Assembly: GCF_000015285.1 (NCBI RefSeq)
Contig: NC_008709.1
Coordinates: forward strand, 2,852,001-2,916,000
Reading direction: 5' to 3'
Source: Psychromonas ingrahamii 37
Lineage (GTDB): Bacteria > Pseudomonadota > Gammaproteobacteria > Enterobacterales > Psychromonadaceae
DNA length: 64,000 bases
Part shown: piece by piece, positions 1-64,000 of the stretch
Layout: every line of letters begins with the position of its first letter
How positions within the stretch are numbered: position 1 is the first letter of the stretch
The notes under the pieces: model-generated
What the model saw: the letters and a program-made list of their open reading frames with translations, nothing else
Databases searched by the model: none
What the model was told of the DNA's origin: nothing
Translations under genes and position numbers: made by a program

Positions 1-2622
1 TAATTTTTTAGACAAACTTGCCATGCCGACATTAGAGAGCATCGTCATCCCGGTTAAATAAGTGGTGCCTTTAGCTTGTTGGTATTGAATGATTTTTTGT
101 AACAATATTTTACCTAATCCTAAGCCCTGCAGATCGGAACGCACTACCATCGCAAATTCAGCATCAATATTATCGGAGTCAACCGATGCGTTAACCACGG
201 CCAAGGTTTCCTGCTCATTAAGTTCATCAAAACGCACAGCAATAAAGGCCATTTCTCGCTCGTAATCAATCTGGGTTAATGTCGCCATCTCTTCATGACT
301 CATTTTCCCGCGCTGTGAAAAGTAACGTTTATAACGATCCTCTTCACTTAATGCCGCATCAAAAATTTGATGGCGCGCCTCATCTTCCGCTTTAATGGGA
401 CGAATTAATATCTGTTCACCATTTTTAAGCCGCACCGGCTCCTCTAACTGTTTTGGATAAGGCGTGATCGCAAACTTGCTCTGTGCACTAATTTCTGAAT
501 GCAGAAGATGCATTTGACTGTCTAAAACAATCACTTTTTTACCTGTTACTAACACAGGATTGAGATCTAATTCGTTGATTTCTCTATTATCTATTAACAT
601 TTGTGAGATTTTAGTCAGCATTAAGCACACGGCATCCATATCAAAATCCTGCGCCGCTTTTTTGACCTGAATCTTTTTCTCTTTAATGCCCTGAATCATC
701 AGATAACGTGCTAATGCCATGTTTAACGGCGGCAAAGCAACCACCGAGTTCTCCAGAGCGGTTTGCAGATCCCGCGCATCACTTTCCTGTGAAATAGCAA
801 TAACAGGACCAAAAATGGGATCCTGTTTAATCATGACCCGCAACTCTAACCCCAGGCCACTAGCGACCATTTTTTGCAGCGTAAATCCGGTTAAACGAGC
901 CTCTGGCAATAAGGTTTTAACCCGTTTGTGAATCGCTTTTAAGGCCACATCTAATTCACGTAAATTATTAATGTTTAAAATCACACCATGGACGAGGGAT
1001 TTGTAGGCAATATCGGGTGAGTTAATTTTCACTGCCAAGGGGAAACCAATATATTTTGCTTTTTCTAACGCCTCCTCTGCTGACTCTACCACCAGGGTTT
1101 CGATAGTATCCAGCTGATAAGCTTCTAATATAGGTTTTGTCTGGAAAGTATTGAGCTTTATTAATCCTGAATCCAGGTCAACAAGACGTTTAATATATAT
1201 CGATGCAGCGTACATATCATAAAATAAATTTTCCGGGGTACTGCTGGGTGTTTCCATTAATAACTTTTTATTACGCCGATATTGTACTAAATGCATAAAG
1301 GCAGTAATGGCCCCCTTTGGGGTTCTTAGAGTGCCAATGTTTGCTTGGGAAAATAATAGTCGAGCAGATTTTGCAGCATCCTCTCCTGTCCAGTTGGTCA
1401 GGAGGTTCACCCGTTTTTTGTTGGGATGTTTTTCAATAACATCAATGATGGCTCGCGCGCAGGCTTCACTGTCAGATAATGCAGAGGGGGAATGCATAAT
1501 TAATATCGCATCAACTTGATCACTGTTCATTAAAATATTTAATGCCGTCGCATAACGTTTTGGATCGGCATCGCCAATCATATCGACGGGGTTATTATGT
1601 GACCAGTTACTGGGTAAGCAGTTATTTAATCGTGTCATCAAATCATCATCAAGCTCGGCCAGCCGCCCACCCTGTTCAACTAAATCATCGACGGCTAAAA
1701 CACCTAACCCTCCTCCGTTGGTAATAATAGCTAAACGCTCACCGTGCAGATAGTTTGAGTAGGCCAGCGTCTCAACCGCTGCAAACAGCTCATGGAAATC
1801 ATAAACACGCAACATACCAACGCGTTTAAAGGCCGCATCATAAACACGGTCATGTCCATATTGGCCATTGCTGTGCAGCGCTGCGGCCTTCGCCCCTAAA
1901 AATGAACGGCCAGCTTTAATCACCACAACAGACTTATGCTGAGAGATGGCCCGCGCGGCGGATAAAAAGGCACGTGCATCGGAGATGCTATCGATATATA
2001 AAAGTATTGATTGGGTTTTAGCATCGCGTGCCAGATAATCTAATAATTCCGCAAAACTAATATCCTGACCATCCCCAATAGAAATAAAGGCAGAAAAACC
2101 AATACCCTTACTGTTTGCCCAATCTAATATTGAGGTACAAACCGCAGCGGATTGTGAAATAAAAGCAATATTTCCCGGCAACGCATTACAATGGGCAAGA
2201 CTGGCATTTAATTTCGTATAAGGATTTATAATACCTATGCTGCTCATGCCTAAAAGCCTTATGCCGAGTTCTTTTGCCGTTTTATAAACGGCATCTGCAA
2301 TTTGTTGATCTTTTTCAGTGGTGACCACAATCGCCCTGCTGCAGCCCTTTTCTGCTAAAGCTTGTAAAATATCAGTAATACGAGATTCATTGGTACAAAT
2401 AACTGCCAGTTCAGGTGTAATAGGTAACTGGCTGATGTCTTTATAAGCAAGCACACCATGCACTGAAGAATATTTAGGCGTAACGGGCATGATAGGGCCA
2501 TTAAAGCCCCCTGATAATAGATTATTCATAACTAAATAACCGGCCCGATAAGAGACAACGGAAGCACCTATAACAGCTATCGATTTTGGATTAAAGAAAC
2601 CTTTTAGTGTTAATAAACTCAT
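1..2622 (-). CDS. patZ: Protein lysine acetyltransferase, acyl-CoA synthetase-like/GNAT fusion (3' end outside window)
   Basis: The reading frame opens with ATG at 2622 (MSLLTLKGFFNPKSIAVIGA) and stays open for 874 codons to base 1, so the last few codons are missing. Residues 1-130 form a CoA-binding Rossmann domain (AVIGAS near the start). A succinyl-CoA-ligase-like part follows (NGGGLGVLAVDDL near residue 300), then an ATP-grasp-like part (GFPLAVKINSPDIAYKS). From about residue 730 there is a GNAT acetyltransferase domain (LQGLGLGKILLQKII, then LTGMTMLSNVGMASL). This order and length match Pat/YfiQ/PatZ (about 880 residues in E. coli), which acetylates lysines such as that of acetyl-CoA synthetase. 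No operon partner is visible on this side. Acetylation of metabolic enzymes as its role is known for the family and inferred here. Confidence 0.9.
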   Translation of the reverse strand, partial: MSLLTLKGFFNPKSIAVIGASVVSYRAGYLVMNNLLSGGFNGPIMPVTPKYSSVHGVLAYKDISQLPITPELAVICTNESRITDILQALAEKGCSRAIVVTTEKDQQIADAVYKTAKELGIRLLGMSSIGIINPYTKLNASLAHCNALPGNIAFISQSAAVCTSILDWANSKGIGFSAFISIGDGQDISFAELLDYLARDAKTQSILLYIDSISDARAFLSAARAISQHKSVVVIKAGRSFLGAKAAALHSNGQYGHDRVYDAAFKRVGMLRVYDFHELFAAVETLAYSNYLHGERLAIITNGGGLGVLAVDDLVEQGGRLAELDDDLMTRLNNCLPSNWSHNNPVDMIGDADPKRYATALNILMNSDQVDAILIMHSPSALSDSEACARAIIDVIEKHPNKKRVNLLTNWTGEDAAKSARLLFSQANIGTLRTPKGAITAFMHLVQYRRNKKLLMETPSSTPENLFYDMYAASIYIKRLVDLDSGLIKLNTFQTKPILEAYQLDTIETLVVESAEEALEKAKYIGFPLAVKINSPDIAYKSLVHGVILNINNLRELDVALKAIHKRVKTLLPEARLTGFTLQKMVASGLGLELRVMIKQDPIFGPVIAISQESDARDLQTALENSVVALPPLNMALARYLMIQGIKEKKIQVKKAAQDFDMDAVCLMLTKISQMLIDNREINELDLNPVLVTGKKVIVLDSQMHLLHSEISAQSKFAITPYPKQLEEPVRLKNGEQILIRPIKAEDEARHQIFDAALSEEDRYKRYFSQRGKMSHEEMATLTQIDYEREMAFIAVRFDELNEQETLAVVNASVDSDNIDAEFAMVVRSDLQGLGLGKILLQKIIQYQQAKGTTYLTGMTMLSNVGMASLSKKL

Positions 2623-2806
2623 GAACAAGACGCCTTAGAAAAATATAAATATTAATAGTTTACGCTACCATCATTTTTATGCTTTTGTTTCTTTTTAAAA
2701 TAAGATACTTATCCTATAATTTTTGCACTCGCTAAGATTGCAATAGCCCCCCCTAACGCGTATAAATCAACTGTAAATTTTATCCTTTATTAAATTGGAA
2801 AGTTTT

Positions 2807-4189
2807 GTGCCTTACTCCCGAGAAATAAGAAAAATACTCAAGCTAAGTTTCCCTATTTTTATCGCACAATTTGCACAAACGGCCATGGGTTTTGTAGATA
2901 CTGTGATGGCCGGTGGTGTTAGCGCAAATGACATGGCTGCAGTAGCTATTGCCACCAGCATTTGGTTACCCTGTATTTTGTTTGGCGTCGGTGTGTTAAT
3001 GGCACTTATTCCCCTCACGGCGCAAGCCCATGGTGCCAACGATATAGAAAATATTCCCAGTATTGGCCAACAGGGGTTGTATTTGGCTTTATTACTCAGC
3101 ATCCCCACCTTCTTGATTTTATATAATGCCAGTTACCTTATCAATATCATGGATATGGATCCCATTTTAAAAGATATTACTACTCGCTATCTGTACGCTA
3201 TTTTATCCGCCATACCGGCTTTTTTATTATTCCAGGCACTGCGTAACTATATAGAAGGTCTGTCACTGACGAAACCTGCAATGGTGATAGGTTTTATGGG
3301 ATTAATCATTAATATTCCACTGAACTGGATTTTTGTCTATGGGAAATTAGGGCTTCCGGCAATGGGTGGTGCAGGATGTGGCGTCGCAACTAGCCTCGTT
3401 TATTGGCTAATGCTGTCGGCGCTCACGGGTTATGTATGGCATACTAAAAAACTTCAGTATACCCCTTTATTTAAACGCTTCTCTGCCATTAACTTGAGAA
3501 CACAATTAGCCATCTTTAGCCTCGGTTTACCCGTTGCAATCGCATTATTTTTTGAGATCTCTATTTTTGCGATCGTCGCGCTATTAATCGCACCATTAGG
3601 CGCAAACATAGTGGCGGCCCATCAAATTGCGATCAATTTTTCCAGCATGGTCTTTATGCTCCCCATGAGCATCGCCAATGCGGTCAGTATTAGGGTTGGT
3701 TTTAACTTAGGACAAAAAAATAAAGCAGAGGCCAAAAATGCCAGTTATGCTGGGTTTATTGTCGGTTTATCGCTCTCAGTGATAACCGCATTATTAACCT
3801 TGATATTCAAGGAGCAGATCGCACAGCTTTACACGGATGACCCGAAGGTGATTTTATTAGCCGTTACCCTAATAATATTTTCTGCAATGTACCAGTGTGT
3901 TGATGCCATTCAGGCGGTAGCAGCTGGTGCCCTGCGTGGTTACAAAGAGATGAAGGCGATATTTTTACGTACCTTTATTGCGTATTGGATGATTGGATTA
4001 CCCCTTGGTTATAGCCTGGCAATGACGGATTTATTTATGCCCGCACTTGGCGCAAAAGGGTTTTGGATTGGTATTACGGCAGGTTTAACGTCTGCCGCTA
4101 TATTATTAGGAAGGCGTCTCTGGGTCGTGCAAAAGTGCTCAGCAGAACTGTGCCAAGCAGATAAATCTGTTGCGAATAATTGTTATTAA
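2807..4189 (+). CDS. norM: MATE family multidrug efflux pump, NorM/MdtK type
   Basis: About 460 residues with roughly twelve hydrophobic segments. The N-terminal region reads FIAQFAQTAMGFVDTVMAGG and then NDMAAVAIATSIWLP, which is nearly the NorM/MdtK sequence of enterobacteria and vibrios. Family members export cationic drugs in exchange for Na+ or H+. The frame can open at TTG 2795, but I prefer GTG 2807. GGAAAG lies four bases before it, and a protein starting there (MPYSREIRKILKLSFP) lines up end to end with E. coli MdtK. The stop is TAA at 4187-4189. It is divergent from the upstream patZ gene across about 180 bp and looks monocistronic. Confidence 0.92.
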   Translation: MPYSREIRKILKLSFPIFIAQFAQTAMGFVDTVMAGGVSANDMAAVAIATSIWLPCILFGVGVLMALIPLTAQAHGANDIENIPSIGQQGLYLALLLSIPTFLILYNASYLINIMDMDPILKDITTRYLYAILSAIPAFLLFQALRNYIEGLSLTKPAMVIGFMGLIINIPLNWIFVYGKLGLPAMGGAGCGVATSLVYWLMLSALTGYVWHTKKLQYTPLFKRFSAINLRTQLAIFSLGLPVAIALFFEISIFAIVALLIAPLGANIVAAHQIAINFSSMVFMLPMSIANAVSIRVGFNLGQKNKAEAKNASYAGFIVGLSLSVITALLTLIFKEQIAQLYTDDPKVILLAVTLIIFSAMYQCVDAIQAVAAGALRGYKEMKAIFLRTFIAYWMIGLPLGYSLAMTDLFMPALGAKGFWIGITAGLTSAAILLGRRLWVVQKCSAELCQADKSVANNCY

Positions 4190-4320
4190 GCTTATTACTT
4201 ATACCAAACACATTGAAATTTCAAGAATTAAAAAGACAGCAGCCGCTAAATATAACAGAGCAAAAAGGCAACCGTTCGATTATTTAACAATGGCACGGCG
4301 TGACACAACGAGCCAAATTA

Positions 4321-4791
4321 TTAAGCAATGCTATTTTGATATGCTCGCTCAATAATAGCCGGGTTTTTTGCCGCCTGCGTCGAAAAAAACGCATCTTGCG
4401 GATAGATACCAAATCTGCCCAAATCTAAACGGTCGGCATCCCAACAGGTACCAATTGTCGGCGACTGAGACAATTGGTGAAATGTGTGACCAGCACAGGC
4501 ATCTACTAGCAATTTAAACTCTAGCGCGCTCAAAAAAGAGAATAATTTTTTATTTTGCTTTATAAAAAAAGCGGCGGCAGGACCATGTTCCGGTTCGTGC
4601 CCATCGTGTACAGCACAACAATCATGGAGATAACAAAATAACTGTACAACCGTTGCATTAGCCTTAGTAATGGGTATTAACACTTTGGCATTTTCCCAGG
4701 CGCGATCCCAGTGCGCAGGTCCATTATCACCTAAACGATCACCATGATAGCGATCAATCGCTAAATTTTTTATACGAGATATATCATTCAT
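4321..4791 (-). CDS. HD-domain metal-dependent phosphohydrolase family protein
   Basis: 156 residues. Likely metal ligands are visible in the order expected for an HD fold: H27 (GPAHW), H56-D57 (CYLHDCC), H102 (CAGHTF) and the aspartates of WDADRLDL near 118-122. Small stand-alone HD proteins of this length hydrolyse phosphate esters or nucleotides, but the substrate cannot be read from sequence. It converges with the norM gene, whose stop lies 130 bases away. The minus-strand start is ATG at 4791 with a weak GGGGG-rich leader. The HD assignment is firm and the exact function unknown. Confidence 0.75.
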   Translation of the reverse strand: MNDISRIKNLAIDRYHGDRLGDNGPAHWDRAWENAKVLIPITKANATVVQLFCYLHDCCAVHDGHEPEHGPAAAFFIKQNKKLFSFLSALEFKLLVDACAGHTFHQLSQSPTIGTCWDADRLDLGRFGIYPQDAFFSTQAAKNPAIIERAYQNSIA

Positions 4792-5269
4792 AAATCCCCC
4801 TATTATTTATTAGATTCTTATCAGCAATGATGCGGATAACCACCCAACACAACACCATCATTAACTGTTGCCGTCTTAAATAAAAACGACCTGATCTATC
4901 TACTAAAAATATAGGTTAAAAATCAGTGAGGGAATAAGATTGGGTTGATTACATTAACTTAATTTTTTCATAAAAAAATAAGTTGCAATCAAAACCGTGA
5001 ACTAAACATCAAAATAAAGTATTTTAAAGTTAGTCGCCAGGTTAATTTTCCATGGATTATCAGGGGTAAAACTAATTGATCTTTTCTCTATTTTACAGTG
5101 TGCTTGTAAGCATAAAAAAGTAAAACTTAAGTCGCAGCACCAAAAACAGATCACAATATTAAGCTGATGTGGATAAGCCGCCTTGAAATTTCATTATCAA
5201 ATAAAAATCTGAATAACCATTATAATAAAAATAGATTTTTGCGGCCGGATAAAGATTTATATGCAGGGG
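4792..5269. other. Intergenic stretch without a recognised gene
   Basis: AT-rich spacer between the HD gene and the 8-bp repeat downstream of glgA. No frame here has a convincing start with family similarity. It probably holds the promoter of the minus-strand HD gene. I see no further structure. Confidence 0.5.
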
Positions 5270-5405
5270 TTACAACCTTAGAGCTTTATAGCCCTACAGC
5301 CTTAAAGCCTTAAAACCTTATAGCCTTATAGCCTTATAGCCTTACAGCCTTACAGCCTTACAGCCTTACAGCCTTACAGCCTTACAGCCTTACAGCCTTA
5401 CACAA
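5270..5405. repeat. 8-bp tandem repeat (TTACAGCC)
   Basis: Seventeen consecutive 8-base units. The first nine are degenerate (TTATAGCC, TTAAAGCC, TTAGAGCT and similar). The next seven, 5342-5397, are perfect TTACAGCC, and a decaying unit closes the run. The gradient from degenerate to perfect suggests recent slippage expansion at one end. It lies downstream of glgA, between two gene ends, so it disrupts nothing. Confidence 0.95.
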
Positions 5406-5420
5406 GTATCGACGATATTT

Positions 5421-5460
5421 TAGGCAGCGGAAATGATTTAACGCATTTTTCTGCTGCCTA
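5421..5460. terminator. Stem-loop just downstream of glgA
   Basis: TAGGCAGC at 5421-5428 pairs with GCTGCCTA at 5453-5460, and inner GAAA/TTTC bases extend the stem. It begins ten bases past the glgA stop. There is no clear T-run on the minus strand, so it may act as an mRNA 3' end structure rather than a classical intrinsic terminator. Confidence 0.45.
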
Positions 5461-5469
5461 ATACCAAAT

Positions 5470-6951
5470 CTATGATCCAAATTTAGTGTTCGCATGCTGA
5501 TATAAATCTTCGTATTCTACCGCCGTGTGATGCCATGAAAAGTCACTCGTCATACCATTTTTCATCACTGTTTCAAATGCCAAGAAATCGTTACGGTATA
5601 TCGAAGCTGCCCATCTCATGGTTTCCCTTAATGCATCGGGATACAGATCGTAGAATTTAAACCCTGTTGCGCTATCGATATTATCAATGGAATAATTGCT
5701 TACGGTGTCTTCAAGCCCCCCCGTTGACCTTACAATAGGCACGGTGCCATATTTCATGCTGTACATCTGATTAAGCCCGCATGGCTCATACCTTGAAGGC
5801 ATAACAAAGAAATCGGCTCCCGCCTCGACCAAATGAGCAAGCTTATTGCTGTAGCCAATATGACATCCAAATCGATCTGGATAGGCTTTAGCATAATCAG
5901 CTAAGGCAACTTCTTGCCACTTCTCTCCGGAACCAACAATAACAAATTGGGCATCATCTTCCTCAAGCATCTTATCTAAACATGCAATAAAGACATCTAG
6001 CCCCTTCTGCTCTGCAAGCCTCGATACCACACCATAAATAGGCACATCCGCGCGCACTTCCATGCCAAATTCTTTCTGCAGTGCCACTTTACATAAAGCT
6101 TTACCGCTCAAATCGTTATGTGAAAAATGGTGAGGGAGCAGATTATCTGTGGCAGGATCCCACTCAAGAACATCGATACCATTTAAAATCCCGCGCAGTT
6201 TTCCTTGAGCGGCTCGGTGTTGAAGGGGATTTTCCAGACCGAATCCATATTCAGGTGATAAAATTTCTTCTGCATAGGTAGGGCTGACTGTTGTCGCCAT
6301 ATCAGCGGTCAACACGCCTGCTTTTAGGAAGTTAAGCTTGTCGTAGAATTCAAAACAGTGGACATTAAAGTACTCCCACCCAAGGCCTGTCCAGTAAAGA
6401 TTCGACTTGCTAAACACACCTTGATAGCCAATATTATGAATAGTGATGATTGATTTGGTTTGCTTAAAATTATCAAATCCGTTGTACAGGGCACTTTTTA
6501 CATATACGTTGCACAACGACGTATGCCAGTCATTAGAATGAAGTACATCAACCTTAATATCCAGTGCCAGTACAGCCTGCATGATTGCCCTGCTCAGGAA
6601 TATAAAGCGCTCTGCATTGTCTGAGTATTCATTGCCATCCCAATCATATAATTTAGGACGATCAAAGAACCTATCAAACTCTATAAAGTAAAAAGAAAGG
6701 TTTTCACTCACCTTGTGCCGTCTGATACGTGCCCATTCTTCATTTCCTTCACCAAAAGGGACACCCAGCAGTTCATACACACACTCTGTATCAGCACATT
6801 TTTCAGCCATAACCTGCGGATAATACGGCATAAAAACTGAAACATTGTGGCCATTTTCAGCTAAAGCGTATGGCAGTGAATATGATACATCAGCTAATCC
6901 GCCTGTTTTCGCATAGGGTGCGGCCTCACTTGTTGCCCAAACTATATTCAT
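5470..6951 (-). CDS. glgA: Glycogen synthase (ADP-glucose type)
   Basis: 493 residues, slightly longer than E. coli GlgA (477). The N-terminus shows the ADP-glucose binding signature KTGGLADV at residues 15-22. The C-terminal Rossmann half has the GT5 signature EPCGLNQMYSMKYGTVPIV followed by RSTGGLEDTV. The enzyme adds glucosyl units from ADP-glucose to the non-reducing end of alpha-1,4-glucan. The ATG at 6951 is preceded by GAGGTG at normal spacing. It is separated from the glgX-glgB-malQ operon by about 15 kb and no glgC is in this window, so ADP-glucose supply is encoded elsewhere. Confidence 0.96.
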   Translation of the reverse strand: MNIVWATSEAAPYAKTGGLADVSYSLPYALAENGHNVSVFMPYYPQVMAEKCADTECVYELLGVPFGEGNEEWARIRRHKVSENLSFYFIEFDRFFDRPKLYDWDGNEYSDNAERFIFLSRAIMQAVLALDIKVDVLHSNDWHTSLCNVYVKSALYNGFDNFKQTKSIITIHNIGYQGVFSKSNLYWTGLGWEYFNVHCFEFYDKLNFLKAGVLTADMATTVSPTYAEEILSPEYGFGLENPLQHRAAQGKLRGILNGIDVLEWDPATDNLLPHHFSHNDLSGKALCKVALQKEFGMEVRADVPIYGVVSRLAEQKGLDVFIACLDKMLEEDDAQFVIVGSGEKWQEVALADYAKAYPDRFGCHIGYSNKLAHLVEAGADFFVMPSRYEPCGLNQMYSMKYGTVPIVRSTGGLEDTVSNYSIDNIDSATGFKFYDLYPDALRETMRWAASIYRNDFLAFETVMKNGMTSDFSWHHTAVEYEDLYQHANTKFGS

Positions 6952-7343
6952 TCTATGTCACCTCAAATATTAAGTTATCTGTTCAACTAAACCGCTTTTC
7001 TGCGGGAAAAATCATTTGACCTGTCTTTAAATAAGTTCAAGACTGATTTTTTAATCTGGAGATTACTATGAAAAGTAACAAAATCAAATACTTTACCGCT
7101 TTATCTGCTTGTTATCTCAGGAATTCGCAACAACTAGTTTGCAGTCCAGCCTATTAGAAAATGACAACTAACGGCAGTTTATCAAAGTACATATATGGGG
7201 GGGTGATTAATGGTGACAGGAGCGATTGACGTTGGGAACGTTGTTAGCAGTTCCAAATTTGGATGAGAATAATACATTCTTATCCTCAATGGCTTAATCT
7301 TTTATTTAAGGCTACAAAAAATCACTTATTATTAAAGTACCTT
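6952..7343. other. Intergenic stretch upstream of glgA with two tiny ORFs
   Basis: It contains the glgA promoter side and two very short plus-strand frames. At 7068-7157 an ATG with CTGGAG nearby opens 29 codons that start like a signal peptide (MKSNKIKYFTALSACYL) and then stop, possibly a gene remnant. At 7209 an 18-codon frame follows a run of seven G. Neither has support beyond its start context. Confidence 0.35.
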
Positions 7344-8105
7344 TTATTGTTGAAGCACTTTTTTTTGCTGGATAAGCAGATAAGCGCTCCAAATATAGCT
7401 TACGAAAATAAGCAGGCAGCCAATACTAAAACTGATATTCGCTATTGCTTGAGTATGCTGCAGGTTTCCAGTCATAGTTAATAGATTTCCCCAGTCATGG
7501 CTTTGTTCGCCTTTATTAAGAATTAAGGGTAAGGCTCTCACCTGTGCATCTGCAATATAAGGGCTAATATCAATAAAATTTTGACCACACCACCAAAGCA
7601 TAATAGATGCACCAAAATTATCTTTTTGGTGAAGAGAAAACCCCAACAGTATTAATAATGGAAGTAATATTTGAAATAAACTGCCCCCTAAAATGGACCA
7701 AAATCGTCCCAACGGCATAAACAACAGGTGTCCAAATTCGTGGAAAGGTAAATTGATATTATGTAAAAATGATCCGCCAATACTCTGCCAATCTATTCCC
7801 CCTAAGATAAAAGACCAACCCCAGATAAAACAGACACAAAAAGCCAACACACGCCCGTAAAAAGTGTTCCGATCCACTTGGTAAGGCACACTTAAAAACT
7901 GTGCTTTGATTGATTCCCATACACTTATGGTGTCTTTATCTTCGATTTCCTGATCGCGATTATCCATCCTTGATGCACTGCTGTTTTGTGCTGACCATTT
8001 GCTATATACAATCCCGCAGGCCGGGCAGACATCTTTATGTACTGGTTTATCGTATTCATTTCGTTGATAGTGACAATTAGGGCAAACCAGGTAATGGGTA
8101 GTCAT
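7344..8105 (-). CDS. Zinc-ribbon membrane protein with HEFGH (M50-like) motif
   Basis: 253 residues. The N-terminus carries two CPxC pairs (CPNC at residues 8-11 and CPACG near 28) typical of a zinc ribbon. A hydrophilic linker follows, then four to five membrane segments. The motif LPFHEFGHLLFMPLG near residue 120 is an HExxH zinc site placed at a membrane face, as in site-2-type metalloproteases, and NFIDISPYIADA further on could supply a third ligand. I infer a membrane metallopeptidase, but proteolysis is not proven and the target is unknown. It is divergent from the SagB/ThcOx gene across about 180 bp. Confidence 0.65.
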   Translation of the reverse strand: MTTHYLVCPNCHYQRNEYDKPVHKDVCPACGIVYSKWSAQNSSASRMDNRDQEIEDKDTISVWESIKAQFLSVPYQVDRNTFYGRVLAFCVCFIWGWSFILGGIDWQSIGGSFLHNINLPFHEFGHLLFMPLGRFWSILGGSLFQILLPLLILLGFSLHQKDNFGASIMLWWCGQNFIDISPYIADAQVRALPLILNKGEQSHDWGNLLTMTGNLQHTQAIANISFSIGCLLIFVSYIWSAYLLIQQKKVLQQ

Positions 8106-8288
8106 TATTTAATCTCATTAAGGCATATACCAGTCTATCCAGGCTGGCGGATGGACGCTATAGATTATTATCCACAAATTTCACCCTTACTTATATATTA
8201 ACCGCTATTCTATTTTACACATTCCCGCTTTAAATTAGACGCTACAACCTCTATAGTTATCAACCAGTTAATAATTTTGAGGTAAATA

Positions 8289-9890
8289 ATGAGCCAAGCC
8301 GCCTTGCAAACAATCAAAGATTACCACCAGCAAACTAAACATCAGCCTGGCCGATATGCGCGTTCGCCAGGTTATATGGACTGGGCAAATCAGCCATTAC
8401 CCTACCGGCTTTACGAAGGTGCACCACAAATCCCTTTACCACTGTTACAGCAAACGAAAGATCTTCCCTATTCCGCGCTCTTTCAGAGGGTCGAAAAAAA
8501 AGCTGAATCCATTTCTATCGCATCCATTGCCAGTATGCTCGAGCTCAGCTTAGGGCTTTCAGCCTGGAAAGAGTATCAAGGTTCAGAATGGGCACTGCGT
8601 ATCAATCCTTCCAGTGGCAATTTACATCCTACCGAATGTTATTTACTGCTGCCGGAAGTCGATCAGCAAGCGGCTGCCAGTGTGCATTACAACCCCTATG
8701 TTCATCTGCTTGAACAGCGCGCAACAATACCCGATGATGCAGCACAGTCATTAAAAAAGATGGATGGTTTTCCCTTGATGCTAAGCAGTATTGCCTGGCG
8801 GGAGGCATGGAAATATGGTGAGCGAGCTTACCGTTATTGTCAGCATGATTTAGGCCACGCCTTAGCGGCATTAAACATTGCCTGTAACCTCAATGGCTGG
8901 CAGATTCAGGTATTGCCAAATATTTCTGATGAAAAGGCAGAAAGTGTCTTTGCGCTTGCACAATCAAACGGTGTGCAGGCAGAAACCGAGTTTGCCGATT
9001 GTGTCTGCTGGGTGAGCCGGACAACACCTGACTTAGTCGCTATTGATCAATGGTTTGACCGGCTTCCGAAGCTTAATTATGCACACTCGGCGAATCAACT
9101 GAGCAAGGTACATATCGACTGGCCAACGATTCACCAGGTATTCTCATCCAGCCACCAGGAGCGTTTAACACTCACACCCGCCAAAAAAACCAGCGTCATT
9201 GACCCGGACACAAATAGCCTTTGCACAGCCAATGCTGAAACACTTATTCGCCAACGCCGCAGCGCACAAAGTTATGATCAAGCAAGCAGTCACCTGCCGT
9301 TAAACACCTTTTTACATAACCTGCAAAAAACCCTGCCCGGCAATACTATCCCCTTTTCAGTTTTACCTTTCGAAGCACAGCTGGATCTTGTTTTGTTTGT
9401 CCATAACGTCCAGGGACTAGAATCAGGTTTGTATATTTGGGTACGAAATGAGGCGCATCTGCCATTATTAAAAGCGCAAATGGACAGTGACTTTGAGTGG
9501 ACAGAGGTGATTAAACAACAACCTTTGTATTTATTACAATCTGGCAATTTGAGAAGAATTGCCACAGCAGTTAGCTGTCAACAGGATATCGCCGGTGAAA
9601 GTGCTTTTTCATTGGCTATGCTGGCAAATTTTGCCGCACCTTTAGAAAAATCCCCAAGCTGTTATCCCACTTTATATTGGGAAAGCGGATTAATTGGCCA
9701 GGTTTTGTATCTGCAGGCAGAAGCTTTTGGACTGCGAGGGACGGGTATAGGTTGTTTCTTTGATGATCAAGTGCACCAGTTACTTGGTCTTAAGGACGAT
9801 CAATGGCAAAGCCTTTATCATTTCACCGTTGGTAAAGCGATCGATGATGTGCGGATAGCCAGCAAACCGGCTTATTTTCATTTAAAATAA
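8289..9890 (+). CDS. SagB/ThcOx family FMN-dependent oxidoreductase
   Basis: 533 residues made of two nitroreductase-like halves. The N-terminal half includes LRINPSSGNLHPTECYLLLP, characteristic of SagB/ThcOx proteins, and YRYCQHDLGHALAALNIA. The C-terminal half restarts with LIRQRRSAQSYD, the usual first FMN-contact segment of nitroreductases, and ends with GLRGTGIGCFFDDQVHQLLGL. Family members oxidise azolines to azoles in RiPP toxins, but stand-alone copies like this one are common and uncharacterised. No cyclodehydratase or precursor peptide was seen nearby. The ATG at 8289 follows GAGGTAAATA, a good ribosome site. Confidence 0.85.
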   Translation: MSQAALQTIKDYHQQTKHQPGRYARSPGYMDWANQPLPYRLYEGAPQIPLPLLQQTKDLPYSALFQRVEKKAESISIASIASMLELSLGLSAWKEYQGSEWALRINPSSGNLHPTECYLLLPEVDQQAAASVHYNPYVHLLEQRATIPDDAAQSLKKMDGFPLMLSSIAWREAWKYGERAYRYCQHDLGHALAALNIACNLNGWQIQVLPNISDEKAESVFALAQSNGVQAETEFADCVCWVSRTTPDLVAIDQWFDRLPKLNYAHSANQLSKVHIDWPTIHQVFSSSHQERLTLTPAKKTSVIDPDTNSLCTANAETLIRQRRSAQSYDQASSHLPLNTFLHNLQKTLPGNTIPFSVLPFEAQLDLVLFVHNVQGLESGLYIWVRNEAHLPLLKAQMDSDFEWTEVIKQQPLYLLQSGNLRRIATAVSCQQDIAGESAFSLAMLANFAAPLEKSPSCYPTLYWESGLIGQVLYLQAEAFGLRGTGIGCFFDDQVHQLLGLKDDQWQSLYHFTVGKAIDDVRIASKPAYFHLK

Positions 9891-9916
9891 TAAAGGCGAT
9901 TACCTTTATAAAATCC

Positions 9917-9954
9917 AAGTAAAGCAGAGCCTGTAAAAATGAGCTGCTTTACTT
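9917..9954 (+). terminator. Inverted repeat after the SagB/ThcOx gene
   Basis: AAGTAAAGCAG at 9917-9927 is the exact complement of CTGCTTTACTT at 9944-9954, giving an 11-bp stem with a 16-base loop, 27 bases after the stop. No long T-run follows, so it is a probable but not classical terminator. Confidence 0.55.
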
Positions 9955-9955
9955 A

Positions 9956-10125
9956 ATACCAAATCCATTAAATTTATGCTCATTTATGCTCATTTATGCT
10001 GGTTAAAACACATGCTAGCTTCGTGATTGATTTTATAATTAGAACAACTAGTTACTGCAATCAATGCCTTGCTTTCATGCGTTTTTCCGCGCCTAAATAG
10101 ATCACATAATTAATGGAATTGGTAT
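9956..10125. repeat. MITE-like palindromic element, long copy (170 bp)
   Basis: The ends are inverted: ATACCAAATCCATTAA on the left and TTAATGGAATTGGTAT on the right. The right part (GATCTATTTAGGCGCGG on the opposite strand, followed by AAAACGCATGAAAGCAAGGC) recurs at 44794-44875. The left part contains a triplicated CTCATTTATG and a segment resembling 17735-17790. No transposase is encoded. It is best read as a non-autonomous dispersed element. Confidence 0.7.
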
Positions 10126-10228
10126 AATCTATTATTATTCAGTCGCCATCTCCCCGCGCCCGCCCTTTTTATTGCATTTTCTAGTAGACTAGCCGCTTTT
10201 GTAGCACTGACCTTATGGGAAGATTATT

Positions 10229-11473
10229 TTGCAGACACTTTCACAGCTCAAATCGGGCGAATTAGCCGGGATCCAACGATTAACCTTATCTGAGAACTTA
10301 ACCTCATTCCCGATCGAGATTTTATCCCTGGCGGATAGCTTAGAGATTCTTGATTTATCCAATAATCAATTAACCTCATTGCCAATCGAGCTTGCCCAGT
10401 TAAGCAAACTTAAAATTATTTTTGCATCAAACAACCGCTTTGAAACATTACCTGAAGTACTGGGTCAATGCGCTAATTTAGAAATGGTGGGTTTTAAAGC
10501 AAATAACATTAGTCAGGTGCCTGCAAACGCTTTACCCGCCAAATTACGCTGGTTGATATTAACGGATAACCGCATTGAAGTGTTACCTGACGCTTTAGGT
10601 GAACGCCCACGACTGCAAAAATTAGCACTGGCGGGTAATCGTTTAATAGCACTGCCAAAAACGCTGACTCAGTGTGCAAACCTTGAATTAGTCCGTATTT
10701 CAGCTAATAGGCTGACGGAGTGTCCTGAGCAATTGCTGGGATTACCTAAGCTTGCCTGGTTTGCTTTTGCAGGTAATCCCTTTACCCGCTCGAATATTAG
10801 CATCAATGCTGTACCAACATTATTATCATCAAGCTTTACCTTGCAAAACGTGCTGGGTCAGGGTGCCTCCGGCGTTATCTCAAAAGCCGTTTGGAATAGT
10901 CCTCAAACGAGCTTTCCCGATGATATTGCAGTTAAAGTATTTAAGGGTGAAGTCACCAGTGATGGTTATCCGGAAGATGAATTACAAGCCTGTTTAAAAG
11001 TCGGTCATCATGCCAATTTAGTGCAATCTATCGCGCAGGTGAAGGAAGATGATTATTTAGCGTTAATTATGACCTTAATACCGCCGCACTATAATAATTT
11101 GGGGCTACCACCCTGCTTTAAAAGCTGTACCCGTGATACTTTTACGCCCGGCTTTAGCTTATCCATTGCGCAAATTGAGAAAATAATAGTACAAATGGAA
11201 GCTGTATTTACGCATTTACATAACAATCAGGTCTGCCATGGCGACTTATATGCGCATAACACACTGTTTGATGATCAGGCGAATATCATTTTTGGTGACT
11301 TTGGTGCGGCCACTATGTACCACATGCTGACGTTAACGCAGCAGCATAAAATAAAACAGATCGAACAACGGGCACTGTTTCATTTTATTGATGATTTATT
11401 AAGTATTTGTGCCGAAGAGGATCAATATTCCAGTAACTTTAAGCAGCTTAAGCAACGTCTCATAACAATTTAA
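10229..11473 (+). CDS. Leucine-rich-repeat protein fused to a protein kinase domain
   Basis: 414 residues. Residues 15-185 contain about seven LRR units (for example LEILDLSNNQLTSLPIEL and LRWLILTDNRIEVLPDAL). Residues 205-414 are a compact kinase domain: glycine loop GQGASG (210-215), the conserved lysine K236 in AVKVF, a catalytic loop HGDLYAHN (337-344) and metal-binding GDFG (356-359). All key catalytic residues are present, so activity is expected. The TTG start at 10229 is backed by GGGAAGA six bases upstream. Such LRR kinases occur sporadically in marine bacteria, and I infer a sensing or signalling role. It appears monocistronic. Confidence 0.85.
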   Translation: MQTLSQLKSGELAGIQRLTLSENLTSFPIEILSLADSLEILDLSNNQLTSLPIELAQLSKLKIIFASNNRFETLPEVLGQCANLEMVGFKANNISQVPANALPAKLRWLILTDNRIEVLPDALGERPRLQKLALAGNRLIALPKTLTQCANLELVRISANRLTECPEQLLGLPKLAWFAFAGNPFTRSNISINAVPTLLSSSFTLQNVLGQGASGVISKAVWNSPQTSFPDDIAVKVFKGEVTSDGYPEDELQACLKVGHHANLVQSIAQVKEDDYLALIMTLIPPHYNNLGLPPCFKSCTRDTFTPGFSLSIAQIEKIIVQMEAVFTHLHNNQVCHGDLYAHNTLFDDQANIIFGDFGAATMYHMLTLTQQHKIKQIEQRALFHFIDDLLSICAEEDQYSSNFKQLKQRLITI

Positions 11474-11590
11474 ATCAACAGTGATTACATTTTCTGTTTT
11501 ACACTGTGATCACTTATTTACTTTTTAACTAAACCTTAAGCTGTTCTCCCACGTATTGGTTCCTTTAAATGTCAAAAATTGGAACTTGTG

Positions 11591-11842
11591 ATGGTATTTA
11601 GTGAGAGTGAAGAGTCTAGAGTTATCGAAATGGCTTGGGAGGATAGAACCCCCTTTGAAGCGATTGAACTTCAGTTTGGTCTGAATGAGCAAGCGGTAAT
11701 AATTTTTATGCGCCGTCACATAAAACCAAGTAGTTTTAAATTGTGGCGTAGTAGAGTAAGTGGCCGAAAAACTAAGCATACAAAACTTAGGTCGCCTGAA
11801 GTTGGCAGAGCTTATTGCCCCACTCAGTATAAGAATAAATAA
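11591..11842 (+). CDS. DUF2805 / TIGR03643 family small protein
   Basis: A short basic protein with the family core RVIEMAWEDRTPFEAIELQ, then MRRHIKPSSFKLWRSRVSGR and KTKH. These resemble the TIGR03643 proteins of marine bacteria, whose function is unknown. The arrangement suggests a helix-turn-helix-like fold. The frame can be extended to TTG 11579, but ATG 11591 gives the usual family N-terminus and has TTGGAAC upstream. The opposite-strand frame over the same bases is a shadow. Confidence 0.75.
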   Translation: MVFSESEESRVIEMAWEDRTPFEAIELQFGLNEQAVIIFMRRHIKPSSFKLWRSRVSGRKTKHTKLRSPEVGRAYCPTQYKNK

Positions 11843-11843
11843 T

Positions 11844-12078
11844 GCTTGCGGTGCATCAAATGCACCCTACCCATAACATAACCCCTAGGGTGCGCAACGA
11901 TTGCCACAGCTTGCAGTTCATGGAATGTACCCTACCAATAAGATACCCCCTAGGGTGCGCACCGATTACCACAGCTTGCGGTGCATAAAATGCACCCTGC
12001 CGATAACATAACTCCTAGGGTGCGCTCCGATTACCACAGCTTACGGTGAATAGAATACACCTTACCGATAACATAAAA
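11844..12078. repeat. 65-bp imperfect tandem repeat, 3.6 copies
   Basis: Units begin at 11844, 11909, 11974 and 12039, each exactly 65 bases after the last, with the final one truncated. Each holds the inverted pair GGTGCAT...ATGCACC (best in the third unit: GGTGCATAAAATGCACC), then CCTAGGGTGCGC and GATTACCACAG. Relatives of the same unit occur at 17816-17955 and, inverted, at 55066-55168. The remaining spacer to the ATPase gene at 12283 shows nothing else apart from its promoter region. Confidence 0.92.
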
Positions 12079-12282
12079 GAAATGATACTCGCAGCGTCTA
12101 GCTAATTGTTGCGCCTCACTGCCATTGTCCGTTTGATTACTCCTGAAGCTCTCTATACCCCTATAAATTTTTACTTTTTAATCTATATTTTTAAAGGTTA
12201 TATCTTTCGTAAAATATATTTTTTCTGAAAATGGCGAAATTCTACCGCTCCGTTAAAACGTGAAAAGCATGGGCAGATATCA

Positions 12283-14979
12283 ATGAAAACTATTCGTAAC
12301 TGGCATAATAAAACTGTGGAAGAAACATTATCTGCACTAAAGACCACCCCTTCGGGTTTGAACGAAACCGAGGTTAAGCTACGATTAGCCGATGTCGGTT
12401 TAAACAAACTGCCAGAAGCAAAGCCCAAGCATATTGTTCTGCGCTTCATGTCTCACTTCCATAATATCCTGATATACGTGCTGTTAGGCGCATCTGCTAT
12501 TACGGCATCACTAGGACATTTAGCTGACACGTTAGTCATCATTACCGTGGTTATTATCAATGCGCTTATCGGCTTCGTTCAAGAGGGCAAAGCGGAAAAG
12601 GCCATGGATGCGATACGGCATATGCTCGCTTTGCGTGCCGCAGTCATTCGTGATGGCAAGCGTCAGACCATAAAAGGTGAACAACTGGTACCTGGCGATA
12701 TAGTGTTACTCAAAGCGGGTGATAAGGTGCCGGCGGATTTACGCTTGCTGGAAACCCATGGTTTACAGATTCAGGAATCAATTCTTACGGGTGAGTCAGT
12801 AGCGGTAGAAAAGCAAACGGCATCTGTAGAGTGTCAGGCCTCGGTCGGTGACCGTTTTTGCATGGGTTTCAGTGGCACGACTGTGACCAATGGTCAAGGT
12901 ATGGGGGTAGTCGTTACAACGGGAACCAATACGGAAATTGGACGAATCAGTGGTTTGCTCAAAGATGTTCAAACCCTAAATACACCGTTAGTTGCACAAA
13001 TGGCAATTTTCGCCCGCTGGCTTACTCTGTTGATCCTCTTTATTGCCATGATAATTTTGTTCTTTGGTCACTTTGTATTACAGCACGCCTTCAACGAACT
13101 ATTTATTGCTGTCGTGGGACTTTCGGTGGCTGCGATACCGGAAGGTTTACCTGCCGTGTTAACCATTACTCTGGCGGTCGGTGTGAAGGCCATGGCACAG
13201 CACAACACTATCGTTCGGCGACTCCCGGCCATCGAGACGCTGGGCTCGGTCTCGGTTATCTGTTCCGATAAAACCGGTACGCTTACTCGCAACGAGATGA
13301 ATGTAACCTCCATTGTAACCTGTGAAGATCGTTTTGATATTACAGGTGTCGGTTATCAACCCATTGGGAATGTCAAACGCAATGAACAATCCGTAAAGTT
13401 GGAGCTTTATCCTGTTCTGCAAGATCTGGGACGCGTGGCCGCCCTGTGCAATGATTCCGAGCTGGTTAAACAACACAACGACTGGGTTGGGCAAGGAGAT
13501 CCCATGGAGGTCGCTTTACTTGCACTTTCCGGCAAAGTTCGTCCGGGTGACGATCAGGTACGCAAGCAATGGTCGCGTACCGACGTAATACCTTTTGATA
13601 GCAAACATAAGTACATGGCAACGCTCAATCATGACCATGAAAACCACGCCTTTATCTTCATTAAGGGAGCACCAGAAACTATTATTTCGATGTGCAGCCG
13701 TCAAAGTATTGGCAATAATGAAACAATAAAGCTGGATATTGATTACTGGCGTAAGCAGGCAGACGCTATCGCTCAAGAGGGGCAGCGGGTTCTTGGCTTC
13801 GCGATTAAACCGACTAATCTAGATCATACCGTACTAGAGCTGTCTGATGTACAGGATTCTCTTGTCTTTCTGGGATTGGCCGGTCTTATTGATCCTCCGC
13901 GATCTGAAGCAATACAAGCGACCGCCGAGTGCCACCGGGCGGGTATTGATGTAAAAATGATCACTGGCGATCATGCCGGGACTGCACAAGCTATCGGTAA
14001 ACAGCTTGGTTTGTGGCATTGCGACAATGTATTAACCGGGGCTGAGCTGGATAAACTCGATGATGCGGCACTCAAATCAATAATAAGCTACACGGGTATC
14101 TTTGCTCGTACCAGTCCCGAACATAAATTACGTCTGGTGATGGCTCTTCAGGCAAATAACATGACGGTTGCCATGACTGGTGACGGTGTTAATGATGCGC
14201 CTGCATTGAAGCGTGCCGATGTCGGTATTGCCATGGGTAAAAACGGCAGTGAAGCTGCAAAGGAAGCCGCTCATGTTATATTGGCCGACGATAATTTTGT
14301 TTCCATCATCAAAGCTGTTAAAGAGGGAAGGACGGTATACGATAATATAAAAAAGGTCATCAGCTGGACACTGCCAACCAATGCCGGTGAGGCAATGACG
14401 ATCATACTTGCCCTATTACTTGGATTGAACCTGCCCATTACACCTATTCAGATTCTTTGGGTGAATATGATTACTGCCGTGACGCTCGGTATTGCCCTAG
14501 CCTTCGAGCCTGCGGAAGAAAGCACTATGCGCCGTCCACCGCGGCCGCGGAATCAAGGACTGCTTAGTGGCGGTCTACTATGGCATATTGTGCTCGTCGC
14601 AAGCCTGTTTCTGGAGTGTATATTTGGGATTTATGAATATGCGATCGCACAAGGTTATTCAGATAATTTAGCGCGTACTATTGCCATGGATACGCTGGTC
14701 ACACTGGAAATATTCCACCTTTTATTTATCCGCAACATGAATACAACATCATTAAGCTTGAAAGCCATACGCGGCACCCCTATTTTATGGATATTAATTG
14801 TCACTGTTATTCTCGGACAGGCTGCAATGACCTACCTCCCCTGGTTTCAAAGCGTGTTCAAAACTGAATCAGTCCATCTATTTGATGTCATATTGATTAT
14901 CTTTTTAGGCATGTTGATGTTTACTATTATTGAGATTGAAAAACAATTACGACTTCGCATACTGAAAAAACCGTTTTAA
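12283..14979 (+). CDS. Cation-transporting P-type ATPase (type II)
   Basis: 898 residues. It has an N-terminal cation-ATPase domain, the actuator motif ILTGESVAV, the phosphorylation site CSDKTGTLTRNEM near residue 330, and the hinge MTGDGVNDAPALKRADVGIA near 625-645. The sequence SVAAIPEGLPAVLTI in the fourth membrane segment is the PEGL signature of Ca2+-type and related type II pumps. The C-terminal membrane bundle is complete. The length is normal. The transported ion (Ca2+, Na+ or other) cannot be decided from sequence. ATG 12283 follows a weak GGGCAG. The gene appears to stand alone. Confidence 0.9.
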   Translation: MKTIRNWHNKTVEETLSALKTTPSGLNETEVKLRLADVGLNKLPEAKPKHIVLRFMSHFHNILIYVLLGASAITASLGHLADTLVIITVVIINALIGFVQEGKAEKAMDAIRHMLALRAAVIRDGKRQTIKGEQLVPGDIVLLKAGDKVPADLRLLETHGLQIQESILTGESVAVEKQTASVECQASVGDRFCMGFSGTTVTNGQGMGVVVTTGTNTEIGRISGLLKDVQTLNTPLVAQMAIFARWLTLLILFIAMIILFFGHFVLQHAFNELFIAVVGLSVAAIPEGLPAVLTITLAVGVKAMAQHNTIVRRLPAIETLGSVSVICSDKTGTLTRNEMNVTSIVTCEDRFDITGVGYQPIGNVKRNEQSVKLELYPVLQDLGRVAALCNDSELVKQHNDWVGQGDPMEVALLALSGKVRPGDDQVRKQWSRTDVIPFDSKHKYMATLNHDHENHAFIFIKGAPETIISMCSRQSIGNNETIKLDIDYWRKQADAIAQEGQRVLGFAIKPTNLDHTVLELSDVQDSLVFLGLAGLIDPPRSEAIQATAECHRAGIDVKMITGDHAGTAQAIGKQLGLWHCDNVLTGAELDKLDDAALKSIISYTGIFARTSPEHKLRLVMALQANNMTVAMTGDGVNDAPALKRADVGIAMGKNGSEAAKEAAHVILADDNFVSIIKAVKEGRTVYDNIKKVISWTLPTNAGEAMTIILALLLGLNLPITPIQILWVNMITAVTLGIALAFEPAEESTMRRPPRPRNQGLLSGGLLWHIVLVASLFLECIFGIYEYAIAQGYSDNLARTIAMDTLVTLEIFHLLFIRNMNTTSLSLKAIRGTPILWILIVTVILGQAAMTYLPWFQSVFKTESVHLFDVILIIFLGMLMFTIIEIEKQLRLRILKKPF

Positions 14980-15279
14980 CACATATCAGCCTCACCGCTA
15001 TTAATAGGGTCTAGTCAATTATTCGGCCTTTTTTTTGGCTCGAACAACATGATCAGTAAATTATTTTATTGTGGTTTGTATTTATAGAAGTGTCTATAAA
15101 TACAAATACCTCATTTCCCCAAGATAAAAATTCAATTTACAAATAATTATATCTGCCATCCAACCATTTTATTGCTTGTTCCAGTCTAATCTTTAGCAAT
15201 AAAAAAATTAAATGTGTGTGAGTAAGAATGCAGACTAATACACATTTAAGTTTTTCGGTTAACACGTCGAGTGGTAATA
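14980..15279. other. Intergenic stretch with a long perfect palindrome
   Basis: AT-rich spacer between the P-type ATPase and the phospholipase-like unit. The only structure I see is the hairpin at 15075-15106, listed separately. No coding frame is convincing. Confidence 0.5.
15075..15106. promoter_or_regulatory. 14-bp perfect inverted repeat with 4-base loop
   Basis: TTTGTATTTATAGA at 15075-15088 is perfectly complementary to TCTATAAATACAAA at 15093-15106 around AGTG. It could terminate the ATPase transcript or serve as an operator for the genes starting at 15280. It is too AT-rich for a typical strong terminator. Confidence 0.5.
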
Positions 15280-15708
15280 ATGAAATTAACAGTTTTGCTT
15301 ATTGTATTTACTTTCCTGTATGGTGGGGCATCAGCTGACACGCTAAAGCCATTTACTGGTGATGGCTGTAGCTCTTTTCCTAATGGGACTTTTGAGCAAA
15401 AAGATTGATGGTTATCTTGTTGTCAAAAGCATGACTTTAACTATTGGAAAGGTGGAACATATCAAGAGAGATTGGATTCTAATAAGGCGCTAAAAGCCTG
15501 TGTTTCTGATGTAGGTGAACCTGAAATTGTGTCTTTAATGCTAGCCGTTGTCAGGATTGGCGGAACCCCATTTCTACCAACAAAGTTCAGATGGGGTTAT
15601 GATTGGCCTTATCCTCGATTTTATGGTGAGCTAACTAAATCAGAATTACAGCAAGTAAAAAACTTAACAAAGCAATTAAATCGGACAAAAAAGGAGATTA
15701 GCAAATGA
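15280..15708 (+). pseudogene. Exported phospholipase A2-like protein gene interrupted by an in-frame TGA
   Basis: Reading from ATG 15280 gives a signal peptide (MKLTVLLIVFTFLYGGASA), then GDGCSSFPNGTFEQKD, a TGA stop at 15406-15408, and in the same frame WLSCCQKHDFNYWKGGTY followed by about 85 further residues. CCxxHDxxYW resembles the catalytic CCxxHD core of phospholipase A2-like domains. The part after the stop is fully open and family-like, including RWGYDWPYPR, so one base change seems to have broken an otherwise intact gene. The stop overlaps the next start (ATGA at 15705-15708), indicating translational coupling. No selenocysteine signal was recognised. Confidence 0.7.
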
Positions 15709-15992
15709 GCAAAAAAGAAGCTTACCAAAAGAAACTACAGGCACAATTGGACGAGTGGAGCGCAGAGATCGACAAGCTCAAGGCAAAAGCTGCTAAAGCT
15801 GAAGCTGATAAACAACTTGAGTACGACAAACAAATCGAGGAACTGCGATCTATGCAAGAAGTAGCCAACAATAAACTTGCCGAACTTAAGGAAGCCAGCG
15901 ACGACGCGTGGGGGGATCTCAAGGTAGGCATGGATAATGCGTGGAGCACGCTCGGCAATGCGCTGAAGTCGGCCACTTCCAGATTCAAATAA
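15705..15992 (+). CDS. Coiled-coil stress-type protein (sll1863-like)
   Basis: 95 residues, rich in K, A and E with heptad spacing through about residues 5-70 (KKLQAQLDEWSAEIDKLKAK). It ends in a tail with DDAWGDLKVGMDNAWSTLG. No signal peptide is present, so it should be cytoplasmic. This composition and tail are typical of small sll1863-family coiled-coil proteins linked to stress response in other bacteria, with unknown molecular function. ATG 15705 overlaps the previous stop and GGAGAT lies upstream. The next gene has the same DDAW/NAW-type tail, so the two probably share ancestry. Confidence 0.75.
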   Translation: MSKKEAYQKKLQAQLDEWSAEIDKLKAKAAKAEADKQLEYDKQIEELRSMQEVANNKLAELKEASDDAWGDLKVGMDNAWSTLGNALKSATSRFK

Positions 15993-16032
15993 ACAGCACG
16001 GTCATAGCGGCCCTAACGAAAGGAGATAACAA

Positions 16033-16488
16033 ATGACATTTAATATCAATGCAATTGTGTTGATTGGTATCCTCGGAATCACACCTCTGTGCTATGCAGA
16101 AACATCGACTGACAAAACGTCAATAGAAGAGGTTAAGCAAGAAACAGAAGATTTTCTTCAGACGCTTGACGCATATACCGCTGACCAGAAGGATGAGGCG
16201 ATTCACACAGTAAAAACGGCATTGGATAAGCTCGATAAGCGTATTAATGTGTTGGAGTCACGTGTTGATGAAAGTTGGGATGAAATGGATAAGAAAACGC
16301 GCGAAAAGGCGAGTGATAGCCTCAAGGTGTTACGCGAGCAACGAAATCATGTAGCTGAAGGGTATGGTAGTCTGAAAACAAGTACCAAAAATGCTTGGGG
16401 TCATCTGAAAGAAGGGTTTTCAGATGCATACCAGAATCTCGATGAAGCTTGGGAAAAGTCCGAAAAAGAGTTTGGCTCCAGCAAATAG
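16033..16488 (+). CDS. Exported coiled-coil protein related to the preceding gene
   Basis: 151 residues. Residues 1-22 form a signal peptide (LIGILGITPLCYA, cut before ETSTD). The mature part is highly charged helix with the repeated pattern ESRVDESWDEMDKK, then TKNAWGHLKEGFSDAYQNLDEAW. These W-containing repeats match the tail of the 95-residue protein just upstream, so this looks like a periplasmic partner of the cytoplasmic one. The gap is 40 bases with GAAAGGAGATAAC before the ATG, a strong ribosome site. The function is unknown. Confidence 0.75.
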   Translation: MTFNINAIVLIGILGITPLCYAETSTDKTSIEEVKQETEDFLQTLDAYTADQKDEAIHTVKTALDKLDKRINVLESRVDESWDEMDKKTREKASDSLKVLREQRNHVAEGYGSLKTSTKNAWGHLKEGFSDAYQNLDEAWEKSEKEFGSSK

Positions 16489-16571
16489 AATTGCCGAACA
16501 ATCGCATCTCTAACCTGGGAAAATTGCACCGTTTTATGCTACTTTTCTGGGTCAGTACACGAAACACTAAG

Positions 16572-16642
16572 GGCTGTTGAAATTTGCACGATATCTGGTG
16601 ATCCCATATAATTTGACTGCAAATGTGAAAGATCAACAGCCC
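16572..16642. repeat. Short element with inverted ends GGGCTGTTGA / TCAACAGCCC
   Basis: Ten-base perfect inverted ends bound a 71-base segment just after the coiled-coil gene. It may be the two ends of an insertion sequence with its interior lost, or a weak transcript-end hairpin. No T-run follows. Confidence 0.45.
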
Positions 16643-16713
16643 CGAATGTAAGTATCGATACAAAATATTCTTCCTGACAATCCAACATTTATCCGTATGT
16701 TCAACATAGAAGG

Positions 16714-17103
16714 CTAATTCACACCCAGTTGATCATCAATTCCTAAAATATTAAGTAATTGTGGTTGAGTCTCTAATACCGGACAGCGCTTATCATCTCA
16801 TAATACTCTGCTTGTCCAATCCAGTCATTCAATATAATCAAGCAGCGAAAAAGGTATGCCCTGGGATGTATCCAGAGCCTTACCGCCCGCAAAACTAGAC
16901 GAAGATTTAATGGGTTTATTTTCAAGTGCTGCGGTAATTTGTTGACTGGTATTGCCATGAATACGCTGGTGGACAGAAGTGTCTTCTGAGCACTCTATGC
17001 TATTGGCCATTGTGGTGCGGATTGGGCTTAAATCAACGTAAGCCATGCGGGTAATTAACGTATTTTCATCTAATAATACCTGCAATTTAAAGCGCCCCTC
17101 CTA
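16714..17103 (-). pseudogene. REP-associated (Y1-type) transposase remnant
   Basis: On the minus strand one frame reads stop-EGRFKLQVLLDENTL, then MAYVDLSPIRTTMANSIE, then SLLDYIE-stop-LDWTSRVL-stop-DDKRCPVLETQ and ends at 16714. YVDLxPIR and DWTxRxxxxDKR are hallmarks of the C-terminal half of TnpA_REP proteins. The three in-frame stops fall where tryptophan or arginine codons are expected (TAG or TGA in place of TGG or CGA). The N-terminal half with the catalytic tyrosine is absent. The element is dead. Confidence 0.75.
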
Positions 17104-17338
17104 ATTATTTTTAAGGAAAAATAAAAACAGCTTTAGCTAGCCCGCAGGGTGAAGACTTATCTTAACGATTGATGATTGCGCAACCTGATCAAAGTAAGAA
17201 ATGTCGCCAATATCTTACTTTGGTAGAGTATAGATAGCATAAAAACTGTCGTTTGGTTTCAAGATAATTCTCCATTCGGATAAACTGCTCGAGACATTAT
17301 CTTTTTGCGGCATTTTCCTTTATCTTTTCAGCCATTTT

Positions 17339-17680
17339 TTACTCTTGCATTTTTCTGGATAAATCATCAAAACGGCTTATACAGAGCCCTTTTATACTTT
17401 CCTTATCTATTTGAGTAAGCTTAATGGCGGTTTTTTGCTGCTCAGAAAATATGAGCTGTACTTGCCCTATATAAAATAGTTTACCATCACGCAAACTATC
17501 GTTATACATGTCATTGTAATAATTAAACATCGCGGGATCTTTCTGTTTTTTTGCAACATCAGCACATAGTTGATAGTTGGCTAGCGCACGCCCCATTATT
17601 TTTAAATCCTGATCACTGAGTGGTTGTGCATTCAGCGCCAAAGAAAACAACAAAAAAACAGTCATAATCAGTATTTTCAC
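17339..17680 (-). CDS. Small exported protein of unknown function
   Basis: About 113 residues from a GTG start at 17680 that has AGGAGG just upstream. The frame can be extended to ATG 17731, but the GTG gives a clean signal peptide (MKILIMTVFLLFSLALNAQ). The mature part has two cysteines (YQLCADVAKK and KGLCISRFDD) that could form a disulfide, and no known domain that I recognise. It stands alone between the transposase remnant and repeats. Confidence 0.6.
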   Translation of the reverse strand: MKILIMTVFLLFSLALNAQPLSDQDLKIMGRALANYQLCADVAKKQKDPAMFNYYNDMYNDSLRDGKLFYIGQVQLIFSEQQKTAIKLTQIDKESIKGLCISRFDDLSRKMQE

Positions 17681-17815
17681 CTTACCTCCTAAATAAAAAA
17701 GAGATCCTATAATAAGACCAAATCTACTCATTTTCAGTTCATTTATGCGGATTAAAATAAATGCTAGCTAGACATAAAATGAATTGATTGCCCATGAAAT
17801 TCAGCATTATTAATT

Positions 17816-17955
17816 GTGTATAAAATATACCCTACCTATAACATAACCCGCAGGGTGCGCTCCGATCACTAATAGAGCATCGAGCTATAACATAAATCGT
17901 AGAATACGCTCTGTGCACCCGTTGCATAAAATGCACCCTACCAATAATATAATGC
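17816..17955. repeat. Degenerate copy of the 65-bp repeat family
   Basis: It contains ATAAAATATACCCTACCTATAA, split as TAAAATATACCCTACC and ATAACATAACCCGCAGGGT, then GCATAAAATGCACCCTACC. These are the same words as the tandem array at 11844-12078. Just before it, 17735-17790 carries TTCATTTATGCGGATTAAAA and ATGCTAGCT, resembling the left part of the element at 9956. The rest of the spacer to the tRNA region has nothing else apparent. Confidence 0.7.
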
Positions 17956-18051
17956 CACTGGGGCAGATATTTATCATCGCTAAAAGTCGGCGAGGCTGCG
18001 CGCCAAGATTAATCGAAATAAAATTTGTTCCCGCTCAAATCCTACAGACAT

Positions 18052-18091
18052 AAAAAAACCCGCAATGCTTTATTAAAAAGCGTTGCGGGTT
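18052..18091 (-). terminator. Intrinsic terminator downstream of tRNA-Ser
   Basis: AACCCGCAATGCTTT and AAAGCGTTGCGGGTT form a 15-bp stem with one mismatch. On the minus strand it is followed by seven T. It lies about 30 bases after the tRNA 3' end. Confidence 0.85.
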
Positions 18092-18118
18092 CTAGTCGTA
18101 CCTTGTCGGCACTAAATG

Positions 18119-18206
18119 TGGCGGTGACGGAGAGATTCGAACTCTCGAAGGGTTGCCCCTTACACGCTTTCCAGGCGAGCTCTTTCAGCCACTCAGACAC
18201 GTCACC
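18119..18206 (-). tRNA. tRNA-Ser (anticodon GGA)
   Basis: The minus strand reads GGTGACGTGTCTGAGTGGCT at the 5' end, an anticodon stem-loop CGCCTGGAAAGCG with anticodon GGA, a long variable arm (GTAAGGGGCAACCCTT), the T-loop GTTCGAATC, and an acceptor end CGTCACC plus G discriminator and encoded CCA. The acceptor pairs GGTGACG/CGTCACC are perfect. The sequence is close to E. coli tRNA-Ser(GGA). Total 88 bases. Confidence 0.95.
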
Positions 18207-18321
18207 GTAAACTTTATTATATTATCTTACATCTCGTTCATTGGCAGATTTAAAAACTTACCTTTAGAACTCTCGATACGTTAGTGTACACGTATCATAG
18301 ACTGCTTAATTGTATAACTGA

Positions 18322-18349
18322 AGCGGAGCGCATGATAATGAACTCCGCT
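18322..18349. terminator. Stem-loop downstream of glk
   Basis: AGCGGAG pairs with CTCCGCT around a 14-base loop, 36 bases past the glk stop. There is no good T-run on the minus strand, so terminator function is only possible. Confidence 0.4.
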
Positions 18350-18384
18350 GCTAAAATCAACCTCTAATAACAATTTAAGTGTGA

Positions 18385-19347
18385 TTAATTCTTAATAGTT
18401 TCAAGTTCTTGGCGTAAATAAACACTTGCGCCCAATAAACCCGGATTATCATGGGTGATTAAATAGGTTGGTATGCCAGAAAGATAGTCTTTAAAACGAC
18501 CTTTGGCTTCAAAAAAGTCCCTGAATTCACTGGCTTTAAAGAAATCAATAAAACGGGGTATAATCCCCCCGGCGATATAGACGCCGCCAGTACACGCAAG
18601 ATTTAATCCAAGGTTACCAGCAAAGCCTCCCATCACTTGGCAGAACACCTTAAGGCTTTGAAGTGACGTTTCACAACTTCCCTCTAGTGCGGCTTTCGTT
18701 ATCTGTTTTGGCTCGCTAAAAACGGCCTGCTTGCCCGTTAAGCTGCACAGGCTATTATACAAATTAACTAAACCTTGCCCCGATAAAATACGCTCGGCAG
18801 AAACATGACCAAATTGCTGCTGCAGTAACAATAAAATGTCTGTTTGCTCACGGGTGTTAGGAGTAAAACTAACGTGTCCCCCTTCCCCCTCAAGACTGAT
18901 CCATTTATCAGCTACGTTGATAATATGTGCAACCCCTAAACCCGTGCCCGGACCGAAAACGGCAGTAGCACCCTTTTTGTTCGCTTTCCCGCCGCCAATT
19001 TTAATTTTTTCTTGCTCATCAATAAAGGGTACAGCCAGTGAAATAGCGGTATAATCATTGATAAGGTAAAGCGAATCCAATTGTAATTGTGCTTTTAAGG
19101 CCACCTGAGAAAATTGCCAACTTAGATTGGTCATGGCGACCAAATCGTCCCCTACCGGGCAAGCGATGCCAATACACAAGTGTTTAACTTGGTCCTGTAG
19201 CGTTGCAAAATAACCTAAAAGTGCAGCATCCAAGCTCAAGAATTGCCCACAGGAAAATTCTTTTAATTCACTGAGTTTACCGCTTGTTAAATCACAGACA
19301 GCAAGTCGAATATTTGTTCCACCAACATCAGCAACAACTGCTAACAT
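18385..19347 (-). CDS. glk: Glucokinase, E. coli Glk type
   Basis: 320 residues, the usual length. ATP-binding ADVGGTNIRLAV lies at residues 6-17, the catalytic-base region INDYTAISLAVP near 98-109, [10 protein letters not shown] near 132-141 and the glucose-contacting EGGHVSF near 154-160. It phosphorylates free glucose with ATP, which fits glucose released from glycogen or maltodextrin by the glg/malQ genes further on. It is divergent from hexR, with a HexR-like operator between them. A second, clearly different glucokinase is encoded at 46894-47859. Confidence 0.95.
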   Translation of the reverse strand: MLAVVADVGGTNIRLAVCDLTSGKLSELKEFSCGQFLSLDAALLGYFATLQDQVKHLCIGIACPVGDDLVAMTNLSWQFSQVALKAQLQLDSLYLINDYTAISLAVPFIDEQEKIKIGGGKANKKGATAVFGPGTGLGVAHIINVADKWISLEGEGGHVSFTPNTREQTDILLLLQQQFGHVSAERILSGQGLVNLYNSLCSLTGKQAVFSEPKQITKAALEGSCETSLQSLKVFCQVMGGFAGNLGLNLACTGGVYIAGGIIPRFIDFFKASEFRDFFEAKGRFKDYLSGIPTYLITHDNPGLLGASVYLRQELETIKN

Positions 19348-19437
19348 ATTGTTTCTCCAGAAATTATCTATACCAGTAAGCGCCCACTTGCTTTTTTACA
19401 TTACCGAACTTTAAAATTGATCTTGATCAACTTTGAT

Positions 19438-19459
19438 TTGTAATAAAATGACATTACAA
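19438..19459. promoter_or_regulatory. HexR-like operator between glk and hexR
   Basis: TTGTAAT and ATTACAA lie as inverted half-sites 8 bases apart. The first 17 bases also match the HexR consensus TTGTAAT-N3-ATTACAA with two mismatches. HexR operators at hexR, glk, pyk and gap genes are described in other gammaproteobacteria. Its place between the divergent glk and hexR genes supports autoregulation. The function is inferred from sequence. Confidence 0.65.
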
Positions 19460-19639
19460 TATAAGTTATTTATAATGAGCGCTAATTTATCGGGGATTTA
19501 TGTTGTTTTATTCCAACTTGACGCATGCTATTTCCAACTTAATAAAATATTAATTAAGCACACCTGAGCTATCTCCCGATAGCCAATCTCGTCATTATTT
19601 ACAAGTTTACCTTAAAAATAATTATCTTAGTGGAACAAT

Positions 19640-20500
19640 ATGAAAACTTTAGAGTTAATTCAAAAAAATCTGGGTAGTTTCAGCAAATCAGAAAGAAAAG
19701 TGGCAGAAGTTATCATTGCATCACCAGAAGTCGCTATCCATTCCAGCATTGCGACACTCGCTAAAATGGCTGAAGTCAGTGAACCAACGGTTAATCGTTT
19801 TTGCAGACGCCTTGATACTAAGGGTTTTCCTGACTTTAAATTACTGCTCGCGCAAAGTCTGGTGGTAGGTACCCCCTATGTGAATCGTCATGTTAATCAG
19901 GATGATGGCCCGGAAGCTTATAATGCAAAAATATTTGAATCAACCATAGCTTGTCTGGATTCTGCTAAAAATATGATCGACACGGCCGTCATTAAAAGAG
20001 CCGTTGAGGTGTTAACCCGAGCCGATAAAATTGCATTCTTTGGATTGGGTGCATCCTCTGCCGTTGCCCATGATGCTTTAAATAAATTTATCCGTTTTAA
20101 TATTCCCGTTTCCTGTTTTGATGACATTGTTATGCAAAAAATGAGCTGTATTAATAGTCGTAAAGGGGATGTGATTGTTTTAATATCCCATACGGGCCGT
20201 ACTAAAGCACTCGTAGAAGTCGCGCAACTTGCGCGTGAAAATAATGCTTTTGTTATCGCATTAACACCGAATCATTCACCACTTGCTGAAAAAAGTAACT
20301 TGGTTCTCTCGGCCTCGGTACCAGAAGATACTGATATTTATATGCCCATGGCATCCCGTATTGTTCAAATGGTCATTATTGATGTTTTAGCAACGGGTTT
20401 TACATTACGCCGAGGTCCTAAATTTATTGAACATTTAAAGCGCATCAAAACCGAGATTAAAGACTCTCGCTTTGATAAAGTTGATCTAAACGAAGACTGA
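19640..20500 (+). CDS. hexR: HexR transcriptional regulator (RpiR family)
   Basis: 286 residues. The N-terminal RpiR helix-turn-helix reads SIATLAKMAEVSEPTVNRFC (residues about 36-55). The C-terminal SIS sugar-phosphate domain (about 125-260) has FGLGASSAVAHDAL and ISHTGRTKALVEVA. In gammaproteobacteria HexR senses 2-keto-3-deoxy-6-phosphogluconate and controls central carbon genes. The hexR-pykA order, 75 bases apart on the same strand, is the standard arrangement. HexR-like sites are visible upstream of this gene and of gapA. Confidence 0.93.
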   Translation: MKTLELIQKNLGSFSKSERKVAEVIIASPEVAIHSSIATLAKMAEVSEPTVNRFCRRLDTKGFPDFKLLLAQSLVVGTPYVNRHVNQDDGPEAYNAKIFESTIACLDSAKNMIDTAVIKRAVEVLTRADKIAFFGLGASSAVAHDALNKFIRFNIPVSCFDDIVMQKMSCINSRKGDVIVLISHTGRTKALVEVAQLARENNAFVIALTPNHSPLAEKSNLVLSASVPEDTDIYMPMASRIVQMVIIDVLATGFTLRRGPKFIEHLKRIKTEIKDSRFDKVDLNED

Positions 20501-20574
20501 AAGTTTTACCCCTTTATACTTTTCAATAGATTAAAAACCTAACAGCAAAATAACTTTAATGACTGGAGTAGATA

Positions 20575-22005
20575 ATGTTGAGACGCACAAAAATTGTGAC
20601 AACCTTAGGTCCCGCGACGGATCGTGATAATAATTTGGAAAAAATCATCGCAGCCGGCGCGAATATGGTGCGCATGAACTTCTCACACGGCGAAGCGATT
20701 GATCATGTAAGACGTGCCAATGAAGTGCGAGAAATAGCAGCCCGTTTAGGTAAAGATGTGGCCATTATGGGCGATTTACAGGGGCCTAAAATCCGCGTTT
20801 CTACTTTTAAAGACAATAAAATCATCTTAGTGGTAGGTGATAAATTTACCCTGGACAGTGATATCGAAAAAGGTCAGGGGGATCAACAAGCGGTTGGCCT
20901 TGATTACAAAACGCTGCCACAGGAAGTCGTTGCTGGTGATCTGTTATTACTTGACGATGGTCGTGTGCAACTGCAGGTAGAAAATGTGCTTGGCAATAAA
21001 GTTAATACGGTTGTTACTATTGGTGGTCCTTTGTCCAACAATAAAGGTATTAACAAAAAAGGCGGTGGTTTATCGGCTGCAGCGTTAACACCTAAAGATA
21101 AAAAAGACATTATTACGGCAGCTGAAATTGGTTGCGATTACTTAGCAGTTTCTTTTCCCCGTAATGGTGCAGATCTTCATTATGCACGTCGTTTAGCAAT
21201 TGAGGCGGGTTGTAATGCTAAAATAGTGGCCAAAGTAGAACGTGCCGAAGCCGTTGAAACCCAAGAAGCATTAGAAGAAATTATTCTTGCTTCTGATGTC
21301 GTGATGGTTGCCCGTGGTGACTTAGGGGTGGAAATTGGTGATGCACGTTTAGTGGGTGTGCAGAAAAACATGATCCGCACGGCACGGCGTTTAAATCGTG
21401 TTGTTATCACAGCAACACAAATGATGGAGTCAATGGTAAGTTCACCCATGCCGACACGCGCCGAGGTAATGGATGTGGCCAATGCGGTATTAGATGGTAC
21501 CGATGCGGTGATGCTCTCAGGCGAAACGGCTGCAGGTGATTATCCAGTAGAAACTGTGAAAGCAATGAGTGAAGTTTGCCTTGGCGCTGAAAAGCATCCA
21601 AGCATTAATATCTCCAAAAACCGCATGGAATGTACCTTTGATGATCCTACTGAAGCATTAGCGATAACCGCCATGTTTGCAGCTAATCACACTAATGGTA
21701 TTAAAGCGATTGTCGCCCTAACAGCGACAGGGACCACCGCTTTATTAATGTCACGGCTAAGCTCTGGTTTGCCTATATTTGCACTTTCAAGTAACCCGCA
21801 AACATTAAGTTATTGTGCATTATACCGTGGTGTAACGCCCATTAAATTTAACTCAAACGCATCCAATAATTTAGTCTTTACAGGTGCCGCGATTGAGACA
21901 TTAAAAGAGGCCGGTTACTTACAGAAGGGAGATCTAATCATCATCACCCACGGTGATAATCATTACGCAGGATCAACCAATACTTGTAAAATCGTTACCG
22001 TTTAA
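20575..22005 (+). CDS. pykA: Pyruvate kinase, PykA (type II) class
   Basis: 476 residues. It begins [20 protein letters not shown] as in E. coli PykA. It carries the barrel motif [13 protein letters not shown], the catalytic lysine region [25 protein letters not shown], and the signature [19 protein letters not shown]. It converts phosphoenolpyruvate and ADP to pyruvate and ATP. The gene is likely cotranscribed with hexR and followed by a strong terminator at 22034. The start ATG 20575 has CTGGAG upstream. Confidence 0.96.
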
Positions 22006-22033
22006 ATCAATCTGGGATTGAAGGGTATCAATC

Positions 22034-22061
22034 AAAAAGCTTCTCATGAGAAGCTTTTTTT
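22034..22061 (+). terminator. Intrinsic terminator of pykA
   Basis: AAAAAGCTTCTC followed by ATGAGAAGCTTTTT forms a perfect palindrome ending in a T-run, 29 bases after the pykA stop. Confidence 0.9.
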
Positions 22062-22098
22062 ATCAATATTATATGTATCATCCTGGGACTTGTAATAG

Positions 22099-22380
22099 TT
22101 ATAACTTTATTTTATGCACATCCGATGCAGAAACGTCAGAAAACTGTGCTTTTAACACTTTCTTACTTTCCATATGGATTTCGCCACCTTTTGCGATCGA
22201 AAAGTGTTCTGGCTTATCATTAAATTGGCTTTGATAGACCATCAGAAATTGTAAAGAATCCGCTTTTTGCTGTTCTGTTAATTTATCGCCGTTTACCCAT
22301 TTACCCGTTTCAACCGCCTCTTTGAGTTGATTGTATACTGCGGGTGATATGCTCTTCGCATAATCTGTCATCTGTGTCAT
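22099..22380 (-). CDS. yeaC: DUF1315 family protein (YeaC-like)
   Basis: 93 residues. The pattern SPAVYNQLKEAVETGKWVNG, then LTEQQKADSLQFLMVYQSQ, matches E. coli YeaC/DUF1315 (TPEVYQRLSTAVELGKW and so on). The function is unknown. In E. coli yeaC lies close to gapA and yeaD, and here it is within 10 kb of both, so the association is partly kept. It converges with pykA. ATG 22380 is chosen, and a second ATG four codons in is possible. Confidence 0.82.
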   Translation of the reverse strand: MTQMTDYAKSISPAVYNQLKEAVETGKWVNGDKLTEQQKADSLQFLMVYQSQFNDKPEHFSIAKGGEIHMESKKVLKAQFSDVSASDVHKIKL

Positions 22381-22432
22381 GCTGCTTCCTCATTAATATC
22401 CGCTAAAAATTAAGATTTGTCTATTATCCCAT

Positions 22433-22467
22433 AAAAAAGCCCTAACAAAGAGATTGCCAGGGCTTTA
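22433..22467 (-). terminator. Terminator at the end of the glg operon
   Basis: AAAAAAGCCCT at 22433-22443 pairs with AGGGCTTTA at 22459-22467. On the minus strand the stem is followed by six T. It lies 56 bases after the glgX stop and ends the leftward malQ-glgB-glgX transcript. Confidence 0.85.
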
Positions 22468-22522
22468 AATTTAGTTTTTAACATAAATTATTACCTGCAA
22501 TTTATGTTTGTCGCCTTAATCA

Positions 22523-24628
22523 TTAAGTTAAGTGCCGTACACACTTTAACAAGATAACTGATCTGGCTTTAACTTGAGTCACTTTGGTAATATTAGTCTC
22601 TTCGTCAGTTAATTTCCCCGACGAACACACCGTATTAATTTTTATTTTCCAAGATAAACCCACCTCTAACAAGGGTAGGTTACAAGTAATGTGATAACTG
22701 GACGAGTTTAATACTACAAACCAACGCTCACCCGATTGTTCGGCCTCGCGCAATTCAACCGCTATCGCTTGTGAATTACTCGCGTGCCAGTCAACCTCTT
22801 CCATTACCTCACCATTAGGGTGATACCACTGAACAAGATCTGAATTTTCACAGCGGCCAGTACTGTCACCACTGAGTGAAAGACTACCAAATAAACGAGA
22901 TTCTTTACGCAGCTTGATAACCTCACTGGTAAAAGCAAAGAGTTTTTTATCAGCATCAGTCAAATTCCAGCTTAACCAAGTTAAGATATTATCCTGACAA
23001 TAAGCATTATTATTACCGGTTTGGGTATGACCCATTTCATCGCCCGATAAAAAATGGGGGGTGCCCTGGGAAATAAATAAACTGGCAATTAAATTACGTT
23101 TTTGCTGTTGGCGTATTTGATTGATTTTGACATCATCGGTTTGGCCTTCAACACCATAATTAGAAGATAAATTATGGCCATGACCATCGCGGCTTTTTTC
23201 ACCATTAGCTTCATTATGCCTGCGATCATAGGAAACAAGATCATCCATTGTAAAACCATCGTGATAGCAAATGTAATTGACGCTACTGGAAATAGCGCGG
23301 TAACTCTTGGCAAAAACGTCACGGGAACCCAATAAACGCGTTGCAAGATCGCCAACATTGCCGGTATCTCCACGCCAGAAAGAACGTAGTGTATCGCGGT
23401 AACGGTCATTACACTCTAACCAATCACAGGGAAATCCACCTAAACGATATCCTCCAGGCCCTATATCCCAAGGCTCAGCAATCAATTTGACGCGACTTAA
23501 AACAGGATCCTGCAACAGTGCTTTAAAAAAGGCACTGTGTTTATTAAAACCATTCGCTTCACGGGCAAGTGTAACAGCCAGGTCAAAACGGAAACCATCA
23601 ACCTGCATTTCTGTTGCCCAATAACGCAATGAATCAAGCATTAACTTTAAAGACCAAGGGGAATCAAGGTTTAAGGTATTACCACAGCCGGAGTGATTGC
23701 TATAATTTGAATAATTAAGATGGCTGCCATCAACTTCTTTTTCAAAGGTATAATAATTACGGTTATCAAACCCTTTTAAACTAAGAATCAGGCCATTATT
23801 TCCTGCCTCTGCGCTATGGTTATAAACCACATCTAAAATAATCTCTATCCCTTCAGCGTGAAGTTCGCGCACCATGGTTTTAAATTCATTAACGGCATCA
23901 AATTGTGCGTAACGATTTTCGGGCGCAAAGAAATTAATGGGGTTATAACCCCAGTAATTCGTCAAACCAATATTTTTAAGCCTTAATTCACTCACAAAGC
24001 TAAAGACGGGCATTATCTGTAAACTGGTAATGCCAAGGGCCTTATAATGTTTAATACTTTCAGGATGTGATAAACCAAGATATTTACCACGTTTTTCCAA
24101 AGGAATTTTTTTATTACGCTGGCTGAAGCTCTTTACATGTACTTCGTAAATGATGCGTTCATCCTCAGCAATATTGGGTTTAGCGACATCTTTCCAGTCA
24201 AAACTATTATCAATAACAACTGACTTAGCCACTTGTGAGTGCTCGTCATCACTCTGTGCCTGAGCAAAGTTATGCTGTACACGATTTAAAGCCCTTGCAT
24301 AGGGATCAATTAATAAATTATTTGGATTAAATAAAAGACCATTTTCTGGTTGGTAATCACCGTATACCCGATACCCGTAAAGCTGTCCTTTTATGACCTG
24401 ATCGACAAAAATGCTCCACATCCGCCCCTGTTTGACTTCAAGAGGATAGTTAGCAATTTCATTTTCATGTTTATCAAATAAACATAAGTCAACCCGGTAA
24501 GCGCCTAAGCTATAAACTGAAAAGTGACAGCCTCCTTGGTCTAGAATTGCACCAAGGGGCAGAAACTGCCCGCGAGATGCAGAGAAAGGATGCATCTTTT
24601 TATCCAGTTCTAATAGTTTATCTTCCAA
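22523..24628 (-). CDS. glgX: Glycogen debranching enzyme GlgX (GH13 isoamylase type)
   Basis: 701 residues, a little longer than E. coli GlgX (657). An N-terminal CBM48-type domain (SRGQFLPLGAILDQGGCHFS) leads into the GH13 barrel: VYNHSAEAGNNGL, nucleophile in DGFRFDLAVTL, acid/base in IAEPWDIGPGGY, third acid in YHDGFTMDDL. It hydrolyses alpha-1,6 branches of phosphorylase-trimmed glycogen. The TTG start at 24628 follows the glgB TAA directly, with AAAGG upstream. ATG at codon 12 (24595) is the alternative. The tight coupling shows an operon with glgB. Confidence 0.94.
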   Translation of the reverse strand: MEDKLLELDKKMHPFSASRGQFLPLGAILDQGGCHFSVYSLGAYRVDLCLFDKHENEIANYPLEVKQGRMWSIFVDQVIKGQLYGYRVYGDYQPENGLLFNPNNLLIDPYARALNRVQHNFAQAQSDDEHSQVAKSVVIDNSFDWKDVAKPNIAEDERIIYEVHVKSFSQRNKKIPLEKRGKYLGLSHPESIKHYKALGITSLQIMPVFSFVSELRLKNIGLTNYWGYNPINFFAPENRYAQFDAVNEFKTMVRELHAEGIEIILDVVYNHSAEAGNNGLILSLKGFDNRNYYTFEKEVDGSHLNYSNYSNHSGCGNTLNLDSPWSLKLMLDSLRYWATEMQVDGFRFDLAVTLAREANGFNKHSAFFKALLQDPVLSRVKLIAEPWDIGPGGYRLGGFPCDWLECNDRYRDTLRSFWRGDTGNVGDLATRLLGSRDVFAKSYRAISSSVNYICYHDGFTMDDLVSYDRRHNEANGEKSRDGHGHNLSSNYGVEGQTDDVKINQIRQQQKRNLIASLFISQGTPHFLSGDEMGHTQTGNNNAYCQDNILTWLSWNLTDADKKLFAFTSEVIKLRKESRLFGSLSLSGDSTGRCENSDLVQWYHPNGEVMEEVDWHASNSQAIAVELREAEQSGERWFVVLNSSSYHITCNLPLLEVGLSWKIKINTVCSSGKLTDEETNITKVTQVKARSVILLKCVRHLT

Positions 24629-26944
24629 TTATTTTACCTTTTTTTGTAAATACACAGTAGATAAAGGGGGTAAATTCAGTTTAATTGAATATTCCTTGCC
24701 TTGCCACTGTTGTTCTTCTGCAACAAAGACGCCCATTTTATCGCCCATTGCATAATTACTGCCCCAATAATATTCACTATCAGTGTTTAAAATAACTTCA
24801 TAATCAGCTAATTCATCAACGGCCACCCGGTAGCCATCGCGGGGTAACGGGGTAAAGTTAGACAGGCAGATAACTTTCTTATCTTGCGCTAAGTTTTTCC
24901 TTACAAAAGCAAGAATACTTTTTTCCCCATCCGAATGATCTAACCATTCAAACCCTTTGGTATCATAGTCAGCTTCATAAAATGCAGCGTTGTTTTTATA
25001 AGCTTTATTCAGGTCACAGGTGAGCAGTTTTTGACCTTTATGTTTATCAAATTTCAGTAAGCCCCAATCTAATTGCTTGTTATGATTCCATTCGCTCGTT
25101 TGCGCAAATTCAGTGCCCATAAAGTTTAACTTTTTGCCCGGATGCGCATACATATAACCCATATAAGCACGTAAATTGGCAGCTTCTTGCCATTCATCAC
25201 CCGGCATTTTACCAATCATACTTTTTTTGCCGTGCACTACTTCATCATGAGAAATAGGTAAAATAAAGTGTTCGTTGTAGTGGTACACCATCGCAAAGGT
25301 CATTTCATGATGGTGGTATTTACGATACATAGGATCTGTTTCCATGTAGCTTAACGTATCGTTCATCCACCCCATATTCCATTTAAAACCAAAGCCTAAC
25401 CCCCCCTCAAAAGTAGGCTTAGACACACCCGCAAAGGCCGTTGATTCCTCTGCAATAGTCATTGCATTTGGATATTGACCGTATACTTCTTCATTAAACC
25501 ATTTTAATAAGCTAATAGCTTCATAGTTATGGTTACCACCATCAACATTAGGTACCCATTCGCCTTCTTCACGTGAATAGTCCCAATGCAGCATTGAAGC
25601 CACAGCATCAACACGTAAACCATCTACATGGAATTTATCTAACCAGATTAAAGCACTTGCAACCAAAAACTGACGTACATTATCACGACCAAAATCATAA
25701 ATGTATGAGTTCCAGTCTAAATGCCAACCACGACGCGGATCTTCATACTCATATAAAGGTGTGCCATCAAATCGCGCTAAACCGTGCGGATCTGCGGGGA
25801 AATGTGCAGGTACCCAATCAACAATGACAGAAATGCCAGCCTGGTGACATTGGTCAATAAAATATTTAAGATCATCCGCATTACCAAAGCGGCTCGTTGC
25901 CGCAAATAGACCTACGGGTTGATACCCCCACGAACCATCAAATGGAAATTCAGAAATGGGCATAACTTCAAGGTGTGTATAGCCCAATTCAAGCAGATAA
26001 GGAATGAGTTCAGCAGCCAGTTCACGATAGGTAAGCATACGATCTACACCATTTTCGTGCTTACGCTTCCATGAACCTAAATGCACTTCATAGATACTCA
26101 TTGCGCTATAACGTTTATCACCCGTTTGTGATGCGCGCCACTCCTGATCGTTCCATTGGTAAAGATCATGATCAACAACAACCGACGAATGAGACGGGTA
26201 TAGCTCAGCTTGAAAACCGACAGGATCCGCTTTATGCGGTAGACGATTACCCAATCCATCTTTGAGTTCAAATTTATAAGCACAGCCCGCTTTTAAATCC
26301 GGTACAAAAATAACCCAATGTCCACACCAGCTGCGCTGCATTGGCTGACGTCGTCCATCCCAATGATTGAATTGAGTGATAAGGCTAACACTGGTGGCAT
26401 TCGGAGCATAGACAATAAAACGTACGCCGGAGATAGCTACGTCACCCACATAAGTTGTTTTAAGTTGTGCGCCTAATGTTTTATAAACATTTTGCGGGGC
26501 TTCATGCAAGGTAGACAAACCATCAAAAGCGATATCATGGAATTGATAAGGATCGACAAAACGATGCTCTCCAGTAGAGTAAATGGCATTAAATTCATAA
26601 ATGAATTTTTCATTCAGTTCTGGTAATTCAATTTCAAATAAACCCGCTTCATCTATTAACTTCAGCTCAGTTAATGGCTTTTCTTCTGATAAAGCATACA
26701 GCTCTACTTTTTGAGCATCGGGTAACCAGGCGCGGATCACAAACCCCTTGCCTTTCGGGTTTTTCAATAAACCCAACTGCTCAAAAGGATTAGCTAATTT
26801 CGCTTCGTTCAGTAATGAAATTAAAGAAGCATGGACATTAGGTACCGCTTCCTTTTTTTTCGCGACTTTAACCGCGGCTTTTTTAGCCGCATTTTTTACC
26901 GGCTTAGCTGTTTTTTTTGCCGCTTTAGTTACTGTTTTATTCAT
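24629..26944 (-). CDS. glgB: 1,4-alpha-glucan branching enzyme with a lysine/alanine-rich N-terminal tail
   Basis: 771 residues against about 728 in E. coli. The extra length is at the N-terminus: residues 1-34 are almost only K, A, V and T, with AKKTAK and AAKKAAVKVAKKK, like a histone H1 tail. The GlgB N-domains follow, then the GH13 barrel: SWGYQPVGLFAATSRFG, nucleophile in DGLRVDAVASML, acid/base in IAEEST, third acid in LPISHDEVVHGK. It makes alpha-1,6 branches in glycogen. It lies 35 bases after malQ and abuts glgX. Confidence 0.95.
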   Translation of the reverse strand: MNKTVTKAAKKTAKPVKNAAKKAAVKVAKKKEAVPNVHASLISLLNEAKLANPFEQLGLLKNPKGKGFVIRAWLPDAQKVELYALSEEKPLTELKLIDEAGLFEIELPELNEKFIYEFNAIYSTGEHRFVDPYQFHDIAFDGLSTLHEAPQNVYKTLGAQLKTTYVGDVAISGVRFIVYAPNATSVSLITQFNHWDGRRQPMQRSWCGHWVIFVPDLKAGCAYKFELKDGLGNRLPHKADPVGFQAELYPSHSSVVVDHDLYQWNDQEWRASQTGDKRYSAMSIYEVHLGSWKRKHENGVDRMLTYRELAAELIPYLLELGYTHLEVMPISEFPFDGSWGYQPVGLFAATSRFGNADDLKYFIDQCHQAGISVIVDWVPAHFPADPHGLARFDGTPLYEYEDPRRGWHLDWNSYIYDFGRDNVRQFLVASALIWLDKFHVDGLRVDAVASMLHWDYSREEGEWVPNVDGGNHNYEAISLLKWFNEEVYGQYPNAMTIAEESTAFAGVSKPTFEGGLGFGFKWNMGWMNDTLSYMETDPMYRKYHHHEMTFAMVYHYNEHFILPISHDEVVHGKKSMIGKMPGDEWQEAANLRAYMGYMYAHPGKKLNFMGTEFAQTSEWNHNKQLDWGLLKFDKHKGQKLLTCDLNKAYKNNAAFYEADYDTKGFEWLDHSDGEKSILAFVRKNLAQDKKVICLSNFTPLPRDGYRVAVDELADYEVILNTDSEYYWGSNYAMGDKMGVFVAEEQQWQGKEYSIKLNLPPLSTVYLQKKVK

Positions 26945-26979
26945 AATTTAAGAGCCTACTGGTTAATGTTATATATCAA

Positions 26980-29178
26980 TTATATTTGACCGTTGCGCGC
27001 TTGAGATAATTTATTGAGCAGTGTTTTTATATCTGGATCGGTAAATATCTGCTCAATATTTTTTGACAGTTTACGCTGCCAATTCTTATATTCATCTGAA
27101 GTCCCGGGTACGTTAACCGGTTGATCCATTTCTAAAAAATCTTCCAACTGCAAACTTAATAATGCTGAATTACCCGATGCCAAATGGGTTTGCAGGGCGA
27201 AGTTTAAAGTTTTATCCATTGGGGTTATATAAGCATCTCGAGGAAAATCACCGGGCAGGCGATTGTGACCATGTAAACTGTCCAGTATCTGCTGTTTACA
27301 ACGTATACGATTTTCGAGTAGCTGTTGATAGGCGACCGGGTCCGGGTACAGGCCCAATTCTCTGCCAAGGTGGAGATCTTCACAATTCCAGAAACCTTTG
27401 ATGGTTGGCATATCATGGGTAGACAGTGTTGCCATTGCCTGCTCACTGTAATGTGAAGGTGATATATAACCACCATCGGTTGCAACTTCAAAGAAAAATA
27501 CCTTATAAGAATACACACCGGCATCTTTTAATAAAACATCCATCCCTTCAGGTACAGTCCCCAAGTCTTCGCCAATAACAAGACACTTATTACGCACACT
27601 CTCCAGTGCCAATAAATTAAGCATGTCATGTACCGCATAATAGATGTATGCCCCTTTATCTGCAGTACAATTTTCAGGAACCCACCAAAGTCGTAATAAA
27701 GCCATCACATGATCAATACGCAGTGCGCCACAATGACTCATATTAGACTGCAACAGATCAATAAAGGGCTGGTAGCCCGCTTTGATCATTTGATCCGGTG
27801 CTATTGGTGGTAATCCCCAACTTTGTCCTCGCGGGCCAAGCACATCCGGTGGTGCACCAATACTGATATTTTCACAATACAGCGAGCGATTTGCCCAAAT
27901 ATCCGAGCTGCTTTTACCCACACCAACCGCCAGATCCCTGTAAATACCTAATGTCATCCCCAGAGATTTAGCTAATTGATGCGCTTCTTCGAGTTGCAAT
28001 TCAGCAATCCACTGGCAATAACACCAAAATAACACTTCATCCTTATTATTTTTTATCCATGCCTGTGTTCCTTCACTTTGAAAGGACTGAAATGCTTCAG
28101 GCCATGATGGCCAGCCCCAGGAATCCGGATTTTCGGCAAGGAATTTAAACTGCAGTGCATCGTAACTTGCCTGCTGCTGTAACGATTCGCCTTTTTGATC
28201 AACATAAATTTGCAAACTGGCGAGCCGGTTGTCACTTGCCACACTGCCATCATTAAGCGTGACAAATAACGCTTTTAATATCTCAAGCTTAAGTGCAGTA
28301 ACCTTTTCATAATCAACCCAATCAGTCTCACGTAAGCTTGTTAGCTGATCTTGAAATTGATCACTGTCTATTTCAGTTTGTAGGGCTTTATTACGTTTGA
28401 GCTCATCTACTGTGGTGAGATCCGTATATAAAATATTAAGCCATTTTCTTGAAGAGGGACTATAGGGGCTTGCCTGCTTAGGCTGGGAAGGAGATAAAGC
28501 ATGGATCGGATTTAACCCGATAAAATCACCGCCCGTTTCGGCGGTGTTTTTTAACAAGGTTTTTAAATCGCTAAAATCACCAATGCCCCAATTAACCTCA
28601 CTCTTAACACAATACAGCTGGACACTGGCACCCCAAACTTTTTTTCCCTGGTCTATCGACTTCGGCGTATAACAACTTGCCGGCGTAATAATTAAAGACA
28701 TTGTTGCCAGTGCTTCATCATTACCTTGCTCATAAAGCGATAAGGAGTGGTAACCAAAAGGCAAATCTAAGATCAGTGCTATCTGATAACATTGAAATTC
28801 AATATCTGAAATTTCGTTAACCGCGATTAATGGAAATTTTATTGCGGATAAGCTTTGGGTAATGTCATTTTTATCTTCAGTGGTGATTTTATAGAGTAAA
28901 TCATCCGTTACATAATCAATTGGTAAACAAACATCCAGTGTGTAAGTATCGTGCTTTTCATAAATAGCCACAGGCGGTAATAAGGATAACCAATGTTGCT
29001 TTTCCTGTTCGAGGTAATGCGCGGTTAATGAATCATCATTGTCTGCTTCGTAGCCCATTTTATTGATGATATTTCTAATATTTTCGTCTGAAATTTTAGC
29101 CGGTTTTCCCCATGCATCAACAAAATTAGGGTCAATTCCTTTTAATTCCATAAACATATTTAAAGCTGAGTTAGTCAT
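26980..29178 (-). CDS. malQ: 4-alpha-glucanotransferase (amylomaltase)
   Basis: 732 residues, GH77. Catalytic signatures are ALRIDHVMALLRLWWVP (nucleophile D), VIGEDLGTVPEG (acid/base E) and LSTHDMPTIKGFW (third D). The length and N-terminal extension match the proteobacterial MalQ form (694 in E. coli). It disproportionates maltodextrins and yields glucose, which glucokinase can use. It is first in the malQ-glgB-glgX transcript. The ATG at 29178 is preceded by AGGTGTCAC. The opposite-strand frames are shadows. Confidence 0.94.
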   Translation of the reverse strand: MTNSALNMFMELKGIDPNFVDAWGKPAKISDENIRNIINKMGYEADNDDSLTAHYLEQEKQHWLSLLPPVAIYEKHDTYTLDVCLPIDYVTDDLLYKITTEDKNDITQSLSAIKFPLIAVNEISDIEFQCYQIALILDLPFGYHSLSLYEQGNDEALATMSLIITPASCYTPKSIDQGKKVWGASVQLYCVKSEVNWGIGDFSDLKTLLKNTAETGGDFIGLNPIHALSPSQPKQASPYSPSSRKWLNILYTDLTTVDELKRNKALQTEIDSDQFQDQLTSLRETDWVDYEKVTALKLEILKALFVTLNDGSVASDNRLASLQIYVDQKGESLQQQASYDALQFKFLAENPDSWGWPSWPEAFQSFQSEGTQAWIKNNKDEVLFWCYCQWIAELQLEEAHQLAKSLGMTLGIYRDLAVGVGKSSSDIWANRSLYCENISIGAPPDVLGPRGQSWGLPPIAPDQMIKAGYQPFIDLLQSNMSHCGALRIDHVMALLRLWWVPENCTADKGAYIYYAVHDMLNLLALESVRNKCLVIGEDLGTVPEGMDVLLKDAGVYSYKVFFFEVATDGGYISPSHYSEQAMATLSTHDMPTIKGFWNCEDLHLGRELGLYPDPVAYQQLLENRIRCKQQILDSLHGHNRLPGDFPRDAYITPMDKTLNFALQTHLASGNSALLSLQLEDFLEMDQPVNVPGTSDEYKNWQRKLSKNIEQIFTDPDIKTLLNKLSQARNGQI

Positions 29179-29487
29179 GTGACACCTATTATTATCTAAA
29201 AATGCAACTTATCGGTATGATTAATCATTTCTCACATTTTATCTACTGACTAACAGTTCAATAGCAGTTTAAAATGCCAATATTTAATACCAGTCTCTAG
29301 AATATATTTAATATATCGCTCTAGAATATATAAACATTTTATGATTTAGTGTACAAGTACTACTAACAGATTTACCGAAAAAACAGTTCATATCCCGATT
29401 TATTATGTTCCACATACGGCCCCAATGAGAAAGTGCTAAAAGCACTATCTTAACCCAATATAAGACCTCATCACATAGGATTTTTTC
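29179..29487. promoter_or_regulatory. Divergent promoter region between malQ and yeaD
   Basis: An AT-rich 309-base spacer between divergent genes. The sequence CTCTAGAATATAT occurs twice (from 29295 and 29319), a direct repeat that could be an activator or repressor site. No gene frame was found. Confidence 0.4.
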
Positions 29488-30393
29488 ATGTTATGTCACA
29501 TTTCTCTGTTTAAAATAAAGACCTTATCCACAGCCATTAGTATTCAAGCTGATGCAGCTGGTTATGAATTTTTAATCATTGAGCACAAAAAATTTAATGC
29601 CGCCTTTGCACTTCATGGCGGCCATCTTGTGCATTTCCAATTAAAAGAACAACAGCCCATTATCTGGTTAAGTAAAACCGCCATTTATAATCAGCAAAAG
29701 GCAATTCGTGGCGGCGTGCCCGTTTGCTGGCCCTGGTTTGGTGCTGCCGACAAATCATTGGGAGAAAACCTGCCTGCTCATGGATTTGCCCGCACCAGCA
29801 AGTGGGAGCTTGCTGCGCATAATGAATTTCCCGAGGGTGTAGAGATTGAACTGCGCTTAACCGACAGCGCTGCAACCCGCGATATCTGGCCCTTCCAATT
29901 TGAATTACTGCTTAAGGCGACACTAACTGATCAAATAAAACTTGAGCTGATTAGCAAAAACACTGGCAACATTCCTTTCTCATACCGAGGTGCTTTACAC
30001 TCTTATTTAAATATTAGTACCCCAGAGTCATGTGCTATTTCGGGTTTAAATAACCACTATAACGATTCGTTAGATAATGGCTTGGCAAAATCTGGTGATA
30101 GTACATTGCAGATCACAGGTCCTATCGATGCTATCTACAAAAAAGCGCTTTCCCCTATTACATTGTCAGATAAGCAGTTTAACCGCCAACTTATCATAGA
30201 CAACTCAGGTAATGACGCTGAAGTTTTATGGACGCCCTGGATAGCAGGTGCAAAAGCTTTTGCCGACATGCCAGATCAGGGTTACAAAACCATGTTCTGC
30301 ATTGAATCTGCTATTACAAACAAAAGTGGCGTAAGAGTGAAACCGGGCCATTCACACAGCCTATCAACCACAATAAGATCTCATACAGGATAA
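29488..30393 (+). CDS. yeaD: D-hexose-6-phosphate mutarotase (YeaD/aldose epimerase family)
   Basis: 301 residues, the usual YeaD length. Typical family stretches are ALHGGHLVHFQLK, IRGGVPVCWPWFG, LPAHGFARTSKWEL and YRGALHSYLNIS, including the conserved histidines. It interconverts anomers of glucose-6-phosphate and similar sugars. ATG 29488 has AGGA seven bases upstream. The last about 75 codons are repeated downstream in a decayed tandem copy (30553 on). Association with gapA is conserved in several gammaproteobacteria. Confidence 0.9.
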   Translation: MLCHISLFKIKTLSTAISIQADAAGYEFLIIEHKKFNAAFALHGGHLVHFQLKEQQPIIWLSKTAIYNQQKAIRGGVPVCWPWFGAADKSLGENLPAHGFARTSKWELAAHNEFPEGVEIELRLTDSAATRDIWPFQFELLLKATLTDQIKLELISKNTGNIPFSYRGALHSYLNISTPESCAISGLNNHYNDSLDNGLAKSGDSTLQITGPIDAIYKKALSPITLSDKQFNRQLIIDNSGNDAEVLWTPWIAGAKAFADMPDQGYKTMFCIESAITNKSGVRVKPGHSHSLSTTIRSHTG

Positions 30394-30532
30394 AAATGTT
30401 TGCGCATATCGACATTTTTAGACACAAATATTACTGAACATTCACCACCAGATAAAAGCGTTTGCTGAGCATAAAACTTAGTTAAATGCCTGTTTAGCTT
30501 TCTTTTCTGTGTGTTAGCCATTAAAATGACTG

Positions 30533-30547
30533 TGTAATTTAATTACA
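30533..30547. promoter_or_regulatory. HexR-like operator, distal copy
   Basis: TGTAATTTAATTACA is a perfect 15-base palindrome matching the core HexR consensus. It lies about 600 bp upstream of gapA in the first duplicate. Confidence 0.65.
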
Positions 30548-30928
30548 AATAATATTACATTGTCAGATTAAAAGTTTAACCGCCAACTTATCATAGACAA
30601 CTCAGGTAATGACGCTGAAGTTTTATGTACGCCCTGAATAGCAGGTGCAAAAGCTTTTGCCGACATGCCGGATCAGAGTTAAAAAACCATGTTATGCATT
30701 GAATCTGCGATTACAAAAAAAGCGGGGTAACAGTGAAACCGCGCCATGCACAGAGCTTATCAACCATAATAAGATCTCATGCAGGATGAAAATGTTTGCG
30801 CATATCGACATTTTTAGACGTGAATATTACTGAACATTTACCACCAGATAAAAGCGTTTTCTGAGCATAAAACTTAGTTAAATGCCTGTTTAGCTTTCTT
30901 TTCTGTGTGTTAGCCATTAAAATGGCTG

Positions 30929-30943
30929 TGTAATTTAATTACA
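30929..30943. promoter_or_regulatory. HexR-like operator upstream of gapA
   Basis: A second identical TGTAATTTAATTACA palindrome, about 190 bp upstream of the gapA ATG. gapA is a known HexR target in related bacteria, so this is the more likely functional copy. Confidence 0.72.
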
Positions 30944-31088
30944 AATGATTTTTCTATAAGTACGATGATAAAAAAAAGATATTATTTACTCTTTTTTATG
31001 AAAACTTATTATTCAAGACAATTAACTTGACTAACACCAAGTAACTTGACTAACATCAAGCCTTTGGTGTCAGTGGCATTTACAATAA

Positions 31089-32123
<1,035 letters not shown>

Positions 32124-32147
32124 GTTTAATTAGTCGATATTTGTTTT

Positions 32148-32175
32148 AAGCCTGTACTTCGGTATGGGCTTTTTT
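32148..32175 (+). terminator. gapA terminator with TTCG loop
   Basis: AAGCCTGTAC - TTCG - GTATGGGCTT forms a 10-bp stem (with G-T pairs) capped by a TTCG tetraloop and followed by a T-run, 24 bases after the gapA stop. Confidence 0.93.
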
Positions 32176-32311
32176 GTGTCTGAAATTTGCCCAATATAAA
32201 TTCGTCATTAAATTCCGTATCTTGGTACAACAACGAAATCGGTTACTCAAACAAAGTTCTTGATCTAATTACTCTTATTGCAAAATAAACAATAATTAGT
32301 CAAAATTTTTT

Positions 32312-32339
32312 AAGCCTGTACTTCGGTATGGGCTTTTTT
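32312..32339 (+). terminator. Duplicated copy of the gapA terminator
   Basis: The stem, TTCG loop and T-run are identical to 32148-32175, 164 bases downstream within the tandem copy. It would act as a back-up terminator. Confidence 0.88.
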
Positions 32340-32464
32340 GTGTCTAAAATTTGTCGAATACAAATTCGTCATTAAATTATGTATTCTGCTACGAAAACAA
32401 CCTGAAAGCCCTGAGACAGGATACCGAAGTCATTGACTCATCAACGGTAAGCCTGCGTCACCTT

Positions 32465-34447
32465 TCATCCTTTCTGTAATTGTTTGCAGATAAAACGTAA
32501 CTGTTTCAGGCGTTTTTTACGCTCACTTGCTGATAAATTAACGTCATATTTTAAGCTATTGTATTTCGAAGAAAAACTTTCAAACAGAGCAGAGGGATGT
32601 GAAGATTTAGTGCTGGCCAGTTGGCAGAAATCCGTGACAGTTTGCCCTTTAAGCCTGCGCAATCCCTTTTTTGAATAATAGCGTTGCAGTTTTATATAAA
32701 GCTTATCTTCTGCATTGATTTTTTGTCTAATCCAAGGTTTAAATATTATTAAAAAAACACTTGAAAACACTAATAACATGATCATTAATACGGCGGAAAA
32801 CAAATTCAACCAGGGCACGTTGACAAACCAGGACTGCAGCAAACGCAGCTGTTTTTTATTATCATAATTGATGACCCAGGTTGCCCATAAATAATCTATC
32901 TGCGCGATTTTTGTGCGCAATTTGTTTAACAGCCTTATATTTCGCCATTTCTGCAGAGAGAAATACTCATCGGCTAAAAACTCGTCACGGTTTGATAAAC
33001 TTTGCTCTAACCCTAATTCAACACGCTCCGGGGCAACATAAGCGGTTGGATCAATCCTAAGCCACTTGTTCTCTTGCCAAATTTCAACCCAGGCATGTGC
33101 ATCATATTGACGAATAGACATAAACTGATCCTGAGCTTGCCACTCGCCCCCCAAATATCCTGTCACCATGCGTGCAGGAACACCTAAAAGCCGTGCCACA
33201 TAAAGATAGCTACTGGCATAATGCACACAAAATCCGGCTTGTGTTGAGAATAGAAAATCATCCACCTGGTCGATCCCAAGCGGGGGTGGTTTGAGCGTAT
33301 AGCGGAAGTTTTTTGTTGAAAAATCATTAAGCAGTTGCTTAAGAATAGCTTGTTTATCAAGCCCTTGCTTGACCTTAGTGGCAACCCAGTCTTGTGTTTC
33401 TAGATTACCTTGTGTCGGCAGGCTGAGTAGTTGTTGCTTTTCTACTGTTGTTAATGGTTTTGTTTCTATCTGTTGATATAAATCAACCTCAAAGTGATCC
33501 CTTTTTACCACAGGTTTTGTACTGCGCAAGGCATAGTCACTTAAACTAACCTGACCGAGATCAGCCTTGCCATAATCAAGCGTGGGGATCCAATAGTTGT
33601 AGTGCGGCTCAATGATCAAGTCAATGCTATTTTTCTTGGTGCTTAATTGAAAGCTGACACTTGACCCTGTTTTAGCCTGTTGCTCCTGATTTTTTTTACT
33701 TAGGCTTTGTGACCAAGTTTGTCCGTCAAAATTATCAAGGGTCATCACTCGCCAATAACGCTCGCTTTGACGTACCGGCTCCCCAACAAATGAAGCACGA
33801 AAAGCCAAAGCACTGGACCTGCTTAATTCAGCTATTTGTCCGGGGCTGACAGTATCACTTAACCCCGTGGTAGCGTATTTTTGTAACGGCATCTTCCACA
33901 ATGAGGGTAAACGCGGAATAACAACAAAGAGGACCAGTGCCAGTGGTAAACTGAGCAAGCAACTTTTCAACAATAATTTAATAAAGCGATTGCCGGCTAA
34001 ATGCCCCCCATGCACACTTAACAGTACGGCTAATAATAACAGAATCAATAAACCAGCCACCAGCGTCATCGCTATCGAGTAATTAAAGATAAAGAACAGT
34101 GCGACTAACACAAAACCCGTATTAACAAAAAAATGCACATCACGGATTGATTTCAGTTCCAAAAATTTCAAGCTAAAACCTAACATAATCAGATGCAGCA
34201 TAATGCTAAATAAACCCAGTGGGTATACGATGATGACAGTGACTAAGCTACTGGCAATCGTAATAAAATTCAGCCATAACCTGCCCAGCAGGGGCACACG
34301 CCCGTAAAAGTGAGCAATACGCCAACCGCTACAGAGCAGACCAAAGAAAATTAAGAATGGGTTTATCTGTTCATATAATGCGCTTACCATACTGAGATAG
34401 GTTAGGATAATTAACGACAAACCCAAACGATTAAGGAACTCTTTCAT
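32465..34447 (-). CDS. Transglutaminase-like membrane protein (TgpA/DUF3488 family)
   Basis: About 660 residues. The first about 190 contain several membrane segments. The periplasmic transglutaminase core has the catalytic cysteine in AGFCVHYASSYLYVARLLG, the histidine in YDAHAWVEIW and the aspartate in RIDPTAYVAPERVE. A membrane segment near 560 and a charged tail complete the usual TgpA layout. I place the start at ATG 34447, which overlaps the previous gene's stop (ATGA). An upstream in-frame start at 34474 is less likely. The true substrate of this family is not settled. Confidence 0.9.
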   Translation of the reverse strand: MKEFLNRLGLSLIILTYLSMVSALYEQINPFLIFFGLLCSGWRIAHFYGRVPLLGRLWLNFITIASSLVTVIIVYPLGLFSIMLHLIMLGFSLKFLELKSIRDVHFFVNTGFVLVALFFIFNYSIAMTLVAGLLILLLLAVLLSVHGGHLAGNRFIKLLLKSCLLSLPLALVLFVVIPRLPSLWKMPLQKYATTGLSDTVSPGQIAELSRSSALAFRASFVGEPVRQSERYWRVMTLDNFDGQTWSQSLSKKNQEQQAKTGSSVSFQLSTKKNSIDLIIEPHYNYWIPTLDYGKADLGQVSLSDYALRSTKPVVKRDHFEVDLYQQIETKPLTTVEKQQLLSLPTQGNLETQDWVATKVKQGLDKQAILKQLLNDFSTKNFRYTLKPPPLGIDQVDDFLFSTQAGFCVHYASSYLYVARLLGVPARMVTGYLGGEWQAQDQFMSIRQYDAHAWVEIWQENKWLRIDPTAYVAPERVELGLEQSLSNRDEFLADEYFSLQKWRNIRLLNKLRTKIAQIDYLWATWVINYDNKKQLRLLQSWFVNVPWLNLFSAVLMIMLLVFSSVFLIIFKPWIRQKINAEDKLYIKLQRYYSKKGLRRLKGQTVTDFCQLASTKSSHPSALFESFSSKYNSLKYDVNLSASERKKRLKQLRFICKQLQKG

Positions 34448-35415
34448 ACGTATAATGCTAATGCTTTTAAGCACATTTTTTTATGCTGTAAACCATGACC
34501 TGCAGCAATCGTTTTACGACCCAGTTTTAAAGCATAACTGCAATCACTCTTGTCTAATTCAATAATTTGAAAACACAGTAAACTGAGCTTTGTCTCCAGA
34601 TCTAAATTTTTATATAAGGCCAGATCTAAAAGCACATCCCCCCCTTGCGCTTGTTCGAACTGTTTGCTAAACCAACCTCGCCCTTGGGCCAGCTGTTTCC
34701 ATGCAACCGATTTTAAAGAGTCTCCTGGTTGATAACTTTTTAGCATTGAAAATTGCTCAAAACCAGGCGAAAAATTTGTTAACCCCTGATTTTTTTGCTC
34801 AGGAGATAGGCTAACAAGCGGCATATCATGAGTGAGTGGCTCGGGATATAATAATACCTTCAATCCGAAATCAAGGTAGGTCCACACTGTAAATAAACCA
34901 AAGGGAAAGGTTGAACGCAGGGTCACTCTGCCCGGATTAAACCAACCTCTTTTTTTCGACAAGCCGTAAATAAACACTTGTTGCTCTTTTATGACCGATT
35001 TAAGTGCCGAACTTGGCTGTTTAAAATAAAAATAAATCTGCTGTCCAAGGTCAGGATTTTTAGTGAGACGTAAACAAAACACACTATCTTGCCCCGCAAA
35101 TTGAGCTTTAATCGGGCTGGCCGTCAGGGTTAAATTCGCCATATTTTGATAACTTAACAGCAGGCAAGTCACCATAAAACTGCACAGGAAAAACACCACA
35201 AATAAAATCAAGTTATTTTGATAGTTAGTGCCGAGCAGAAACAAAATAAAACAAACTATTAAAAACTGCAGACCAAATTTAGAAGGAAATATAAAAATAT
35301 TTTTCTGACTCAAGGTGAAACTATTTTGCGCTGGCATGCGCGCCGTTAACCAACGTTCAAAACGGCGCTTGATTAACCTCTTGAATGGGCCACTTATATT
35401 CAAATTTTTTTTCAT
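34444..35415 (-). CDS. DUF58 domain protein
   Basis: 323 residues. Two membrane segments lie near residues 45-95 (FLIVCFILFLLGTNYQNNLI and on). The C-terminal DUF58 region shows GLTNFSPGFEQFSMLKSYQP then GDSLKSVAWKQLAQG, the family core related to von Willebrand A folds. DUF58 proteins nearly always lie between a MoxR ATPase and a transglutaminase gene, as here. It starts 3 bases after the MoxR stop and overlaps the next gene by 4 bases, so all three are translationally coupled. Confidence 0.9.
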   Translation of the reverse strand: MKKNLNISGPFKRLIKRRFERWLTARMPAQNSFTLSQKNIFIFPSKFGLQFLIVCFILFLLGTNYQNNLILFVVFFLCSFMVTCLLLSYQNMANLTLTASPIKAQFAGQDSVFCLRLTKNPDLGQQIYFYFKQPSSALKSVIKEQQVFIYGLSKKRGWFNPGRVTLRSTFPFGLFTVWTYLDFGLKVLLYPEPLTHDMPLVSLSPEQKNQGLTNFSPGFEQFSMLKSYQPGDSLKSVAWKQLAQGRGWFSKQFEQAQGGDVLLDLALYKNLDLETKLSLLCFQIIELDKSDCSYALKLGRKTIAAGHGLQHKKMCLKALALYV

Positions 35416-35418
35416 AAA

Positions 35419-36342
35419 TTAAGCAAAGGGATCAACACTATCAAGCAATGTTTGACTGAATGTTTTACTGCCTGGTTTAGCATTATTAATCCCCGCTAAA
35501 CGGTGTTCGGTTACCGCCACAAAGACAGCCTGAATATCTTCAGGAATGAGGTAATCTCTTTGCTGCAAAAAAGCCGTTGCTTTAGCGGCCTGCAGTAATA
35601 TTTTGCTGCAGCGAGGCGATAATGGATGAGCTGAAAGACCACCATAGCGACTTTCATGTATTAGGCGCAGCAGATAATTTAAAACCGCTTCACTGGCTTG
35701 CGTTTTACGTACGGCAGATTGCATTATTCGCAAATCATCAACATTTATAATAGCCGATATTTGCTGCTTTTTATTCGACGATACGTGCGCTTTTAACATT
35801 TTTAATTCCGCATCCATATTCGGAAAACCAAGCTCAATACGCATCATAAATCGGTCTAACTGGGATTCGGGTAGTGGAAATGTACCCGCTTGATCCGTGG
35901 GGTTTTGTGTTGCAATCACAAAAAAAGGCGTTGGCAAAGCATAGGTTTGACTGTCCAGTGAAATTTGCTTTTCTTCCATTGCCTCTAGTAATGCACTTTG
36001 TGTTTTAGGGCTGGCGCGATTTATTTCATCGGCTAATAATACCTGACTAAAAATCGGCCCTTTATGAAAATTAAATTGCTTTTTATTACTGTCAAATATC
36101 GACACACCTAGAATATCAGCAGGTAACATATCACTGGTAAATTGCACCCGTTGATAATCAAGTCCAAGGGTTTTTGCTAACGCTGAGGCCAGTGTTGTTT
36201 TACCCATACCCGGCAGATCTTCAATTAAAAGATGGCCATCGGCAAGCAGACAAACGAGCGCTAATTTAATCTGATCTTCTTTCCCCAGTAAAATGTGATT
36301 CAATTGCTTTAATATGTTAGCGATTTTATTGTGCATCAGCAC
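35419..36342 (-). CDS. MoxR-family AAA+ ATPase
   Basis: 307 residues. Walker A is in EDLPGMGKTTLASALAKTLG, Walker B in VLLADEINRASPKTQSALLE, and the sensor segment is FFVIATQNPTDQAGTFPLPE, all typical of MoxR. MoxR ATPases act as chaperones for assembly or activation of partner proteins encoded in the same operon, here the DUF58 and TgpA-like proteins. It is first in the operon. ATG 36342 is used, and an ATG two codons further in is possible. Confidence 0.93.
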   Translation of the reverse strand: MLMHNKIANILKQLNHILLGKEDQIKLALVCLLADGHLLIEDLPGMGKTTLASALAKTLGLDYQRVQFTSDMLPADILGVSIFDSNKKQFNFHKGPIFSQVLLADEINRASPKTQSALLEAMEEKQISLDSQTYALPTPFFVIATQNPTDQAGTFPLPESQLDRFMMRIELGFPNMDAELKMLKAHVSSNKKQQISAIINVDDLRIMQSAVRKTQASEAVLNYLLRLIHESRYGGLSAHPLSPRCSKILLQAAKATAFLQQRDYLIPEDIQAVFVAVTEHRLAGINNAKPGSKTFSQTLLDSVDPFA

Positions 36343-36794
36343 GCCCTACGGTCATTAACGAGTCAACAAACATTAATTAGATACCCGCGTTACTTAAAAA
36401 TTCAGAATAGCAGAAAAAAAAGCCAAAAAATGCAAGCTATCTCCACAAATCATCGGCTATTTTCTGTGGTCAGATTAAATTATAGTGAAGTTTGAAAAGA
36501 TCTAACCATAGTATTAGCGGCACCGAATACTACAGAAGACAAAGCATTAGCGTAACACCTATTATTGCCGGGCTGTTTTTACATTTTCAGGGAATGATAA
36601 CGAAAAAAATATAAGCCATTACAACAAAAGTTATTCTGATTATATGGAGCAATTAAAATCGTTCTATTGGTGACGATTTTATTATAAATCAAGCGAAAGG
36701 GGTATGAAGAAAAAGGGTCACTCGAAATCAAGGCTAAAGAGGCTACCTGACAGCTAACCTCTCAATATACATCTCGAAATGAAATGGAAACAGA
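36343..36794. other. Intergenic stretch with one hairpin
   Basis: No gene is recognised. AAAATCGT (36655-36662) and ACGATTTT (36673-36680) form a stem. On the minus strand it ends in TTTTAATT, so it may terminate the VOC gene transcript. The left part probably contains the MoxR operon promoter. Confidence 0.45.
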
Positions 36795-37175
36795 TTAAGC
36801 AACAAAGTGGGTAGCACAAATTTTATTGCCCGATGGATCGCGCAGATAGCCTAAATAGAGTTTTCTAGAACCCGCTTCGCGCAGCCCAGGTGGTTGTTCG
36901 CACTCGGTCCCTCCGTTAGCGATGCCTGCCGCATGAAATGCCTCAACCGCTTCAGGATTATTGGCTTTAAATCCAATAGTCATACCATTGCCACAGGTAG
37001 CAGCTTCTCCATTTATTGGCAGTGTTAACGCAAAAACGCCCGCTTTTGTCATATAAAAACAGCGTCCGTTGCCGTCTAAGACACCTTCATTGTGTCCAAG
37101 TGCAGCCAATACTGCATCGTAAAACAGCTTTGACTTTTCTATATCATTGGTTCCAAGCATTACATGACTAAACAT
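36795..37175 (-). CDS. VOC (glyoxalase/dioxygenase superfamily) protein
   Basis: 126 residues. HVMLGTNDIEKSKLFYDAVLA at the N-terminus (shown as HVMLGTNDIEKSKLFYDA) and YLGYLRDPSGNKICATH at the C-terminus are classic vicinal-oxygen-chelate fold ends. The metal-site residues H4 and H123 are in plausible places. Small single-domain VOC proteins include glyoxalases and resistance proteins. The substrate here is unknown. It appears monocistronic, upstream of the thi operon end. Confidence 0.82.
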   Translation of the reverse strand: MFSHVMLGTNDIEKSKLFYDAVLAALGHNEGVLDGNGRCFYMTKAGVFALTLPINGEAATCGNGMTIGFKANNPEAVEAFHAAGIANGGTECEQPPGLREAGSRKLYLGYLRDPSGNKICATHFVA

Positions 37176-37195
37176 TCTTATTTTCCTTTATTTAA

Positions 37196-37290
37196 ATAAT
37201 CGAGTCTTCGAGTTTAGAGCCTTCGAGCTTCGAGTTTAGAGCTGACAGCCGAAAGCCGACAGCCTTCCCACCTTCCCACCTTCTCGCCTT
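37196..37290. repeat. Degenerate short-word repeat between thiE and the VOC gene
   Basis: CGAGT(C/T)TTCGAGTTTAGAGC occurs about twice, followed by GACAGCCGAAAGCCGACAGCC and CTTCCCACCTTCCCACCTTC. These are short direct repeats without coding potential, similar in style to 5270-5405 and 49853-49900. Confidence 0.8.
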
Positions 37291-37296
37291 TATCAG

Positions 37297-37941
37297 CTAT
37301 TTCCCCATCTGTTTGAGCAAATTTATTGCCGCTTGTTTTGGCGACGGTGCATGACAAATAGCCGAGACTAATGCCACGCCAGCAACATTGCTTGCAATAA
37401 CCTCATCAAGATTTGAAACATTAATACCACCAATAGCAACTATCGGCAAGGAGCTTTGCGCTACGGCATTGGTAAGCCCCTCAATACCCCATTCTTTCTT
37501 GATGTTGGTTTTTGTTGCTGTAGAAAAAATAGCACTCAACCCCAAATAATCGACGGGCAAAGATTCCGCTTCAATAAGCTGCTGCGGATTCTCAATAGAC
37601 AGGCCAAGTAATTTATCTTTTCCTATTAGTCTGCGGGCGGTTTCTACCGGCATATCCGATTGACCCAAGTGTACACCATCAGCATCAACGGCCAGTGCAA
37701 CATCCACTCTGTCATTGACGATCAAAGGTACGCCCGTCCCGTGTAAAATTGCCTTTACCGCTAACACCCTTTCTATAAAAACGCGAAGATCACCCTGCTT
37801 TTCCCGAACTTGGACCATAGTCACACCACCGACAACTGCTTCAGCAACCACCCTTTTCAATGTTTCAAGATTCTGCTGGTCATCGGTCACTAAATATAAA
37901 CGATAGGGGTTCACTTTTTTCTCCAACTCTTTATTCTCCAA
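37297..37941 (-). CDS. thiE: Thiamine-phosphate synthase
   Basis: 214 residues. The TIM-barrel signatures are VTMVQVREKQGD, GVHLGQSDMPVETARRLIG and LGLSAIFSTATKTN (the pyrophosphate/thiazole loop), then IVAIGGINVSN. It joins HMP pyrophosphate with thiazole phosphate to give thiamine phosphate. It is last in the riboswitch-controlled operon, 15 bases after thiM. ATG 37941 has TTGGAGAATAAAGAG-type context overlapping the start. Confidence 0.93.
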   Translation of the reverse strand: MENKELEKKVNPYRLYLVTDDQQNLETLKRVVAEAVVGGVTMVQVREKQGDLRVFIERVLAVKAILHGTGVPLIVNDRVDVALAVDADGVHLGQSDMPVETARRLIGKDKLLGLSIENPQQLIEAESLPVDYLGLSAIFSTATKTNIKKEWGIEGLTNAVAQSSLPIVAIGGINVSNLDEVIASNVAGVALVSAICHAPSPKQAAINLLKQMGK

Positions 37942-37956
37942 ATTTTTTGATACAGG

Positions 37957-38760
37957 CTAGGATAATTTTAAACGCTGAATCAGCGTCGCTTCATCGAGCT
38001 GATATAAAGCATCTAAAAGATTAAGCTGCAGACTGCCGGGGCCTTTTGATTGCTCTGCAGCGATTTCACCCGCAACGCCTAAAACGGCTGCAGCCGCTAA
38101 TCCAGTTTCTTCACCAACGGCTGCAAAAGCTCCAGTTAAGGCACTGAGTGTGCAGCCCATTGCCGTCACATAAGGCATCATGGCATGACCGTTATTAAGC
38201 TGAATTTGCCCACCTGCGGTGACAATAAAATCTGTCGCCCCAGAAATAACTACAGCGCACTGATAAGTGTCACGCAAATACCGTGCGGCACCAAGCGCCG
38301 CCTCACTGCTATCAAGGGAATCAACACCTTTGCTTTGTCCTTTCTCTCCGGCTAAGGCAATGATTTCTGATGCATTTCCTCTAATAATTAGCTTGTTGGC
38401 GGCTTCCGCAATTTGCCATGAGGTTGCCGTTCGCAGGCTGCTTGCACCGCATCCGACAGGATCAAGCACTACCGTTTTTTTATGGATATTAGCCTGCTCG
38501 ACGGCAAACAACATACGCGGAATCCAGAGACTATCCAGAGTACCGATATTGACTACCAAAGCACCAGAAAAAGACAGCATTTCAGCCATTTCATCACGGG
38601 AATGCGCCATAATCGGCGACGCACCAAGGGCAAGCAAGGCATTAGCGGTATTATTCATCGCGACATAATTACTAATATTGACCACCAGCGGTTTCTGTTC
38701 ACGCAGCGTTTTAAGCGCGCTGACGATCGTTTTAATATTTGAATCTATATTTTTCTTCAT
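37957..38760 (-). CDS. thiM: Hydroxyethylthiazole kinase
   Basis: 267 residues. Characteristic stretches are [49 protein letters not shown] and the ribokinase-like anion hole [15 protein letters not shown]. It phosphorylates salvaged thiazole alcohol for ThiE. AAGGATAAAATATG precedes the start at 38760. It is separated from tenA by a 390-base repeat region, yet has no recognisable promoter of its own, so readthrough from tenA is assumed. Confidence 0.94.
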
Positions 38761-38820
38761 ATTTTATCCTTCTGAGCTGCTGCTCTAATTTACCAAAACT
38801 AATTTAAAAGACCCTTTTAC

Positions 38821-39150
38821 GCTCAAACTTTTGCTCTGTGTCCTCGGTAGTAACCGTTTTTGAACCACAGAGAACGCCGAGATCACAGAGGAAGGATATT
38901 GACCATCTTAAAAGGCACTTAACCGCCATAAAAAACATGACTAATAGCGTAAAAGTGTCAAATATAAGTGCTCAAAGTCTTTTCTCTGTATCCTCTGTGC
39001 CCTCAGTGGTAACAGTCTTTTGAACCACAGAGAACGCCAAATTCACAGAGTAAGTGACATAATTACTGATATTAACTATCTTAAAAGGCACTTTTAGTCC
39101 AAATTCTTTTCTCGGTGTCCTCAGTGGTAAGCATTTTTTGAACCACAGAA
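38821..39150. repeat. Three imperfect direct repeats between tenA and thiM
   Basis: Units start near 38821, 38970 and 39097. Each has CTC(T/G)GTGTCCTC(G/A)GTGGTAA, a T-rich step, GAACCACAGAGAACGCC and CACAGAG. The first two also end in ATCTTAAAAGGCACTT. CTCTGTG and CACAGAG within each unit are inverted, so each can fold. The second unit also contains GACATAATTACTGATATT, similar to the 5' end of thiM. The repeats sit inside the thi operon. Confidence 0.88.
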
Positions 39151-39152
39151 AA

Positions 39153-39833
39153 TCAATTTAAAGGGACAGACTCTGCCGCATTCAACCCTTGCTCCCAAAA
39201 AGCAATTTCCATTCGAGTTGCGGTTCTAAATACGCGAATAAGTTCCCGGCCGCGCGAACTGTTTAAATCAATATCAGCGAGTAATGCATCAATATGTTCA
39301 GTGCCCTGCGCAACGCCTTGCTGGAATTCATCACCGCCATAAAGTGCAATCCAATTCTCAAATGGATTACCTTCCCGGTGGGTGTTTTGATCGTTGCAGA
39401 GGTTACGCCCTATTTCTGCATAACCAATAAAGCATGGTGCTAGCGCCGCGTATAAATCAACTATATCGCCTTGCATGCCCGCATCGAGCACATAACGCGT
39501 ATAGGCAACCGTACCAAAATCTTCATCTTCTGCTTCCAAATCCGATTCAGTCAGTCCCCAGTTAGCGCAATAACTTACGTGGTGGTCGATTTCAACGTCC
39601 AGTAATGCATGTACGCTAGGCAGCGCTTTACGCATATCAGCTAAGGTGCGCGCTTTGTAAATAGCCAGCGCATAAGCACGTGCATATTGCTTAAGAAACA
39701 AAAAATCTTGTTTCAGGTAATGTAAAAAGCAGGGCTGCGCTAACGTGCCTTTTGCTAATTGCCGTACAAAGGCATGTTTAGTGTAGGCATTCCAATCCTT
39801 GCCACATGCATTAATTAAATCTTGATGATTCAT
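39153..39833 (-). CDS. tenA: Aminopyrimidine aminohydrolase / thiaminase II
   Basis: 226 residues, the normal TenA length. Typical stretches are FLHYLKQDFLFLKQYARAYA, EIDHHVSYC and APCFIGYAEIGRNL, then a C-terminal ARTxxxMEIAFWEQGL-like end (FRTATRMEIAFWEQGL) with the catalytic glutamate. It releases HMP from degraded thiamin. It lies between thiY and thiM in the operon, which matches salvage of aminopyrimidines imported by ThiXYZ. It starts 17 bases after the thiY stop. Confidence 0.92.
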   Translation of the reverse strand: MNHQDLINACGKDWNAYTKHAFVRQLAKGTLAQPCFLHYLKQDFLFLKQYARAYALAIYKARTLADMRKALPSVHALLDVEIDHHVSYCANWGLTESDLEAEDEDFGTVAYTRYVLDAGMQGDIVDLYAALAPCFIGYAEIGRNLCNDQNTHREGNPFENWIALYGGDEFQQGVAQGTEHIDALLADIDLNSSRGRELIRVFRTATRMEIAFWEQGLNAAESVPLN

Positions 39834-39849
39834 ATAACCACTCTATTTA

Positions 39850-40788
39850 TTAAAATGTTGGAATATAATCCTGTGCTTTTGGCAGTGTGCTAATGATTTT
39901 TTGGCTATACATAAACTGGGCATAATCATCATAACGCTGTAAATCAATCGCAGACGGACGTAATGCAAATCGGGTCAATGTCGCGTTCCAGGCGAGTTTA
40001 TTAAGCTCGTTATTCAAAGTGTCCGGCGCATAGGCCGCAAACTCTTTCCAGGATTCTTCGGGGTGGTTTACAATGTAGATTGTCGCCTGCTCCAGGGCTT
40101 TATTAAATGCCAGAATCGCCGCTTTATCATAGCTGTCGGCATTCGCTACAAAGACAAGTTCATCATAGGGCGGTACTCCGTGCTCTTCAGGGAAGAAAGA
40201 TTTTGCCTTAATGCCTTCAAGTGCTAGCTGGTTTGTTTCAAAATTGCGGAATCCTCCCCAGGTTGCATCGACCTTTCCCGAGGCAAGCGAGGCAGACAAA
40301 GCCCAACCAATATTGATAATCTCCACCTCATCATAGTTAACACCCTGTGTTTTCAACATCGTGCTGATAGTCGCCTCTTCATTACCCGCAATGGAAATGC
40401 CAATTTTTTTACCTTTAAGATCAGATAGTTTTTTAATCTTATTATTGTCTAATATGGTCAAAGTATTAAGCGGCGTAGCAATCAAAGTCGCAGAGCGGAT
40501 AAGAGGCAGACCCGCAGCCACATCCATAATTAAACTAGGCTGATAAGAGATAGCCAAATCCACTTTATTGGCTGCAACCAATTTAGCGGGTATGCTCGGA
40601 TCGCCCGGCTCTTGAATATCAACCTCAAGGCCTTGTTGTTTAAAATAACCGCGCTGCTGGGCAATCACCACGGGTCCGTGGTTGGGGTTAACAAACCAGT
40701 CCAGCATCAGGGTCAATTTTTTCATCTCGGCCTGTACCGGCAGCGCTAACATTAATGCAACTGCACTTAAGATTATTCTTTTTTTCAT
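39850..40788 (-). CDS. thiY: ABC transporter substrate-binding protein for a thiamin pyrimidine
   Basis: About 312 residues from ATG 40788, which has AAAGGAAATACA upstream and opens a clean signal peptide (MKKRIILSAVALMLALPVQA). A longer frame to 40815 is unlikely. The mature protein is NMT1/THI5-like: LMLDWFVNPNHGPVVIAQQ is the family start. Further on are ISYQPSLIMDVAAGLP and ATWGGFRNFE. ThiY proteins bind formyl-aminopyrimidine, which TenA-type enzymes process. It lies between thiX and tenA. Confidence 0.92.
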   Translation of the reverse strand: MKKRIILSAVALMLALPVQAEMKKLTLMLDWFVNPNHGPVVIAQQRGYFKQQGLEVDIQEPGDPSIPAKLVAANKVDLAISYQPSLIMDVAAGLPLIRSATLIATPLNTLTILDNNKIKKLSDLKGKKIGISIAGNEEATISTMLKTQGVNYDEVEIINIGWALSASLASGKVDATWGGFRNFETNQLALEGIKAKSFFPEEHGVPPYDELVFVANADSYDKAAILAFNKALEQATIYIVNHPEESWKEFAAYAPDTLNNELNKLAWNATLTRFALRPSAIDLQRYDDYAQFMYSQKIISTLPKAQDYIPTF

Positions 40789-40837
40789 TGTATTTCCTTT
40801 TTTATAGCAGAGCATTTATCAATAACGCTCTTTCTGA

Positions 40838-41635
40838 TTAAACTTCCCAAGGTATAAATTTTTTTAACAACTTTTCAGCAACAAAATAAAGCAGGACGGA
40901 CAAGAGAGATAAGATAAACAGTGCGGCAAACATTTCATCTATCATCATTCGGGCATTGGCCTGTAACATCAGATAACCCAAACCTTCGCTCGAGCCAACC
41001 CACTCCCCTGCTATTGCACCAATAGGCGCAATCACCACGGCAACCCGAATACCGGAAGCCAGTGTCGGTAAAGAGGCTGGAAACTGAATATGGCGCAGCA
41101 TCTGCCATTTTGTCGCCCCCATGGTTTGTGCAAGATCAAGATAACCCGACGGAGTATTACGCAGCCCATCGTAGCAGCAGGTCGTCACCGGAAAAAAGAT
41201 GATTAACGCGGCCATCACTATTTTGGAGGCGATCCCATAACCCAGCCAAAGCATCAGCACGGGGGCAAGCGCAAACACGGGAATCGCCTGACTGGCAATC
41301 AAAATGGGTAAGAGCCAATGTTTAACCGGCTTAAATAACAGCATCTGCAGGGCAAAAAACAACCCCATAAACAGGCCTAAAAACAGGCCCAGAATAATTT
41401 CTTGTGCCGTGACCAAAGTATGTTTAAGCAGAACGTCATAGCGTTGCAGCAGTCTTGCAAATACTTCTAAAGGAGCAGGTAAAATAAAGGAAGGCATCTC
41501 AAAAAAAACCACCACTGCCTGCCATAAACCCAGAATAATTAGCACGCTTATCATAATGCGCAGAAGGGGTTTAAGAACTATTTTTTTATATTTTGTCGAA
41601 GCTGGCTGACTATCTAAGACGCTGACATCAGGCAT
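40838..41635 (-). CDS. thiX: ABC transporter permease for a thiamin pyrimidine
   Basis: About 265 residues with six hydrophobic segments. The permease loop EWVGSSEGLGYLMLQANARM is typical of the NitT/TauT/ThiX group. I place the start at ATG 41635 (MPDVSVLDSQ), which overlaps the end of thiZ by 8 bases. A frame extended to 41692 overlaps more. It forms the membrane channel of the ThiXYZ importer. Confidence 0.9.
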   Translation of the reverse strand: MPDVSVLDSQPASTKYKKIVLKPLLRIMISVLIILGLWQAVVVFFEMPSFILPAPLEVFARLLQRYDVLLKHTLVTAQEIILGLFLGLFMGLFFALQMLLFKPVKHWLLPILIASQAIPVFALAPVLMLWLGYGIASKIVMAALIIFFPVTTCCYDGLRNTPSGYLDLAQTMGATKWQMLRHIQFPASLPTLASGIRVAVVIAPIGAIAGEWVGSSEGLGYLMLQANARMMIDEMFAALFILSLLSVLLYFVAEKLLKKFIPWEV

Positions 41636-42425
41636 CTGAGCGCTCCAGATATGCCATAATAGACTGCTGAAGTTGTGCACACTCGGCATCAAATTGACGG
41701 GGTGTTAAAGAAGCGGGTACCTTTAAAGACTCGGCTGAACTGGGTTTTCCCTGCATAATGTAGATCTTATCCGCCAGGCGAATTGCTTCCTGCGGATCGT
41801 GGGTAATCAAAACAACGGTTTTATCTTTGAGCAGTTCACAAGCCATATCCTGCAAGCGGTAACGTGTTACCGCATCCACGGCAGAAAAGGGTTCATCCAT
41901 TAATATCACGGGCTTATTCTGCATTAATGTGCGCACCAGCGCGACACGCTGGCGCATACCACCCGACAGTTTTTGAGGCAAGCAGTCGGCACTATCTAAA
42001 AGTCCAACCTTTTCAAGCAAGGCCAAGGCAGCTTCTTTGTGAACAGGCGTAATAGTATTACCGAATTTAGCGCTTAAGGTAACGTTGTCCAGCACCGACA
42101 GCCATGGCATCAACAAGTCCTGTTGCGCCATATAAGCAATGTTATTTTTCAAATCAAATTGGGGAGGTGTGATCGTAAGCTCGCCAGACCAACTGACTTG
42201 CTGATCAAGCAAACCGGCCAGATAACGAAGCAATGAAGTTTTCCCACAACCACTGCGGCCCAAAATACAGGTCCATTGCCCGGCAGGGAATCTCATATTA
42301 ATACCCTGTAATGTGGCCGCTTTACTGCCGGTATAACGCAGATAACCCGCAGAGATATCTATCTGCAGGGCAGGACTTTTAACTGATAAAGGCCGCGTGC
42401 TAACGGACATTCGCATGTCCGACAA
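41628..42425 (-). CDS. thiZ: ABC transporter ATP-binding protein for a thiamin pyrimidine
   Basis: 265 residues. Walker A is GRSGCGKTSLLRYLAG, the signature is LSGGMRQRVALVRTLM, Walker B is PVILMDEPFSAVD, and the H-loop is VLITHDPQEA. It powers the ThiXYZ importer. The start lies within the 3' end of thiD. ATG 42425, 42416 and 42410 are all possible, the last overlapping the thiD stop most tightly. Confidence 0.92.
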   Translation of the reverse strand: MSDMRMSVSTRPLSVKSPALQIDISAGYLRYTGSKAATLQGINMRFPAGQWTCILGRSGCGKTSLLRYLAGLLDQQVSWSGELTITPPQFDLKNNIAYMAQQDLLMPWLSVLDNVTLSAKFGNTITPVHKEAALALLEKVGLLDSADCLPQKLSGGMRQRVALVRTLMQNKPVILMDEPFSAVDAVTRYRLQDMACELLKDKTVVLITHDPQEAIRLADKIYIMQGKPSSAESLKVPASLTPRQFDAECAQLQQSIMAYLERSDA

Positions 42426-43251
42426 AGAAATGGTTTACCGGGCCATGACCCTGCCCGACATCTAATTCGTCGGCATGCGCGATCGCTTGCGAAATATAGT
42501 CTTTGCCCAGCTGCACCGCACGTAAAAGATCATTACCCTGCGCCAGATAGGAGGCGATTGCCGACGAAAGTGTGCAACCTGTACCATGGGTATTAAGCGT
42601 ATTGATACGGATGGCGTTTAACTGTTCAACATGATTAGGTAGGATAAGCAGATCATTACTATTTTCATCATCAATCAAATGCCCCCCTTTAAGCAGCAGC
42701 GCATTAAATTTCAATTTACGGAGTTTGCCGATCATCTTCTCCATGCCCTCTTTATTGGTTGGCACATCTGAAGAAATCAATTCCGCCGCTTCGGGCAGAT
42801 TAGGCGTGATAAGATCTGCAAGAGGAAGCAGTTCCGATTTCAGTGTACTAATCGAATATGCTTTCAGCAATAAGTCTCCGCTGGTTGCGATCATCACCGG
42901 ATCAACCACTAAAAAGGCAGGACGATACTGTCTTATTTTTGCTGCCACGAGTTTGATTATGTCGCAATCAGCCAACATCCCAACCTTAACAGCAACCACA
43001 TTCAGATCGCTAAAAACCGCATCAAGTTGCTTTTCTATATGTTCAAGGGGAATAGGGAAAATAGCGGACACCCCAAGGGTGTTTTGAGCGGTAATCACAG
43101 TGATCACAGAACAGGCGTAACCGCCCGTTGCTGAAATGGCTTTAATATCGGCTTGAATACCTGCTCCACCACCACTGTCGGATCCGGCAATAGTCAGCAC
43201 GATAGGCGTTGATGAATTTTGAGCAGTAGAAGTTGCACTAAGGTTTGACAT
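42400..43251 (-). CDS. thiD: Hydroxymethylpyrimidine/phosphomethylpyrimidine kinase
   Basis: 283 residues. AGSDSGGGAGIQADIKAIS lies at residues 22-40, VITAQNTLGV near 53-62, and the catalytic loop is NTHGTGCTLSSAIASYLAQG near 233-252. It phosphorylates HMP twice for ThiE. It is the first gene after the TPP riboswitch and so sets the expression of the whole salvage operon. The start ATG 43251 is preceded by AGGAGC. Confidence 0.95.
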   Translation of the reverse strand: MSNLSATSTAQNSSTPIVLTIAGSDSGGGAGIQADIKAISATGGYACSVITVITAQNTLGVSAIFPIPLEHIEKQLDAVFSDLNVVAVKVGMLADCDIIKLVAAKIRQYRPAFLVVDPVMIATSGDLLLKAYSISTLKSELLPLADLITPNLPEAAELISSDVPTNKEGMEKMIGKLRKLKFNALLLKGGHLIDDENSNDLLILPNHVEQLNAIRINTLNTHGTGCTLSSAIASYLAQGNDLLRAVQLGKDYISQAIAHADELDVGQGHGPVNHFFVGHANVR

Positions 43252-43333
43252 AAAAGCTCCTATAACGGGTAAAAGGAACTATATCAAGCCAAATATTTAA
43301 GATAGGTGTAGCAGAGAGAATCAAAAACAAGAC

Positions 43334-43420
43334 TTATAGTTCCCTACGCCAGTATTAACTGAATCAGGTTCAACGGGTTTCGCACTATGCGATCTCAGCC
43401 TTCAGGCCCCCCGACTATAT
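43334..43420 (-). promoter_or_regulatory. TPP riboswitch (THI element)
   Basis: On the minus strand: TCGGGGGGCC, GGCTGAGATCGCATAG, ACCCGTTGAACCTGATTCAG, then TTAATACTGGCGTAGGGA. These are the conserved helices and TPP-binding stretches of the THI element in the right order. It lies about 80 bases upstream of thiD and should repress the operon when thiamine pyrophosphate is plentiful. Confidence 0.97.
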
Positions 43421-43980
43421 TTGCAGCAATAATAACAAGTTTTTTTGAAAGAGCAAGGGTTCCCTTGCGTAAGGGAGCTCATTTTCATAGCAATCGAAAG
43501 ACTCAGAAATCACACAAAAAACTAAAAAATTAATCAGACAGATTTGTTGAAATCATCAACAACTGTGCTGTAAATTGTCTTCACCTATTGTGCGTGAAGC
43601 CCGGACCTTTAGGTCGAAAAGACAGGTCGTTAAAGGACGAGGGAAATAATCATAAATTAATTAAAAAGTACTCACTTTAGTTAACTATGCAGAAAAAAAT
43701 TGGACGCAGCCTTCCGATAAAAAAGAGAGCAGCATTGAGAATTTAGATCAAAGGGGCTTATTTCGACCTACAGCAGCAATGCCATAAATCACCTCACAAC
43801 CCGCCTTATTATTAATTTACTGCTTTTTCCTAAAAGCAAACTTCCTGCCAAGCACTTTTTTCTCGCCTCGATTGCCCACTTGAAAAATTTCTGACACAGT
43901 GAGCGATGCCAACATAGCCATACAAAAACACTATTATAATGGCCAGATCATAGAATTTATCTATTACGACAAGGGCAGCA
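43421..43980. other. Intergenic stretch between thi riboswitch and broken LysR gene
   Basis: It holds the thi operon promoter side and an operator-like palindrome TTGTTGA-N5-TCAACAA at 43544-43562. A plus-strand frame at 43899-44081 overlaps the LysR remnant and is not convincing. Nothing else is recognised. Confidence 0.45.
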
Positions 43981-44755
43981 ATGTTCAAGTTAATGCTTCA
44001 ATTCATTCAGGTCGCAAAAGCACAAAATGTGACACAAGCTGCCAACAAACTCTGTTTAAGCCAACCTACCTTAAGTCATAACATGAATAAATTAGAGGAA
44101 AAGCTTGAAACCAAGTTATTTAATCGCAACTCTAAAGGGATCACGCTCACGTCAAGTGGGAAACTGCTCTATGAGCAAGCGAAAATGATGCAGCACCTCT
44201 ATCAAAATACCCTCAATAAGCTCGATAAAAATAAGCTCAGGCATCAATACGAACTTAAAATAGGCTGCGGTGACGCTTGGTGGCACCTCTTTATTCGCGA
44301 CTGTGTGCAGAACTTCCAAAATGCTTACCCGCACAGCAATATCACCATCGACGTAGGTGATCATCTGCAGCAATGAGGATATGGCGCACTTTCCCTCGGT
44401 TCATCTAGGGACGTCGAAAAAACGCTTTGCCCATTTGCAGCAGCAAAGCCCTGAAATGAGATCTTTTCTCAAACGCCACTATCTGCATGAAAAGGTGACT
44501 TATAATACCAACTCATTTTTAACAGCGATCGATTTATTACAAAACAGCGACGCGCTTTTACTCTACCCTGCCGGCATGAAAACATATTTTGAAACCTTTG
44601 ATATTGTCCCTCTTCAGATGCAGGAGTGTTTCAGCAAAGCCACCATTGGGGCTTATCTCCATAAAGATGGCCAACAGGATAAGCAAAGCATCAGGTTGTT
44701 GGAGCAGTTTAAAGATCTCATAAAAAATAATCCTTATATCAAAGGGGAGGTGTGA
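43981..44755 (+). pseudogene. LysR-family regulator gene with internal deletion and frame break
   Basis: The N-terminal frame (43981-44376) has a normal LysR helix-turn-helix: TQAANKLCLSQPTLSHNMNK, then LEEKLETKLFNRNSKGITLT. It runs into the effector domain (KIGCGDAWWHLF, NITIDVGDH) and stops at TGA 44374. The C-terminal part continues in another frame (44357-44755: EDMAHFPSVHLGTSKKRF through LLEQFKDLIKN). Together they give about 260 residues against the usual about 300, so some 40 codons are also missing between the halves. It probably no longer works. Its former target is unknown. Confidence 0.8.
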
Positions 44756-44793
44756 TTCAAGTAGTTCAGAAGAGAGCTTAAACTTGGCGCATT

Positions 44794-44875
44794 ATACCAA
44801 TTCCACTTATTAGATGATCTATTTAGGCGCCGGAAAACACATAAAAGTAAGGCATGAATTTAATGGATTTGGTAT
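44794..44875. repeat. MITE-like palindromic element, short copy (82 bp)
   Basis: It starts ATACCAATTCCACTTA and ends TAATGGATTTGGTAT, inverted ends as in the element at 9956-10125. The inside GATCTATTTAGGCGCCGGAA and ACATAAAAGTAAGGCATGAA matches the right part of that copy on the opposite strand. It appears to be an internal-deletion form of the same family. Confidence 0.75.
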
Positions 44876-45027
44876 TACGCTACAGATAGCGGCAAAAAGA
44901 ACACCACATAACGCAAGCTCAACTGGCTGATTAACAATCAGCCAGTGAAACGAGCCGCAACACCTAACTATCTGTTATTATTGAAGGTGTAAAAATCAGT
45001 ATTTTGATTGCTAACGGGAAACAGATA

Positions 45028-46734
45028 TTAAGCCTTGCACAGGCGGTAGATTCTAGCCTCAAAGGGATTTAATACCAGACTATTTTCGGCTCCATGCGTG
45101 GCCACAGAGTAATTACCCAGTAACAGATGTTCACTCTTTGGTAGACAGTCTGGATGCATATATTGTGCAGACAAGCCTGTCAAGTTACACATAATCAGCA
45201 ACTGCTGCTCCCCTAAGGTGCGCGTATAGGCGTAAATCTGCAGATCATTTTCAAGCAATAAATCATAATGACCATAAACCAATACCGGTTCGGCCTTACG
45301 CAGGGCAATCAGCTGGCGATAAAAATTCAGAATAGATCCTTTGTCCAATTCTTGCTGCGCAACATTAATACGTTGATAGTTTGGATTTACCTTGAGCCAA
45401 GGTGTACCGGAACTAAAGCCTGCATTAACTGTGCTATCCCACTGCATAGGCGTGCGCGAATTATCCCTGCCTGTTTGTGCCAACAGATGCAGGATCTCTT
45501 GCTCAGGCATCCCCTCCTTACGCAACTCGGCATACTGATTTTTAGCGCCAACACAATTAAAATCATCAATACTGGCAAACTGGGTATTGGTCATCCCAAT
45601 CTCTTGCCCCTGATAGATAAACGGGGTGCCCTGCATCAGAAAATACATCGTTGCTAAAGAGGTCGCACTTTCAAACCAGTAGTGCTTTGTATCCCCCCAT
45701 TTAGAGACTATTCGCGGGATATCATGGTTCTCCAGAAAGAGGGCATTCCAGCCGATATTCTCCAACCCTTTCTGCCATTTGCTAAAAATCTGTTTTAGCT
45801 TAACCAGATCCAGCTGAGCATCTGGTTTATCTTCCCATAGCTTAAGGTGATCAAACTGGAAAATCATATTTAATCGCTGCTTATCCTCGCCGACCCAGTT
45901 TTTGGATTGACTCACAGAGACGCCATTAGCTTCTCCTACCGTCATAATGTCATAGTGTCTAAAGGTGTTGTCGCACATGCCATCAAGATAGTCGATGATA
46001 CCGCCAACATTCATCATTTTATCCCAGCACGGCACATTTTTGAGTCCCTTCGGATTAGGCATATCTTTAAAGCCTGGCTCCTTTTTCATATGGCTAATGG
46101 CATCGACACGAAAACCGTCTATCCCCTTGTCCAGCCACCAGTTAATCATTTTGTAGATAGCTTCACGCACCGCCTTATTTTCCCAGTTAAGATCCGGCTG
46201 CTTTTTGGAAAACAGGTGCATATAATACTGGTCAGTGCTTTGATCGTACTCCCAGGCCGGTCCCTTGAAGATGCTCTCCCAGTTATTAGGCTCCTTACCA
46301 AAGTTACCATCACGCCAGATATACCAGTCTCGTTTGGGGCTATCCTTAGATGCTTTGGACTCCACAAACCAAGGATGCTCATCGGAGGTATGGTTGACCA
46401 CTAGATCCAAAATCAATCTCATCCCACGCGCATGCACAGCTTCCAACAGACAATCGAAGTCAGCCATACTGCCAAATTCATCCATAATCTCCTGATAGTC
46501 ACTGATGTCATAGCCATTGTCATCATTAGGTGATTTGAACATAGGGCAGATCCAGATAACATCAATGCCAAGGTCTTTAAGATAATCAAGCCGCTCGGTG
46601 ATACCCTTAAGATCACCAATACCGTCACCATTGGAATCCATAAAACTGCGCGGATAAATCTGGTAAACCACCGCTTCTTTCCACCAGTTTTTTGTATAAT
46701 GGCTGTTTGTTACTGTCTTGCTTGTATTTAACAT
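45028..46734 (-). CDS. GH13 alpha-glucosidase (oligo-1,6-glucosidase type), copy 1
   Basis: About 568 residues. The GH13_31 pattern is VVYQIYPRSFMDSNGDGIGD near the start, DLVVNHTSDEHPWF, nucleophile in IDGFRVDAISHM, acid/base in MTVGEANG and the third acid in FLENHDIPRIVSKWG. The QPDLNWEN segment is also typical. Enzymes of this group split isomaltose-like or alpha-1,4 oligosaccharides and are cytoplasmic, with no signal peptide here. I use ATG 46734, and the frame extends to 46764. It is third after the paralogous glucosidase and glucokinase. Confidence 0.92.
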   Translation of the reverse strand: MLNTSKTVTNSHYTKNWWKEAVVYQIYPRSFMDSNGDGIGDLKGITERLDYLKDLGIDVIWICPMFKSPNDDNGYDISDYQEIMDEFGSMADFDCLLEAVHARGMRLILDLVVNHTSDEHPWFVESKASKDSPKRDWYIWRDGNFGKEPNNWESIFKGPAWEYDQSTDQYYMHLFSKKQPDLNWENKAVREAIYKMINWWLDKGIDGFRVDAISHMKKEPGFKDMPNPKGLKNVPCWDKMMNVGGIIDYLDGMCDNTFRHYDIMTVGEANGVSVSQSKNWVGEDKQRLNMIFQFDHLKLWEDKPDAQLDLVKLKQIFSKWQKGLENIGWNALFLENHDIPRIVSKWGDTKHYWFESATSLATMYFLMQGTPFIYQGQEIGMTNTQFASIDDFNCVGAKNQYAELRKEGMPEQEILHLLAQTGRDNSRTPMQWDSTVNAGFSSGTPWLKVNPNYQRINVAQQELDKGSILNFYRQLIALRKAEPVLVYGHYDLLLENDLQIYAYTRTLGEQQLLIMCNLTGLSAQYMHPDCLPKSEHLLLGNYSVATHGAENSLVLNPFEARIYRLCKA

Positions 46735-46893
46735 GGTTATAATCCGATTACTTAATAAGCACAAAAAATAAACTTAGGCTGAGCGGTTATGTTATCGCGG
46801 GGGTGTATCGCACACTCAAATAAGCATTATAAAATAGCCGCCGATAATGAAAAATCATTTTACCGAGAAGTCATCAATTATCTAACAAATCCG

Positions 46894-47859
46894 TTAAAGA
46901 GTGATTCCCAGGGACTGACGCAGATAGGCGCCAGCACCCAGTAAACCCGGCTGCGAATGGGTAATTACGTAAACGGGAATGGCCTCCAGATGTTCTTTAA
47001 AACGCCCTTTGTCTGCAAAAGCCTCGCGGAAACCAGAGGCTTTAAAAAACTCAAGGAAGCGAGGCACTAGGCCACCGGCAATATAAACACCGCCGAAAGT
47101 GCCAAGATTGAGCGCCAGATTACCGGCAAAGCGTCCCATCAATACACAAAAAAGGCTCAGTGCCCGATGGCAATCATGGCACTCTCCAGAAAGCGCGCGA
47201 TCTGAAATCTGCTTGGGCGTTAATATTTCAGGCACCCGATGATCGGAGGTCACTAAACCCTTATAGATATTAACCAGTCCCGGTCCGGAAAGCAGCCTTT
47301 CCGCTGAAACATGCCCCAGCTCGAGCCGCAGCTGCTGAATCAGCGCATCCTCTTGCTCAGTACAACTCGCCATATCCACATGCCCTCCTTCACCCGGTAA
47401 ACTTAACCAGCGATCGCAAGACTGCACCAGATGTGCAACGCCAAGCCCCGTGCCCGCCCCGTAGACAGCAATGGGTTTACCGGAACGGGCTAAACCGCCT
47501 CCCAACTGAACTTTGTCATCAGCACCAAGCACCGGAATCGCCATCGATACCGCAGTAAAATCATTAATAATAGTCAGCTTTTTTAGGCCAAGATTTTCCT
47601 GCATCTGTTTGATTGAAAATGCCCAGCTATGGTTAGTCATCGAGACTTGATCCCCATCAATGGGACAGGCGATGCCAATGCATGCCTGCTCAATACGCAA
47701 CGATTGTTGATCCAGATAGACTCGCACCACAGCCTCCAGAGAGGGATAATCAAGACCTGAATAGGTCAGAGAGTGAGAAATGCTGCCCGTTTCCAGATCA
47801 CATAATGCCAGACGTGCATTAGTGCCGCCCACATCGCCGACCAAACTAACCTGTTTCAT
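46894..47859 (-). CDS. glk: Glucokinase, second paralogue
   Basis: 321 residues with [14 protein letters not shown] (8-21), [22 protein letters not shown] and EGGHVDMAS. It resembles the glk at 18385 throughout but differs at many positions, so it is an old paralogue and not a recent copy. It sits between two alpha-glucosidase genes, which fits phosphorylation of the glucose they release. AAGGAAAATAAG precedes the ATG at 47859. Confidence 0.94.
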
Positions 47860-47905
47860 CTTATTTTCCTTATTAGAAACTTATTATTCATATATCCGGT
47901 ATTCT

Positions 47906-49606
47906 TTAACACGGCTTAATGAGCAGTGCAAAAGACTCATAGGGTGCAAGCGCGAGTGACTCGCTTAACTGCTTACGCGGCGCATAATTGCTAATCAGGC
48001 ATTGCCCTTTCAATCCCTGCAGTGGTTTTGGCAAGGTCAGCTCCAGCGGCTCATTCGTGAAGTTATTAATAACGATAACTTTCTCATTACCTAACTGCCG
48101 CTGGTAGGAAAATACCTTTTTATGCTCAACAAACAATGGCTGATAATCACCATAGACCATTACCTCGTGGGTCTTGCGCAACTGAACCAGTTTTTGGTAG
48201 TGGTAAAAAATGGAATCAGGATCATCCAATGCCGACTCGACATTAATTTCGGTATAATTTGGATTGAGCTTAAGCCAGGGGTTACCATCACTAAAACCGC
48301 TGTTAAGGCTGCTATCCCACTGCATAGGTGTGCGGGCATTGTCACGACCATTTTCATGGATCCCCTGCATCATATCCTCATGCGAGACGCCCGCTGCAAT
48401 ACGCTCCTGATAAAGATTCAGGGTTTCAATATCCTGATAATCCTCAATGGCATCGAAATGCACATTGGTCATGCCTATCTCTTCTCCCTGATAGATATAC
48501 GGTATACCTTTGAGGAAATGCAGCGCAGTCGCCAGCATTTTAGCGGACTGCACGCGGTAGCACCCCGGATCGCCATATTTTGAAACCGCGCGCGGCAGAT
48601 CATGGTTATTCCAGAACAACGAGTTCCAACCACAATCAGCAAGTTCAGTTTGCCACTTGCTGATTACCTGCTTGAACTCCAGCAGATCAAACGGCCGAGG
48701 TTTCCATTTACCTTGCTCGGGATCAAAGGTGATGGTGATATGCTCAAACTGAAACACCATGGAGAGTTCATCGCGGGCCGGATCGGAATACAGCTTGGCA
48801 GTCTCCGGGGTTGCGCTCCACGCTTCACCGACGGTCAGTAAATCGCGCCCACCAAAAGTTGCTTTATTCATCTCTTGCAATAGTGGATGCAGGCGCGGCC
48901 CGTTGGTCATAATCTGCTTATCCACATCCTTGCCAATCAAGTCGATCACATCCATCCGGAAACCACCTATGCCACGGTCTAACCACCAGTTGATCATCTT
49001 ATGCACCTCTTCCTGCACCTTGGGATTATCCCAGTTTAGATCCGGCTGCTTTTTAGAGAACTGGTGGAAATAATATTGCCCCGTAGTACCATCAAACTCC
49101 CAAGCACTGCCGCCAAAATAAGATTTGAAATCATTCGGCGCTGAGCCATCGGCTTTTGGCTCACGCCAAATGTAATAATCGCGATAAAAGTTATCTTTAG
49201 ATTTTCTTGACTCAATAAACCAGGGATGCTCGTCACTGCTGTGGTTGATCACCAGATCCATAATAATACGGATATCACGTTTCGCAGCTTCAGCAATCAG
49301 CTTATTCATTTCCTCTAACGTGCCGAATTCTGAGGCGATATCCTGATAGTCGGAAATATCATAACCGTTATCATCCATCGGAGACTTGAACACCGGCGAT
49401 AACCAGATAACATTAATGCCTAATTGCTTGAGGTAATCAAGTTTACTGATGATCCCCGCCAAATCGCCTATGCCATCATGATTGGCATCCATAAAACTAT
49501 GAGGGTAGATCTGATAAACGACGGCATTATGCCACCATTTTTTATCTGATTCAGGTACTGTGCCAGTCTCATTTTTTTTAGCATCCATTGTCATCACAAT
49601 TGTCAT
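47906..49606 (-). CDS. GH13 alpha-glucosidase (oligo-1,6-glucosidase type), copy 2
   Basis: About 566 residues from ATG 49606, which has AAGGA eight bases upstream. A longer frame to 49669 lacks such a site. GH13_31 features are VVYQIYPHSFMDANHDGIGD, DLVINHSSDEHPWF, nucleophile in IGGFRMDVIDLIGK, acid/base in LTVGEAWSA and the third acid in FWNNHDLPRAVSKYG. It is a paralogue of the enzyme at 45028 with differing substrate-loop residues, so the two probably cover different oligosaccharides. First gene of the glucosidase-glk-glucosidase unit. No transporter gene is adjacent. Confidence 0.92.
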   Translation of the reverse strand: MTIVMTMDAKKNETGTVPESDKKWWHNAVVYQIYPHSFMDANHDGIGDLAGIISKLDYLKQLGINVIWLSPVFKSPMDDNGYDISDYQDIASEFGTLEEMNKLIAEAAKRDIRIIMDLVINHSSDEHPWFIESRKSKDNFYRDYYIWREPKADGSAPNDFKSYFGGSAWEFDGTTGQYYFHQFSKKQPDLNWDNPKVQEEVHKMINWWLDRGIGGFRMDVIDLIGKDVDKQIMTNGPRLHPLLQEMNKATFGGRDLLTVGEAWSATPETAKLYSDPARDELSMVFQFEHITITFDPEQGKWKPRPFDLLEFKQVISKWQTELADCGWNSLFWNNHDLPRAVSKYGDPGCYRVQSAKMLATALHFLKGIPYIYQGEEIGMTNVHFDAIEDYQDIETLNLYQERIAAGVSHEDMMQGIHENGRDNARTPMQWDSSLNSGFSDGNPWLKLNPNYTEINVESALDDPDSIFYHYQKLVQLRKTHEVMVYGDYQPLFVEHKKVFSYQRQLGNEKVIVINNFTNEPLELTLPKPLQGLKGQCLISNYAPRKQLSESLALAPYESFALLIKPC

Positions 49607-50071
49607 CGCTATTGTCCTTGAAAATAACCGTGCAGATTGATCTTGAATAGGCACTATCATAAGCAGCAACTAACATAGACTGAAATGCTATTTTCTCGCA
49701 TCTTTCATAGAAAAAATGCATATCACTCGGAAGAAGTGTGATCTTTGGCAGATTTTTCTGCCTATTATTCGCCTCAAGCTGATTGAAAAATGTGACCTAA
49801 GCTACAGAAAAATTCCCCTCGACTGAGAAACGCGATACAAACGGAGGGAACAAAAAAGGCTGGAGAGCCGAAAAGGCTGGATGGCTAAAAGGCTGGAGAG
49901 TAAATCATTTTTTCTGAGTTGACCAATACGATCAACCGTCGATTGGTGGCTATGTGTAACACTTTTACCACCATAGGGAGCGTCGCCACAAAGAATTGCT
50001 CGGCGAACACAGCTGGTAATTCGTCAAAAAGGTTTGGCTGTCCTTATTTAGCATTTAGCGATGGCCAACGG
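49607..50071. other. Promoter region of the glucosidase unit plus repeat spacer
   Basis: 49607-49850 should hold the promoter of the minus-strand glucosidase operon. At 49853-49900 AAAAGGCTGGA-type words repeat three times (AAAAAAGGCTGGAGAG, AAAAGGCTGGATGG, AAAAGGCTGGAGAG). 49910-50071 follows the DUF3024 stop. It includes TTGGCCATCGCT on the minus strand, which also occurs in the attC-like site near 53130. Confidence 0.5.
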
Positions 50072-50431
50072 TTATGTTGCCGATGACAACTTCCAAAAAC
50101 AACCGTCTTGATCTTCATTAACAATAAATAATGCTTCACTGAGTTTATTAACTTTTGAATTTATTCTATAAACCTGCCATTTTAAGCTACCTCTCATCCA
50201 GGATATTTTCCATATATGAGTTGTCCTAATAAATGTAATTTTTGCAACGGATGAATGAAAGAAACCTTGTTCATTGTGAGTACTAGGATGAATCTCAAAT
50301 AACTCGATACTTTGATTATCAAATATATAACTCAGATCAAAACCATTCTCAGTAGCTTGCCTTCTCCGACTTTCAATAAGGTTAGCGACCAAATGCTCAT
50401 ACTTTTTTCTTTCCGTTTCAGTAAACGCCAT
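50072..50431 (-). CDS. DUF3024 family protein
   Basis: About 119 residues. Family features are IELFEIHPSTH, VAKITFIRTTHIWKISWMRG, LKWQVYRI and the end VNEDQDGCFWKL. DUF3024 proteins have no known function and are frequent in accessory regions of marine bacteria. ATG 50431 or the adjacent ATG 50434 can start it, with AGGTGC just upstream. It is the left-most member of a row of minus-strand accessory genes. Confidence 0.78.
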   Translation of the reverse strand: MAFTETERKKYEHLVANLIESRRRQATENGFDLSYIFDNQSIELFEIHPSTHNEQGFFHSSVAKITFIRTTHIWKISWMRGSLKWQVYRINSKVNKLSEALFIVNEDQDGCFWKLSSAT

Positions 50432-50468
50432 CATGCACCTGTAATAAAAGTTAGAGTAAAAATTCGCC

Positions 50469-50505
50469 GTTACTCGTTCACATACTCGGCGTGGGAACGA
50501 GTAAC
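50469..50505. other. 11-bp perfect inverted repeat upstream of the DUF3024 gene
   Basis: GTTACTCGTTC (50469-50479) is the exact complement of GAACGAGTAAC (50495-50505). It is 35 bases upstream of the DUF3024 start, so it could be an operator or part of a recombination site joint. Confidence 0.5.
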
Positions 50506-50588
50506 GTCTTAATAGCAGGAAAAATTTGGTTGGCTAAAATACGAGTTCAGTCAGATAGCCAGTCGTATTTTTACCTTGTTGATTAACT
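50506..50588 (-). other. Palindromic attC-like site after the 101-residue gene
   Basis: On the minus strand, GTTAATCAACAAGG lies at the start and TTAAGACGTTAC near the end. In between AAAATACGA and TCGTATTTT (50536-50544 and 50563-50571) pair perfectly. The ends AAC and GTT and the imperfect outer pairing resemble an integron attC site. It begins 12 bases past the 101-residue gene. The assignment is inference. Confidence 0.35.
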
Positions 50589-50600
50589 TATCGCTGTCAT

Positions 50601-50906
50601 TTATGAGTAAATACTTTCATTATATTTATTACCCAATTTACTAAATAAGCTAGGCAGTAAATATTGCTCTTTAACTGAGTTGTTATTCTTATTCGCTTCT
50701 CTAGAAATATTTACAAGCAAATTATCTATATCACCCAAAGTTAAAATGATGTTTACTCTTTTAAATTTTGGGCGTTTTTTAAATAATTCAATTTTGATTA
50801 ATTGTAATTTTTTCAATTGAACACTACTTGCAAGTTGATAATCAAAAATTAAATTAAACTCTTCTGCACTTAAAGAAAACTTAAGATCCTGATTATGTTT
50901 ACTCAT
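50601..50906 (-). CDS. Hypothetical protein, accessory region
   Basis: 101 residues, rich in K, N, L and I, predicted mostly helical (FSLSAEEFNLIFDYQLASSVQLKKLQLIKI). No domain is recognised and no signal peptide or membrane segment is visible. ATG 50906 follows AAGGAACT at good spacing. The middle (VNIILTLGDIDNLLVNISRE) is plausible protein sequence, so I treat it as real. It carries a 30-base upstream element shared with the gene at 54442. Confidence 0.55.
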   Translation of the reverse strand: MSKHNQDLKFSLSAEEFNLIFDYQLASSVQLKKLQLIKIELFKKRPKFKRVNIILTLGDIDNLLVNISREANKNNNSVKEQYLLPSLFSKLGNKYNESIYS

Positions 50907-50943
50907 TTGGCATAGTTCCTTACATCTAATATCTTATTAGAAT

Positions 50944-50973
50944 AAATAACTCCGTATTTCTGCAAGAAAGCAC
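50944..50973 (-). promoter_or_regulatory. Shared 30-base element, copy 1
   Basis: 25 of 30 bases match 54791-54820 (AAATAAC-CCGT-TTTC-CAAGAAAGCA on the plus strand), each next to a T-rich run. It lies 38 bases upstream of the 101-residue gene. It could be a cassette promoter or the end of a recombination site. Confidence 0.5.
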
Positions 50974-51071
50974 CCGTTTTTTTAGAAAATCAAAACCCCA
51001 AAAGGTTGTCAATATAAACGATTTCTTTTAAACATTTCATAAAAAAGCTCCAAGCATTTAAACAACTTGAG

Positions 51072-51126
51072 GCTAACAATACAAACGGAAAAGTTTCTGG
51101 CTATCCTGCTTTTTTTTATTGTTAGC
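51072..51126 (-). other. attC-like site directly after the NACHT gene
   Basis: The ends are perfect 10-base inverted repeats: on the minus strand GCTAACAATA and TATTGTTAGC, 55 bases in total. It starts 5 bases after the NACHT stop. GCTAAC and GTTAGC at the edges resemble attC core sites, although the strict RYYYAAC/GTTRRRY pattern is not fully met. A terminator is an alternative reading. Confidence 0.4.
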
Positions 51127-51131
51127 TAAAT

Positions 51132-52919
51132 TTAGAAAGGCAATATCTCATCTGTGGCAAGATCTGATTTATTAAGTTCAAATTCCATTTCTAGCACCTC
51201 AGATTTAAATTTACTAAGTTCGAATTTTTCCGACAAATACTTACTAGCATCTTTTTGAATTTTACACAGCCTCATAAGCTTGTCGATTTCAATTGTAAAA
51301 TATCCATTGAACTGTTGAAAATTAGTATAATCAGATTCATCACAATAAGATAAAAGATTCGCAATCATTAGTTTATTATTAGCTAAGAATTGCAATATAT
51401 TTTTTTTAGCAAAATCAGAATACTCTACATATAAAACTGATGATAATGTATCACCCCAATATATCTCTTTGATTTCTCCTGATTCATCTACACACACTTT
51501 TGAATCACCCCCTATTAATTTAAGCAATGAAAGATAATTGATATTTACTATTGATTTACTATTTAAGCAAAGAGCCTTTTTCTTATACGGAATTGAAAAA
51601 TATTTTGTATAGTTTCGTTCATCTATAGTTTCTAAAAATGATAATGTATTTTGCCATTTTCTAAATTCATCAAAATCGGTTATGACTAAATTGTAAAAAC
51701 TTTTTTTTCTACTTTCAGGCAATCGAAAAATAAAGACGGAAGCAAAATATTCTTGAATACTTTTATGAGTAAATGAGAAATAATTAAATCCATCTCGGAT
51801 TATCAATGCAGTTATGCTAGTAATATCATCAATAAGAAGATCTTCAATATTCTCAGGTAATCTTTCAAGTTTTGCTGCTCTTTCGAGATAACCTTGAAAT
51901 TGCAATACAGGAAACCGAGTGTTGTTATCATGAAGAGATAAAAAACTGATTGAATCAAATAAACGCTGCATCTGATAATCAGTTAGCCCTGCTTTTCTTT
52001 CTCGCTCAAAACCGATCTTCATTCTGTCATGGCGATAAAGCATAGTAGGGAATATTAGGCTGTAAAATTCAGCTAGACTATCTGGTTTGAACTGACGCGT
52101 ATTATATGTGATTGTAAATAATGTGAGTAACAGTGGAGTGGTTGTAATTTCTGAAATAAAACTACTATTAGATAATATATTATTTATACTTTCTGATTGT
52201 CTATCCGCCTTATATAGATGCTTCACAAAATCTTGTTGTGTTACTAATGTCATGGGACTAATCTTTTTTTTAGAAAAATAAAATGATGAGCCCATACCAG
52301 AATCAGGTCTAGATGATATAACTACTCGTAGTTTTGGATACGTGCGAACTATTGTTTCGAGTTCTCGTGCAACTCTTTTTCTTTCATTATTAGGAACTTC
52401 ATCAAATCCATCTAAGAGTAATAGTATTTTTTCTGATTTAGCTAGAAAGTCAAAAAGAGTATTGTCTAATTTGACACCTAAATCTTCTATAGCATCCATT
52501 ATTTCCTCTTTAAGCTTATTTTTATACCTGAGATTCCTAAACTCAATAAAAATAGGAATATAAGAATTCCCAGTACCTTCTTTTAAACACAGTTTTCTCA
52601 GATATAAAGATTTACCTTGTCCTGGCCCTCCCTCAACTAAAACTTGTTTATCGCCAAATTGACTAAATGATTCTATATATTCATCATTAAATAAAACTGC
52701 CTGATCAAAAAATATATCAGTTAAATGTACGATAGAATCAGGATGTAATATTGTTTTTACTTGACCTATACGAGCAACATTATCTTTAAAATATTGAAGT
52801 TTATTAATTGCAAAAGCTTCAGAAATCTTCTCTTTAACTTTTCCTGTTGCAGACTTAACCAAGTCATCGACTAAGCCATCAAGTCCACCCGTTGCTTTTT
52901 TAATAATATCATCGAGCAT
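51132..52919 (-). CDS. NACHT-domain STAND NTPase (candidate bacterial NLR-like defence protein)
   Basis: 595 residues. The N-terminal about 90 residues are helical with an amphipathic start (MLDDIIKKATGGLDGLVDDL). The NACHT core has Walker A GGPGQGKS (97-104), Walker B LLLLDGFDEV (166-175) with the extra acidic residue typical of NACHT, sensor VVISSRP (199-205) and the winged-helix mark TTPLLLTLF (260-268). YFSFTHKSIQEYFAS near 390 is also usual. The C-terminal about 190 residues match nothing I know. No nuclease or TIR domain is visible. NACHT proteins of this size protect against phage in other bacteria, and that role is inferred here. Confidence 0.85.
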   Translation of the reverse strand: MLDDIIKKATGGLDGLVDDLVKSATGKVKEKISEAFAINKLQYFKDNVARIGQVKTILHPDSIVHLTDIFFDQAVLFNDEYIESFSQFGDKQVLVEGGPGQGKSLYLRKLCLKEGTGNSYIPIFIEFRNLRYKNKLKEEIMDAIEDLGVKLDNTLFDFLAKSEKILLLLDGFDEVPNNERKRVARELETIVRTYPKLRVVISSRPDSGMGSSFYFSKKKISPMTLVTQQDFVKHLYKADRQSESINNILSNSSFISEITTTPLLLTLFTITYNTRQFKPDSLAEFYSLIFPTMLYRHDRMKIGFERERKAGLTDYQMQRLFDSISFLSLHDNNTRFPVLQFQGYLERAAKLERLPENIEDLLIDDITSITALIIRDGFNYFSFTHKSIQEYFASVFIFRLPESRKKSFYNLVITDFDEFRKWQNTLSFLETIDERNYTKYFSIPYKKKALCLNSKSIVNINYLSLLKLIGGDSKVCVDESGEIKEIYWGDTLSSVLYVEYSDFAKKNILQFLANNKLMIANLLSYCDESDYTNFQQFNGYFTIEIDKLMRLCKIQKDASKYLSEKFELSKFKSEVLEMEFELNKSDLATDEILPF

Positions 52920-53080
52920 GAGACTCTCCGTATTAGGTGAATGATGTAGTTTGCATAACGAGGCTACATAATTTCTATTTTTTCAGAAAGAACACATTTT
53001 CCATAAACTTAATAACCTTTTAAATCAATAAGTTAAATATTTTAAATGTTTATAAAAAGTGGGTTATTTTCTACAGCCTC

Positions 53081-53146
53081 AACGCCTTATTAAGCAGAAA
53101 ATAATGGTTGCCGTATAATCACACAGCGATGGCCAAATGTTATTTG
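53081..53146 (-). other. Right part of an attC-like site split by the IS3-family element
   Basis: Minus-strand order: the first part is 54447-54422 (GTATAACAAGCCCTTTAAAA then GGACAA), then the insertion, then this part (AATAACATTTGGCCATCGCT ... GGCAACCATTATTTTCTGC and TTAATAAGGCGTT). Rejoined, the about 94-base sequence is an imperfect palindrome. AACAAGCCCTTTAAAA pairs with TTAATAAGGCGTT, and AATAACATTTGGCC pairs with GGCAACCATTATT. The layout and the TATAACAA start resemble attC sites of Vibrio-type superintegrons. Confidence 0.5.
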
Positions 53147-53179
53147 TGATCCTCCCCCAATAAAAGGGACACATTTTTT

Positions 53180-54066
53180 TCACGCTGCTATTGCTTCATA
53201 TTCTATCGGTGAGCAATAATTTATTCCAGAGTGCATTCTTCTCGCATTGTAATATTTGTTAATGTACCCGCCAAGTGTTGCACGTAACTGAGCATCACTT
53301 TTAAAAACATTACCACGAATAACTTCTGTTTTCATTGAATGAAAAATGACACCATGTGGGCATTATCCGTACATTTTCCTGCACGGCTCAAACTATGTAC
53401 TATCCCATTTTTTTTCAATGCTCTTTGATAAACTTGACCGCGATATTCAACACCTCTATCAGTATGTAGCATGAGCTTCTCTTGCGGTTTTCTCTTTTTA
53501 ATGGCATTCAGCAAAGTACGTTTTGTCACATCCATGGTTCTATTTTTATCTAAACCCCAACTAATAATACGTCGAGAATACAAATCCATTATCACCGACA
53601 AATAACGCCACACTCCTTTTACTTTTAAGTAAGTCACGTCCGCAACCCATACTTTATTGACAGCATCAGGTACTCCGCCATCTTGGCGTAAGTTTTCTCC
53701 TGTAACGAGAAAGCGTTTATACGCCGCCGAACGTGTTGTCACGCGCATCACTCTAGCGATCAGGCCAAGTGCAAGATACAAACGCTCAACGCGCTTCTTA
53801 CCTAGGTTGTACCCTTGCTTTTGTAAGGCCTTAAATATGCGAGGACTTCCGTAGCGCCCTTTATTCTCAGTGAATATTTGCTGAATCTTTACCTTTAATT
53901 CATCATCCTCAATTGAACGTTCACTTGGCTGACGCTTTCTCCAATCGTAATAACCGCTTCTCGATACACCAAGTAGTTCGATTAAAGCTGTAACACTTAT
54001 TTCTGCTCTGAGTTTTTCGATGAATCGATATCGTCCTGATGTTCCTCGGCAAGAAACCGTTGCCAC
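53180..54066 (-). pseudogene. IS3-family transposase orfB, frameshifted and active-site mutated
   Basis: Typical orfB: VSRSGYYDWRKRQPSERS, GRYGSPRIFKALQKQGY, VWVADVTYLKVKGVWRYLSV (first catalytic D) and MLHTDRGVEYRGQVY (second D). Where the third catalytic residue should be (DNAHMESFF) the sequence reads DNAHMVSFF, so Glu became Val. One C is missing right after, near 53352, giving a premature stop. The true C-terminus continues in the other frame as SMKTEVIRGNVFKSD to EYEAIAA and ends at 53180. Confidence 0.88.
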
Positions 54067-54367
54067 TTTTTTAGGACGTACAGCTCCTCCTTAAGCTTTT
54101 TATTTTCACGCTCGAGTTGTTGTTCTCTGGTAAGTTGCTTTGTTACTTTGTTACCTTCGATTGATCCGCTACTTTTTTACGTTTATCAGCCACAATAATT
54201 CCTTCACGATATTCTTTTCTCCATCGTGACAGCATAAATGGGTGGATGTCGAGATTTTCTGCAACACTTTTAATAGTGACACCCACAACAAAACTGAGTT
54301 GTACTGCATTAACTTTAAACTCATTTGAATACTTCCAAGTTCGCCTTGGATTGTTGTACTTTGGCAT
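53997..54367 (-). pseudogene. IS3-family orfA, frameshifted by an 8-base duplication
   Basis: It starts at ATG 54367 (MPKYNNPRRTWKYSNEFKVN) with GAGGTG upstream, and has the helix-turn-helix SVAENLDIHPFMLSRWRKEY. After DQSKVTK it hits TAA because GTAACAAA is present twice in a row near 54143-54150. Without one copy the frame would continue as QLTREQQLERENKKLKEELY through SSKNSEQK to 53997, a normal leucine-zipper orfA end. Confidence 0.85.
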
Positions 54368-54421
54368 AAGACACCTCATCTTTAATTAGATTTTGGTGTC
54401 CGTTAAAGCGGGGGAAGATCA

Positions 54422-54447
54422 TTGTCCTTTTAAAGGGCTTGTTATAC
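54422..54447 (-). other. Left part of the split attC-like site
   Basis: The minus strand begins GTATAACAAGCCCTTTAAAA and runs to the IS edge. The TAA stop of the gene at 54442 lies inside TATAACAA, the arrangement found in integron cassettes where the stop overlaps attC. See the entry at 53081. Confidence 0.5.
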
Positions 54448-54747
54448 AACGACTTCCATTTTAGACGATCTTTCTTCTATTTCAGCTAGCGATAACTTAC
54501 CATGCCTTTTGAATGTTTCTTTTGTTGCTACAGAGGCATTTGATGGTTTATTAATACCTGCTACTGATTTATAATTTGAAACTTTAGCACTAATATTTCC
54601 AGCGTCTAATTTAGTTTTCAACGCCATGTTTTTGCAATATTCTATCTGTTTATTTCTAGGAAACCCTTCTAATTCTAACTTTTTAAATATTGCTAAAGAT
54701 CGTAATTCATTTAGCTCATTCCATTCTGAATTGTCTCGAAATGACAT
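54442..54747 (-). CDS. Hypothetical protein, accessory region
   Basis: About 101 residues from ATG 54747, which has GGAGGT five bases upstream. An extension to 54780 lacks this. The protein is hydrophilic and basic (NEWNELRSL-like start, then FPRNKQIEYCKNMALKTKLD) with no recognised domain. The central part could be a short helical DNA- or RNA-binding region, but I cannot name a family. Its stop codon overlaps the attC-like site. It shares the 30-base upstream element with the gene at 50601. Confidence 0.6.
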   Translation of the reverse strand: MSFRDNSEWNELNELRSLAIFKKLELEGFPRNKQIEYCKNMALKTKLDAGNISAKVSNYKSVAGINKPSNASVATKETFKRHGKLSLAEIEERSSKMEVVV

Positions 54748-54790
54748 TGCAACCTCCAAAATTAAAAAAGTGTATAGCATCTTTCAAAAG

Positions 54791-54820
54791 AAATAACCCC
54801 GTGTTTCCACAAGAAAGCAT
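54791..54820 (-). promoter_or_regulatory. Shared 30-base element, copy 2
   Basis: It matches 50944-50973 at 25 of 30 positions and lies 44 bases upstream of the gene at 54442, almost the same distance as copy 1 from its gene. Confidence 0.5.
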
Positions 54821-55065
54821 CTTATTTTTTTGATTATTACTTGTTAATACTGCACTTTAAATACTTTTAATTCAATGCGATAAATTAAAATGTAAATAAA
54901 TTATCTTGGTGACAGGCGGAATTATTCCGTATTTACGCTGAAAACACTGAATCAAAATATCACCTAATCAATCTGTAGACGAATTTTCAGTAGACAGCTG
55001 ACAGCAGGAACAATTATTAGCATCACTGCGCCTTGTCGTTTTACCGAGTTAAAGCAGCGGAAATT

Positions 55066-55168
55066 GGTGCGCGGAGCCCACCCTACGGACTGTTCTGTTA
55101 TCTGTAGGGTGCATTTTATGCACCGCAAGCAACGGTAACCAGTGCGCAAAGCGCGCACTCTGCGGGCT
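55066..55168. repeat. Inverted relative of the 65-bp repeat family
   Basis: It contains CTGTAGGGTGCATTTTATGC then ACCGCAAGC, the reverse complement of GCTTGCGGTGCATAAAATGC then ACCCTAC found at 11974. AGTGCGCAAAGCGCGCACTC follows. A single copy here. Confidence 0.75.
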
Positions 55169-55303
55169 AATTTAGATGAAAATAAACGAGCAATACTGCT
55201 CAAGTACCCGTCAAAAATAAACACTGAATTTTAATTGAAATTTTCGATGAGGTTGCATAAGGCTGGAGTGTATAAGTCAGGGCATATTTTTTAAATCATG
55301 CCT

Positions 55304-55337
55304 TAAAAAAAACCTCAATACAGGGTTGAGGTTTTTT
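55304..55337 (-). terminator. Terminator of the DUF2999 gene
   Basis: AAAACCTCAA and TTGAGGTTTT form a 10-bp stem around TACAGGG, followed on the minus strand by a run of eight T, 16 bases after the stop. Confidence 0.9.
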
Positions 55338-55352
55338 AGTTTTTATAAGCCG

Positions 55353-55610
55353 TTATTTAGTTTCTTGCAGTTTAGCTGTTGCAGCTTCTAATTTTGAAAA
55401 ATCTAAATTTAATTCTTCAATGGCTTGTGTGAGTAAATCCGGGTTGGTCATCACTGTCATCAGCAGCGGTTGCAGTTTATCTTGAGGAATACCTAAGGTT
55501 TGAATGATAGTCATTGCAGCTAATGGATTTTCCGTTAAAGCTTCAAATACTTCCGTGATTTTCTCATCAGTTACGTTGTGATCTTTTAGGGTTTCAATAA
55601 TTGGGTTCAT
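55353..55610 (-). CDS. DUF2999 family protein
   Basis: 85 residues: MNPIIETLKDHNVTDEKITE then FEALTENPLAAMTIIQTLGI and LDFSKLEAATAKLQ. This all-helical pattern is that of DUF2999, a small protein common in Vibrio, Shewanella and relatives with no assigned function. It has its own terminator, and AGAGAAAAAC before the ATG at 55610. It appears monocistronic. Confidence 0.82.
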   Translation of the reverse strand: MNPIIETLKDHNVTDEKITEVFEALTENPLAAMTIIQTLGIPQDKLQPLLMTVMTNPDLLTQAIEELNLDFSKLEAATAKLQETK

Positions 55611-56044
55611 CAGTTTTTCTCTTTAATAGGAATTCGCGACAATTTATCTTATTCTCACACTAATTGCGATATTATCTCATATTATAATTTGCTTCACGGC
55701 AGTCAGGAAAGATTCTAAAATAGCCGTATTTGATCTGCGCTTAGTTGTAAGTTTGGTTAAGGCTGAATCTAAAATGCAATTTAGAGTGTTAAATAACCGT
55801 TAAGCCCACCAAAAAAGTAACAAACACTGTTATCTTTCGAAAAATGAGTCCTATCAATAAGTACATATAGTCTAAATGACTGAGCAGCACGGGTGATGGT
55901 TCTGATCGGGAAAAAATAATTGACTGCAGTAACGCTAAAGCAGTGTCTGGTTTTATTAAAATACTGGGCTTTATTAGCCTAGGATAAAATGGGTATATAA
56001 GCTCAGCACAAATGCGTAGAATGTACCTTATATTACTTTAAGCA
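55611..56044. other. Intergenic region upstream of hflX
   Basis: A divergent spacer holding the promoters of DUF2999 (left) and hflX (right). No gene or repeat is recognised. Confidence 0.45.
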
Positions 56045-57388
56045 ATGAGCAGCAATATGACGATTCCAACAACAGAAAAATCAGTCACCCGCGCCCTATT
56101 AATTTCTATTCGCACACCTGATGTCAGCCTGCAGGAAGTGGAGGAATCATTAGCTGAATTAAGCCGTTTAGTGAGCACCTTAGGTTTTTCTGTGGTAGCG
56201 ACTAAAACGCAGCGACAAAGATCGACCAAACAGCTGTCAGTATTGGGCTCCGGAAAACTGGAAGAATTAGCCGAATTAACCAGTGAGTCTGAAGATCAAT
56301 CGCAGTTAGACTTTAACCCGGATGAATTAAGCGCATTAATAGCCGCAGGCGACATTCAGGAACAGGCAAATGTGGCGGTCTTTGATTGCGAACTGAGCCC
56401 CAATCAAATACGCCATGTTGAAGCGGCATTAGGGGTAGAGGTTTACGATCGTACCCGCGTGATTATTGAAATCTTTAGTAAACACGCACGGACCCGCACC
56501 GCTAAACTACAGGTAGAAATAGCGCGACTTAATTACTTAACACCCAGATTACGTGATGAAAACAGTGGCGATCGCGAACGTCAAAAAGGCAGTTGGATAG
56601 GTGAAAGTGCCTTTGAAATTAACAGTCGCCGTATTCGCGATAAAATAGCCGATCTAAAACGTGAGATAAAAAAACTGCAGGAAGAGATGCAGGGCAGGCG
56701 CAGTAGTCGTGTCGAGCAATTGTGTGTGGCGTTAGTGGGTTATACCAATGCCGGAAAATCATCTTTAATGCGCGCCCTGACGGACTCGGAAGTGTTAGTT
56801 GAAGATAAATTATTTGCCACCTTAGATACCACAGTACGTACCCTGCAGCCGCCAACACAGCCGCGAATTTTAATATCAGACACCGTGGGTTTTATCAAAA
56901 AGCTGCCCCATGATTTAGTGGCCTCATTTCATTCAACTCTGGAAGAAGCAAAAGATGCGGATTTATTGCTTTATGTGGTCGATGCCTCGGATGAAAACTT
57001 CACGGCTCAATTAGCCGTTGTTGATCATGTATTAGCAGAGTTAAATGTCGATGCCAGCAACAGACTATTATTACTGAATAAGGTCGATTGTATCAGTGAA
57101 GAGCGCCAATTAGCGCTGCTAGAGCAATACCCCGATGCGCTGCAAATTAGTGCGCGCAATAAAGGTGATGTCGCCCTGGTACATCAGGAAATTCAAGATT
57201 TTCTGGAAAAGAAAATGTGCCCCGCCTGTTTTCATATTCCCTACACTGCCAGTGGGGTGATGGGCGAAATTCACAGTAAAATGCAGGTAACAGATGAGCA
57301 ATATCATGAAGATGGTATGCGTATAACCCTAAAAGCGACCCCGGTTGCCTTGGAGCGACTGCATAAAATGCTGCAAAGCTCTTTTTAA
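56045..57388 (+). CDS. hflX: Ribosome-associated GTPase HflX
   Basis: 447 residues. The N-terminal HflX domain includes SVLGSGKLEELAEL and VFDCELSPNQIRHVEAAL. The linker has GERQxGSWIGESAFE-like GDRERQKGSWIGESAFE. The G domain has G1 VGYTNAGKSSLMRAL, G3 SDTVGFIKKLPHDLVASFHS and G4 LLNKVD. HflX splits or rescues stalled ribosomes, notably under heat or antibiotic stress. It is not next to hfq or miaA here, unlike in E. coli. A strong terminator follows. Confidence 0.94.
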   Translation: MSSNMTIPTTEKSVTRALLISIRTPDVSLQEVEESLAELSRLVSTLGFSVVATKTQRQRSTKQLSVLGSGKLEELAELTSESEDQSQLDFNPDELSALIAAGDIQEQANVAVFDCELSPNQIRHVEAALGVEVYDRTRVIIEIFSKHARTRTAKLQVEIARLNYLTPRLRDENSGDRERQKGSWIGESAFEINSRRIRDKIADLKREIKKLQEEMQGRRSSRVEQLCVALVGYTNAGKSSLMRALTDSEVLVEDKLFATLDTTVRTLQPPTQPRILISDTVGFIKKLPHDLVASFHSTLEEAKDADLLLYVVDASDENFTAQLAVVDHVLAELNVDASNRLLLLNKVDCISEERQLALLEQYPDALQISARNKGDVALVHQEIQDFLEKKMCPACFHIPYTASGVMGEIHSKMQVTDEQYHEDGMRITLKATPVALERLHKMLQSSF

Positions 57389-57399
57389 GACTAAGTTAC

Positions 57400-57439
57400 A
57401 GCCTAAACCACCAGCTAAATCAGGTGGTTTAGGCTTTAT
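57400..57439 (+). terminator. hflX terminator
   Basis: AGCCTAAACCACC and GGTGGTTTAGGCT form a 13-bp perfect stem followed by TTATAAA, 12 bases after the stop. Confidence 0.88.
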
Positions 57440-57450
57440 AAACTCAAGTA

Positions 57451-57480
57451 AAAAAACGGGTCAAAAGACCCGTATTTTTA
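57451..57480. terminator. Bidirectional terminator between hflX and the exb remnant
   Basis: ACGGGTC-AAAA-GACCCGT with an A-run before and a T-rich run after. It can serve both strands. Confidence 0.85.
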
Positions 57481-57566
57481 GCCTGATAAAAATCACTCAT
57501 GTGATGCCGCAATAAATTACCGCTTAATATTTACCCCTTAACATTCACCCCTTAACATTGATCACT

Positions 57567-57806
57567 TTAATAATCACTTCGGTAAAGCGTGTCTTCGGTT
57601 ATATCGTCAATGCTTGATGTGCCTATCATCGCCATGGTGACTTCCAGCTCTTCTCGAAGTACCCGCAGCATATGGGCAACCCCTAAAGCACCAGCCACTG
57701 CCAGCGCATAAAGCTGCGGCCTGCCGACCATTACGGTATTTGGGCCCAGAGCAAGCGCTTTATAAATATCGGTACTACGCTCAATCGCACCATCGGCAAT
57801 AAATAA
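57567..57806 (-). pseudogene. C-terminal remnant of an FMN-dependent alpha-hydroxy-acid (lactate) dehydrogenase
   Basis: LFIADGAIERSTDIYKALAL, then GPNTVMVGRPQLYALAVAGA and LGVAHMLRVLREELEVTMAM, is the distal FMN/phosphate-binding part of LldD-like enzymes. Only about 80 of about 380 residues remain. It is fused in frame to the end of an ExbD remnant (LRISLITQK), so a deletion joined two unrelated genes. Confidence 0.85.
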
Positions 57807-57818
57807 TAGGGTAATCAT

Positions 57819-58226
57819 TTTTTGTGTAATCAAAGAGATACGCAGTAATCCGGCCACCTTAATACTGCGCAGTGTGGTTTGCAGTTGCGCAACATCAAGC
57901 TGCACATCCACTTTAACCTGCACAGTGAGCTTTGCGGATCGCCTGCTTGTGTTACCATCAGTCGCAATTGTTCACTAAGATCCGGCGTTACGATTAACTT
58001 TCCATTGAGATATAAAATGCCGTTTTCTGTGACCAGCAACTTGGCAATATTTTTTTCTGCAAAACTTGCTCACTAATGGAATCAGGCGAATCAATTTTCT
58101 GCGGATTCGAACGCTGAATTTGCCCAGCCACCATAAAAAAATAAGCAACAGAAACACTACGTTGATCAGCGGGATCAGATTTTCATCGCTTGCAGGTGGC
58201 CGCTTAGCCATTTCGGGTATTAACAT
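57819..58226 (-). pseudogene. exbD (second copy), frameshifted
   Basis: It begins MLIPEMAKRPPASDENLIPL then INVVFLLLIF, the N-terminal membrane segment and conserved aspartate region of ExbD. A missing T then shifts the frame. The correct sequence continues as MVAGQIQRSNPQKIDSPDSI, and later LLVTENGILYLNGKLIVTPD in another frame, and VQVKVDVQLDVAQLQTTLRS after a second shift. At least two frameshifts are present. Confidence 0.82.
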
Positions 58227-58230
58227 CAGT

Positions 58231-58622
58231 CTATAACTCCCGCAAGCGAGAACTGTCTGGCACCCCTTTTTTTTTAAAGTTATCAAGTAGCGTAAATAAT
58301 GCCTGCGTGCTTACCTGCTGTTCAACTTCCAGTGCAAAACAGCCTGAGGATTATTTGCAATCAGCTAAGCCAGGGCGTTTAAGTTAGTCACTTTTTAGCG
58401 CTTAGCATTAACGCTAAATTCATTACCATCACGGTGTAAGATCACTCGAAAAAGCTCATTAGACGCTTGCTGTGATGCTGCGCTGGCAGGTAATCGAATA
58501 GCCTGCCATTTGGCAAAATTCGATGACAGCATACAAAACAGCAGCAGAATAAAGACCACATCAATAAAAGGAGTCAGGCTAATCGCTTGTTTGCGTTTTG
58601 GCAGATTCAGATCAAGTAGCAT
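58231..58622 (-). pseudogene. exbD (first copy), frameshifted
   Basis: N-terminal 75 codons are intact: LNLPKRKQAISLTPFIDVVF with the conserved D, then LLLFCMLSSNF. After NAKR a stop occurs. The usual C-terminal part is still readable in another frame as CFALEVEQQVSTQALFTLLD then NFKKKGVPDSSRLREL to TAG at 58231. ATG 58622 overlaps the exbB end by 11 bases. Confidence 0.82.
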
Positions 58623-59286
58623 TTTGCAGCACTTGATCTTGATTGATACTGAGTAGTTCTGCGGTTTGCTGAGTAAACACCCGGGTTACATAGCTGTTCA
58701 TGCTATTGCTTATCCGCTCAACTTTTCTGTCCAGCAAGTGATAGGCCGCCACAACAGGGATAGCGACCGCAAGCCCCACCACAGTGGTCAGCAGTGCTTG
58801 CCAAATCTCCCCCGATAAAATGGAAGGATCGACCTGATTACCCGCGGCTTCCATTTTCTGAAACGCACTTATCATACCCAGCACAGTGCCCATCAATCCC
58901 AGCAAAGGACTGAGGTTGGCAATCACCTCAAGGGGACGCAGCAGCATGCAAAACTGGTTGATTTTATCCGTCGCCTGACAACTTAACGCCTGCTTTAACA
59001 GCGTCAATGACTGCTGCTCGCGCATCCCTGCCATGGCATCTTGAACCAGCATCGACACCGGACGACGAGTCTTTAAACTGCTTTGTGCTTTGCTTAACGG
59101 CCCCTGCTGCCAGTAACTGAGTGCCAGCTCGACATCTTTAATATTTTCAGCCTGCAGAGGAAAAAACAGCCATAACTTAATAAGAACAATACTTAGGGCC
59201 AACATGGAAAACACCCATAGGATCCACACAACTGGCCCGCCTATTTTAAGCAGATTCAGAAGCGGATCAAGCATATCCAAAAGCAT
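58612..59286 (-). CDS. exbB: ExbB/TolQ-type proton channel protein
   Basis: 224 residues with three membrane segments: VVWILWVFSMLALSIVLIKL, NLSPLLGLMGTVLGMISAFQ and ALLTTVVGLAVAIPVVAAYH. The last two carry the conserved LGLxGTVxGM and TxxGLxxAIP marks. ExbB works with ExbD and TonB to drive outer-membrane iron uptake. The frame is intact from ATG 59286. A longer N-terminal part seems cut off by a frameshift (59287-59585). With both exbD copies broken, it probably has no local partner. Confidence 0.85.
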   Translation of the reverse strand: MLLDMLDPLLNLLKIGGPVVWILWVFSMLALSIVLIKLWLFFPLQAENIKDVELALSYWQQGPLSKAQSSLKTRRPVSMLVQDAMAGMREQQSLTLLKQALSCQATDKINQFCMLLRPLEVIANLSPLLGLMGTVLGMISAFQKMEAAGNQVDPSILSGEIWQALLTTVVGLAVAIPVVAAYHLLDRKVERISNSMNSYVTRVFTQQTAELLSINQDQVLQNAT

Positions 59287-59585
59287 GCTGCTATCAACAT
59301 TGCCAAGCGCAGCTGAAGCCTGCAGTCCATCGACAGAGTTTAATGTGGAGAATGTGTGGAGAAAGTGTCCGTCATTGCAGTATTGCTTTGATCAACAAGG
59401 GATTTTAAATCAACCGAGCCTGAACCATCGGTGAGTGTTTGCTCCGCTCCTCTCGGTGAATCAGAAACATTACTAATAGTCGCTTTCTCAACACTGCTCT
59501 CTGGACTTCTTTCTGCAGTGTTATCTGTAGTGTTATTTGAAAAAACGTTGCTGGATTCACTCGATGACATAACTGCGTCAGACAA
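59287..59585 (-). pseudogene. N-terminal extension of exbB, separated by an 11-base duplication
   Basis: A TTG start at 59585 follows GGAGGT. The frame reads MSDAVMSSSESSNVFSNNTT to SNTAMTDTFSTHSPH and stops at 59340. CATTCTCCACA is duplicated just before the stop. Removing one copy gives TFSTLNSVDGLQASAALGNV, then DSSMLLDMLDPL, which joins the exbB frame. This suggests a formerly longer ExbB with a serine-rich lead. Confidence 0.6.
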
Positions 59586-59716
59586 AATTTAACCTCCATA
59601 AATAAAGAAAATGTAAACGAAAATTTTGCTACTTTAACCATGCGGCACAGCAGAAAAGTCCAATGCGTAACAGAACCATCTTTGTAATTAATGCTCGGAT
59701 AGAAAGCAGTGTAGAT

Positions 59717-59760
59717 AATAATGAAAATCATTCGTAAGTGCAGATAATTATCATTTGTAT
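59717..59760 (-). promoter_or_regulatory. Fur box pair upstream of the exb locus
   Basis: AATAATGAAAATCATTCGT matches the 19-base Fur consensus at 14 positions. GATAATTATCATTTG just to its right is a second partial match. This is the expected iron control of exb genes. It lies about 130 bases upstream of the TTG start. Confidence 0.7.
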
Positions 59761-60350
59761 TGAGAGGGTTATGATACGGAGATTTGGCCAGACGCTTTAC
59801 CTTGATCAGTTTAAATATTAAAAATATTAATATTCATACGGTTAAAGAATTTTCAATCAAGTTTAGACTGTAGAAAAATGATTTATTAAGTTAAAAAAAT
59901 TTATCCGGGTGTGAAATGAGTACCAAATAGATGGAAAATTTACTGGGGATGGTAATAAAAAGTCGTTTAGCTCACAAAAAATCACAACTATGTTCAAGAG
60001 TAGAGCGTTAATTTCAGCAAATGCTAGTAGCCTGAGTATATTGTAATGCGTCAATACAACCTAGCATACAGTGGGTCAGCAGACTGATAACAGCGCAAAA
60101 AAAATCCAATTTATTTTAGTTAAGGCGCTGTTTGAAAAGAAAAAATAATTATAATGTAATACCATAATAAAAAAGTTTTATAAGGAACAATAAAGTATAG
60201 TGCGTTTACTGTACAACTATTTTAGTTGTCTTTGAGAAGTCTTTATTTTCTCTTTGAGGAGCCTCTGGTTTTATATTTTAACAAACCAAGGGCTTCTTCT
60301 TGCGAATGAAAAATCAAGCTTCTGTAAAACCCACAAAAGGAATTGTCATT
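59761..60350. other. AT-rich spacer before the adhesin gene
   Basis: No gene is recognised. The right end has TCTTTGAGAAG and CTCTTTGAGGAG as short direct repeats, and AAAAGGAATTGTCATT before the adhesin ATG. Composition changes sharply to GC-rich at about 60,400. Confidence 0.5.
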
Positions 60351-63300
60351 ATGCGCCATCAATCATTGAACAAAAGAGCCCATCTAGTTTGGAGTCAAAC
60401 TATGAAATGCTGGGTTGCGGTGGCGGCAGACACGCAGGAACGCGGCAAAGCCAACACGCGGGAACGCGGCAAAGGCAACAATAAGAAACTGATTGCAGTG
60501 GCGCTATCGCTGCCCGGATTTGCCGTAATAGCCGCGCCGCAGAATGGGCAAGTTCTTACCGGTAGCGCTGGCATCACTCAGTCCGGCACCACCACCGTCA
60601 TCTCGCAAAACAGTCAGAACCTTTCCTTGAACTGGGATAGCTTCAACGTCAGCAGCAGCGAGACGGTTAATTTCGAGCAGCCGGGTGCTTCATCGCTTGC
60701 GGTCAACCATATTATTGATACCAACGGCAGCCAGATTCTGGGTAGCATCAATGCCAACGGCCAAGTCTTTCTGATCAACCCGAACGGTGTCCTGTTCGGG
60801 GAAGGCGCGCAGGTAAATGTTGGCGGACTAGTCGCCTCGACGCTGGATACCAATGACGCCAATATAGACGGTAATGTTCGCTCGTTCAGTGGCGATGGCG
60901 ACGGGGCGATCGTCAATCAGGGAACAATCAATGCAGCCGACGGCGGTTACGTGGCGCTGCTAGGCAACAGTGTCAGCAACCAGGGAACGATTACCGCCCC
61001 GCTCGGCAGTGTTGGGCTAGCCGCGGGTAATTCTGCGATACTGACCTTCAAAGACAATCATCTGACCAGTATTGAAATCGACCAGAGCATGTTGGACAGT
61101 CTTGCCAAAAACGGCGGGTTGATTCAAGCCGATGGAGGTAGGGTGCTCCTAACAGCCGGTGCCAAGGCCACGCTGCAGGAGAGTCTGGTGAGTAATACCG
61201 GCGTGATCCAGGCGCGCACGGTCGAAAATTTACCAGGCAATATAACCATCCTGGGCGGCATGGCAGCCGGCACCGCCGATATCGACGGTACGCTTGATGC
61301 TTCGGCACCGGACGGCGGCGATGGCGGCTATATCGACACCTCAGCTGCCCATGTGCATATTGCCGATGATGCCAAAGTCACGACTCAGTCTGCAAAGGGG
61401 AAAATCGGCACCTGGCTAATCGATCCGACCGATTTCACTATTTCATCGGGCAGCACAGTGAAAACCGACAGCGGCATCGGCGCCGACACGCTGACCACTA
61501 ACTTGGGCAGCAACAATGTAATCATCGAAACTGTTAGCGTTGACAGCGGCACTGAGGCGGGCGATATCAATGTTGACGCCGAAGTTGAATGGTCAGCCAA
61601 CAAACTGACCCTAAAGGCCCATAACGACATTAATATCAATGCCGTAATAACCGCCAGCGGCACCTCCAGCCTTGATCTGCAGTCTGATAGCGACGGTAAC
61701 AACAGTGGCAAGGTCAATGTTGGACTGGACAGCAGTGGCTTCAGTGGCCGGGTAGACTTTTCAGACACGGTTGGCACGATCACGACGCCGCGCACCGGCA
61801 CCGGACTTCTCACCATAGACGGTAATCCTTACACTGTTATTGGCAGTACTGCCGATGTAATAAGCTCAACAGGCCACTATGCGCTGGGCAGCAATATCGA
61901 TGGATCAACTGCCATGACGATCACCTCTTTTGGCGGCAGCTTCGACGGTCTGGGGCACAGTATATCCAACGGCAACGGCTTGTTTCCAGAGATCCAGGGG
62001 GCGACAATCAGCAACCTAGGCCTGATAGGCAGTCAAGTAACCGGCGGTGCCGGTACCGGCGCGCTGGCCGGCAGCGTCGCCAGCACCACCATCAGCACCA
62101 TCAGCAACGTCTATTCAACACAGAATGTGAACACCGCTGCCGCTGCCGCCGACACCGGCGGCCTGGTAGGCAGCGTTGCCGGTGCCGGCGCCATCAATAT
62201 CAGCAACAGCTACACCACAGGTGATGTGACGGGCAAGGCTGGTACCGGTGGCCTGGTGGGCAGCATTGCCGGCACCAATGCCAGCATCATCAGTAACAGC
62301 TATGCGACCGGCAAGGTGGACGGCGATGCCGGCACCGGCGGGCTGGTCGGCAGCATTGCCGGTATAGGCGGCTGCGAAATCAGCAACAGCTACGCCACCG
62401 GCACGACGGTGAAGGGCAATGCCGGCACCGGCGGACTAGTCGGCAGTATTGCCGGCGCAGCGTCGGGCAATGCCAGCAATATCAGCTTCAGCTATGCGAC
62501 CGGCAATGTGGCCGGCGATGCGGCCAGCGGCGGGCTGGTCGGCAGTATTGCCGGCGACGATACGGGAGCACCCAGCAATATCAGTGACAGTTACGCGACT
62601 GGCAATGTCAACGCCACTCCTGCAGCAGGTGGCTCCGGCGCGGGCGGGCTAGTAGGCAGCCTTGCCGTCAACTCCGGCAATATCAGTAATAGTTATGCGA
62701 CTGGCGATGTAACCAACACAGGTTCCGCCACTGGCGGCCTGGTGGGCAGCACATCGGCCTCGGGCACGATTGCCAATAGCTGTGCGTCCGGCGACGTGCT
62801 GGGTGACGGCGCTGCTGCCGGCGGTCTCGTCGGCAGCAGCGCGGGTTCCGAGGCTATTATCAACACTTACGCCACCGGCAATGTCGAGAGCGTCGGCGCA
62901 GGCACCGGTGGACTGATTGGCAGTAACACCAGCGGTATAATCATGGCCAGCTTTGCCTCAGGCAAGGTCAACGGCGGTGGTGCTGGCACTGGCGGCCTGG
63001 CCGGTAGCAATACTTCGGGAGCGATCAGCCAAAGTTTTTCTGTGAGTAATGTGACTGGTGCGGCTCGTTCCATCGCAGAACATGTTACCGCAGATAACAA
63101 CAGCACACCCTTAATCTATAACGCCACGGCGACCAATGGCGCCTCCGTGGGCGGATTAGTGGGCAGCAACGCAGGATTACTTGCTAATACCTATGCCGCA
63201 GGGGATGTGATCGGCTACGCTGCCGGAATAGGTGGTTTAGTCGGAGATAATCAGACCGGTGGAACCATTGCTGCAACCAGCTATTCTTCAGGCACAGTGA

Positions 63301-64000
63301 CCGACAAGGATGGCATAGTAACGAACGCTGCTCGCGCCACTATCGAGGAAGGTGGAACAATTGATACTTCCGGCGATATCTGGAAGACAGTCACTGGCGG
63401 CAACCCTGTTCTTGCAAATATAGACAAGACGCTGACGCTATCGACCACAAGTTTCACAAAAACTTACGATGGCAGCGCATACAGCGGCACAACAGCCCTG
63501 TCATCTTCATGCTGCGTCGATATTATGACCGCAAGCTTTCCGACCACAGATGTCAATGCAGGTGACTACACCATCACCCCATTACTTACTTTGACCAATA
63601 CAGCACTGTCCTCCTATTTCACCGTTGCCGATGTTGCGCTGACCATCACGCAAGCCCCCTTGGCACTGAGCACCAACAACATCACTAAGACCTACGACGG
63701 CCTCAAAACAGCGTCGAGTACGGCAATTATAAGCAGCGGTACGCTGTTTGCTGACGATGCCCTCACCGGTGGCACCTTCGCCTTTACCGATAAGAACGCC
63801 GGCAGCGGCAACAAAACGGTCTCCACCAGCGGTGTTACAGTTGGTGATGGTACCCACAATGACAACTACAACGTCAGTTATATCAAGAACACGACCAGCA
63901 CCATCGACAAGGCCGCGCTAACGGTCACCGCCGATAACCAGAGCCGTACCTACGGTGCCGTCAATCCCGCCCTGACCAGCAGCCTGACCGGTTTTGTCAA
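60351..64000 (+). CDS. Two-partner-secretion adhesin with GLUG and YDG repeats (3' end outside window)
   Basis: The frame is open from ATG 60351 (AAAAGGAA upstream) to the window end, over 1216 codons. Residues 1-60 form an extended signal region: NKRAHLVWSQTMKCWVAVAA, then KKLIAVALSLPGFAVIAAP. A TPS haemagglutinin domain follows: SQNLSLNWDSFNVSSSETVN, NGQVFLINPNGVLFGEGAQV. From about residue 545 come many GLUG-type repeats (GTGGLVGSIAG ... ISNSYATG). From about 1020 there are YDG-type units (TKTYDG twice, then SRTYGAVNPALTSSLTG). It is predicted to be secreted by a TpsB partner not seen here. It is GC-rich, unlike its surroundings. Confidence 0.92.
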   Translation, partial: MRHQSLNKRAHLVWSQTMKCWVAVAADTQERGKANTRERGKGNNKKLIAVALSLPGFAVIAAPQNGQVLTGSAGITQSGTTTVISQNSQNLSLNWDSFNVSSSETVNFEQPGASSLAVNHIIDTNGSQILGSINANGQVFLINPNGVLFGEGAQVNVGGLVASTLDTNDANIDGNVRSFSGDGDGAIVNQGTINAADGGYVALLGNSVSNQGTITAPLGSVGLAAGNSAILTFKDNHLTSIEIDQSMLDSLAKNGGLIQADGGRVLLTAGAKATLQESLVSNTGVIQARTVENLPGNITILGGMAAGTADIDGTLDASAPDGGDGGYIDTSAAHVHIADDAKVTTQSAKGKIGTWLIDPTDFTISSGSTVKTDSGIGADTLTTNLGSNNVIIETVSVDSGTEAGDINVDAEVEWSANKLTLKAHNDININAVITASGTSSLDLQSDSDGNNSGKVNVGLDSSGFSGRVDFSDTVGTITTPRTGTGLLTIDGNPYTVIGSTADVISSTGHYALGSNIDGSTAMTITSFGGSFDGLGHSISNGNGLFPEIQGATISNLGLIGSQVTGGAGTGALAGSVASTTISTISNVYSTQNVNTAAAAADTGGLVGSVAGAGAINISNSYTTGDVTGKAGTGGLVGSIAGTNASIISNSYATGKVDGDAGTGGLVGSIAGIGGCEISNSYATGTTVKGNAGTGGLVGSIAGAASGNASNISFSYATGNVAGDAASGGLVGSIAGDDTGAPSNISDSYATGNVNATPAAGGSGAGGLVGSLAVNSGNISNSYATGDVTNTGSATGGLVGSTSASGTIANSCASGDVLGDGAAAGGLVGSSAGSEAIINTYATGNVESVGAGTGGLIGSNTSGIIMASFASGKVNGGGAGTGGLAGSNTSGAISQSFSVSNVTGAARSIAEHVTADNNSTPLIYNATATNGASVGGLVGSNAGLLANTYAAGDVIGYAAGIGGLVGDNQTGGTIAATSYSSGTVTDKDGIVTNAARATIEEGGTIDTSGDIWKTVTGGNPVLANIDKTLTLSTTSFTKTYDGSAYSGTTALSSSCCVDIMTASFPTTDVNAGDYTITPLLTLTNTALSSYFTVADVALTITQAPLALSTNNITKTYDGLKTASSTAIISSGTLFADDALTGGTFAFTDKNAGSGNKTVSTSGVTVGDGTHNDNYNVSYIKNTTSTIDKAALTVTADNQSRTYGAVNPALTSSLTGFV
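60430..60477 (+). repeat. 24-base in-frame tandem duplication in the adhesin signal region
   Basis: ACACGCAGGAACGCGGCAAA (then GCCA) is followed directly by ACACGCGGGAACGCGGCAAA (then GGCA). It duplicates eight residues (DTQERGKA / NTRERGKG) between the extended signal part and the hydrophobic core. Confidence 0.93.
61960..63270 (+). repeat. GLUG-type repeat array within the adhesin
   Basis: About a dozen imperfect units of 30-45 codons, each with GG(L/I)(V/A/I)GS and, spaced from it, a S(Y/F)A(T/S/A)G-type segment. Examples are near 62160, 62250, 62340, 62430, 62530, 62650, 62740, 62820, 62910, 63000 and 63150. The DNA words GGCGGNCTGGTNGGCAG recur. Confidence 0.88.

Follow-up and report, generated by a model that had tools for sequence, protein, structure and literature searches.

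The locus

Within the window, by which we mean the whole stretch of 64,000 nucleotides of Psychromonas ingrahamii 37 that was analysed, the minus strand carries a gene for a NACHT-SNaCT11 protein, surrounded by short open reading frames (ORFs), attC recombination sites and an insertion sequence (IS) (Table 1). The gene is an intact ORF of 595 aa with an ATG start, the same frame of the plus strand being broken by stops throughout, and it is present as a single copy in the 4.56-Mb genome. Compared with the near copies L008, L016 and L010 (L numbers denote loci, G numbers genomes), it shows a dN of 0.141-0.183 with silent sites near saturation, which identifies it as a conserved gene and not a chance ORF. 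An earlier, sequence-only reading had placed the gene in an AT-rich setting beside an IS; both observations are borne out, the setting having 30% GC vs 41.9% for the window, and the IS being present with its 3-bp duplication.

Table 1. Positions of the genes, recombination sites and anchors around the NACHT-SNaCT11 gene, in window coordinates.
Feature	Coordinates	Strand	Remarks
Possible left anchor of variable interval	49887..50051		Sister genome G012, 71.5% over 165 nt
DUF3024 protein, 120 aa	50072..50434	-	E 1.3e-25; PADLOC candidate defence family PDC-S43, E 8.9e-34
Complete attC	50499..50597	-	Covariance model R1, 39.9 bits, E 7e-7
101-aa ORF	50601..50906	-	No Pfam or PADLOC match
attC-like relic	51071..51127	-	Boxes AGCTAAC and GTTAGCC, 57 nt
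NACHT-SNaCT11 protein	51132..52919	-	NACHT 92-223, SNaCT11 432-595
Split attC, 3' half	53078..53146	-	Ends GGCGTTGAGGCTGTAG, like the attC next to the integrase of this genome
IS element, 1275 bp	53147..54421	-	Two ORFs; target duplication TTG
Split attC, 5' half	54425..54446	-	Site of upstream cassette, interrupted by the IS
112-aa ORF, upstream-cassette gene	54442..54780	-	No Pfam or PADLOC match
Possible right anchor of variable interval	54998..55060		Sister genome G012, 92% over 63 nt

The IS is presumably of IS3 type, a family name that we take from the domain make-up of its two ORFs. Its orfB (53332-54066) runs into a stop, with the usual ending taken up in the next frame. Direct repeats of at least 25 nt are absent between 49600 and 55300, as are Rfam matches at gathering scores between 44000 and 60000. 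Nine terminator-like hairpins occur between 49800 and 55400, vs 3.0 expected from shuffles, and at least one lies within the split attC. Elsewhere in the window, a repeat at 55061-55214 recurs at 11843-12029, at 17920-17947 and several times in L133, and a LysR-like gene, recognised by eye, is split across two overlapping frames at 43981-44755.

Domains and predicted fold of the protein

Pfam recognises a NACHT module with Walker A and Walker B motifs (E 1.1e-13) and, at the C-terminus, SNaCT11, the "Short NACHT-associated C-Terminal domain, family 11" (E 1.4e-86, 289.3 bits vs a cut-off of 27). The sequence-only reading had correctly recognised a NACHT protein, and every motif that it quoted is present, namely GGPGQGKS (Walker A, residues 97-104), LLLLDGFDEV (166-175), TTPLLL (260-265) and FSFTHKSIQEYF (381-392); its description of the C-terminus as unassigned was mistaken. 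Across an alignment of 24 sequences, including the window copy, residues G97, G100, G102, K103, D170-E174 and H385 are invariant. The Pfam matches at E <=1 are limited to NACHT, SNaCT11, two further P-loop families and, below threshold, one poxvirus family. None is a nuclease, TIR or protease domain, in agreement with the sequence-only reading, and the protein likewise remains without a match in NCBIfam and in PADLOC-DB, where 0 families (AVAST and other systems) match at E <=1. Nor is there an LRR family at E <=1 in Pfam; the C-terminus is SNaCT11 instead, hence the protein is not an NLR in the strict sense.

The nearest solved folds to the predicted model are nonetheless those of animal NLRs, NLRC4 above all (16% identity), followed by NLRP3 and NOD2; this likeness concerns the model except for its last 90 residues, which the fold search barely covered. 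Searched against solved structures, the alignment profile finds NLRC4 (E 1.8e-14), and the single protein sequence finds weak NLRP9 matches only (E 0.11). In contrast to the animal proteins, SNaCT11 takes the place of the LRR, and there is no CARD match here.

For the N-terminus, the model predicts helices at residues 2-9, 13-23, 26-35 and 38-50, with a pLDDT below 50 for residues 1-11. Of the amphipathic helical N-terminus of about 90 residues that had been described, the helices thus stand, yet the helical part measures only about 50 residues, and with 0.52 for residues 1-18 its hydrophobic moment falls below the protein's maximum of 0.64, at residue 180. The most hydrophobic stretch of 19 residues, at 254, lies within the NACHT module. 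Compared with PDB sequences, residues 1-90 gave a best E of 0.12, to unrelated proteins, and no N-terminal effector is discernible in that search or in Pfam, PADLOC and NCBIfam. The suggestion that these helices act as an effector, possibly on membranes, has neither a family nor a membrane span in its favour. The assignment of the C-terminus as the likely sensor fared better, as this is the most variable region of the protein, with a mean pairwise identity of 0.405 vs 0.63-0.64 in residues 92-404.

Among individual relatives, the protein annotated NLR_like_bNACHT01 by the depositors of two Vibrio cyclitrophicus phage records (PQ189336 and PQ189349) is 55% identical over the full length and has the same domains. 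The Klebsiella plasmid protein WP_015632533.1, which may be bNACHT01 itself, aligns in its NACHT part at 30% identity across 448 columns, but has another C-terminal domain without a SNaCT11 match. In kind, judged by domains, the protein resembles the clade-14 bNACHT proteins (bNACHT02, 11 and 12), all of which, according to passages of PMC12169576, combine the NACHT module with a short C-terminal SNaCT and no readily discernible effector; here, the SNaCT belongs to family 11, and the genes are carried by integron cassettes or PM2-like phage elements. The same passages report that SNaCT-bearing members of the clade guard E. coli against phage, and that bNACHT11 and bNACHT12, unlike bNACHT25, do not need DnaJ against T4 (PMC12169576).

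Integron sites around the window copy

Scanning for a simple attC motif recovered the canonical sites of L010, but overlooked most of the degenerate sites and produced chance matches as well. We therefore built the covariance model R1 from six attC sites (one from the genome itself, four from L009, one from L013 and none from the window), three of which flank NACHT copies. Genome searches with R1 scored 150 candidates per genome, so the attC counts are lower bounds. The P. ingrahamii genome contains a full integron integrase (TIGR02249, 447.6 bits over a cut-off of 265), adjoined by a first cassette and an attC with the ending GGCGTTGAGGCTGTAG. It also holds at least 20 attC sites (E <=0.01), mostly single, two of them beside the integrase. 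A second integron integrase is represented by a C-terminal fragment (110 bits) at G000:C1:3060582-3060845. At least 23 of the 24 genomes of the genus contain attC sites (E <=0.001), with up to 83 matches, and dispersed cassettes seem to be usual in the genus.

On the window, R1 finds one attC, situated directly 3' of the 101-aa ORF and also recovered by the whole-genome search; the next-best match has an E of only 0.29. A further attC, on the other side of the NACHT gene, is interrupted by the IS. With the IS removed by script, a profile that contains no window sequence gives it 37.1 bits, the best of 2000 shuffles reaching 10.4. Given these two sites, both flanking genes have attC oriented like each other, and the orientation is also that of the NACHT gene. 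We considered the IS as carrier of the NACHT gene and ruled this out, as it lies within an attC and has a 3-bp duplication of its own. The vehicle that the sequence-only reading had overlooked is the integron-cassette setting, and the IS inserted into an attC at a later stage.

The attC-like relic follows the NACHT stop immediately, and in it CTAACAA is as far from the stop as it is in homologues. Similarity between the window and L008 extends from just upstream of the start codon to this box and stops within it. The attC profile gives no match to the relic, and the window copy is thus left without a recognisable attC of its own, so that its cassette has either decayed or is shared with the 101-aa ORF.

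Sharing is possible, as the NACHT gene and the 101-aa ORF lie 225 nt apart on the same strand and the sole complete attC follows the latter. They could accordingly constitute a two-gene cassette encoding one system, e.g. a receptor and its partner. We regard this as improbable, because in five other loci (L008, L010, L012, L013 and L142) an attC box follows at once after the NACHT gene alone, which shows that the gene travels alone elsewhere, and because the 101-aa ORF belongs to no family.

Decay would accord with a silent cassette, i.e. a capable protein of which this particular copy is unexpressed, owing to its distance from the integron promoter and to the splitting of the upstream attC by the IS. 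Indeed, the integrase is located at C1:1711251 and the window copy at C1:2903135, no attC profile match occurs directly downstream, and promoter-like signals in the region of the gene are not in excess (23 found vs 21.3 expected from shuffles). However, the reading frame is unbroken and has been conserved among relatives, and passages of the review PMC12409362 report expression of some cassettes located inside arrays. We therefore hold a silent copy to be somewhat unlikely, while giving it serious weight.

Cassette structure in homologues

The clearest cassette is found in G440 (locus L142), where the NACHT gene and an integron integrase (TIGR02249, 423 bits) are divergently oriented on either side of a gap of 280 bp, the position of which suggests that it contains attI. 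The NACHT gene is followed by its own attC (E 3.8e-16), a 95-aa ORF and the defence candidate PDC-S06. The SNaCT11 NACHT gene of this locus is a first-position cassette.

Comparison of loci delimits the mobile unit further. For three of 13 pairs (L142-L008, L142-L009 and L008-L009), the block common to two genomes begins at the crossover GTTAGG; it reaches the end of the attC in L142-L009 (87% identity) and stops in the first attC box in the other two, while the remaining pairs start closer to the gene or stop earlier. CTAACAA stands directly 3' of the stop in six of 14 copies (window, L008, L010, L012, L013 and L142), against none of 18 control NACHT genes, these being the ones with a known gene end among 81 other NACHT-relative loci.

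An R1 attC lay no more than 120 bp from the gene at 4/13 loci, where random placement would give 0.18 (P 5e-5), and at 2/11 loci when the model donors L009 and L013 were left out (P 0.003). None of the 81 other NACHT-relative loci has an R1 match at E <=1, these loci being a rough control as they differ in host. By model, an attC comes directly after the gene in L142, in L012 (E 0.0038) and in L009, itself a source of sites for the model. Canonical boxes flank the gene in L010 (9842-9970 and 11793-11864), and L008 has attC boxes only, both loci being without an R1 match; the R1 matches of L011 and L016 are more than 1.5 kb from the gene. No attC sign was seen beside the gene in five of the 14 copies (L014, L015, L017, L144 and the PM2-like elements), hence the cassette is not the sole vehicle.

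As a separate observation, L011 contains an AbiGi gene between attC-like matches (5424-6894; E 0.0038 and 0.027), which makes it look like a cassette in its own right; some 3.5 kb separate it from the locus's broken copy of the NACHT gene.

Distribution and mobility of the gene

In a scan of named genomes, in which the best 80 of 148 relatives were considered, the top ten (L008-L017) are 38-79% identical and span at least residues 1-593. Their records are from a Nitrospinaceae MAG, Colwellia, Marinomonas, Ferrimonas, a Methylococcaceae MAG, Oleispira, Methylomonas, Nitrosomonas, Shewanella and Mariprofundus; the Nitrospinaceae MAG record is a 15-kb contig, so its host is unsure. Two copies are broken, L009 by a frameshift near the end and L011 by a split into 213 and 373 aa. 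The plasmid collection yielded 181 records, none spanning 80% of the protein.

A tree pairs the Methylococcaceae copy with that of Oleispira (support 100/99) and the Shewanella copy with that of G440, which belongs to another family (100/100), both against host taxonomy. Three of its nine inner branches are open, two long branches meet, and the window copy has no supported nearest partner. The gene has a GC content of 30-36% in surroundings of 36-58% and is the lower of the two in 11/11 homologue loci measured. The conflict with taxonomy and the lower GC together indicate that the gene moves. The copies examined lie in differing surroundings, with no one conserved operon, so that the sequence-only reading withstands its own refutation condition, namely homologues confined to housekeeping contexts; a mobile accessory setting is supported. 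By eye, though, the flanking genes of L010 and L014 look ordinary.

This distribution also bears on whether the protein could be a STAND regulator with a housekeeping role, e.g. a transcription switch like MalT. The full protein occurs in 1/24 genomes of the genus, the window's own, one other having a 27% match to the NACHT part. SNaCT11 occurs in 4/394 genomes of the order (one of the four being L016 again), in 2/398 of the phylum and in 1/369 of the class, the genome itself counted in each case. With such scarcity, the consistently lower GC and no DNA-binding domain in Pfam, we consider a housekeeping regulator very improbable indeed.

Phage-borne copies and defence neighbours

A viral scan with the single protein gave no match; with the alignment, it gave 12 loci, one of them full length. 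The two V. cyclitrophicus records are assigned to the order Vinavirales, with a PM2-like capsid annotation, and are probably prophages. Unlike the window copy, theirs is the second-last gene of a 14.8-kb PM2-like element without attC. Viral contig L088 contains the same PM2-like element with further phage-like genes after the gene, and in G647 (L144) the gene, which shares 92% DNA identity with the phage copies, has another setting. In both L088 and L144, which are of Vibrio type, ORFs resembling filamentous-phage genes by eye (a Zot-like ATPase and a secretin) lie beside the gene; one of them (L144:15179-16672) has no match in NCBIfam.

Residence in such elements raises the question of the target, which might be plasmids, satellites or other prophages rather than lytic phages, or the protein might police its own element: a resident element would profit by excluding rivals. 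Yet the relatives studied act on DNA and RNA phages, as passages of PMC12169576 report, and we judge a target other than lytic phages quite unlikely.

Defence families are found near several copies, again in line with the sequence-only reading. From the neighbours and the anchor interval, 21 proteins were picked by eye, a choice that bars any reading as enrichment, and compared with PADLOC, and 10 matched: a HEC-01 pair in L008 (4.7e-226 and 4.2e-88), AbiGi in L011 (9.2e-47), PDC-S06 in L142 (6.8e-174), PDC-S31 in L144 (8.7e-38), a weak PDC-M14B match at L009 13054, a PrimPol domain in L015, the DUF3024 protein of Table 1, and Septu PtuA and PtuB in G012 (L133 4665-6840; 8.8e-127 and 1.4e-77). 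No match was obtained for L009 12050 and 13834, L010 9274, L016 9204, window 54442 and 50601, L128 262, L142 11672, or L144 6607, 11189 and 12727. The Septu pair lies between both stretches that match the window's anchors, and thus seems to occupy the interval taken in the window by the NACHT cassettes; as the anchors measure just 165 and 63 nt, a common site is likely, not certain.

Discussion

Altogether, we think it likely that the locus harbours an anti-phage switch that is related to NLRs and is carried as the cargo of an integron cassette. The sequence-only reading was thus right in part: it named the kind of protein, an NLR-like NACHT protein that is probably an anti-phage gene, but left the C-terminus unassigned and missed the integron.

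We propose that the protein rests in a closed, NLRC4-like ADP state, as relatives and the predicted fold suggest, and that SNaCT11 would sense a phage product or a cell process disturbed by phage. Exchange for ATP may then open the NACHT module and allow the proteins to assemble, whereupon the clustered four-helix N-terminus (residues 2-50) would halt the infected cell, either directly or via a recruited partner. The window copy would defend its host in this manner. The family would have spread by integron integrases that excise and insert the cassette, and also with PM2-like Vibrio phage elements.

The protein itself belongs to a known kind; the new point is the tie of an NLR-related family to integrons. 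Darracq 2025, Kieffer 2025 and Getz 2025 reportedly describe anti-phage integron cassettes of Vibrio and mobile integrons. That integrons store anti-phage genes is indeed already known from passages of PMC12409362, and the present cassettes are alike in being small defence cargo, but differ in occupying mostly scattered sites and not one large array. Section 16 of that article names no cassette of NACHT or NLR type, and the main text contains no instance of the word NACHT (PMC12409362). The tie between SNaCT11 NACHT genes and integrons was not found in the literature searched, which took in part of the work on integron defence, and it may have been published elsewhere.

We tentatively suggest, moreover, that SNaCT11 NACHT proteins could be complete one-gene NLR-type receptors that integrons store, shuffle and arm by a move to the first position, next to the integrase promoter; the copy in L142 would then be armed and that in the window dispersed and stored.

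NLR-like receptors hold a central place in the immunity of animals and plants and are present in bacteria as well. If a whole receptor travels as one cassette, NLR-type immunity would be bankable and swappable like antibiotic resistance genes, and the family would supply natural one-gene constructs with which to probe the unassigned N-terminal region of the SNaCT clade.
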